NCBI RefSeq assembly: GCF_900115495.1
Contig: NZ_FOWR01000020.1
Coordinates: 1-36,009 of the forward strand
Origin: Enterovibrio norvegicus DSM 15893
Lineage (GTDB): Bacteria > Pseudomonadota > Gammaproteobacteria > Enterobacterales > Vibrionaceae
Direction: 5' to 3'
Length of the DNA: 36,009 nucleotides
Shown: piece after piece, positions 1-36,009 of the stretch
How the letters are laid out: the number at the start of each line of letters is the position of its first letter
Numbering within the stretch: the stretch's first letter is position 1
The notes under the pieces: model-generated
The model's database searches: none
Seen by the model: the letters and a program-made list of their open reading frames with translations, nothing else
What the model was told of the DNA's origin: nothing
Made by a program: the position numbers and the translations under genes

Positions 1-51
1 CGTGACCTCAACCTTGGCAAGGTTGCGCTCTACCAGCTGAGCTAGTGTCGC
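1..51 (-). tRNA. tRNA-Gly (GCC), cut by window edge
   Basis: The reverse complement gives the 5' acceptor strand, D arm and anticodon arm of a glycine tRNA, with loop TTGCCAA (anticodon GCC). The T arm and 3' end lie outside the window. The visible part is identical to the complete tRNA-Gly at 35880-35955. It follows tRNA-Cys closely and is probably in the same transcript. Confidence 0.95.
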
Positions 52-54
52 AAA

Positions 55-128
55 TGGAGGCGCGTCCCGGAGTCGAACCGAGGTCCACGGATTTGCAATC
101 CGCTGCATAGCCACTCTGCCAACGCGCC
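55..128 (-). tRNA. tRNA-Cys (GCA)
   Basis: The reverse complement folds as a 74-nt cysteine tRNA with encoded CCA. Acceptor strands GGCGCGT and ACGCGCC pair, the anticodon loop holds GCA, and the T loop is GGTTCGACTCC. It is the first tRNA of a minus-strand operon whose promoter lies at about 179-206; tRNA-Gly follows three bases later. Confidence 0.97.
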
Positions 129-178
129 TTTGTTTCTTTCCGCTTTAGAAGTTGTCTTCCGCTGCGGTATGGGTCGGC

Positions 179-206
179 ATTTTACGGATTCGCGTGATCT
201 AGTCAA
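179..206 (-). promoter_or_regulatory. sigma70 promoter of the tRNA-Cys/Gly operon
   Basis: On the minus strand TTGACT (206-201) and TAAAAT (184-179) are separated by 16 bp. They are followed by a GC-rich stretch, GCCGACCC, which resembles the discriminator of stringently controlled stable-RNA promoters. The distance to the tRNA-Cys 5' end is about 50 bp. The growth-rate control is inferred from the promoter form. Confidence 0.7.
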
Positions 207-298
207 CACAAATCATTAAATAAAAGTTCGTTCGCTTAAAATCGCGGCAAAAGCGATATAAATCGACCATATCGTCTTAAAAATCACCTCGAATATCG

Positions 299-898
299 CT
301 AAAAAATGATGTTTCTGAAGGTCAGATTAATTCTCGGCCCTTTCATTTTCGCGGTTTTCGGGATCGAGTGGTGCCAATAAGTCTGGATTTTACCCGCCAT
401 TATCAGCAATGCGCCGGAATTCAATTCAAATTCCCTTTTTTCTCCACTCTTGAGATGTTTAAGCACAAAGCGGCGCGTTTCACCAAAACTCAACGACGCG
501 ATCGCAGGTTCTTTGCCAAGCTCAACTTCATTATCTTGATGCCACCCCATGTAATCTTGCCCATCTCGATAAAGATTGGCGAGCACAGAGTTGAAAGGCG
601 TATCTGCTTGTGCTTCGCATCTTTTTTTCAGCAGGTCTAATGATGAAGGCATTTTGGCGGCAGGCAATTTTAGCCCAGAATAACCATACGACTTATCACC
701 GAAAGATGCCTGAAGGCGGGGTTGAAGTACCTCTCGCCCAAACATTGAGATCGGTTGTTGTTGCCAAGGAAGCGTAGACATGAGACCAGAGAAAATCTCG
801 GCCGCTTCTTCCTCAGAGAAGAAATTCGGTTGCCAGAACAACGCTCCATCCGGAATGTTGATCCATCCGGTTTCATCAAACATGTCGCCTTGCAGCAT
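299..898 (-). CDS. AlkB-type 2-oxoglutarate/Fe(II)-dependent dioxygenase
   Basis: A 199-residue protein of the AlkB family, which repairs N-alkylated bases in DNA or RNA by oxidative demethylation using Fe(II), oxygen and 2-oxoglutarate. The iron-binding triad is visible: H120 and D122 in the WHQDNE motif and a later histidine in the YWHHS segment (176/177). The 2-oxoglutarate-binding arginines are R189 and R195 in RINLTFR. The order NLYRDGQDYMGWH resembles the short ALKBH2/ALKBH3-like bacterial group rather than classical E. coli AlkB. The ATG at 898 has an upstream AGGA; a second ATG lies at 883. It is a single gene with no ada or alkA beside it. The family is certain; the substrate (DNA or RNA) cannot be read from sequence. 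Confidence 0.9.
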   Translation of the reverse strand: MLQGDMFDETGWINIPDGALFWQPNFFSEEEAAEIFSGLMSTLPWQQQPISMFGREVLQPRLQASFGDKSYGYSGLKLPAAKMPSSLDLLKKRCEAQADTPFNSVLANLYRDGQDYMGWHQDNEVELGKEPAIASLSFGETRRFVLKHLKSGEKREFELNSGALLIMAGKIQTYWHHSIPKTAKMKGPRINLTFRNIIF

Positions 899-1062
899 TC
901 ATTGTTGTCCTATTTATGTTTTCAATCACTCTAACTGAGTGAAAGGAAAACAAACAAGATCGATCCCTAAGACATTTCATTGGTTCATTTTTTTACGATG
1001 CTCATCGTTCATGCGATCAACACGCCCCCAGCACCTGCGACTACGACTACAATCATGGGCTA

Positions 1063-1096
1063 AAACGACAGAAGGGTAGCAACGCTACCCTTCTGT
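1063..1096 (-). terminator. intrinsic terminator after the PuuB-like gene
   Basis: A perfect 13-bp stem (1068-1080 with 1084-1096) closes a 3-nt loop. On the minus strand it is followed by CGTTTTAG. It lies about 27 bp past the stop of the oxidoreductase at 1123. Confidence 0.75.
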
Positions 1097-1122
1097 GTAT
1101 CCAAGCGATATCAACGCATCAC

Positions 1123-2406
1123 TTATTTCGCGAGTGCATCTTCCATCTTGGCTTTCCAGATCGCCATCGCCAATGCAGGTTTACGCAATACTTCAGGCGT
1201 TGGGATCCAACCATGTTTCACGCGGGAGAACACATCAAAGCGCCCTGCTTGTCCTGCCATGGCTTCTGCCACAACACGGCCAGCAATGTTTGTTAGACCC
1301 ACGCCATGACCGGTATAACCATGCGCGGTGTAAATGTCATTCCCCAGGTGCGCGATTTCCGGCATGTAACTGCGCGTTACCGCGAACAAACCACCCCAGT
1401 GGTATTCCATTTTCACATCACCCAATTGTGGGAACACTTTCAACATACGTTGACGCAGACGTTCTTGGCTGTCTGGGTATTCACCGTTGAATGGGTGGTT
1501 CACACCGCCGAAAAGAATTCGGCCATCGGCTGTTGGGCGTAGATAATCCAAACAGTTATTCAGATCAGACATTGCCATGTTATTGGTGATCGGGTTGCGA
1601 TCGCCTAATTGCTCAGTCACCGCAATATAAGACGCAACAGGAAGCACTTTAGATTGGGCACGGCGGTGAAGGCCATCAAGGTAGGCATTACATGCAAGCA
1701 ATACTTGTGTCGCCTTCACGCTGCCTTTCGCCGTTTTCACCGTGTTAAAGCCCGTGCCTTTTTCAATTTTGATCACTGGGCTGTTTTCGTAGATCTCAGC
1801 ACCCACAGAAATCGCCGCTTGCGCCAAGCCTAGTGTGTAGTTCAGCGTATGGACATGGCCACTGTTTGGGTCAAACAAACCGCCTAGGTAACGACGCGTA
1901 TTGGCAACCTGATCAATCTTGTCTGCATCCCACCACTCAGCAACCGGGTAGTTGTAACGTCCGTGCTTGAGTTCATGCCAAGATTTCAGTTCTTCTTCTT
2001 GGCCTTTGTTCAACGCAAGCTCAATGTAGCCTTCTTGGAAATCACAATTGATGTTGAATTCACTGATGCGCTCACGAATGATATCGATAGATTCGACTGA
2101 CAAATCCCACAATTGCTTGCCCCATTCAGGCCCGTAGGTTTCATCAACTTCACGCAAGCCTAGGCAGTAACCTACCAGCGCTTGTCCACCATTGCGCCCT
2201 GAACCGCCAAACGCAATACGCTGACTTTCAAGAACCACAACGCTCATGCCTTGTTTACGCAATTCAATCGCGGCATTTGTGCCAGTCAAACCCGCACCAA
2301 TAATACAAACATCAGCTTGAATGTCGTTGGTTAGCGCTGGTTGTTCAGCCAGTACATTCGCCGTTGCTTGATAGTAGCTATCGATATACCCGTTTTCTTT
2401 CGCCAT
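1123..2406 (-). CDS. puuB: PuuB-like FAD-dependent oxidoreductase (gamma-glutamylputrescine oxidase family)
   Basis: A 427-residue DAO-family flavoprotein. The N-terminal Rossmann dinucleotide-binding motif is GAGLTG at about residue 37, followed by the FGGSGRNGGQ segment typical of PuuB and its relatives. A C-terminal GYTGHGVGLT segment matches the FAD-binding end of the family. PuuB oxidises gamma-glutamylputrescine in the Puu putrescine breakdown route. No puuA, puuC or puuD lies nearby, so the substrate may be another amine. The gene is divergent from a PotD-like polyamine-binding protein across 216 bp, which supports a polyamine role. Family assignment is strong; the exact substrate is inferred. 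Confidence 0.85.
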   Translation of the reverse strand: MAKENGYIDSYYQATANVLAEQPALTNDIQADVCIIGAGLTGTNAAIELRKQGMSVVVLESQRIAFGGSGRNGGQALVGYCLGLREVDETYGPEWGKQLWDLSVESIDIIRERISEFNINCDFQEGYIELALNKGQEEELKSWHELKHGRYNYPVAEWWDADKIDQVANTRRYLGGLFDPNSGHVHTLNYTLGLAQAAISVGAEIYENSPVIKIEKGTGFNTVKTAKGSVKATQVLLACNAYLDGLHRRAQSKVLPVASYIAVTEQLGDRNPITNNMAMSDLNNCLDYLRPTADGRILFGGVNHPFNGEYPDSQERLRQRMLKVFPQLGDVKMEYHWGGLFAVTRSYMPEIAHLGNDIYTAHGYTGHGVGLTNIAGRVVAEAMAGQAGRFDVFSRVKHGWIPTPEVLRKPALAMAIWKAKMEDALAK

Positions 2407-2547
2407 CTTGTGACTAAATCCTGCTTATATGGAAAGGGTTGAATGAAAAAATGATGGCGAATATTCGCACTAAGCCCCACAACAGGCAAGGAGATAATGC
2501 GATCAATACCTCGCGCACACTTTGTTACTTATTAGGGGGTTAATTGA

Positions 2548-2576
2548 TTGACAGTCAGAGTGTTTCTTTTGATGAT
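2548..2576 (+). promoter_or_regulatory. possible promoter of the potD-like gene
   Basis: A perfect -35 hexamer TTGACA (2548-2553) is 17 bp from GATGAT (2571-2576), a -10 with four of six matches. It lies about 45 bp before the ATG at 2623. The -35 overlaps a small TGACAGTCA palindrome that could be an operator. Confidence 0.35.
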
Positions 2577-2622
2577 GCGCGTTCGAATTTCGGCTTGGTA
2601 TAGCCATTTAAGGACAACACAT

Positions 2623-3666
2623 ATGAACCAATATCTTAAAGGGGTGAAAGCGGTAAGCATCGCACTTTCCGCATCTGTATCTTTCGGCGTTTCTGCAAAC
2701 AGCGAAGTACTAAACATCTATAACTGGGCAGAATATATGCCCATGAACGTGATTCAAGCGTTCGAGAAAGAATATGATGTAACGGTGAACTATTCGACGT
2801 TTGAAAACAACGAATCTATGTATACCAAGCTGAAGCTGCTGGATGGAAAGGGCTACGATCTTGCCTTTGCATCAACCTACTTCATTCAACGTATGAGTGA
2901 TGAAGGCATGTTGGCGAAAATCGACAAGTCACAAATCCCTCACGTAAAAGACATCATTCCTGGATTGATGGCGCAGCCGTTTGATGTAAACAACGACTAC
3001 TCACTGCCTTATGTATGGGGTGTGACCGCGATTAGCTACAACGATGACATAGTTGATGGCAGTAACGTGACGAAGTGGGCCGATTTGTGGAATGAAGACT
3101 TCGCAGGCCAACTGATGTTGCTTGATGATGTGCGTGATGTCTTTGGTATGGCGCTAAAAGCCAAAGGCTACAGCATCAACACCAAGAACGAAGCTGAAAT
3201 CAAAGAAGCCTATGAGCTGTTGGTTGAGCTTCGCCCAGGCATTGTCGTCTACAACTCAGACGCTCCGCATGTGCCTTTTGTGACAGGCGAAGTGGGTATT
3301 GGTCAGCAATGGAATGGCAATGCTTACATGGCACAGGAAGAAATGGACAGTATCCATTTCGTTTACCCAGAAGAAGGCTCAATCCTTTGGATGGACAACT
3401 TCATCATTCCTAAAAACGCAGAGAAGAAGGAACTGGCGCACAAGTTCATCGACTTTATGTACCGCCCTGAAAACCAAGCGGCCATGGTTGAAGAGCTTGG
3501 CTACCCAGCACCAAGCAAGCGCGCGAAAGAAAAGCTCTCTGCTGAATACACCGAAAACAACACCATTTTCCCGTCTGATGAAGACGTAGAAAAAGGCGAA
3601 TTTACCAATGATGTTGGCGACGCAGTCAGCATTTACAACCGCTACTGGCAGTTGCTGAAAAGCTAA
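2623..3666 (+). CDS. potD: PotD-like periplasmic spermidine/putrescine-binding protein
   Basis: A 347-residue periplasmic solute-binding protein with a signal peptide (about residues 1-25). It aligns with E. coli PotD along its length, from memory: NWAEY (W35, Y38), STY (S84, Y86), WNG (W230) and WMD (W256, D258). The ligand contact known as Glu171 in PotD is Asp172 here, and the position of Gln327 appears to be alanine, so polyamine preference may differ. The ATG at 2623 is chosen over an upstream in-frame start at 2548 because AAGGA precedes it and the signal peptide begins there. No potABC permease genes are beside it, so it is an orphan binding protein that may serve a distant transporter or act as a sensor, as NspS does in Vibrio cholerae. 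Confidence 0.9.
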   Translation: MNQYLKGVKAVSIALSASVSFGVSANSEVLNIYNWAEYMPMNVIQAFEKEYDVTVNYSTFENNESMYTKLKLLDGKGYDLAFASTYFIQRMSDEGMLAKIDKSQIPHVKDIIPGLMAQPFDVNNDYSLPYVWGVTAISYNDDIVDGSNVTKWADLWNEDFAGQLMLLDDVRDVFGMALKAKGYSINTKNEAEIKEAYELLVELRPGIVVYNSDAPHVPFVTGEVGIGQQWNGNAYMAQEEMDSIHFVYPEEGSILWMDNFIIPKNAEKKELAHKFIDFMYRPENQAAMVEELGYPAPSKRAKEKLSAEYTENNTIFPSDEDVEKGEFTNDVGDAVSIYNRYWQLLKS

Positions 3667-3690
3667 CTCGGCAGCGATTCATTGCTCGTA

Positions 3691-3725
3691 AAAAGAAAAC
3701 CCGCGGCCTAGGCTGCGGGTTTCTG
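3691..3725. terminator. bidirectional terminator between potD-like and TauE/SafE genes
   Basis: The arms CCCGCGGCC and GGCTGCGGG (3700-3719) form a GC-rich stem. T-rich runs lie on the plus side (TTTCTGTT) and, on the minus strand, TTTTCTTTTT. It sits between convergent genes and probably serves both. Confidence 0.75.
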
Positions 3726-3775
3726 TTATTGGAGAGTCAGTTGAACGCTATCTCTCAGACATTTCGCGCACAACG

Positions 3776-4507
3776 CTAATTCGATTTGAAGAACAGAAGA
3801 TGCGCAGCGCTTAGCGATATCATGCTTCGCACAATGACTTTTAGTTGCTCGGGCGATATACGTGCAAACACCTTGTAGCCAATCCACATACCAAGAAACA
3901 GCGCAGGGATACCCACGGCGCTTGCTTTCAACGTTTCTGTATTGATTAACCCAAGGCTCAATAATCCCGCCAACTTCATGAGATTGAGGCTCAAGAACGC
4001 CCATACTCGCGTCGCGACATAGGCAGACTTTTCCATTTTCTGTTCAAGCAAGAACAAGCCCATTAACGGTCCTGCGCCGTTGGCAATTACCCCAACAAAA
4101 CCACATAGCGAACCTGCAAAGCTCGCGGCCCAAGGGTGCGTAAAAATGGGTAGAGGGTGGTAATCCAACCACAAAGATAAGCCCAACAAGGCAAAAATCA
4201 GAATGCCGAGAAAGGTCATGAAAGTGCTTGGGTCTACCGTCCCCAACACATAGGTGCCTGCTGCTATGCCAATGGCGCCAAAAGGCAATAACTTCGCCAA
4301 TACCTTCCAGTTAATATTCTTGCGATATGTCATTACCGCAATCAGATCAGTTAGCAAATAGAAAGGCAAAATCACGCCGAGCGCTTCCGGCCCAGGAAAC
4401 GCTAACATCATCAACGGCAAGATAACCAAACCCAGCCCGCCGATGGAAAACTTTGAGAAGCCTGTCACTAAACACGCTAACGAGATAAACAGCCAAGACA
4501 GTTCCAT
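3776..4507 (-). CDS. TauE/SafE family inner-membrane permease
   Basis: A 243-residue hydrophobic protein with about seven to eight membrane segments, matching the TauE/SafE (former DUF81) family. These are probable anion exporters, in some cases for sulfite, sulfoacetate or related organosulfur compounds. The N-terminal half has the family pattern GFSKFSIGGLG and the repeat half has GSLCGFVGVIANGAGPLMG. The gene is monocistronic, convergent with the potD-like gene and divergent from threonine aldolase. The substrate cannot be assigned. Confidence 0.88.
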   Translation of the reverse strand: MELSWLFISLACLVTGFSKFSIGGLGLVILPLMMLAFPGPEALGVILPFYLLTDLIAVMTYRKNINWKVLAKLLPFGAIGIAAGTYVLGTVDPSTFMTFLGILIFALLGLSLWLDYHPLPIFTHPWAASFAGSLCGFVGVIANGAGPLMGLFLLEQKMEKSAYVATRVWAFLSLNLMKLAGLLSLGLINTETLKASAVGIPALFLGMWIGYKVFARISPEQLKVIVRSMISLSAAHLLFFKSN

Positions 4508-4609
4508 TGTTACTCCCTACTCCCTCTCACTCGCGACTTGACTCAAGTGAAGGACAGGTATTGTATTCGTTATGTTTTGTAATTACTTTTCTATCAATCA
4601 AGAGTACTC

Positions 4610-4623
4610 TGATCATTCGATCA
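4610..4623. promoter_or_regulatory. small inverted repeat in the tauE-ltaE intergenic region
   Basis: TGATC-ATTC-GATCA lies 26 bp before the ltaE start in the divergent promoter region. Read on the minus strand it is also a near-tandem ATGATC. It could be an operator; no regulator can be named. Confidence 0.25.
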
Positions 4624-4648
4624 TAGTGGTAATCAGGACAGTGAAGAA

Positions 4649-5659
4649 ATGATTGATTTGCGCTCAGACACAGTGACACAACCCGATGAAAACATGCGTA
4701 ATGCGATGGCAAATGCACCTGTTGGTGATGACGTGTACGGCGATGATCCGACCGTCAATGAGCTAGAGCAATGGGCAGCAGAGAGACATGGATTTGAAGC
4801 GGCCGTATTTACCGCATCAGGCACTCAAGCAAACTTGTTGGGTATTTTGGCACACTGTGAGCGTGGCGACGAATATTTATGCGGTCAACAAGCACACAAT
4901 TACAAATATGAAGCAGGTGGCGCTGCCGTTCTAGGCTCAGTACAACCTCAACCGATTGAGAACAACAAAGACGGCACCTTGTGCTTTGAAAAGCTGGCTG
5001 CAGCCGTAAAACCCGATGACGTACATTTTGCGCGCACTACCCTCTTGAGCTTGGAAAATACCATCGGCGGTAAAGTGCTACCGATGAGTTATTTGGCACA
5101 AGCCCGCGATTTTGCAAACACGCATAACCTAAAACTGCATCTTGATGGCGCACGTGTTTATAACGCCTCTGTGGCATTAGACGTCGATATCAAAGAAATC
5201 AGCCAGCATTTCGATTCAATGACCATTTGCCTATCGAAAGGTTTGGGTGCACCTGTCGGCTCTTTGCTTTTGGGTGACACTGCTTACATTCAACGCGCGC
5301 GTCGCTTACGTAAAATGGTTGGTGGTGGCATGCGCCAAGCCGGTATTTTGGCTGCTGCTGGCATGATGGCGCTCACTGAGAATGTTGAACGCTTGAAAGA
5401 TGACCACGACAATGCACGTTACCTCTCGGAGAAATTAGGGGCGATTCCTGGTTTCAATACCTTTATTTATCCGGTTCAAACCAACATTGTCTACGCGGAT
5501 GTATCATCACACATCGACATTCGTGCCATTGCTGATGCGTTGAAAGAGCAAGGTATTTTGGTTTCACCTTCTCACAAAGCCATGCGCTTTGTTACGCATA
5601 AAAATGTCTCTCGTGCAGACATTGATACGTTACTTTCGGCGATTGAAAAACAGCTTTAA
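4649..5659 (+). CDS. ltaE: low-specificity L-threonine aldolase
   Basis: A 336-residue PLP enzyme that cleaves L-threonine or L-allo-threonine to glycine and acetaldehyde. The N terminus MIDLRSDTVT is a family signature. H83 should stack on the cofactor, D166 in LHLDGAR should contact the pyridine nitrogen, and K197 in LSKGLGAPVGS forms the Schiff base. Length matches E. coli LtaE. An AGGA lies about 8-12 bases before the ATG. It is followed by its own terminator, so it appears monocistronic. Confidence 0.96.
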   Translation: MIDLRSDTVTQPDENMRNAMANAPVGDDVYGDDPTVNELEQWAAERHGFEAAVFTASGTQANLLGILAHCERGDEYLCGQQAHNYKYEAGGAAVLGSVQPQPIENNKDGTLCFEKLAAAVKPDDVHFARTTLLSLENTIGGKVLPMSYLAQARDFANTHNLKLHLDGARVYNASVALDVDIKEISQHFDSMTICLSKGLGAPVGSLLLGDTAYIQRARRLRKMVGGGMRQAGILAAAGMMALTENVERLKDDHDNARYLSEKLGAIPGFNTFIYPVQTNIVYADVSSHIDIRAIADALKEQGILVSPSHKAMRFVTHKNVSRADIDTLLSAIEKQL

Positions 5660-5695
5660 TTCAGACTTCTCAATGGAAGAAATGACGTAAATTAT

Positions 5696-5718
5696 GAGGC
5701 GGATTTCCGCCTCTTTTT
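5696..5718 (+). terminator. intrinsic terminator of ltaE
   Basis: The stem GAGGCGG/CCGCCTC (5696-5702 with 5707-5713) closes an ATTT loop and is followed by TTTTT. Confidence 0.9.
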
Positions 5719-5742
5719 GTATCTGTCATATAAGGAGTTATC

Positions 5743-6666
5743 ATGGCCGGCGCTAGCCTTCTCACACTGCTCGATGATATTGCCACCATACTCGATGATG
5801 TTTCCGTCATGAGTAAAGTTGCTGCCAAGAAAACCGCAGGTGTACTTGGTGATGACCTTGCTTTGAACGCAGAGCAAGTGTCAGGTGTGAAAGCCGACAG
5901 AGAACTTCCCGTTGTATGGGCGGTGGCCAAAGGCTCGTTTTTCAATAAGCTGATATTGGTGCCTGCAGCGCTCGCAATCAGCGCGATTGCGCCGTGGCTC
6001 ATCACGCCTCTTCTCATGCTAGGCGGTTTATTTCTCTGCTTTGAAGGGGCAGAAAAAGTGCTGCATACCTTCTTCCACAAGCACGACAAAAAGCCAGAAG
6101 CGCAAAGCACTGACTTCAATACCGCGACCATCAACGCTGCTCAATTTGAAGCAGAGAAAATCAAAGGCGCGATCCGGACAGACTTCATCTTGTCTGCTGA
6201 AATCATCGTGATCACATTGGGGGTGGTGTCAGAAAGCCCCTTCTTAACGCAAGTCGTGACCCTGTTTGGTATTGCCTTCCTGATGACCATTGGTGTGTAC
6301 GGCTTGGTTGCAGTGATCGTGAAAATAGATGACGCAGGTTTGTACCTCAGCAAAAAAAGCACCGCTGTTGCTCAGTCTGTTGGTCGTGGTTTGTTGGTCT
6401 TTGCCCCTTACCTGATGAAAACCTTGTCCATCGTCGGCACCATCGCCATGTTCTTGGTTGGCGGCGGCATTCTGTCCCACGGCGTTCACATTTTGTCTGA
6501 ATGGATTGGTGAAGCAGCAAGAGAAACTGCGCTGATTCCCGCACTCGGCGACATCATTTCGGCGGTGATCCCTACCCTGCTTAACGGCATTATCGGGCTG
6601 ATTGCTGGTGTGATTGTGGTCGGTGTTGTGTCTGTGCTTAGCAAACTCAAACCCAGCGCAAAATAA
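5743..6666 (+). CDS. DUF808 family inner-membrane protein (YedI-like)
   Basis: A 307-residue membrane protein of the DUF808 family, of which E. coli YedI is a member; function unknown. The N-terminal segment [20 protein letters not shown] and the following [14 protein letters not shown] are the family signature. Five or six hydrophobic segments follow, with a charged cytoplasmic stretch around residues 105-145. AAGGAG precedes the ATG. The ltaE terminator lies only 25 bp upstream, so any own promoter must overlap or precede ltaE's end, or transcription must read through. Confidence 0.9.
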
Positions 6667-6832
6667 TCGCCGATCCGATCACTTTATTGGCTGCTGCGTA
6701 CTACTACGCATTGCCGTTTTTCCGATACGCGCATAGTTTATGACTGTAGCTAACAAGGTTTGTGAATATAGCTAATTGCTCTGCGTAAGCAGAACAACCA
6801 TCATATTTCTGGGTGCGTTAAGGAGAACTCAC

Positions 6833-7600
6833 ATGGCAGCAAAGCACGTCCTTATTACAGGTGGCGCGAGTGGTATCGGATTTGGTATGGCACAAGGGTT
6901 CGCAAATGAAGGTTACTGTGTCACGCTTTCTGATATCAATAAGGAAGCCCTTGAGAACGCAGTTGCCTCGCTGAAAGAAACCCACCATACCGAGGTTTAT
7001 GGCCTCGAACTGGATGTCACCCATTCCGCTCAGATTGCGTCAGCGCCGTCACGTGTCGTCAAGCCCGTCGATGTGCTTATCAACAATGCAGGCATCCAAT
7101 TCGTTTCCGCGTTAGAGGCATTCCCCGAAGAGAAATGGCGTTTAATCATCGACATTTTGCTCACGGGCCCTGCCATGCTCACCAAAGCATTCCTGCCAGG
7201 CATGTACGCGCAAGGTTTCGGGCGAATCATCAATGTTGGCTCGATCCATAGCCTTGTGGCCTCACCTTATAAATCTGCGTATGTTTCAGCAAAGCACGGC
7301 ATTCTCGGCTTTTCAAAAACCATTGCCCTAGAAAGTGCAGATCATGATGTCACCATCAATACACTCTGCCCTTCCTATGTCAAAACGCCGCTGGTTGAAA
7401 ACCAAATTGCCGCACAAGCCAAAAACCACAACATCAGCGAAGAAGAAGTCATCAACAACATCATGCTCAAGCCGATGCCGAAAAAAGCCTTTATTGCATT
7501 GAACGAACTTGCCGATACCGCCTTGTTCCTTTGCTCCCCAAGTGCCAAAAATATTACCGCGCAAGCCATCACTATTGATGGAGGCTGGACCGCGCATTAA
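6833..7600 (+). CDS. 3-hydroxybutyrate dehydrogenase (SDR family)
   Basis: A 255-residue short-chain dehydrogenase that interconverts (R)-3-hydroxybutyrate and acetoacetate with NAD. The cofactor motif TGGASGIG is at residues 9-16, NNAG at 84-87, and the catalytic set S137, Y150, K154 is complete with the usual spacing. The segment TLCPSYVKTPLV and the loop with NNIMLKPMPKKAF are typical of the bacterial BdhA group. The ATG at 6833 is preferred over the in-frame upstream start at 6776 because AAGGAG sits eight bases before it and the Rossmann fold starts immediately. No PHB genes (phaA, phaB, phaC) lie beside it. Assignment is by overall pattern, not biochemical proof. Confidence 0.87.
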   Translation: MAAKHVLITGGASGIGFGMAQGFANEGYCVTLSDINKEALENAVASLKETHHTEVYGLELDVTHSAQIASAPSRVVKPVDVLINNAGIQFVSALEAFPEEKWRLIIDILLTGPAMLTKAFLPGMYAQGFGRIINVGSIHSLVASPYKSAYVSAKHGILGFSKTIALESADHDVTINTLCPSYVKTPLVENQIAAQAKNHNISEEEVINNIMLKPMPKKAFIALNELADTALFLCSPSAKNITAQAITIDGGWTAH

Positions 7601-7640
7601 CGCGAAATACGCGTGTGACAAATTCAATACATACCCACTT

Positions 7641-7666
7641 AAAAACGGCTTTTACGCCGTTTTTTG
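7641..7666 (+). terminator. intrinsic terminator of the hydroxybutyrate dehydrogenase gene
   Basis: AAAAACGGC/GCCGTTTTT (7641-7649 with 7656-7664) closes a 6-nt loop and continues into a T run. It is A-rich on the 5' side and could also stop minus-strand transcripts. Confidence 0.88.
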
Positions 7667-7824
7667 TGCTTTTGATTGACCAATATTTGTGCAGTTGTTC
7701 ACTAGAATATACCGAATAAAGTGCGCCAGCCCACATTGCCAACATTCCTTTGCCTGTTTATCTCAAAATCAGTAAGTTAAGAGCGCTACACTGAAAATAT
7801 TGAACATAGCGAAAGGAGAGCGCC

Positions 7825-10194
7825 ATGACACAGACTTCTTTAACCAGTGACAGGCTCTATCGCACCTCACAACTGAACAAACTCGACGTTTCATCTACCA
7901 AACATCTTGAGCCCCTCGACGAAATCGTGGGTCAGGATCGTGCACGTCAAGCCGTCGAATTTGCGATGTCGATAAAAGAAAAGGGCTACAACATTTACGC
8001 TGTCGGCCAGAACGGACTCGGTAAGCGCACCATGATGATGCGCTACCTAAAACGTCACTGGGAATACAGCCACCAAATTTTCGATTGGTGTTACGTCGCG
8101 AATTTCCAAGACTCTCGTTGCCCTACCGTTTTGCAAGTCCCTGCAGGTCGGGGCATCGCATTGAAAAAAGACATCGAAAAGTTGATGGGAAAATTAGGGA
8201 AAGCCCTGCCCCTCGCGTTTGACAACGAGATGTACTTTACCCGTGCGGATGTGCTGAAAGGTCAGCTAACCGAACAACAAGAAGGCGCATTGCAAACTCT
8301 GACGAATGATGCAAAAGCGCAGAGCGTGAGTTTGTCGATCACCACGGCGGGCGATTACCAATTCATCGCCTTAAACGGTGAAGAACCTCATTCCGAAGAA
8401 ACGTTCGATGCGCTCTCTGATGATGAGCAAGCCAATTTCGACAAGGTGATCCGTGAGCTTGAGATTCAGCTCCGAGGCCTTGTGCGCAAACTGACCGAAT
8501 GGGAAGAGCAGTACGCAGAGCAGCAACAAAAACTCGATGAAGAGATCGCGATTGAAGTGGTTGCACGTCTCATCAAGCCAATGATCGAGAACTACCCAGA
8601 CCTGCCGCAGGTAAAGAAATACCTAAAAGGTATGCAGGCTGACATTCTCGAAAACCTTGATATCTTCCTTGAAGAAAGCGAAGACCAAGCTGCACTCGCC
8701 TACGCCGCGCTCGATAAAAAATTGCCGCGTCGCTACCAAGTCAACGTGCTCGTCGCGCAAGACGAAGATGTGCCGCCTGTTATTGTTGAAGACAGCCCGA
8801 CTTACCACAACATCTTTGGTTATGTGGAAAACGCCACGTACAAAGGCACCGTATTCACCGATTTCTCGCTGATCCGTGCTGGTAGCATTCACCGTGCAAA
8901 TGGCGGTGTCTTGCTCATCGACGCCGTCAAAGTGCTTGAACGCCCATATGTATGGGATGGCCTCAAACGTGCGCTGAGTTCTCGTAAGGTCAGCTTAAGC
9001 TCACTGGAAAGAGAAGTGACGTTGAGCGGCACGATTTCGCTTGAGCCAGAGCCAATTCCACTTGATGTAAAAATCGTTCTGTTCGGTGATTACAAAACCT
9101 ATCAACTGCTTCAACACTATGATGCAGAATTCAGTGAGTTGTTCCGTGTCACCGCTGACTTTGAAGATGACATGCCGCGCAATGACGACAGCGAAATGAA
9201 GTACGCAAAATTCATCTCAAGCATCTGTCATGACAACAATCTGCTGCACTGTGACCAAGGTGCGATTGGCCGAATCATCGAGCACAGCTCGCGTCAATCA
9301 GGCGATCAAGACAAGCTGTCTCTTCATTCGGCGGACATTGCGAACCTTCTGCGTGAATCAAACTATCAAGCACGTGTAAGTAACGCCAATATCATTCGCG
9401 CCTCACACGTTGAGAAAGCCCTCGCAAGCCGTGATATGCGGGTGAGTCGCCTGCGCGATCACGTGATGGAAGGCTTTACCAATGGCACGACATTGCTGCA
9501 AACAAAAGGCACGTCAATCGGACAAATCAACGCCCTTTCAGTGCTTGCCACACAAGATTACGCGTTCGGCGCACCAAACCGTATCACTGCCACCACCTCG
9601 TTCGGTGACGGCGGCGTCCTTGATATCGAGCGAAGCGTAAAACTGGGCGGCAACATCCACTCAAAAGGTGTGATGATTTTAACCGCGTATCTGTCGTCAT
9701 TGTTAGGTAAGAAAGCCAAAATACCACTCACGACCACGCTCACCTTCGAACAATCATATGGTGGTGTGGATGGCGACAGTGCCTCAATGGCCGAGTTTTG
9801 CACCGTGATTTCGGCGATCTCTGGCATTCCGCTCCGACAAGATTTGGCTATCACAGGGTCGATGAACCAATTCGGTGAAACACAGCCTATCGGTGGGGTG
9901 AATGAGAAAATTGAAGGCTTCTTTGATGCTTGTACCATCAAAGGGCCGAAGTCTACGCAAGGCGTTATTATTCCTGCCTCTAACGTGCACAACCTAATGC
10001 TTCGCAAAGATGTTATCCATGCCGTTGAGAAGGGCCAATTCCACATCTACGCCATTAGCCATGTGAGTGAAGCCCTTGAATTATTTACCGGCATGCCTGC
10101 AGGCAAATTGGATGCGAAAGGTAAATTCAAATCTGGCACTGTGCTGCAAAAAGCGTATGAATGTATTGCTGCATTGCGCGATGATAACCAGTAA
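7825..10194 (+). CDS. Lon-like ATP-dependent serine protease (LonB/YcbZ type)
   Basis: A 789-residue AAA+ protease of the Lon-like group that includes E. coli YcbZ, distinct from canonical LonA. The Walker A motif is GQNGLGKRT at residues 61-69. A helical insert follows at about 140-290, with a second ATPase part at about 330-540. The C-terminal Lon domain carries the Ser-Lys dyad: S652 in DGDSAS and K695 in GGVNEKIEG, 43 residues apart as in LonA. The usual LonA substrate-binding N-domain is absent. AAGGAG precedes the ATG. The gene stands alone and ends at a bidirectional terminator. Substrates are unknown. Confidence 0.93.
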   Translation: MTQTSLTSDRLYRTSQLNKLDVSSTKHLEPLDEIVGQDRARQAVEFAMSIKEKGYNIYAVGQNGLGKRTMMMRYLKRHWEYSHQIFDWCYVANFQDSRCPTVLQVPAGRGIALKKDIEKLMGKLGKALPLAFDNEMYFTRADVLKGQLTEQQEGALQTLTNDAKAQSVSLSITTAGDYQFIALNGEEPHSEETFDALSDDEQANFDKVIRELEIQLRGLVRKLTEWEEQYAEQQQKLDEEIAIEVVARLIKPMIENYPDLPQVKKYLKGMQADILENLDIFLEESEDQAALAYAALDKKLPRRYQVNVLVAQDEDVPPVIVEDSPTYHNIFGYVENATYKGTVFTDFSLIRAGSIHRANGGVLLIDAVKVLERPYVWDGLKRALSSRKVSLSSLEREVTLSGTISLEPEPIPLDVKIVLFGDYKTYQLLQHYDAEFSELFRVTADFEDDMPRNDDSEMKYAKFISSICHDNNLLHCDQGAIGRIIEHSSRQSGDQDKLSLHSADIANLLRESNYQARVSNANIIRASHVEKALASRDMRVSRLRDHVMEGFTNGTTLLQTKGTSIGQINALSVLATQDYAFGAPNRITATTSFGDGGVLDIERSVKLGGNIHSKGVMILTAYLSSLLGKKAKIPLTTTLTFEQSYGGVDGDSASMAEFCTVISAISGIPLRQDLAITGSMNQFGETQPIGGVNEKIEGFFDACTIKGPKSTQGVIIPASNVHNLMLRKDVIHAVEKGQFHIYAISHVSEALELFTGMPAGKLDAKGKFKSGTVLQKAYECIAALRDDNQ

Positions 10195-10259
10195 AAAACG
10201 ATAAGTTAAAAGCCAACACAAGAGTGAGTTAACGCCTAATACGGTTTCTCGCAAACACT

Positions 10260-10285
10260 AAAAAGCCGACAATTGTCGGCTTTTT
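10260..10285. terminator. bidirectional terminator between the Lon-like and TRAP genes
   Basis: A near-perfect palindrome AAAAGCCGAC-AATT-GTCGGCTTTTT between convergent genes. T runs on both strands suit termination from either side. Confidence 0.9.
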
Positions 10286-10324
10286 CTTTCTTCAAATTTC
10301 ACTATCATCAAAGGGGAACAGGCT

Positions 10325-11710
10325 CTAGCCATACGCCACAGACGGTAGCCACAAGATTAAATTCGGCCAGAAGACCAAAACCACTAACGCAATCAACTGA
10401 AGAATGATGAACGGCAACACGCCTTTATAGATATCTATGAGCCTGACTTCTGGTGGACATACTCCTTTCAAATAGAACAGAGCAAAACCCACCGGCGGCG
10501 TCAAGAAGCTCGTTTGAAGCGCCATCGCCACCAGCATCACAAACCACACAAGCTCCGCATTATCGAGCCCAGGGTAAGTGCCAATGTCCAAGTCTAAGCC
10601 CAACACCACGGGGGCAAGTAACGGCAGCACAATCAAGGTGATTTCAATCCAATCGAGGAAGAAGCCCAGCAGAAAAATGACCAGCAAAATGAACGCCACC
10701 ACACCATACGGACCAAAGGGCAATGCCTCGAAGGCTTGCTCAATGAATTCATCGCCGCCTAGCTCTCGCAGCACTAACGCAAAGCAGGTCGCGCCAATGA
10801 AGATGGCAAAGATGTATGCGGTGGTTTTGTAGCTATCGATGAGCACTTCTCGCAACACTGACAACGAAAAACGCTTATAAAAAGCCGCCAGTAAAATAGC
10901 GCCGAATGCCCCTACGCCTGACGCCTCGGTCGGCGTGGCTATACCAGAAAAAATGGAGCCTAGCACAGCAAGGATCAGCGCAAATGTCGGCACAATGGCT
11001 TTGGCTACGTCTTTGATTACCTCCCAATCCACGGGTTTTGCATCATCAGGTAGTGGAATAGACTGCGGCTTAACCAACCCCACTATCAACAGGTAGACAA
11101 TGTAAATGGCGCCCAGCATCAAGCCTGGCACCATCGCCCCCATAAACAGATCACCCACAGACAACGCCAGCTGATCCGCCATAATGACGAGCATGATCGA
11201 AGGCGGTAGCAATATACCCAGCGTACCCGCAGATGCGATGGTACCGAGTGCCAGTGGAAGGTGATAACCCTGCTTCATCATGGCGGGTAAAGACATGGTC
11301 GCGAGCAATACAACAGATGCCCCGATGATGCCTGTCGAGGCCGCCAAAATGATCCCTATGGCCATGACAGTGATCGCCAACCCACCATGTACACGCCCGA
11401 ACAAGGCTTGCATGGCATGCATTAGACGATCGGCAACGCCAGATTTATCTAACATGTTCCCCATAAATATAAACATGGGAAGTGCCACCAATATCCAGTT
11501 GTCCATGATCTTGAATAGACGGTTAACCACCAAACCAAGCGTGGTGAAATCTAGCCCTGTCCACGTGTCAAAATAGATATCGCTGTAATAACCAATAATG
11601 GCAAACGCCACACCCACGCCGCCCAATACCCACGCAACGGGAATACCAATAAACAGGAGAAGAATAAAACTGCCAAACATGGCAAGAATCAGGATTTCAT
11701 TCGCTTCCAT
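10325..11710 (-). CDS. TRAP transporter large permease (DctM family)
   Basis: A 461-residue protein with about twelve membrane segments, the main transport subunit of a sodium-driven TRAP importer. Family features include LPMFIFMGNMLDKSG and a later TSFLTPPVGFALFYLKG segment. It resembles the FcbT3 branch (COG4664, mannitol/chloroaromatic-type), which handles alpha-keto acids and other organic acids in studied cases. The start at 11710 is chosen because GGAGGT lies just before it; the open frame extends 11 codons further. This start overlaps the end of the small permease gene by 14 bp, suggesting translational coupling. Confidence 0.93.
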   Translation of the reverse strand: MEANEILILAMFGSFILLLFIGIPVAWVLGGVGVAFAIIGYYSDIYFDTWTGLDFTTLGLVVNRLFKIMDNWILVALPMFIFMGNMLDKSGVADRLMHAMQALFGRVHGGLAITVMAIGIILAASTGIIGASVVLLATMSLPAMMKQGYHLPLALGTIASAGTLGILLPPSIMLVIMADQLALSVGDLFMGAMVPGLMLGAIYIVYLLIVGLVKPQSIPLPDDAKPVDWEVIKDVAKAIVPTFALILAVLGSIFSGIATPTEASGVGAFGAILLAAFYKRFSLSVLREVLIDSYKTTAYIFAIFIGATCFALVLRELGGDEFIEQAFEALPFGPYGVVAFILLVIFLLGFFLDWIEITLIVLPLLAPVVLGLDLDIGTYPGLDNAELVWFVMLVAMALQTSFLTPPVGFALFYLKGVCPPEVRLIDIYKGVLPFIILQLIALVVLVFWPNLILWLPSVAYG

Positions 11711-12263
11711 GCGAACCTCCCTTCGCTGACACTGACACACCATTACCCCGTAACAATGCGATGGCTCTCAATACTCTGGCTAAGCTCGCAAACGCTAAGA
11801 GTGCCGCACTGAAAGGGATGGCGGATTTGATGACCCATCGCCATGGCAGACCCGACGGCGCGTTCGAGCGCTCATCCACTCGCCATGCTTCATACACAAA
11901 ATCGAGTGAATGGATAAAAATGACGTACATAAATGGCCAAACAAAAAAGGCGACGGTGAGGATGTCTACCCATGCTTTGGCACGCTCAGAAAACCGGTGA
12001 TAGAAAATATCGACGCGCACATGCGTACCCGTGATTTCCGCGTATGACAGACCAAAGAGCACCCCAACCGCATACAAATGCCATTGAAGCTCTTCGAGCG
12101 CAATCTGCCCATTACTGAACACTTTTCGCAAAATAACCTGCGTGATGATCACTGCGATCAGAATGAGATAGCTCCACGCAAAAAAGCGCCCGAGAGATCG
12201 CACAACATGCTCAATGCTGTCAGCAAGCGGGGAGGCAGAAGGCGAATAGGAAGGCTGGGCCAT
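11697..12263 (-). CDS. TRAP transporter small permease (DctQ family)
   Basis: A 188-residue four-helix membrane protein, the partner subunit of the DctM-type permease. The conserved EELQWHLYAVGVLFGLSYAE stretch and the following VRVDIFYHR segment are typical of DctQ proteins of the FcbT2/COG4665 branch. It lies downstream of the binding protein and overlaps the large permease start. A hairpin with a T run at 12303-12327 separates it from the binding protein gene and probably lowers its expression. Confidence 0.9.
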   Translation of the reverse strand: MAQPSYSPSASPLADSIEHVVRSLGRFFAWSYLILIAVIITQVILRKVFSNGQIALEELQWHLYAVGVLFGLSYAEITGTHVRVDIFYHRFSERAKAWVDILTVAFFVWPFMYVIFIHSLDFVYEAWRVDERSNAPSGLPWRWVIKSAIPFSAALLAFASLARVLRAIALLRGNGVSVSAKGGSHGSE

Positions 12264-12302
12264 AATTCGTTCACTGTTCCTTAAATATCAATGTGGTGAG
12301 AT

Positions 12303-12327
12303 AAAAAAGGGGCAGCGGATGCTGCCC
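12303..12327 (-). terminator. terminator-like hairpin between dctP-type and dctQ-type genes
   Basis: On the minus strand GGGCAGC-ATCC-GCTGCCC (12327-12310) is followed by CTTTTTTAT. It is a good intrinsic terminator inside the TRAP operon, 12 bp after the binding-protein stop and 40 bp before the small permease. It likely acts partially, giving more binding protein than permease. Confidence 0.8.
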
Positions 12328-12339
12328 AAACACGAGAGA

Positions 12340-13392
12340 TTATTGTCGAGGTAGAAAACCTTTTGATTCCCAGACTTGATAGTTAGTCCGGAACGTAGAC
12401 ATGTCATCCCACACTTTTTTAAAGTACGGATCTTGTTTTTGCTCGTCCACGACATCTAGCCATGTAGTTTCAAACAAGTTCAGCATATCGTCGTTCCAGT
12501 AACGTAGTTCGACGCCCTGCTCTTGCGCTTTCTGCATGGCCTCAAACTGCATCGCCTCACCTTCCGCAATCGAGTTAGTCATCGACGCTAAGCACAGGGT
12601 TTCTACTGCAGCTTGTTGGTTGCCATCCATTTTGTTCCATGTGTCTTTGTTGATCAAAAGCTCAAAGACAGTGGCTTGCTGGTGCCAACCTGGGAAGTAG
12701 TTATATTTCACGATTTTGTGAAAACCAAGGCGTTGGTCAATCGCAGGTTGAGAAAACTCAGTGGCATCAATCGCGCCTTTCTCAAGCGCACCAAAGATTT
12801 CGCCACCTGGGAGCTGAACCGTACCCACGCCCAATTTCTCCATAACCTGACCACCGAGGCCAAAGAAGCGCATGGTGATGCCTTTTAAGTCTTCTGGTTT
12901 TTCGATTGGCTTTTTAAACCAACCTGACGTTTCGGGCGAGATGATGGCGCACGGCAGTACTTTTACGTTATAGCCGGCTTGGTCATACATTCCCTGGTAA
13001 AGATCTAAGCCGTTACCGTAGAAAAGCCACGCCATGTATTCTGGCGCTTCAGGGCCAAATGGCACTGCGGAGAAAAGTGCAGCAGCTGGCATTTTGCCTT
13101 GCCAATACCCCGCCGTCGCATAGCCCGAGTTCACTTTACCGCTCGAGACTGCATCCAAAATTTCAAGCGGCGCGACTAATTTTCCTGGTTCATAGACTTT
13201 CATTTTTATGGTGTTACCGGATACCGGTGCAATGCGTTCTGATACCCACTTAATCGGGGTACCTAAAGCGGGAAGGTGAGTACCAAACGCAATGGGGGTT
13301 TTAAGTAACACTTTGTCCGCCATGGCTGCCCCAGAAAAACACGCGGTAGCGATGGTGAGAGCTTTTAGCGTTGTAGAAATCGGCCGTTTCAT
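12340..13392 (-). CDS. TRAP transporter periplasmic substrate-binding protein (DctP family, TakP/FcbT1-like)
   Basis: A 350-residue secreted binding protein with a signal peptide (residues 1 to about 24, ending AAMA). The ETSGWFKKPI segment, MRFFGLGGQV with the ligand-carboxylate arginine, and DATEFSQPAID match the COG4663 group. That group contains the alpha-keto acid binder TakP, so an organic or keto acid ligand is likely but unproven. The start at 13392 has AAGGAG at proper distance; the open frame begins nine codons earlier. It is first in the TRAP operon and faces a two-component system across a shared intergenic region, which suggests ligand-dependent control. Confidence 0.93.
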   Translation of the reverse strand: MKRPISTTLKALTIATACFSGAAMADKVLLKTPIAFGTHLPALGTPIKWVSERIAPVSGNTIKMKVYEPGKLVAPLEILDAVSSGKVNSGYATAGYWQGKMPAAALFSAVPFGPEAPEYMAWLFYGNGLDLYQGMYDQAGYNVKVLPCAIISPETSGWFKKPIEKPEDLKGITMRFFGLGGQVMEKLGVGTVQLPGGEIFGALEKGAIDATEFSQPAIDQRLGFHKIVKYNYFPGWHQQATVFELLINKDTWNKMDGNQQAAVETLCLASMTNSIAEGEAMQFEAMQKAQEQGVELRYWNDDMLNLFETTWLDVVDEQKQDPYFKKVWDDMSTFRTNYQVWESKGFLPRQ

Positions 13393-13560
13393 TGTCCACT
13401 CCTTGGTGCGCGGTATCACTGTTTTGAATGTATGGTGTTACCGACTTAGGGGTTGAGGTTTAGAGCACACTGAACCTGTTAAATATTTGTTATCGTCCAG
13501 CCTATAGATGCACCTCAGATAAGAAAATCAGGTAGATAACGGACGCCATCTCGCACGCTT

Positions 13561-13678
13561 TACGTACATCATTTCCGTAAAACTACGTAGGCGCGTTACT
13601 TATCTCATTGAATTTTTATTGCGTAGCTCATTGAGGGTTAGTGAGAATGCATGACCGAATGCGAAAACTACGGACGTA
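13561..13678. promoter_or_regulatory. cluster of TACGTA-type palindromes in the TRAP/kinase divergent region
   Basis: TACGTA occurs at 13561-13566 and 13584-13589, and TACGGACGTA at 13669-13678. NarL-family regulators often bind short palindromes of this kind in pairs, and the adjacent response regulator is of that family. Operator function is inferred. Confidence 0.35.
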
Positions 13679-13749
13679 AATCCGATGCAAAGTGTGACGA
13701 AAAACATAGCAATGGTGTGAGAAAGAGAAAGGCGACAAAAGAGAAACGT

Positions 13750-15126
13750 ATGAATATTTTGAGCAACCTTTCCGGCATAAATACACGACTGCGCGCCAAA
13801 ATACTGGTGCTCGCCATGGTGCCTTTATTGCTGATGTTCGCGTTGATCATCGGGCTGGTTACCGTGCAATCTGATTCCCTGTCCACCAACCAAGCTGACC
13901 TCATTCGTACCGAGACCCTTGCTTCCAAAAAACAAGAGCTTCTGAAATACGTCGAGCTCGCACGCGCATCCGTCTCTCCTATCTACAATGCAGCCACCCC
14001 CCATGATGAAAACGCCAAACAAGCTGTCATCGACGTGCTCAACAAACTCACATACGGCGAAGACGGATACTTCTTCGCCTATACCTATGACGGCACCAAT
14101 CTTGTTCTCCCCTATCAACCAGAAATGGTGGGTCAAAACATTTGGGATGTTGAAGACACACACGGCTTTAAGCTTCTCCAAGGGTTAATCACAGCTGCAC
14201 AACAAGGCGGCGGCTTTGTTGAATACTACTGGCACAAGCCCTCACGCAAAGAGCCGGTGAAGAAACTGAGTTATGCGATTGGATTAGAAAAATGGGGGTG
14301 GATGGTCGGCACTGGCGTATATATCGATGATATTGATACCCAGGTCATGTCACTTCACAACAAAATCGACGAAATCATCAGTAAAACCTTCGTTGGCTTA
14401 GGCATTACTCTCGTTATCACCATTGGCATCATGGCCAGCCTTGCCGCCACTATTCACGTCAATGCGCAGGAACTCGCCGATAACAAGTTGCAGGCGCTCA
14501 ATCGCCAGTTAATCGATTCACAAGAAGAAGAGCGTACGCGGGTTGCGCGTGAGTTGCATGATGGCATCAATCAGATTTTGGTCTCAGTAAAGTACCGCCT
14601 AGACAGTCTAAAAGAGGCAAAGAACCGTGAAGAAATTAGCGAACACCTTGGTTTAGGCCAGGCCAGTTTAAACGAGGCCGTCACTGAGCTTCGCCGAATA
14701 TCGAAAGATTTACGCCCTACGCTACTGGATGATCTTGGGTTGCTTCCCGCCCTTGAAGATTTGGCCAAAGAAGTCACCACGCGTTCCGGCATGACAGTGA
14801 TCTTCGAGCACCACTTAAGCGTGTCCCACGTATCCAAAGCCGCAGAAATCACCCTTTATCGCGTCGCGCAAGAGGCGCTTCATAACGCTGAAAAGCACTC
14901 GCAAGCCAAAGCGGTTGATATTATTTTGCAGGAAGAAGAAGGCGAAATTGTGCTTACCATCGCAGATGACGGCATCGGCTTCGAAGAACATAGGCTTCGC
15001 GTTAATGCACAATCAATGGGGCTAAAGAACATGCGGGAACGAATCGAGAACCTCGATGGACACTTCGTCATCAATAGTTTGTCACAGCAGGGCACGGAAG
15101 TCCGCGCAATTTTGCCAACCAAATAG
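13750..15126 (+). CDS. Cache-domain sensor histidine kinase (NarL-type partner)
   Basis: A 458-residue membrane sensor. Order: first membrane segment (about 12-38), periplasmic single Cache domain of the sCache_2 type (about 55-195) with GEDGYFFAY and WGWMVGTGVYIDD motifs, second membrane segment (about 213-237), HisKA_3 dimerisation domain with the phosphorylated H270 in ARELHDG, and HATPase_c domain with EALHNAEKHS, DDGIGFE and GLKNMRERI. The open frame starts at 13651. The ATG at 13750 is preferred because it begins just before the membrane segment, but its SD (AGAGAAA) is weak. sCache_2 domains often bind small carboxylates, which fits the adjacent organic-acid TRAP system. Confidence 0.92.
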   Translation: MNILSNLSGINTRLRAKILVLAMVPLLLMFALIIGLVTVQSDSLSTNQADLIRTETLASKKQELLKYVELARASVSPIYNAATPHDENAKQAVIDVLNKLTYGEDGYFFAYTYDGTNLVLPYQPEMVGQNIWDVEDTHGFKLLQGLITAAQQGGGFVEYYWHKPSRKEPVKKLSYAIGLEKWGWMVGTGVYIDDIDTQVMSLHNKIDEIISKTFVGLGITLVITIGIMASLAATIHVNAQELADNKLQALNRQLIDSQEEERTRVARELHDGINQILVSVKYRLDSLKEAKNREEISEHLGLGQASLNEAVTELRRISKDLRPTLLDDLGLLPALEDLAKEVTTRSGMTVIFEHHLSVSHVSKAAEITLYRVAQEALHNAEKHSQAKAVDIILQEEEGEIVLTIADDGIGFEEHRLRVNAQSMGLKNMRERIENLDGHFVINSLSQQGTEVRAILPTK

Positions 15127-15203
15127 ATGCCAGAAACGTTTGATTTTTAGATGCTAACAGCCTCTGATTTTGGTGTGCAATAACATTCGAAAGGAGAATT
15201 ACC

Positions 15204-15854
15204 ATGACCACATTGTTGCTCGCGGACGATCACGTCCTATTGCAAGACGGGCTTAAAGACCGCCTGTCTCGCCAACCACAGTTTTCAATTGTTGGAACCG
15301 CCAGTGACGGCGAATGTGCGATTGAAAAAACCTTGGCGCTCAGACCAGACATTTTGCTCACCGACATTTCCATGCCAAAGAAAACAGGGTTAGAAGTATT
15401 AAATACACTTCGAGAGGCTGCCCCTGAGGTGAAGGTGGTGATTTTAAGCATGCACAGTAACAAAGAGTACATCATGGCGGCCATGCGTGGCGGTGCCAAA
15501 GGCTATGTTTTGAAAGATGTTTCCTCACAAGAGTTGGTGCAAGCCCTCGATATTATCGCGGGTGGCGGATCTTATTTTAGCGCTGGCGTATCAGAAACCT
15601 TGCTCGAAGGCATGAATGAACTAGAGAACAAAGAGCACGAAGACTCTCAACCAACACCAAGGGAAAAAGATGTGCTCATTCTTATCGCGAATGGCGCATG
15701 CAACAAAACCATAGCCAGAGAACTGGACATCAGCGTTCGCACTGTCGAAACCCACCGTCTTCGGGTGAAAAAGAAGTTGGGGGTAACATCTACTGCCGGG
15801 TTAGTGAAATATGCCATTGAGCATGACTGGATAAACCAACAAGAAAACCAGTAA
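15204..15854 (+). CDS. NarL/FixJ-type response regulator
   Basis: A 216-residue regulator. The receiver domain (1 to about 120) has D8/D9, phosphoacceptor D54 in LLTDISMP and K104 in GYVLKD. The LuxR-type helix-turn-helix (about 150-205) has TPREKDVL and the recognition helix VRTVETHRLRVKKKL. AAAGGAG precedes the ATG. It follows the histidine kinase by 77 bp and is its likely partner, controlling the divergent TRAP operon (inferred). Confidence 0.94.
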   Translation: MTTLLLADDHVLLQDGLKDRLSRQPQFSIVGTASDGECAIEKTLALRPDILLTDISMPKKTGLEVLNTLREAAPEVKVVILSMHSNKEYIMAAMRGGAKGYVLKDVSSQELVQALDIIAGGGSYFSAGVSETLLEGMNELENKEHEDSQPTPREKDVLILIANGACNKTIARELDISVRTVETHRLRVKKKLGVTSTAGLVKYAIEHDWINQQENQ

Positions 15855-16006
15855 AAACGTATGCATCACCATGATTAATACACTATGACGCACGGTATTT
15901 AGCATGAAAATCATGACGTTATTTGCCTGCTTTTTGAGCCATGACCGCGAATTTTCCTATGAACAGCGTATCTTAGTGTCTACATACTTTTCTATTGGTT
16001 TCAGGC

Positions 16007-16696
16007 ATGCACCAAGAGCATTTTCTTATTCCGGAATACCCAAAAATCACATACGCAGGTATTTCCCTTGAAACGGTAAGCAAAAAAACGCCAAATTTCC
16101 TCCATTCAGTGAAATGGTATGCCCGCATCGGCATTTCTTTTGCCTTTATCTTTTTCGCTTCCGTCACCACCCTTTCGTGTTACCTCTTTGATCTGACGGA
16201 CGATATCTTTTTTGTTGCTACGCTCGCCATCACCTTCTTTTTATATTTGTGCTCTTTGCCTCTCCTCACCAAGGCAATCATTTCATCGGAACGCGTCAGA
16301 CAATGGGTTCGCAAATCCAAACATCGCTATTTTTTGAGGGCACTTGCGAATACGCCGTTTGAAGCAAGACTGAACGCCTCGAACATCATATGGGATACCT
16401 TGCGTAACGAGGAATGGGCGACCTGCATCAATGATGCGCATGAAATAGACAGAGAGCGTACTGTGTATAGTTGCCAACAGCTCGGCAAAATCGCATCAAA
16501 CCTGATTGACAACGACCCAGAGATTTTTTGCGATGCTATGCTTAAAACCATGAATAATCAGAGAGGTAGCACATCCTACTTTTTCGATATTTTGGTGAGG
16601 CTTGCAGAACAGCAATTTCACAATGGAAAAGAAAGCCAACGACAATTACGTGGAACACAAAAGCTGATGTTGGATGACATTTTCTCGCATCGGTAG
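16007..16696 (+). CDS. hypothetical membrane protein with a C-terminal soluble domain
   Basis: A protein of about 229 residues that I do not recognise. Two adjacent hydrophobic segments (about residues 38-60 and 66-88 from the ATG at 16007) form a hairpin in the membrane. They are followed by a basic stretch (RQWVRKSKHR) and a soluble alpha-helical domain of about 130 residues. A TTG at 15995 could start it four codons earlier; neither start has a clear SD. The stop is 27 bp before the next SDR gene, so the two may be co-transcribed. Codon use looks like its neighbours. It probably senses or scaffolds, but no function can be assigned. Confidence 0.65.
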   Translation: MHQEHFLIPEYPKITYAGISLETVSKKTPNFLHSVKWYARIGISFAFIFFASVTTLSCYLFDLTDDIFFVATLAITFFLYLCSLPLLTKAIISSERVRQWVRKSKHRYFLRALANTPFEARLNASNIIWDTLRNEEWATCINDAHEIDRERTVYSCQQLGKIASNLIDNDPEIFCDAMLKTMNNQRGSTSYFFDILVRLAEQQFHNGKESQRQLRGTQKLMLDDIFSHR

Positions 16697-16723
16697 TTCG
16701 TCCTAAACGACCCCGGAGAGATA

Positions 16724-17464
16724 ATGAAAATTGTTCTTGTGACCGGAGGCAGCAGTGGTATTGGCCTTCAAACAGTGACGCATTACCATCGTTCAGGTTT
16801 CAAAGTACTGACTTGTTCCAGGAATGAAGATACATGGAACAAAGTACTCGCCACTCACCCTGAACTGTCTGCCGTCGATTATCTCCCTGTCGATTTGAAA
16901 GATGTTCATCAGGTAGACCGCTATTTCGGGTATATCCGAGAGAACTATGGGCATCTCGACATTGTGGTTAACAATGCATCACCCCCGTTAGAATCGCGCG
17001 GCGATTACGCCGATGTGCCTATCGACGCCCTTTACAACACTCTCATCGGCGACTTTTGGATCCATGCACTCTGCCTGAAATACGAATTGAATCTCGTTGT
17101 AAACGGCGGCTCCATCGTCAACATCAGTTCTGTCAATGGGATAAGGCCTACACCAAACGCGGCGATGTTTTCTGCAGCCAAGCATGGCATTGAAGGGCTC
17201 ACCCGTTCAATTGCGGTAGAAGCCATTCGTAAAGGTATCCGAGTCAATGCCGTTGCACCGGGTGTGACATGGACGCCTCGTTGGGAGCAAGCACAATCTG
17301 AAATGGGCGACGAATTAAAAAACACGGTGGCAAGCCAAGTACCCAATGGGCGATTCGCGACGGTAGAAGAAATTGCTAATGCCATCGCTTGGCTTAGCTC
17401 CGAGCAAGCGAATTACATCGTCGGTCATACCTTGGTGATGGACGGCGGTCTGAGCCTGACATAG
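16724..17464 (+). CDS. SDR family protein lacking the catalytic tyrosine
   Basis: A 246-residue protein with the classical SDR fold. The cofactor motif TGGSSGIG is at residues 7-14, NNAS at 83-86, and the C-terminal VMDGG ending is intact. The catalytic serine (S136) and lysine (K153) are present, but the tyrosine position is F149, in AAMFSAAKHG. The S-to-F spacing (13) is the one normally seen between Ser and Tyr, so this is a true substitution (codon TTT). The protein may bind NAD(P) without classical SDR catalysis, or use another residue. GGAGAG precedes the ATG. It follows the unknown membrane protein closely. Confidence 0.9.
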   Translation: MKIVLVTGGSSGIGLQTVTHYHRSGFKVLTCSRNEDTWNKVLATHPELSAVDYLPVDLKDVHQVDRYFGYIRENYGHLDIVVNNASPPLESRGDYADVPIDALYNTLIGDFWIHALCLKYELNLVVNGGSIVNISSVNGIRPTPNAAMFSAAKHGIEGLTRSIAVEAIRKGIRVNAVAPGVTWTPRWEQAQSEMGDELKNTVASQVPNGRFATVEEIANAIAWLSSEQANYIVGHTLVMDGGLSLT

Positions 17465-17491
17465 CCTCTGCATTTTATCTCTCACACACGC

Positions 17492-17523
17492 AAAAAAAAG
17501 ACTGCCGAGGCAGTCTTTTTTCT
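17492..17523. terminator. bidirectional terminator between the SDR and vWA genes
   Basis: GACTGCC/GGCAGTC with long A and T flanks (17492-17523). It ends the plus-strand SDR gene and, on the other strand, the convergent vWA gene. Confidence 0.88.
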
Positions 17524-17576
17524 TATCATGTTATTTGTCCGGTACTTCTATAACTGCTTGCCAATGAAAGAAGCCA

Positions 17577-19670
17577 TTAAGCCTTTCGCGTTTGCAACAT
17601 CCAACGGCTAACACCTGCCAACCCAAACAAAACGAACAAGAAGATGTTCATGCTGCCACCACTGCTTCCACCGCCACTACGCGAATGCGTGGGTGCAGGT
17701 TGGGTGAACATTGGCTGACTTGCGTCGGCTTGGGTAGGTTGAACATTCTGAGCTTGGCGTGTTTGTCGTGCTTGCTGTTCTTTCTGCACGCGTGCTTGGT
17801 TATTTCGATCAATGCCAATCTGTTGGAACACATCTTCTTCAACCACCAGCAGCGAGGTGTAATCCGTTAGAAGACCATACTCTACGGCGATGTCTTCTAT
17901 CGCTTGTTCTTTGTCTGCGTCTTTCTGCTCTAGGTAATCCATCTGCGCTTCTAGATCTCGAATCGCTGAGAATGCCCACATTCTCTCAAGTTCAGGGTTA
18001 CGCAACGTTGTCTCTGGTAACGATACCTTGGTGGTATAACGACGCGTCTCGCCATTCACTTTCATGCTCAAAGTGACGTCGGCAGTGCCGGCTTTAAAGT
18101 AGTGGCCGAATACCGTCAGTTGCTCACCGCGATATAAGCTGCTGATAGCTTCTGGTGTCAGATCCTTTACCTTCACACCGTCGATATCCAATTGAATGTC
18201 GCGATACGCTTGATGCGTTAACTTGCTAGAGATGTTGAGCAAATGTCCCATGATGTCATCTGCATTCGAGACAGACGTTGCAACGCCATTTGATAGCTTG
18301 GTCATCGGCACCAACAGCGGTGTATTCGCGCTGTTACCCATGATGAAGGTGAACAACCGGACGTCATATTTTTCCATCATTTGGAAAAATTTACGCTTCT
18401 CCGTTACCCCAACATTCGCGACACCATCGGTCACCAGCACAATACCTGTTGGACGGTCAGCGTCCAGTTTACGCACGGCTGCGCCCAAACCTTCATAGAG
18501 ATTGGTGCCGTTACTCGGCTGCATGGCAGACATTTCACTCAGGGCTTTTTCGACGTTTTCCTTGTTCGCAGGTAGAAAGCCATTGGTTAAGTCATACGTT
18601 GAACTATCAAACATCACGACACGAAAACGGTCTTGTGGTGGAAGCTTGTTCAGCCCCTGTCGAACCCCTTCGGCCAAGGTGCTGTACTTGCCCGACATCG
18701 ACCCTGATTTGTCTAATACGAAGACCCAATCACGCCCTTGTATTACCGGCCCCAAATCATCACCCGGCGTAAAGGTAAGTTTCACTGTACCGCGCTTTGA
18801 TTCTTCAGGGTCACGGTACGCAACCATATCCAAGCGACCGGGGAGTCCATCTTGTAGGCGCCAATAAACCACGATGTCTTGATCCAACCGGTACGCGGGG
18901 GCAGAAGGTGATGCTGTCACGCCTTCCTCTTCAACCGCGGCTGACGCTTGGTTCGCGACTTGCGCCTTCCAAATCGTATGCTCACCTAATGCTTCTTGTG
19001 TAAGTGCTGCGTTAGGGTGTGACGGCAAACGCACGCCGTCAACGGGATACGCGGATTTCAGCGTGACGTTAAACGAGAAGTCTTGCTCAACTGCATCATT
19101 GCGCGTCCAAAAACTGTCGCGCGCTTCATCAACACCGCCCTCTTCCATGGGATAAACGTAACGGCCAATGCCGTGGTCAATCAGCGCGTCTTGTAGATAC
19201 ACCAATCTCACCTTCACACGCTGTTGAGGCTGAACAGGGAAGACGCGCATCTCAAACGTTTTGTATCCGTCTTTTTCAGTCAATGCCGTCGCATTGCCTT
19301 GCGCTTTTTGTTCTTCGTAAATCTTTTTCGCTTTGTCTTTCGCCACCGATTCTGCAATCACTGGCGTGCCGTTAATCCAGTAAATGAACTCACCCACGAC
19401 GGCTTCTTGCGGTACAGGAAACGAGTAGCGCGCTTCGAGCACGTCATTATTTGGGTTATAGAAGATTTGTTCGATGGACGTTGTCGCATAGCCGTCTTCA
19501 ATCACGACATCCACGCGGTGGGTTTCGATGGTGAGGTCTTGGTGTTGGCTGTTGGTCGGTTTCAACAAACCGCTCGCCATTGCGGCGGGTGCAAACCAGC
19601 CTAATACAAACGTGAGAAATACCATTCCCCACGTCGAGAATCTTTGGGTCATTTGCTGTTGGTTTAGCAT
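17577..19670 (-). CDS. VIT and von Willebrand A domain protein with GlyGly-CTERM-like tail
   Basis: A 697-residue exported protein. Order: signal peptide (about 1-32), VIT domain (about 38-165), linker, vWA domain (about 313-490) with MIDAS motif DKSGS (D320, S322, S324) and a later TDG loop. A conserved region with ERMWAFSAIRDLE and EYGLLTDYTSLLVV follows, then a Q/P-rich stretch. The tail is GGGSSGGS (666-673), a hydrophobic segment (674-691) and a basic end RKA. The body resembles the family called marine proteobacterial sortase target protein, but I see no LPxTG. The tail fits the GlyGly-CTERM sorting signal cut by rhombosortases. No sortase or rhombosortase gene is in the window. The likely role is a surface adhesin-like, metal-dependent binding protein. 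Confidence 0.88.
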   Translation of the reverse strand: MLNQQQMTQRFSTWGMVFLTFVLGWFAPAAMASGLLKPTNSQHQDLTIETHRVDVVIEDGYATTSIEQIFYNPNNDVLEARYSFPVPQEAVVGEFIYWINGTPVIAESVAKDKAKKIYEEQKAQGNATALTEKDGYKTFEMRVFPVQPQQRVKVRLVYLQDALIDHGIGRYVYPMEEGGVDEARDSFWTRNDAVEQDFSFNVTLKSAYPVDGVRLPSHPNAALTQEALGEHTIWKAQVANQASAAVEEEGVTASPSAPAYRLDQDIVVYWRLQDGLPGRLDMVAYRDPEESKRGTVKLTFTPGDDLGPVIQGRDWVFVLDKSGSMSGKYSTLAEGVRQGLNKLPPQDRFRVVMFDSSTYDLTNGFLPANKENVEKALSEMSAMQPSNGTNLYEGLGAAVRKLDADRPTGIVLVTDGVANVGVTEKRKFFQMMEKYDVRLFTFIMGNSANTPLLVPMTKLSNGVATSVSNADDIMGHLLNISSKLTHQAYRDIQLDIDGVKVKDLTPEAISSLYRGEQLTVFGHYFKAGTADVTLSMKVNGETRRYTTKVSLPETTLRNPELERMWAFSAIRDLEAQMDYLEQKDADKEQAIEDIAVEYGLLTDYTSLLVVEEDVFQQIGIDRNNQARVQKEQQARQTRQAQNVQPTQADASQPMFTQPAPTHSRSGGGSSGGSMNIFLFVLFGLAGVSRWMLQTRKA

Positions 19671-19946
19671 CGTGTGCCTCCATTGCGTGGCTTCTTTGAG
19701 ATTCGTTCTCTCATGTGCAGGAAGGGAAGGCTTGCGTTCATCGCGCCTTTAACTCTCTGCGTTTTCAGAAGCTTGCAACAAGACAGCGTAAGTCAAAAGC
19801 GCCGTGTCCGAAGTGACAATATACGTGACGCTACGTCGCATGAGGTGACACCTTCTCGCCGGATCGACGTGTTGGTGTGCGTGAGCGGACACGTATCCAT
19901 ACGTACTAAGACATATTGACTATTTGGATTCTTATGGGGCTAAACG

Positions 19947-20678
19947 CTATTCGTACTCTTCAAAAAGTGGGAAGGTCCAGCGGCGCATCGCGACCACCAT
20001 TGAAGTGCCGTGACGCTCTTGCATCGTTAAATCTGTGTCTTGGTTACATGAATCATAAAACTCACTCACCAAACGTTGAATACGTTGCTGAAATTTGTAG
20101 TTGGTTGAGAGCGACATCAGCCCTGTAGACATCACCAGCTTCTCTTCATCGCCAGCAAAACGAGATTGGAAGAACGCGCTGATCACTTGTTGTTGGAAGA
20201 ACTGCTGAATAGGGCCACCCGCCACCCATGAAAATGACGGCGAGATTTTAAGTTTAATGCGGTTATCAGGCTGAAGCTCAATCACGTTCAAGCGATCTAA
20301 GTGCGCCAACTTCTGAATCAAAACCGTTTCAGGTAGGCTGTACTGCTCAAGGATTTGATCAAAGCGATACCCATTCGTGATGCAGACCGCCACTAACAAC
20401 AAAGCTTTGTCAGCCACCAGCTCTTCTTCTTGCTGCCACGTCAATTCCGTAATCTGATGGGTGCTTTCAGAGGAAAGTTTAAACAGTTCCCCCATGTCCA
20501 TATCAATGAGCTGACACACCGCCGACAAGCGCTCTAAACTCAAGCTTCCGCCATTCGCGAAGAGCCGCTTTACCGAGCCCTCACTGAGTGACAATGCACT
20601 CGCGACATCTTGATAATTCACACCTCTCGCTTTGAGCTGCTTCTTTAACGTTTGAACCACCTGATCACATTCAGCCAT
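19947..20678 (-). CDS. XRE-family transcriptional regulator with large C-terminal domain
   Basis: A 243-residue regulator. The N-terminal helix-turn-helix (about residues 8-62) has the typical VASALSLSEGSVKRLFANG recognition region. The C-terminal domain (about 75-243) is helical and unassigned. Close relatives are widespread in Vibrionaceae as uncharacterised Cro/C1-type proteins. It is transcribed toward the vWA gene with 276 bp between, so separate promoters are likely. Possible operator palindromes lie at 20764-20814 in front of it. Target genes are unknown. Confidence 0.85.
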   Translation of the reverse strand: MAECDQVVQTLKKQLKARGVNYQDVASALSLSEGSVKRLFANGGSLSLERLSAVCQLIDMDMGELFKLSSESTHQITELTWQQEEELVADKALLLVAVCITNGYRFDQILEQYSLPETVLIQKLAHLDRLNVIELQPDNRIKLKISPSFSWVAGGPIQQFFQQQVISAFFQSRFAGDEEKLVMSTGLMSLSTNYKFQQRIQRLVSEFYDSCNQDTDLTMQERHGTSMVVAMRRWTFPLFEEYE

Positions 20679-20763
20679 GTATCCTCCTTGAAACCAGAGG
20701 ACAGTAAACCGTAACCGCGTTGGCTTTTCCAGTGCTATCTAAAAGGCAGGAAAAAAACAGACC

Positions 20764-20780
20764 GTCAGTGCCTTACTGAC
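20764..20780. promoter_or_regulatory. palindrome upstream of the XRE regulator
   Basis: GTCAGT-GCCTT-ACTGAC, a perfect 17-bp dyad, lies 85 bp before the XRE start. A second dyad, AGTTC-CTGACTGT-GAACT, follows about 20 bp further upstream of the gene. It is a candidate auto-operator, with no direct proof. Confidence 0.35.
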
Positions 20781-20893
20781 ATTCGGCGTCATCGAAGTTC
20801 CTGACTGTGAACTCAAAAATGGCGGCAATGTGATCTCGATGCATCAAGTAGGAAAGCAATGTTCAGCGCCTACAGCACCCAATAAATAGCGGA

Positions 20894-20923
20894 TAAAAAA
20901 ATGCCACCCAGTTGGGTGGCATT
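20894..20923 (-). terminator. intrinsic terminator of guaC
   Basis: AATGCCACCCA/TGGGTGGCATT (20900-20910 with 20913-20923) is followed on the minus strand by TTTTTTA. It lies about 20 bp past the guaC stop. Confidence 0.92.
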
Positions 20924-20942
20924 CTTATATGTGCTTTCGAAC

Positions 20943-21986
20943 TTATTCTTTACCGAACACGTTGTTTTCTTGTTCTTGAACGCGAATAAACGTCGTGCGC
21001 TTAGTCAACTCTTTAAGCTGCGCAGCACCAACATAAGTACACGTAGAACGTACGCCACCAAGAATGTCAGAAATCGTATCATTCACTGTGCCACGGTATG
21101 GCAACAAGACGGTCTTACCTTCTGCAGCGCGGTATTTTGCAACACCACCAGAGTGTTTTGCCATCGCACTTTCAGAAGACATGCCGTAGAACTTCATGAA
21201 CTGCTTACCGTCTTGCTCAATCACTTCACCGCCGCTTTCTTCGTGGCCAGCTAGCATACCGCCAAGCATCACGAAATCAGCACCGCCACCGAAGGCTTTA
21301 GACACATCACCCGCACATGAACAGCCACCGTCACCGATGATACGACCACCTAGACCGTGTGCAGCATCTGCACATTCAATAATTGCAGAAAGTTGTGGGT
21401 AACCTACGCCCGTTTTCACGCGAGTCGTACACACTGAACCAGGACCAATGCCCACTTTCACGATGTCTGCACCAGCAAGAATAAGTTCTTCAACCATGTC
21501 ACCAGTAACCACGTTACCCGCACTGATCACTTTGTCTGGGAATGCCGCGCGAACACGCTCAACGTACTGAACAAGGTGCTCAGAGTAACCGTTAGCAATG
21601 TCGATGCAGATGAAGATAAGTTCATCAGACAACGCCATGATATCTTTGGTTTTTTGGAAGTCAGCGTCAGAAGTGCCCGTTGATACCATCACGTTGTTTA
21701 GCGTCTTAGTGTCAGCTTCAGCAACGAACGCTGCCCAATCTTCAACGGTGTAGTGTTTGTGGATGGCAGTCATACAACCGTGCTCAGCGAGCACCTTGCC
21801 CATTTTGAATGAACCGACTGAATCCATATTTGCTGCAATGACAGGTACACCAGACCATTGACGACCGCTATGCTTGAAGGTAAACTCGCGGGTTAATTCA
21901 ACTTGTGAACGGCTTTTTAGGGTAGAACGTTTCGGACGAAACAGTACATCTTTGAAACCCAACTTCAAGTCTTGTTCGATACGCAT
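20943..21986 (-). CDS. guaC: GMP reductase
   Basis: A 347-residue enzyme that converts GMP to IMP with NADPH in purine salvage. The catalytic C186 lies in GPGSVCTTR, the same position as in E. coli GuaC. The AANMDSVG and NGYSEHLVQ segments match the family, and the length equals E. coli GuaC. The start at 21986 is chosen because AAGGA precedes it and the family N terminus [14 protein letters not shown] begins there. The open frame runs 70 codons further upstream through the leader, but that part is not family-like. The gene has its own promoter, structured leader and terminator. Confidence 0.97.
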
Positions 21987-22040
21987 GTGTCTTTCCTTAA
22001 TATACAGACGATGCCCTTTCGGACAGTGCTCATGGATTTT

Positions 22041-22118
22041 AGCTATTGGCAGATAGCTTGAATATTCACCATCGAGCAGGCACAAAAAAACCGGGGCGTT
22101 GGCAGACGCTCCGGTTTT
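22041..22118 (-). promoter_or_regulatory. guaC leader with two hairpins sharing one hexaloop
   Basis: On the minus strand the first hairpin (22118-22087) has arms AAAACCGG...GCGT and ACGC...CCGGTTTT and is followed by a T run, so it looks like an intrinsic terminator at the very 5' end of the transcript. The second (22058-22041) is AGCTAT-CTGCCA-ATAGCT. Both present the same loop, CTGCCA. The ATG is about 55 bp further on. The arrangement suggests attenuation or a loop-binding factor; I know no described element of this form. Confidence 0.5.
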
Positions 22119-22122
22119 CAGC

Positions 22123-22150
22123 ATTATAGGCACATAAATATTATTCACAA
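22123..22150 (-). promoter_or_regulatory. sigma70 promoter of guaC
   Basis: On the minus strand TTGTGA (22150-22145), 16 bp, then TATAAT (22128-22123). The predicted start at about 22116 coincides with the first base of the leader hairpin. Confidence 0.7.
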
Positions 22151-22374
22151 GACTGACAATTGAAATTTTTTTGTGATACCTTTTGTCAGAAAGCACCTCG
22201 ATTAATTCAAAAATCCCTCTCTATTTACAACTACTTATCTCGCTTTTTCTCTTCCCAATTTGTATAAAAAAACCGCGCATTCCAGATTGAAACACGCAGC
22301 TTGATCATTTCTTTTTCAGTGCAAAAACAAACAACTTAGTTGATGTTTTTCCTACTGATTAGGCGATATTTCGC

Positions 22375-23841
22375 CTACTGCACAGGCACCCATGGGCCCC
22401 ACGCTTCACTCAGCAACGGATCATCACCCTGTGTCCAATAAAGTGCTTTATAGGTTACGCCTTTCACGACCACTTGCTGATCTTTGTTGTAAACCTTGGC
22501 AGCGCTCCATGCATTAGGGTCGGTCGGTGTACCCGTATCGGTTCCATTGCCAGTGCCTGTCGTTGGCATCTCAGCATCTGGTAACACACGCACGGTTGGC
22601 CAGCCTGCGTGTGATCCATAGAAATTCGTCACACACTTCTCGTAATCGCCCGGAACCAACGCCGAATACGCGGTTTGGAAGCCAACAAGCTCACATTCGA
22701 ATGAGTAGCCACCCGGACGATCAGCATAGTATTTCCAGTTACCGTCCCAGTTGGTATAAAGCACGTCCGTTGCACCTTGAAGGTTCAAACTGCCAAATGG
22801 CAATTGTTGGTAACAGGTGTTGGTTTCATCTGCTTCAATCGGGATTTGATAATGTGCCGCTAGCCCTTCCCAGTAGCGAATACGGTTAACAGGCTGACCT
22901 TTGGTTTTGTTTTGTTGACCACATTCAATACCGCCATTGATGATGTTAATGGTCGTGCCGAAACCGTAACCAATACCTGCATCTTTTTCACGTTGAGACG
23001 GTGTCCACGTTCTGTCGATAACATGCAACATTGCAGGCTTAGGCGCCTGAGGCGTTAGGAAGAACCAAATCGCTGACGCAAGGTTTAGCCAAGAATCTGC
23101 CACCAGACCCGGTTCATTCAACAGTTTGGTCGCATCGCCGTCGTACATCACCTCAGAGAACATGCCGTAGTTAAAGTGATAAGAAAGCTGTTTAGCGCCA
23201 CGACCAAAGTACCCCTGCCCCGTCGCACATGGCCAGCGGCTGTTCTGCCAGTCTTTTTGACCACACCCTGTCGTATAGCCTTCTTGGCCTTCAGCCCATC
23301 CCATTTCACGAACGTGAACCAGTGCTTGCTGCCATTCTTCTAACGCGAGTGGGTTATCCGACGTGTTGTCGATGGCAATGTGTCCACCCGTTTCTTGAGA
23401 GAAATGGGCAAAGGCGGTAATGATAGATTTTTTACAGATTGCATCGGCATCTCGGCCATCCGTGTAATCACCACAGAACGCGGGGAACTTACCGATTGCA
23501 CGCAAGAAGCGGGTATAAGTGTATTCAGGCGCGGCCATGTGCGTCAGAAAATCCCAATCTGAACGCGGGAATACACGTTCAACACGCTTTACGTTATCAG
23601 GGTTTGACGCCAATCCTGCATCAATGGCTTCAACCACGGTGTTTGGTGTGGTTTCGAGCGCTTTGGACCAGATAGCATACATAGGATCGGAGGTTTGCGC
23701 CGCTTCTGCTGCCGCCATTTCGGAGGCAGAAACAACGAACCCGTTGACGTCATTAGGATCAGTCTGGGGATTCATGGAAATGGCGCTATTCGCCATAAAG
23801 CTTGCACCACACAGTGCCGTAAACAGAGCTGTTCTTTTCAT
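22375..23841 (-). CDS. secreted GH19 chitinase with one chitin-binding module
   Basis: A 488-residue exported enzyme. Order: signal peptide (about 1-20), GH19 catalytic domain (about 60-420) with the catalytic glutamate E150 in HFSQETGG and the GRGAKQLSYHFNYG substrate-cleft motif, a short TG-rich linker (about 425-440), then one CBM5/12 chitin-binding module (NAWSAAKVYNK...WGPWV). It hydrolyses chitin outside the cell. AAGGA precedes the ATG. It lies directly downstream of a close paralogue (24376-26079) on the same strand, 534 bp away, with its own leader hairpin. Confidence 0.95.
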   Translation of the reverse strand: MKRTALFTALCGASFMANSAISMNPQTDPNDVNGFVVSASEMAAAEAAQTSDPMYAIWSKALETTPNTVVEAIDAGLASNPDNVKRVERVFPRSDWDFLTHMAAPEYTYTRFLRAIGKFPAFCGDYTDGRDADAICKKSIITAFAHFSQETGGHIAIDNTSDNPLALEEWQQALVHVREMGWAEGQEGYTTGCGQKDWQNSRWPCATGQGYFGRGAKQLSYHFNYGMFSEVMYDGDATKLLNEPGLVADSWLNLASAIWFFLTPQAPKPAMLHVIDRTWTPSQREKDAGIGYGFGTTINIINGGIECGQQNKTKGQPVNRIRYWEGLAAHYQIPIEADETNTCYQQLPFGSLNLQGATDVLYTNWDGNWKYYADRPGGYSFECELVGFQTAYSALVPGDYEKCVTNFYGSHAGWPTVRVLPDAEMPTTGTGNGTDTGTPTDPNAWSAAKVYNKDQQVVVKGVTYKALYWTQGDDPLLSEAWGPWVPVQ

Positions 23842-23865
23842 TTCAAGTTCCTTATCAAATACGCC

Positions 23866-23888
23866 GGAAAGAGAAAATATCTCTTTCC
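23866..23888 (-). promoter_or_regulatory. perfect inverted repeat in the leader of the first chitinase
   Basis: GGAAAGAGA-AAATA-TCTCTTTCC, a 9-bp stem, ends 25 bp before the ATG and just before the SD. It may stabilise the mRNA or regulate ribosome access. Confidence 0.45.
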
Positions 23889-24258
23889 AAATTCGCCGCT
23901 GCGATGGCTATATCATCTCGATGTCGTTTTACGCTGGGCCTATTCCGTTAACGCTATAAGTAGCGCGTTTACCCAGTCATTCTTGATGATTTTGTTATTA
24001 ACGCAGACAGCCAACTATATGCATGACTTGATATACAACTGAACCACTATCACCCAGCCAAATGCAAAGACTGTATGATGCCCCGTTAGGTTTTGATAAA
24101 GACCAAACTGTTGTAGCGTGATTTTTTGAAGCCAAACACGTTACACAAAAGAAACCTCAACACAATGCACTCATTTTTGTGCACATATATCGAATTAAAA
24201 ACTGCGAACTGTCTCGCTAAAAGGCGGCGGTATCCCTTGAATCCAACCGGCTCGGGTG
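23889..24258. other. intergenic stretch between the two chitinase genes
   Basis: This interval holds no supported gene. It should carry the promoter of the 22375-23841 chitinase. I see no convincing -10/-35 pair. The terminator of the upstream chitinase lies at its right end. Confidence 0.6.
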
Positions 24259-24297
24259 TAAAAAAGCGCGTATCCTACTTTCGTAAAATACGCGCTT
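24259..24297 (-). terminator. intrinsic terminator of the larger chitinase gene
   Basis: AAGCGCGTAT/ATACGCGCTT (24264-24273 with 24288-24297) closes a 14-nt loop. On the minus strand it is followed by TTTTTT. It lies about 80 bp past the stop at 24376, so each chitinase seems separately transcribed. Confidence 0.85.
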
Positions 24298-24375
24298 CTG
24301 TGATCACCATTTACTCATGCATCGCGCTGTATGCCGTGCTTTTGTTCAAGGCATTAGTCATGCATTTATGGACGA

Positions 24376-26079
24376 TTAAAGCTGTTGCCAAGGTCCCCAC
24401 TGAGCACCAGATGCTGGGTTGTCACCTTGTGTCCAATACTTCGCTTTGTAGGTAACACCACCCACAACAACTTGGTCACCCGCAAGGTAAACCTTGTTGG
24501 CATCCCATGTAGAGTTTCCTGGATCAGGCGTTGGTTCTGGATCAGGCGTCGGTGTTGGGTCTGGTGTAGGCTCTGGGTCAGGTGTAGGCTCCGGGTCAGG
24601 TGTAGGCTCTGGTGTCGGAGTCGGTGGTGTGCCAGATACCACCTTCCATGCGCCATATTCGCCACTGGTTTCAGGGTTAACACCTTGGTTCCAGTATTTC
24701 GCTTCGTAGGTAACACCGTTTACCACCACTTGATCGCCGGTGTTGTAAACCTTGGCGGCATCCCAGGCATTTTCTGCAGGTGGATTAGTACCACCGCCAG
24801 TGTCACCGTCATCGATTTTGTCAACGACGCGGACTTCTGGCCAACCTGCATGCGAACCATAGAAATTCGTCACACATTTCTCATAGTCACCCTCAACAAG
24901 CGCAGAGTATGCGGTTTGGAAGCCAACCAATTCACATTCAAATGAATAGCCACCCGGACGATCAGCAAAGTACTTCCAGTTGCCATCCCAGTTGGTGTAT
25001 AGCACGTCGGTTGCACCTTGCAGGTTCAAGCTACCGAAAGGCAATTGCTGCCAGCAGGTATTCACTTCATCAGCTTCAATAGGAATGTCATAGTGTTTCG
25101 CGAGACCTTCCCAGTAACGAATGCGGTTAACCGGCTGTCCTTTGTCTTTGTTCTGCTCGCCACATTCAATACCACCATTGATGATGTTGATCGTGGTACC
25201 AAATCCATAACCAATGCCTGCATCTTTCTCGCGCTGAGAAGGAACCCAAGTGCGGTCAATCACGTGCAGCATCGCAGGTTTTGGTGCTTGCGGCGTTAAG
25301 AAGAACCAAATCGCAGACGCTAGATTCAACCACGAATCAGCGACTAAGCCAGGCTCACCCAATAATTTGTTGGCATTGCCATCAAACATGACTTCTGAAA
25401 ATGCGCCGTAGTTAAAGTGGTAAGAAAGTTGTTTAGCACCACGACCAAAATAGCCTTCACCCGCCACACAAGGCCAGCGTTTGTTCTGCCAATCATTTTG
25501 ACCACAACCTGTGGTGTAGCCTTCCTGACCTTCTGACCATCCCATTTCACGAACATGGACAAGCGCTTGCTGCCATTCTTCAAGACCTAAAGGGTTATCC
25601 CAAGTATTGTCGACGGCAATATGACCACCCGTTTCTTGAGAGAAGTGCGCAAACGCTGTAATGATAGATTTCTTACAGATAGCATCAGCATCACGGCCAT
25701 CGGTATAGTCACCACAAAAAGCGGGGAACTTACCAATCGCTTGAAGGAAGCGTGTATAGGTATATTCAGGCGCCGCCATTTGAGTCAGGAAATCCCAATC
25801 CTGGCGAGAGAACACGCGCTCTACTCGTTTTACGTTGATCGGATTGCTCGCTAACCCTTCATCAATCGCATCTACGATGGCATTTGGCTGAGTCTCCAGA
25901 GCCTTAGACCACGTCGCATACATAGGGTTTGAGGTTTGAGCTGCCGCCGCTGCATTCACTTCTGCGCGCTCAACAATGAATCCATTTGGGTTTTCTGGAT
26001 CAGGCTGAGGCGTCATGGTTGCCCCCTGAGCCGCAAACGTTGCGCCGAGCAACACCGGGATCAAAGCAGTTTGTTTCAT
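24376..26079 (-). CDS. secreted GH19 chitinase with two chitin-binding modules
   Basis: A 567-residue paralogue of the neighbouring chitinase with very similar signal peptide, GH19 domain (catalytic Glu in HFSQETGG) and first CBM5/12 module. It differs by an added proline-rich linker of repeated EPTPDP units and a second CBM5/12 module at the C terminus (STWDANKVYLAG...WGPWQQL). The ATG at 26079 is preferred to the one at 26088, because AAGGA lies nine bases before the former but directly abuts the latter. Two binding modules suggest tighter attachment to insoluble chitin. Confidence 0.95.
   Translation of the reverse strand: MKQTALIPVLLGATFAAQGATMTPQPDPENPNGFIVERAEVNAAAAAQTSNPMYATWSKALETQPNAIVDAIDEGLASNPINVKRVERVFSRQDWDFLTQMAAPEYTYTRFLQAIGKFPAFCGDYTDGRDADAICKKSIITAFAHFSQETGGHIAVDNTWDNPLGLEEWQQALVHVREMGWSEGQEGYTTGCGQNDWQNKRWPCVAGEGYFGRGAKQLSYHFNYGAFSEVMFDGNANKLLGEPGLVADSWLNLASAIWFFLTPQAPKPAMLHVIDRTWVPSQREKDAGIGYGFGTTINIINGGIECGEQNKDKGQPVNRIRYWEGLAKHYDIPIEADEVNTCWQQLPFGSLNLQGATDVLYTNWDGNWKYFADRPGGYSFECELVGFQTAYSALVEGDYEKCVTNFYGSHAGWPEVRVVDKIDDGDTGGGTNPPAENAWDAAKVYNTGDQVVVNGVTYEAKYWNQGVNPETSGEYGAWKVVSGTPPTPTPEPTPDPEPTPDPEPTPDPTPTPDPEPTPDPGNSTWDANKVYLAGDQVVVGGVTYKAKYWTQGDNPASGAQWGPWQQL
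24515..24632 (-). repeat. tandem repeats encoding the proline-rich linker
   Basis: About 18-bp units of the type GGCTCTGGGTCAGGTGTA repeat imperfectly and encode EPTPDP-like hexapeptides. Such repeats can gain or lose units, so linker length may vary between strains. Confidence 0.85.
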
Positions 26080-26094
26080 CGTTAACATTCCTTA

Positions 26095-26140
26095 TCAAAA
26101 AAATGAGATTGGATTCCTATGGAATTCAAATCACGTAAAC
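26095..26140 (-). promoter_or_regulatory. imperfect inverted repeat in the leader of the second chitinase
   Basis: TTGGATTCC-TAT-GGAATTCAA (about 26110-26130) sits at nearly the same distance before the SD as the hairpin of the other chitinase, but its sequence is unrelated. Position is conserved while sequence is not. Confidence 0.35.
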
Positions 26141-26530
26141 TGCGCTGTCTGTGCTTTACTCAACGCCGCATCAATGCCCTAAACTGCCGAAGGAATACAC
26201 AAACTTCGATACGGCGTTGTTGAGTGTTGCCTATTGACGACGAGCGGCGACTATAATTTCCGCGCAGCCACCTCAATATATGCACAGTGCGAATATTAAA
26301 ATGAGAGCCACCCACCAGTAGATGTGCCACCCTCTAATGGGATGGCGTTTATCCGAGTGACTTCAAGCTGTTAATGAGAAATTCAATGAAGTGTTTCGCG
26401 AAATGTTTACTTACAACTGTTGTGGGAAATGGACTGAAAATAGGGAAATAACGCGCCATAAAAACACACGCATTCATATTTTGAATGTGTTGGAGCTCAC
26501 TATTTCATTGGGCCCTTTTCAAATAAACTA
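26141..26530. other. intergenic stretch between chitinase and AlkD-type genes
   Basis: A divergent promoter region with no supported gene. At about 26464-26490 an imperfect hairpin (ACGCATTCA/TGAATGTGT) is followed on the minus strand by GTTTTTA. It may be a weak terminator, though no minus-strand gene lies just upstream of it. Confidence 0.5.
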
Positions 26531-26560
26531 ACCCCGCCCTCTCTCTTCAATTCGCGGGGT
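26531..26560 (+). promoter_or_regulatory. leader hairpin of the AlkD-type gene
   Basis: ACCCCGC/GCGGGGT (26531-26537 with 26554-26560) encloses a pyrimidine-rich 16-nt loop. It ends four bases before the AGGA of the next gene. It may influence ribosome loading. Confidence 0.4.
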
Positions 26561-26573
26561 AAAAGGACAAGTA

Positions 26574-27275
26574 ATGAACAATGCCAGCACCATTATCGAA
26601 GCGATAAAAGCACTTGGTGATGAAGAACTTGCTCAAAACGCACAGCGTTTTTTCAAATCAGGCCCCGGCGAATACGGTGAAGGCGATCGATTTATCGGTG
26701 TGCGCGTACCCACCCTTCGAACCTGCGTAAAAGCACACATCAATGCCTCTTTAGAGACAATCCGTACCTTGTTAGAAAGCGAATGGCATGAGATACGCTT
26801 GTTGGCGGTTATCCTGCTTTCTGAACAGTTTAAAAAAGCCAAAGGGTATGACCGCACCGCCATATACAATTTCTATCTTTCTCACACCCATCGTATTAAC
26901 AATTGGGATTTGGTTGATAGTTCAGCGCACCATATCGTAGGTGGGTATCTGGCAGATAAAGACAGAGCTGTGCTTTATACACTCTCGGACTCTGAATCAA
27001 TTTGGGAAAGACGCATCGCCATGATGGCGACCTTTACGTTTATTCGGCTCAACGAATTTGAAGACACCTATGCCCTTGCAGAAAAATACCTGACAGACAA
27101 AGAAGATTTAATTCACAAAGTGTCGGGGTGGATGTTACGTGATGTAGGGAAAAGAGACGTTGAAGGGTTACGCGCCTTTTTAACGACACATATCGCCGTC
27201 ATACCTCGCACCATGCTTCGATATGCGATAGAGAAATTCGACAGCGAAGAGAGAAAGCATTTTCTTTCCCTCTAA
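26574..27275 (+). CDS. AlkD-like DNA alkylation repair glycosylase
   Basis: A 233-residue all-helical HEAT-repeat protein of the AlkD family, which removes cationic alkylated bases such as 7-methylguanine and 3-methyladenine without base flipping. The signature INNWDLVDSSA (about residues 103-113) carries the conserved Trp and Asp of the active groove. Later R-x-I-x-M-M-A and W-M-L-R-D-V-G segments match the family. AAGGAC precedes the ATG. It stands alone; together with the AlkB-type gene at 299-898 the window carries two alkylation-damage enzymes. Confidence 0.92.
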   Translation: MNNASTIIEAIKALGDEELAQNAQRFFKSGPGEYGEGDRFIGVRVPTLRTCVKAHINASLETIRTLLESEWHEIRLLAVILLSEQFKKAKGYDRTAIYNFYLSHTHRINNWDLVDSSAHHIVGGYLADKDRAVLYTLSDSESIWERRIAMMATFTFIRLNEFEDTYALAEKYLTDKEDLIHKVSGWMLRDVGKRDVEGLRAFLTTHIAVIPRTMLRYAIEKFDSEERKHFLSL

Positions 27276-27293
27276 TCCAAAAGCAGAAACATC

Positions 27294-27527
27294 TTATTTT
27301 TGCAGACAAAGCGAATGTGTATTTTGGCTTGAAACGTCTGCCTCGTTCAGGTCATTGCCTTGTTTCAGTGCTTCAATTTCTTTCTGGTAGGCCTTGTGCA
27401 GCCCTGATGATTTTTGATGATTGACTTCGAATTCGCGTAGCTGAGCTTGGTAAGCGACATAACTACGACATGTTCTCACTGCTAAAACAGCGGCAACGAT
27501 GACAATCATAAGCAAGAACGCATCCAT
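27294..27527 (-). CDS. small hypothetical membrane protein
   Basis: A 77-residue protein that I do not recognise. One N-terminal membrane segment (about residues 3-20, AFLLMIVIVAAVLAV) is followed by a charged, mostly helical tail that may form a coiled coil (EFEVNHQ...KAYQKEIEALKQ). The ATG at 27527 is chosen because GGAGG lies seven bases before it; an in-frame start at 27572 would add 15 residues with no better signal. It is convergent with the AlkD-type gene, 18 bp apart. Confidence 0.7.
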   Translation of the reverse strand: MDAFLLMIVIVAAVLAVRTCRSYVAYQAQLREFEVNHQKSSGLHKAYQKEIEALKQGNDLNEADVSSQNTHSLCLQK

Positions 27528-27708
27528 GTCGTATCCTCCATTCATGATCATCTTCTTTATATTTGAATACATCGAAGAGCGCCATGATCGAGGAATAACA
27601 CTCAGAGTTACATCAAAAATATCGATAAAAAAGAGCGCACTAGGCGCTCATATTTGTATTTATTCGACGAATATCCGATCGTTAGATGATGATTTCAATT
27701 GGCCTTTC

Positions 27709-28842
27709 TTAGCGAACAGGCCATTGAGACAAGGTTCGTTTGAAATCTTGATAGTCAAATTCGTTCATCAACTGAATCTCACCACTGCTTCGCTGACAAT
27801 AAATCGAGGGCATCCGAAGGCCATTGAACCAGTTAAGTTTCACCATTGTGTATCCCGCGCTGTCGGAAATGTGCAAGCGTTGCCCAATGCTTAATGGCTC
27901 ATCAAAATTCGCCACACAGAACTGATCGCCCGCCAAACATGAACAACTGCCAATCACGTATGTGTGTTCACCGTTTTCCGAGGCTTCCTCAATGGAGGCA
28001 GGCTCGTTATAGATCAAGGTATCCAAACGGTGCGCTTCCGTCGCGCTGTCTACAATGGCGGTTTGCATGTCGTTTTCGACGATATCAACCACAGTGACAA
28101 CAAGGTCCGTCGTCTGGGTGATAATGGCTTCACCCGGCTCAAGATACAGCTGAACGCCATGTCGTTCACTGAACACTTTCAGGGCTGCCGCGAGTTTTTC
28201 AACGTCATACCCTGGCCATGTGAAGAACACACCGCCACCCAAGCTCACCCATTCTAGCGAGTCGAGATAAGTGCCAAACTTAGCCGAAATAGCATCTAAT
28301 AAACCAATGAACGCATCCACATCTTTGTTTTCACAGTTCATGTGGAACATCACGCCATTCAACGATGCAAACACCTCAGGGTCGATCTTGTCAGCATGAA
28401 CGCCAAGACGGGAAAACTGACGCGCGGGATCCGCAAGATCTTGTCCTGCATAACTCACACCAGGATTTAAACGAAGCCCTAACGACGCTTTACCTTCCAC
28501 CAAGTGACGATGCGCTTTCAGTTGTGATTGGCTGTTAAAGATCAGCTTGTCACAAATGTCTGCAACCTCGCGCACGTCATCTTCGCTGTAGCCCACGCTA
28601 TAAGCATGTGTTTCACCGCCAAAGGTTTCATGGCCTAGCTTTACTTCATACGGGCCACTGCTCGTGGTGCCATCAAGGTAGGGTTTGATGATGTCAAACA
28701 CACCCCATGTAGAAAAACATTTGAGTGCAAGAACCAGCTTCACGCCGGAAAGTTCTTTTAAGCGTTTGGCTATTTCAAGATTTCGAATCAGCTTATCTTC
28801 ATCAATCAGAAAATAAGGTGTTTTTAACGATGATGAATTCAT
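27709..28842 (-). CDS. nspC: carboxynorspermidine decarboxylase
   Basis: A 377-residue PLP enzyme of the alanine racemase fold (type III) that decarboxylates carboxynorspermidine to norspermidine, the last step of the pathway. The Schiff-base lysine is K41 in [10 protein letters not shown]. The [11 protein letters not shown] segment near the C terminus carries the conserved cysteine and aspartate of the active site at the dimer interface. Length equals V. cholerae NspC, where it is needed for norspermidine and affects biofilm formation. The ATG at 28842 is preferred over 28875, which would begin inside the terminator stem. It is the third gene of the norspermidine operon but lies behind a strong hairpin. 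Confidence 0.96.
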
Positions 28843-28854
28843 TGTTCTTCTCAC

Positions 28855-28891
28855 AAAAAGCCTGCGATGTTTCACGAAAACATCGCAGGCT
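28855..28891 (-). terminator. strong hairpin between carboxynorspermidine dehydrogenase and nspC
   Basis: A perfect 14-bp stem (28859-28872 with 28878-28891) closes a 5-nt loop. On the minus strand it is followed by TTTTGTGAG. Only 16 bp separate it from the nspC ATG, leaving no room for a promoter in between. nspC expression therefore needs read-through, processing or a promoter inside the upstream gene. Confidence 0.88.
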
Positions 28892-28903
28892 TCATTAGCA
28901 AAT

Positions 28904-30148
28904 TTACTTAAGGATATTGATGACAGGCGCTTGAGGCTCTAACTCTTCAACACCCCAATCAAGGCCAATCGATGGCATCAATTCGAGGAATGGGTCTGGG
29001 TCAAGCTGCTCCATATTGAACACGCCCTTACCGCTCCATGCACCTTTAAAGTAAAGCAATGCCGCAGTGATCGCAGGAACACCGGTGGTGTAGGCGATTG
29101 CCTGATGCTCAACGTCTTTGTAAGCCACTTCGTGATCGGCATTGTTGTAGATGAACACGCTACGCGCTTTACCGTCTTTTTTGCCTTGCACCCATGAACC
29201 AATACAGGTTTTTCCTGTGTAACCCGGCGCTAAAGATGTTGGATCTGGCAGCAGTGCTTTCAATACTTTCAGCGGCTCAACCACAGTACCGTCTTGCAGG
29301 GTGACTGCCTCTGGGCTCAATAGGCCGATATCACGCATGCAGTTGAAGTAGTTCAGGTATGCATCGCCAAAGCCCATCCAAAACTCGATACGTTTTGCAG
29401 GGATGAACTCTTTCATTGAACGCACTTCGTCGTGCGCCATTGAGTAAACTTTATGGCTGCCAACAAGCGGGAATTCAAATTCCATCATGCGGGTATGACA
29501 CGCCACTTGTTTCCATTCGCCATTCTCCCAATAGAAAGAATCACCTTGGATTTCTAGCATGTTGGTTTCAGGGTCGAAGTTGGTCGCAAACTTCTTACCG
29601 TGGTCGCCTGCGTTCACGTCCATGACATCGATTGAATCAATCTCATCAAACAAGTGTTTGACGGCATAGGCCGCAAACACACTCACGACACCTGGATCAA
29701 AACCTGCGCCTAAAATGCCCGTGATACCTGCTTCTTCAAATTTCTCACGGTAGCCCCATTGCCAATCATAAGCTTGAGGCACTTGCTGACCTTCAGAGCA
29801 AAGATCGACCGCCACAGAAGTATCAAGGTATGACACTTTCGCTTGGTAACACGCTTCCATGATCGCCATATTGACCCATGGAGGACCCGCATTGATCACC
29901 AAGTCAGGTTTTACGTCTTGGATCAGCGCAACAAGCGCATCAACATCATCTGCATCAACAGCACGTGATTCCAGCTTCAAGCTTGAATCTTTTAAGTTAT
30001 TGCGCCCTTTGATCGACGCGATGATCGCATCACACTTCGCGACCGTGCGCGATGCGATAGTGATATCGCCCAATACGTCATTGTTCTGTGCTGCTTTATG
30101 CGCAATCACCCAACCAACACCGCCAGCACCAATCTGTAAAATTGCCAT
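28904..30148 (-). CDS. carboxynorspermidine dehydrogenase (saccharopine dehydrogenase family)
   Basis: A 414-residue NADPH-dependent enzyme that reductively condenses aspartate semialdehyde with 1,3-diaminopropane (or putrescine) to carboxynorspermidine (or carboxyspermidine). The N-terminal Rossmann motif is GAGGVG, followed by a long saccharopine-dehydrogenase-like body with the conserved [15 protein letters not shown] segment. The ATG at 30148 is used because AAGGA lies nine bases before it; the ATG at 30157 directly follows the AAGGA. It sits between the fused Dat-Ddc gene and nspC, the standard Vibrio order. The gene is often called CASDH and has no settled short symbol. Confidence 0.95.
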
Positions 30149-30237
30149 GTTCTTCATTCCTTATAAGACAATATGTCTTTAAAACAGTGCGATGCCTTTA
30201 CTACTCAGCGATATAGCAAAGACATCAAACTCAATAT

Positions 30238-33138
30238 TTAACCCTGAACTTGCTTAACCGCATCGTCAGCAAGGCTCTCTAATTCATTCAACAAGCTATC
30301 GAAGTCGCTGAGTTTCAAACATGGATTGAGGAGCGTGAACTTGAGTGCCACGTTTCCATCCACCACGGTTTCACCCACGACGGCGCGCCCTTTCACCAGA
30401 GCGTCTAATCGGATTTGCTTGTTGAGGTAATCAAGATCGAGACCTTGATTCACGCCCACATATCTAAACAGAACCGTCGACAAACACGGTGCTGCCAGCA
30501 GTTCAAACTGAGATCGGTTGTTGACCATGTCAGCCACAAGCTGCGTTTGGTTTAACAAGTGATCAACCATAGAACCGAGCGCTTGCGGCCCGACGTTCTG
30601 CAACGTCATCCAAAGTTTGAGTGCGTCGAAGCGGCGCGTTGTCGCAATAGACTTATCAACCAAGTTTGGTAGAACGTCTTCTTCACGGTTGAGGTAGTCG
30701 GCATGGTGGCGAATATACCCAAAGTGGTTTTTGTCTTTGAGGATCACCGCACCACAACTGATTGGCTGGAAGAACATTTTGTGGAAATCGATGGTCAACG
30801 AATCAGCGCGTTCAATGCCTTCTAGACGCGCATGGTGTCGACTCAGCATTAAGGCACCGCCATAGGCCGCATCAACGTGCATCCATAGGCCGTGTTTTTC
30901 CGCCAACATCGCGACATCGTCTAGATCGTCAATCGCACCGTGATCAGTCGTACCCGCTGTGCCTGTGATCGCGAAAGGAATCAAGCCTTCGGCTTTCAAC
31001 GCAGCCAATGTCGCATCGGCAGACTCAATGTCCATGGTGCCGTCGCTGTAAGTATCGACACAGATAACTGCGTGCTCACCTAGTCCCAACAATGACGCGG
31101 ATTTTTGCATGGTAAAATGCGAGTTTTTAGAGCTAATAACACGCAGTTTATCCGCGTAATCTGGCAAGCCGTCTTTTTGAACATCCGTCCCTGAGATCTT
31201 CTCGATAGCGTTATCTCGCGCCATCAACAAACCCATCAAGTTACTTTGCGTGCCGCCACTGGTGAACACGCCATCAGCTTTTTCATCAAAGCCAAAGCGC
31301 TGGCATAACCAATCCGTCACTTCTTGCTCAACGAAGGTTGCCGCACTGGCTTGATCCCACGAATCCATCGATTGGTTCAACGCCGTGATAAAGGCTTCTG
31401 CCGCAACAGCGGGAATCAAAGGCGGCGTGTGCAAATGAGCAATACAATGAGGATGCTGAACAATGATCGAGTTCTTCGCGATCAGTTCGCTGGTTTCTTC
31501 AATCACGTCATCCAATGACTGCGGTGTTTCACCCAAGTTCGCATGGCGAATTTGAGAGGCCAACACCGTAGGGTCAATGCCGCTGTAAGGCGATTCGGTG
31601 TTTTCGAAGATCTTCTTCAGTGCTTGTGTGGTTGCGTTCATCGCCGCTTCAAAACTCTCTGCGCCATCTTTACCGGTATGGATAAAGTGATCACGCCAGT
31701 TCTGTTGCAACGTATCGGCAGGCTGAACCGCTTGTGTCGGTTCAACCAATGATTCAATCGCGTCTTGCAACGCCTTTAGCGCAAAGTCTATTTGCTCGAA
31801 CGTAATAATGATCGGCGGTAAGAAACGAAGCACTGAGCCTTCACGTCCACCTTTTTCGATGATAAGACCACGCTCAAGTGCAGCACGCTGAATAGCGATG
31901 GTTAATTCAGGGGCGGAAAGCGGTTCGCCAAACTTGTTTTTGCCACCCTCAGGGTCACAAATTTCAACGCCCAGCATGAGGCCTTTGCCACGCACTTCAG
32001 CGATGCAACTTGTAGTAAGTGCGATCTTTTCAAGTCCACGGCGAAGATAATCACCGGTGATTTTGGCCTTATTTGCAAGATTATCGCGACGAATGATTTC
32101 CATCGCTTTCGCACCTGAAACCATGGCAAGTTGGTTGCCACGGAACGTGCCAGTGTGCTCACCTGGCAACCAGGTATCAATTTCCTTATCAAACACCAAC
32201 AATGACATTGGTAAGCCGCCGCCAACGGCTTTTGATAGGCATAAGATGTCGGGTTTAACGCCAGATTCTTCAAACGCAAAATGCTCGCCAGTTTTGCCGA
32301 TACCACACTGGATTTCATCGAAGATCAGCAAAATGCCATTTTCTTCGGTAATACGGCGTAACTCTTGTAGCCAAAACGCAGGGGCTGGAATCACACCACC
32401 CTCGCCTTGCACAGGCTCGACGATGATGGCTGCAGGTTTTTGAACACCGCTTTCGTCGTCTGCCAGCATACGCTCAATGTAGCGAAGCCCTTGGCGTGCG
32501 CCTTGCTCGCCTTGAAGACCAAACGGACAGCGTAGATCGTAAGGAAATGGCAGAAAGTGTACATCCGCCATTAAACCTTGGCGGCGTGATTTAGTGCCAA
32601 GGTTACCCATCATTGCCATCGTGCCATTGGTCATACCATGATAAGCACCATGAAATGCAGCAATGGTATTTCGGCCCGTGGTTTGTTTTGCCAACTTAAT
32701 AGCGGCTTCGACCGCATCGGCACCAGAAGGCCCACAAAACTGCACTTTGGTATTTTCAGAGAAATCTTGCGGCAGAAATGCCATCAATTCGCGAATGAAG
32801 TGGTCTTTAGCAGGAGTCGTGATATCGAGCGTTTGATACGGAATACCGGCGTTTAACTGCTCAATCAATGCCTGATTAATTTCTGGATGGTTATAACCTA
32901 GGGTTAGTGTACCCGCGCCTGCAAGGCAGTCGAGATACGTTTGGCCACGGCTGTCTTCCACAAGAACCCCTGATGCTTTAGCAATCGCAACGGGCAGTCG
33001 GCGCGGATAAGAACGGACTTCAGACTCATAGTGCTCTTGGCTGAGTAATAGCTCATCGGGCGTTAAATCGTGCAGGCCCTGTAAAACAGGGATTGGGCTT
33101 TCAATGTTTTCGCCCAAAGTGTCGGTGGTGTAGTTCAT
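30238..33138 (-). CDS. fused diaminobutyrate aminotransferase / diaminobutyrate decarboxylase
   Basis: A 966-residue fusion of two PLP enzymes. The N-terminal part (about 1-465) is a class III aminotransferase (Dat) that makes L-2,4-diaminobutyrate from aspartate semialdehyde; D274 and K303 (LSKAVGGG) bind PLP. The C-terminal part (about 480-966) is a group II decarboxylase (Ddc) making 1,3-diaminopropane; HVDAAYGG and K787 in DFHKMFF hold PLP. It feeds the dehydrogenase downstream. The start is uncertain: 33138, 33153 and 33186 are in frame. An AAGG abuts 33153 and lies 15 bases before 33138, so neither is ideal. I use 33138 because the family-like region begins there. The fusion is known from Vibrio. 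Confidence 0.94.
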   Translation of the reverse strand: MNYTTDTLGENIESPIPVLQGLHDLTPDELLLSQEHYESEVRSYPRRLPVAIAKASGVLVEDSRGQTYLDCLAGAGTLTLGYNHPEINQALIEQLNAGIPYQTLDITTPAKDHFIRELMAFLPQDFSENTKVQFCGPSGADAVEAAIKLAKQTTGRNTIAAFHGAYHGMTNGTMAMMGNLGTKSRRQGLMADVHFLPFPYDLRCPFGLQGEQGARQGLRYIERMLADDESGVQKPAAIIVEPVQGEGGVIPAPAFWLQELRRITEENGILLIFDEIQCGIGKTGEHFAFEESGVKPDILCLSKAVGGGLPMSLLVFDKEIDTWLPGEHTGTFRGNQLAMVSGAKAMEIIRRDNLANKAKITGDYLRRGLEKIALTTSCIAEVRGKGLMLGVEICDPEGGKNKFGEPLSAPELTIAIQRAALERGLIIEKGGREGSVLRFLPPIIITFEQIDFALKALQDAIESLVEPTQAVQPADTLQQNWRDHFIHTGKDGAESFEAAMNATTQALKKIFENTESPYSGIDPTVLASQIRHANLGETPQSLDDVIEETSELIAKNSIIVQHPHCIAHLHTPPLIPAVAAEAFITALNQSMDSWDQASAATFVEQEVTDWLCQRFGFDEKADGVFTSGGTQSNLMGLLMARDNAIEKISGTDVQKDGLPDYADKLRVISSKNSHFTMQKSASLLGLGEHAVICVDTYSDGTMDIESADATLAALKAEGLIPFAITGTAGTTDHGAIDDLDDVAMLAEKHGLWMHVDAAYGGALMLSRHHARLEGIERADSLTIDFHKMFFQPISCGAVILKDKNHFGYIRHHADYLNREEDVLPNLVDKSIATTRRFDALKLWMTLQNVGPQALGSMVDHLLNQTQLVADMVNNRSQFELLAAPCLSTVLFRYVGVNQGLDLDYLNKQIRLDALVKGRAVVGETVVDGNVALKFTLLNPCLKLSDFDSLLNELESLADDAVKQVQG

Positions 33139-33186
33139 AATTACAATGTTCATCCTTGTCTTATCATCCGACTTCTTCAAGAACAT

Positions 33187-33918
33187 CTTCCTCGAACGAA
33201 CAACCTAAATGGCATGAACGATGAGTTCTTGGAGATATAAGTGTCAAATGAAACACACGCTCTTTTATTGAAGAGCATTAACCTGTGCGCGTGATCGTTC
33301 ACGGCGCGGAGGCAAACGTGTGGTAGAGGCAAAGAAAACGCACGCAGCTAAGCACATAAATACATTCATATGTTTGGTCAACGCGAGATTAAAGCCTCAA
33401 TTGATCGGGATGATCAAGGCTCAGTAATAATACTGGAATGTGGTAAAACGAAAGCGAAGTGAGTGGATAACTTAATCACTGTTGGGTTCCTCAATATGCC
33501 CCTAACCTCTCGGCCGGACAGCTCTATCAATGCCCTTCTACTGGAGTGAAATCTCCAGTACCTACTTGCAACATTCTGTGAATTTACAGATTGTCACGTG
33601 TGCCCCGAAAAACTGATGTTCGAGATTGTTGCGAAAGGTAACACAGCGTGATTTTCGAACACAAGAAAATTCTTTAACCAATTGATAAAAAATAACACTC
33701 AATTTTGTTGTGGGGTTTTAACAGCCTTAAAACGTATGCAGCCTTGCCTACTTTGATATTAAACCACTATATTTACATGGTTAATACTCAAAATGGGTTT
33801 AACATACTGTTAAATATATTATTTATGAGGATAGGAAAGCGAGATACGAGAAATGCAGGGCACAGCCGTCTTTGCATCTGAGAAGTCAGATACACACAGC
33901 AAAAAGGCAGGACAGATA
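33187..33918 (-). promoter_or_regulatory. long leader and promoter region of the norspermidine operon
   Basis: A gene-free stretch of about 0.7 kb, part AT-rich and part structured. Perfect inverted repeats are TACTGGAG-TGAAAT-CTCCAGTA (33539-33560), GTTTTAA-CAGCC-TTAAAAC (33715-33733) and TTTAACA-TAC-TGTTAAA (33798-33814). A GC-rich segment (about 33480-33560) stands out from its AT-rich surroundings and has several possible stems. I cannot match it to a known riboswitch. The AT-rich palindromes are candidate operators near the promoter, and the GC-rich part could be a structured 5' leader. Confidence 0.45.
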
Positions 33919-34383
33919 TTAAGACGCTATTTTACACGGCGTTCGAACTTCAAAAACGGCTTCAATCTCTACTGGCATATTGTCAGGTAACGAACTCACC
34001 CCCACAGCAATACGCGAGTCTTTTTCAGTTTCACCGAATATTTCATCAAAAAGATCTGAACAGCCTTCAATGACTTTAGGGTGGTTAATAAATGATGGGT
34101 CACTGTTAACCAGGCCTATCACTTTAACAACGCGAGCGACGTTATTTAATGATCCTAAATCATGCTGAATAGCCGACAACAAGTATAAGCCGATCTCTCT
34201 CGAGTACTCATAAGCATCTTCAACAGAAATATTCTGACCTACTTTCCCCGTTGTGGAGTGAGGTCCTTGATATGAAATAAACAGTAAATTTCCGGTTTGA
34301 AAACCGTGTCCTAAATCTCCAGTCGGATTGGTTAACTTTGGCAATACCACACCAGATTCCATGACAATTGTTTCTGCATCCAT
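33919..34383 (-). CDS. RidA/YjgF-family protein
   Basis: A 154-residue member of the Rid (YjgF/YER057c/UK114) superfamily. Founding members deaminate reactive enamines and imines released by PLP enzymes. The C-terminal pattern SRIAVGVSSLP...VEIEAVFEV matches the family and includes the conserved arginine of the active cleft. It is longer than typical RidA (about 130 residues) because of N-terminal and internal additions, so it belongs to a divergent Rid subgroup. The start at 34383 has no clear SD; another ATG lies at 34362. It lies upstream of the norspermidine operon on the same strand, separated by about 0.78 kb, so it could serve the PLP enzymes there (inferred). Confidence 0.85.
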   Translation of the reverse strand: MDAETIVMESGVVLPKLTNPTGDLGHGFQTGNLLFISYQGPHSTTGKVGQNISVEDAYEYSREIGLYLLSAIQHDLGSLNNVARVVKVIGLVNSDPSFINHPKVIEGCSDLFDEIFGETEKDSRIAVGVSSLPDNMPVEIEAVFEVRTPCKIAS

Positions 34384-34940
34384 AATTACTGGCTCTCAAC
34401 CGCGTTTTAGATAACGTTCTAGATTACGAAGGTGGCTAATAAATACACCATCCTGTCAAAGGATAACAAACATTCTCTTTAATGCCACATATCTGTTAAA
34501 TATTATTTCACTTTTATAACTAGTTTATCAAAAACGAAGATCGAAGATAAAGATCGTCTGCCATTATTCATTGCGATCATTTTTTCCTTATCATTCGAAT
34601 TCCAATTAATATTCGTATCAGTTTCGATGCTAAATCCAAGGATCCTTTACGCAGAATATCAGCTTATTTCCCCTCACTAACCCAACCTACACAGCGTGTT
34701 CTATCATACAGTCTCGTAGAGCCCTGATGCAGTACAACTGCCGCACAACTGCCGCACCAAGGGTGCAGCGTAAGCCTTATAAATATCTGCTGTCTTTGAA
34801 TAACCGTTTTAATTTACCTTACCTAGGTCAGCGTAATGAACGATCTTATATTCAGATCTATTTGTTAAAATTCCCTGCATCTCTCTCAATGAATGTCGAC
34901 TTCAATGATCAATGAATAAGGATCCTTTCTTACCTATCAC

Positions 34941-34970
34941 ATGATCGAAAAAAGGATCCTAAGCGATCAT
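34941..34970. repeat. nested inverted repeat with GATC sites
   Basis: Outer arms ATGATCG and CGATCAT flank a 16-bp core holding the palindrome AGGATCCT. Three GATC sites lie within 30 bp. Confidence 0.7.
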
Positions 34971-35182
34971 AAAACACGATCCTCCGCTCTCTTTGACACT
35001 ATTTGCTCACTATGGCTCAGATAGAAAGCGACAAAAAAGTAAAGGGAGCGACAGTGTAAATTGATCTGCACGAGGAAAGCATGGCTGCTCCCCTTCAAAA
35101 ATATGTCAGTGTTGCTTAAGCCGAGAGAACGCATCTTTAACACCAATTCAGCTCACCTCTCAGTGAATCTTTCGCTATATGT

Positions 35183-35191
35183 TTATCCACA
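35183..35191 (+). promoter_or_regulatory. perfect DnaA box
   Basis: TTATCCACA, the strongest DnaA-binding 9-mer, followed five bases later by a GATC site. A single 9-mer can occur by chance, but it lies in the same gene-free region as the GATC cluster. Confidence 0.45.
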
Positions 35192-35548
35192 CCACGATCG
35201 GTATACCGAATATTCAATCATGAGGGTCTTCATTGTGCGCCAAGAAGACAAGGGAAGAAAACTCAAGATAAACACAAAACGGCTTACAACAGTCCCTTAA
35301 AGTAAAACCACATCACTCTCTCGCTATAACGACATGTAGCAACGTCTAGCGATATGAGATACACAGTTCCATTACGATGGAATAGAAAGAATGCCTCTCA
35401 GAGTAATATCTAGGACGCTATATACGGCTTTTAAAAAAGAGTACGAGGGTTTCAGGTGAGCGTTTTGTAAGAAGCACTGATGCTGGTCTTGAAACGCAAC
35501 AAGGCGTAAAGGTCAAAGACCATGGATGAGAATGTAGAGCGCGGAAAA

Positions 35549-35581
35549 TAAAAACGGCCCACAAGCAAGCTTGTGAGCCGT
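35549..35581 (-). terminator. intrinsic terminator of the right tRNA operon
   Basis: On the minus strand ACGGCTCACAAGC-TT-GCTTGTGGGCCGT (35581-35554, one G-T pair) is followed by TTTTTATTTT. It begins nine bases past the tRNA-Leu 3' end and shows that tRNA-Leu is the last gene of the operon. Confidence 0.9.
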
Positions 35582-35590
35582 CGTTATAGA

Positions 35591-35679
35591 TGGTGCCCCG
35601 GGCCGGACTTGAACCGGCACAACGCGAACGTCGAGGGATTTTAAATCCCTTGTGTCTACCAATTCCACCACCAGGGCAC
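35591..35679 (-). tRNA. tRNA-Leu (TAA)
   Basis: The reverse complement folds as an 89-nt class II leucine tRNA with encoded CCA. The anticodon arm GGGAT-TTAAA-ATCCC holds TAA, and a long variable arm follows. It is last in the operon, followed by a strong terminator. Confidence 0.97.
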
Positions 35680-35760
35680 GCAATTCTTTATTGCGATGAT
35701 AGGCACCATCGTCGCATGCATTTCTGCATACTTACTTTCATCAAAATGAAAGTCAATGTT

Positions 35761-35820
35761 TGGAGCGACACACGAGGTTCCCGATCTTCAAGGCTTAGGC
35801 GTGACCTCAACCTTGGCAAG
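35761..35820 (-). pseudogene. broken tRNA-Gly remnant
   Basis: Two blocks match the neighbouring intact tRNA-Gly exactly: TGGAGCGACACACGAGGTTC (acceptor and T arm, 35761-35780) and CGTGACCTCAACCTTGGCAAG (anticodon arm, 35800-35820). Between them 19 bp replace the normal 5 bp, and the 5' half (D arm, acceptor strand) is missing. It cannot fold as a tRNA. Confidence 0.85.
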
Positions 35821-35879
35821 AGTTCCTTGCGTGTTGCACTTCCGACGAATCAGAAGCTGCTTCTCCGAAGAGAAAAATT

Positions 35880-35955
35880 TGGAGCGACACACGAGGTTCG
35901 AACTCGTGACCTCAACCTTGGCAAGGTTGCGCTCTACCAGCTGAGCTAGTGTCGC
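35880..35955 (-). tRNA. tRNA-Gly (GCC)
   Basis: A complete 76-nt glycine tRNA with encoded CCA and loop TTGCCAA (anticodon GCC). It lies between tRNA-fMet and tRNA-Leu in the minus-strand operon. Its 5' part is identical to the cut copy at 1-51. Confidence 0.97.
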
Positions 35956-35989
35956 ATAGTTACACGACGTAACGTCGAATAACGTAATG

Positions 35990-36009
35990 TGGTTGCGGGA
36001 GCCGGATTT
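35990..36009 (-). tRNA. tRNA-fMet, cut by window edge
   Basis: Only the last 20 bases are visible. On the minus strand they read AAATCCGGCTCCCGCAACCA, matching the T arm and CCA end of initiator tRNA. Identification rests on this short end. Confidence 0.75.

What the first reader, a model, noticed from the sequence alone, without database searches (positions are those of the whole stretch)
34384..35300. Origin-like motif cluster in a gene-free region: GATC sites, ATGATC repeats, AGGATCCT palindromes and a DnaA box
Twelve GATC sites occur in about 440 bp (roughly two expected by chance), six of them in 75 bp, an enrichment like that of oriC-type DNA. ATGATC occurs four times in both orientations, AGGATCCT three times, and a nested inverted repeat lies at 34941-34970. 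A perfect DnaA box (TTATCCACA) lies at 35183-35191. In Vibrionaceae, RctB-bound iterons of the second chromosome contain Dam sites, and crtS on the first chromosome controls its timing. This region could be a RctB-, DnaA- or SeqA-binding control site, or a decayed origin. The link to replication is inference.
Basis: partly seen in the sequence, partly recalled or inferred. Interest (0 to 1): 0.7.

Follow-up and report, generated by a model that had tools for sequence, protein, structure and literature searches.

The report
Orphan GATC array beside ridA gene
A gene-free stretch on a marine bacterium's chromosome carries Dam-methylation sites packed as tightly as at its replication origins, kept in place in a closely related species, yet it looks like neither an origin nor a known replication switch, so it may be a stand-alone site that senses freshly copied DNA.

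Summary
The motif cluster is real: 12 GATC sites in 443 bp, 6 in 75 bp, three AGGATCCT palindromes and a nested inverted repeat. In the only other genome found with the locus (Enterovibrio baiacu), 11 of the 12 GATCs and all three palindromes keep their places, while DNA between and beyond the two blocks is essentially unalignable. The DnaA box is not conserved.

The named replication readings fail. The single crtS copy lies on another contig, the rctB/ori2 iteron array on a third. The region has no RctB-iteron match above random background and no conserved DnaA box.

One result does point to replication. In 1.93 Mb of this genome (35%), only five places hold 9 or more non-coding GATCs in 450 bp: oriC1, ori2, the dnaA promoter, crtS and this region. 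In E. [quoted passage not shown]

Best reading: an orphan, lineage-specific SeqA/Dam-type GATC array upstream of a RidA-family gene, slowing remethylation after fork passage and probably tuning that promoter. Array and conservation are shown; SeqA binding and any effect on ridA are inferred. Main rival: an ordinary operator array for an unknown regulator.

The parts
34539..34981 (.). whole GATC array: 12 GATC in 443 bp (24.7 per kb in 34500-34985, against 3.8 per kb over 1.93 Mb sampled of this genome)
   Evidence: 11 of 12 conserved in E. baiacu
34539..34644 (.). proximal block: GATC 34539, 34552, 34575, 34641, next to the ridA promoter candidate
   Evidence: all four conserved; GATC bases 16 of 16 and other bases 94 of 125 identical in 34520-34660
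34842..34981 (.). distal block: 8 GATC; the last six (34907-34981) are the densest 80-bp non-coding cluster in 1.93 Mb sampled
   Evidence: 7 of 8 conserved, spacing of the last six identical; GATC bases 30 of 32, others 90 of 119 identical in 34832-34982; ranking
34639..34646 (.). palindrome AGGATCCT, copy 1
   Evidence: conserved; 17 copies in the genome, 3 here
34919..34926 (.). palindrome AGGATCCT, copy 2
   Evidence: conserved; with copy 3 the only pair 8-38 bp apart in G000 and in G005; of the three other genomes searched G011 and G016 have one pair each elsewhere, G015 none
34953..34960 (.). palindrome AGGATCCT, copy 3
   Evidence: conserved
34941..34970 (.). nested inverted repeat: ATGATCG and CGATCAT around AGGATCCT
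   Evidence: 29 of 30 bases identical in E. baiacu, read from the alignment
33919..34383 (-). RidA/YjgF-family gene, 154 aa, whose upstream region holds the array
   Evidence: PF14588 and PF01042 above cut-off; 97% identical in E. baiacu; 4 of the 16 other genus members have a match, at 42-43%
34502..34531 (-). sigma-70-like promoter candidate for ridA (TTGATA-18-AATAAT, TG before the second hexamer)
   Evidence: 10 of 12 matches, but 4 such sites found against 4.7 expected in shuffles, so weak; lies in a 94%-identical stretch
35183..35191 (+). DnaA box TTATCCACA, probably incidental
   Evidence: present, changed in E. baiacu
35591..35677 (-). tRNA-Leu(taa), far boundary of the gene-free interval
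   Evidence: tRNA-Leu also found near the DABA RNA in 7 of 13 other genus stretches and in E. baiacu

Best explanation
The region is an orphan Dam/SeqA-type GATC array in the upstream region of a RidA-family gene. When the fork copies it, up to 12 GATCs become hemimethylated together. [quoted passage not shown] coli. The proximal sites lie just upstream of the ridA promoter candidate, so the likely output is a replication-timed, methylation-sensitive effect on ridA. Shown: array, density, conservation of positions in one other species, absence of crtS core, iterons and conserved DnaA boxes, presence of seqA. Inferred: SeqA binding, delayed remethylation, effect on ridA.
For: In 1,933,753 bases of this genome the only 450-bp places with 9 or more non-coding GATCs are oriC1 (14), ori2 (13, and 9 in a second window), this region (12), the dnaA promoter (10, 11 with coding) and crtS (9); the next place has 6. 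In 80-bp windows this region is first among non-coding places with 6, the other four have 5. GATC bases are kept better than their surroundings: 46 of 48 against 253 of 415 over 34520-34982 (Fisher 1e-7), and 46 of 48 against 184 of 244 within the two aligned blocks alone (8e-4). SeqA is encoded in both genomes. In E. coli, SeqA ChIP signal correlates with GATC number per 500 bp, and the two highest peaks are oriC and the dnaA promoter (PMC2996942, passages).
Against: Coding DNA reaches such counts too: one 80-bp window with 6 and seven 450-bp windows with 9 to 11 GATCs in ORFs of the same sample, and tight GATC triples occur 186 times in the genome. GATC spacing is not helically phased beyond chance (P 0.66), although E. 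coli oriC sites are not phased either (PMC5145175, passages). Conservation covers the whole AGGATCCT and ATGATCG words, more than SeqA needs, and GATC flanks within the array resemble each other a little more than chance (P 0.025). The region was found in only 2 of 296 Vibrionaceae genomes, so it carries no general replication function. No binding, methylation or expression data were available.
Confidence: 0.45

Rival explanations
1. An ordinary operator array: an unknown regulator recognises a GATC-containing palindrome (AAGGATCCTT, ATGATCG/CGATCAT) upstream of ridA; Dam methylation may or may not matter.
For: The three AGGATCCT copies and the nested repeat are conserved as whole words; chance expectation of three such words in 322 bp is about 5e-6 per genome; GATC flanks within the array resemble each other slightly more than those of random GATC sets (P 0.025, mostly coding background).
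Against: Most of the 12 GATCs share no larger word (site list). Of the 14 other AGGATCCT copies in this genome 10 lie in ORFs of 200 aa or more, and the only one with the same flanks in both species is upstream of dnaA, so no regulon is visible.
Confidence: 0.32
2. A decayed or dormant origin of an element that entered beside tRNA-Leu together with ridA.
For: GATC-rich, AT-rich DNA (GC 32.6% in 34384-34650 and 35.1% in 34832-34982 against 47.4% for the window); ridA is also low in GC (40.9%) and its close homologue was found in only one other genus member; the slot beside tRNA-Leu differs in size and ORFs between relatives. Two words resemble the E. coli unwinding 13-mer at up to 2 mismatches.
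Against: No ORF of 80 aa or more in the interval, so no initiator or integrase gene inside it (further off only 8 proteins were scanned); no direct-repeat family there beyond two copies; no conserved DnaA box; 13-mer-like words are as common at crtS (4) and ori2 (3); decay does not fit the conservation of GATCs; no match in plasmids at E 1e-5 and one 39-base match at E 0.05 in phages.
Confidence: 0.08
3. A RctB-bound or crtS-like control site for chromosome 2.
For: crtS in this family also carries a tight GATC array, and the region has one TGATCA that is conserved in E. baiacu.
Against: crtS core absent from the window at up to 3 mismatches and present once elsewhere; iteron score at random level and no TTACGG word (one in the E. 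baiacu counterpart); GATC flanks unlike ori2 (P 0.40-0.51) and crtS (P 0.79-0.85); RctB binding to crtS does not need Dam (PMC11711613, passages).
Confidence: 0.04
4. A chance cluster kept by the closeness of the two species.
For: Only two species have it, and the 6.7-kb block next to it is 88% identical between them, so some conservation is expected for free.
Against: The array is conserved while DNA between and beyond the blocks fell to 41% identity, the level of unrelated DNA in a forced alignment; the other non-coding clusters of this density in the sample are all replication loci.
Confidence: 0.06

Closest known systems
dnaA promoter region and oriC as SeqA-sequestered GATC clusters (E. 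coli; counterparts here on contig C40)
   Same: Comparable non-coding GATC density; AAGGATCCTT also occurs upstream of dnaA in both species; GATC flanks of the array resemble those of the dnaA promoter slightly (P 0.0145 against non-coding background, four comparisons made).
   Different: No conserved DnaA boxes, a different contig, limited to two species, next to a metabolic-type gene.
crtS of Vibrionaceae
   Same: Tight GATC array in an intergenic region: 13 of 18 genus genomes have six GATCs at fixed places +57 to +105 from the core, G000 has five of them, two genomes have two, two have none. [quoted passage not shown]
   Different: No crtS core sequence; the real crtS is on another contig.
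ori2 with RctB iterons
   Same: GATC-rich intergenic DNA
   Different: ori2 here has six TGATCAT-type iterons every 23 bp; the array has irregular spacing and no iteron-level match.
Dam-dependent promoter switches (pap, agn43)
   Same: GATCs upstream of a promoter, where Dam could compete with a binding protein
   Different: Those use two or three GATCs inside known regulator sites (number recalled; Dam/OxyR competition at agn43 from PMC13337833, passages); here 12 sites and no known regulator.

Membership tests
crtS | core CAGnATATGTAACTnATGCTTTCGG with up to 3 mismatches, once per genome | tested here: not met
   0 hits in window; single hit at G000:C47:10203-10227; a match in 150 of 150 family genomes, one per genome in the table
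ori2 / RctB iteron site | array of iterons with TGATCA, next to rctB | tested here: not met
   best iteron score 7.83 against random median 7.8 and 95% point 12.75; one TGATCA; rctB and iterons on C9
RctB 29/39-mer site | TTACGG-type motif | tested here: not met
   0 TTACGG/CCGTAA in 34384-35300, 1 in the E. baiacu counterpart; word only, no full model
DnaA-type origin (oriC) | several DnaA boxes, conserved | tested here: not met
   one perfect box, not conserved; 0 perfect and 1 with one mismatch in 34500-34985; oriC1 control has 2 perfect and 4 with up to 1 mismatch
DnaA-type origin (oriC) | genomic context mioC/mnmG | tested here: not met
   the place that fits oriC1 is on C40, between ORFs placed as mioC and mnmG (gene names recalled from gene order and sequence)
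SeqA-sequestered GATC cluster | dense GATC in non-coding DNA, at oriC-like density | tested here: met
   third place by non-coding 450-bp count, first by 80-bp count in 1.93 Mb, 35% of the genome
SeqA-sequestered GATC cluster | GATC pairs two to three helical turns apart | tested here: inconclusive
   pairs at 22-23 bp exist, but not more phased pairs than random placement gives (P 0.66)
SeqA-sequestered GATC cluster | SeqA present in the cell | tested here: met
   PF03925 over cut-off in G000 and G005
SeqA-sequestered GATC cluster | SeqA occupancy and prolonged hemimethylation | not testable with these tools
   needs ChIP or methylation data
Dam-dependent promoter switch | GATC methylation alters binding of a regulator and transcription | not testable with these tools
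   needs reporter assays and dam/seqA deletions

The most novel reading that the evidence does not exclude
A stand-alone sequestration element: a GATC array as dense as an origin, with no initiator sites, whose SeqA-type hemimethylation timing couples a newly gained metabolic gene (or local chromosome behaviour) to passage of the replication fork in one Enterovibrio lineage.
Probability: 0.27. Interest if true: 0.7.

Novelty: new variant of a known kind. Interest (0 to 1): 0.46.

Why it matters
[quoted passage not shown] A natural array of equal density with no initiator sites, kept in two species and not found in the others, is a clean test of whether GATC density alone is enough for sequestration, and of whether a cell uses it to time an ordinary gene.

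Tried and rejected
Rejected: crtS; RctB iterons; a paralogous copy of oriC1, ori2, dnaA promoter or crtS (local alignment no better than GATC-keeping shuffles, P 0.41, 0.64, 0.46, 1.0); structured RNA in either block or strand (z -1.29 to 0.50; no Rfam hit there); helical phasing; relatives in plasmids and phages; other RidA-family loci with a GATC array (8 loci outside the two species, at most 6 GATC in 450 bp and 2 in 80 bp). Flank likeness to the dnaA promoter (P 0.0045 against mostly coding background, 0.0145 against non-coding) and to oriC1 (0.024, then 0.11) is weak, and by this measure the known replication loci do not resemble one another either (12 control comparisons, P 0.12-0.81), so it gets little weight.

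Weak points of my own tests: the GATC ranking covers 35% of the genome; the stretches with ori2, crtS and the dnaA promoter were included because those loci had been found there, while oriC1 was met unsought beside the dnaA promoter. Coding was defined as ORFs of 100 aa or more, without gene calling. The genome-wide list of GATC triples (186 in G000, 162 in G005) was capped in the output, so no full ranking came from it. The interval between the DABA RNA and tRNA-Leu was read in 13 of the 16 other genus genomes; tRNA-Leu was seen in 7 of those 13 stretches, so in the other six the interval is not bounded. Conservation rests on one pair of close species. One search used a pattern from which I had dropped a base; it missed even the window, and its zero counts are void. 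One search was an empty script.

Papers: seen as passages PMC5854411, PMC11711613, PMC5991422, PMC6139311, PMC6090056, PMC5145175, PMC2996942, PMC13337833; abstract only PMC493266. Absence from print: searches of the held library listed no paper that by title or abstract concerns this locus; most subscription papers are not held, and the NAR 2018 crtS paper was not held.

Full report
Setting. The window is contig C41 of a 5.45-Mb, 99-contig genome. Gene order at the right end: a fused aminotransferase/decarboxylase gene (minus strand) with its DABA-DC-AT RNA element (33480-33629), a RidA-family gene (33919-34383, minus), 1.2 kb without ORFs of 80 aa, then tRNA-Leu and tRNA-Gly.

The observation. 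Fourteen GATCs lie in 34384-35300, twelve of them in 443 bp. None of 4,000 Markov simulations of the interval reached 14 in total, 6 in 80 bp or 12 in 450 bp. AGGATCCT is rare: 17 in this genome and 12 in G005, three of each being here; three in 322 bp would be expected about 5e-6 times per genome.

Conservation. Aligned with E. baiacu, ridA is 90.1% identical, its immediate upstream (34384-34538) 94.2%, the proximal GATC block (34539-34650) 79.5%, the DNA between blocks 40.9%, the distal block 71.8% (34832-34902) and 86.2% (34903-34982), and the rest up to 35538 41.4%. Eleven of the twelve GATCs are intact; the lost one is 34855. Spacing of the last six, 14-22-12-10-13, is identical. GATC bases are identical in 46 of 48 cases, other bases in 253 of 415 over 34520-34982 and 184 of 244 within the blocks. 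The DnaA box differs in E. baiacu. A search of 296 Vibrionaceae genomes, own included, found the region in 2; of 18 genus genomes the close ridA (97%) is in the same 2. In 13 of the 16 other genus genomes the stretch beyond the DABA RNA was read and no such array seen (at most 6 GATC in 450 bp and 3 in 100 bp).

What it is not. The crtS consensus (PMC5854411, passages) is absent from the window at up to 3 mismatches and found once in each of 18 genus genomes, on contig C47 here; 150 of 150 family genomes have it. RctB is encoded on C9 beside an array of six TGATCAT iterons at 23-bp steps. A weight matrix of those six gives 7.83 as best score in the region; 300 random windows have median 7.8 and 95% point 12.75. 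TTACGG is absent. The conserved part has no perfect DnaA box and one with a single mismatch; the E. baiacu counterpart has none; the oriC1 control has 2 perfect and 4 with up to one mismatch. Local alignment to oriC1, ori2, dnaA promoter and crtS is no better than shuffles. No RNA structure is indicated.

What points to replication all the same. GATC clusters were ranked in 1,933,753 bases of this genome (102 stretches, 35%; 242,318 bases outside ORFs of 100 aa). By non-coding GATCs in 450 bp the order is oriC1 14, ori2 13 (a second ori2 window 9), this region 12, dnaA promoter 10 (11 with coding), crtS 9, then 6, 5, 5. By 80 bp it is this region 6, then crtS, ori2, dnaA promoter and oriC1 with 5 each, then 4. 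Coding DNA does reach such numbers: 6 in 80 bp in L175, and seven 450-bp windows with 9 to 11, among them one inside rctB. Stretches with ori2, crtS and the dnaA promoter were included on purpose; oriC1 was not sought. oriC1 and the dnaA-rpmH region were recognised by gene order and sequence, the names being recalled. In E. coli the SeqA ChIP signal correlates with GATC number per 500 bp, with oriC first and the dnaA promoter second (PMC2996942, passages). V. cholerae ori2 is likewise sequestered by SeqA (PMC6090056, passages). SeqA is encoded in both genomes here.

Mechanism. Most likely the array is read as a GATC array: all sites become hemimethylated together behind the fork, SeqA binds cooperatively and slows Dam. 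Its nearest target is the ridA promoter candidate 34502-34531 (such matches are no commoner than in shuffles); the first GATC begins 8 bp upstream of it. I infer a cell-cycle-timed or methylation-sensitive effect on ridA. Whole-word conservation of AGGATCCT and of the nested repeat leaves a dedicated regulator nearly as likely; both could be true, as where Dam competes with OxyR at agn43 (PMC13337833, passages).

Context. ridA and the array have low GC (ridA 40.9%, blocks 32.6 and 35.1%, window 47.4%), and in seven relatives where both ends were seen the slot between the DABA RNA and tRNA-Leu measures 1.1 to 8.2 kb with different ORFs, so the pair may have arrived together. No ORF of 80 aa or more, hence no integrase or initiator gene, lies in the interval itself.

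Verdict. Observation confirmed; crtS, RctB-iteron and origin readings not met; the SeqA-type reading is the best supported and directly testable. The locus is lineage-specific, so claims about general replication control are not warranted.

Noticed in passing
L047-L064 and L091-L105 (crtS loci): crtS is followed by a GATC array at fixed places (+57, +64, +69, +86, +94, +105 from the core) in 13 of 18 genus genomes, five of the six in G000, two of six in two genomes, none in two small genomes; 15 of 15 loci read from two other genera (of 132 non-genus genomes with crtS) keep +57 and +64. GATCs in crtS are published; the better conserved 3' part was reported dispensable for licensing (PMC6139311, passages), so what keeps this spacing is open.
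   Followed up: partly
L033:7686-8135 (G000 contig C9): Eleven GATCs in 450 bp lie inside the rctB reading frame itself, beside ori2.
   Followed up: no
L123:1201-1210 and L112 (dnaA-rpmH region): AAGGATCCTT, the rare palindrome of the finding, also sits in the GATC-rich region upstream of dnaA in both species.
   Followed up: partly
window 33480-35590: The slot between the DABA-DC-AT RNA and tRNA-Leu looks like an insertion hotspot in the genus: 1.1 kb in three species, 1.8, 3.1, 7.3 and 8.2 kb with different ORFs in four others.
   Followed up: partly
window 1-136 and 35590-36009: Both ends of the contig lie in tRNA genes of kinds that are repeated within one cluster in E. baiacu, so the contig probably ends there for assembly reasons; a stretch like part of tRNA-Gly lies at 35759-35820.
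   Followed up: no
L069:293, L070:293, L084:294 (starts of contigs C5, C6, C47): The same GATC-containing sequence near the start of three contigs suggests a repeated element at contig ends.
   Followed up: no
L195-L197 (G000 contig C24, 1-60000): Several coding stretches of this contig have 9 to 11 GATCs in 450 bp; cause not looked into.
   Followed up: no
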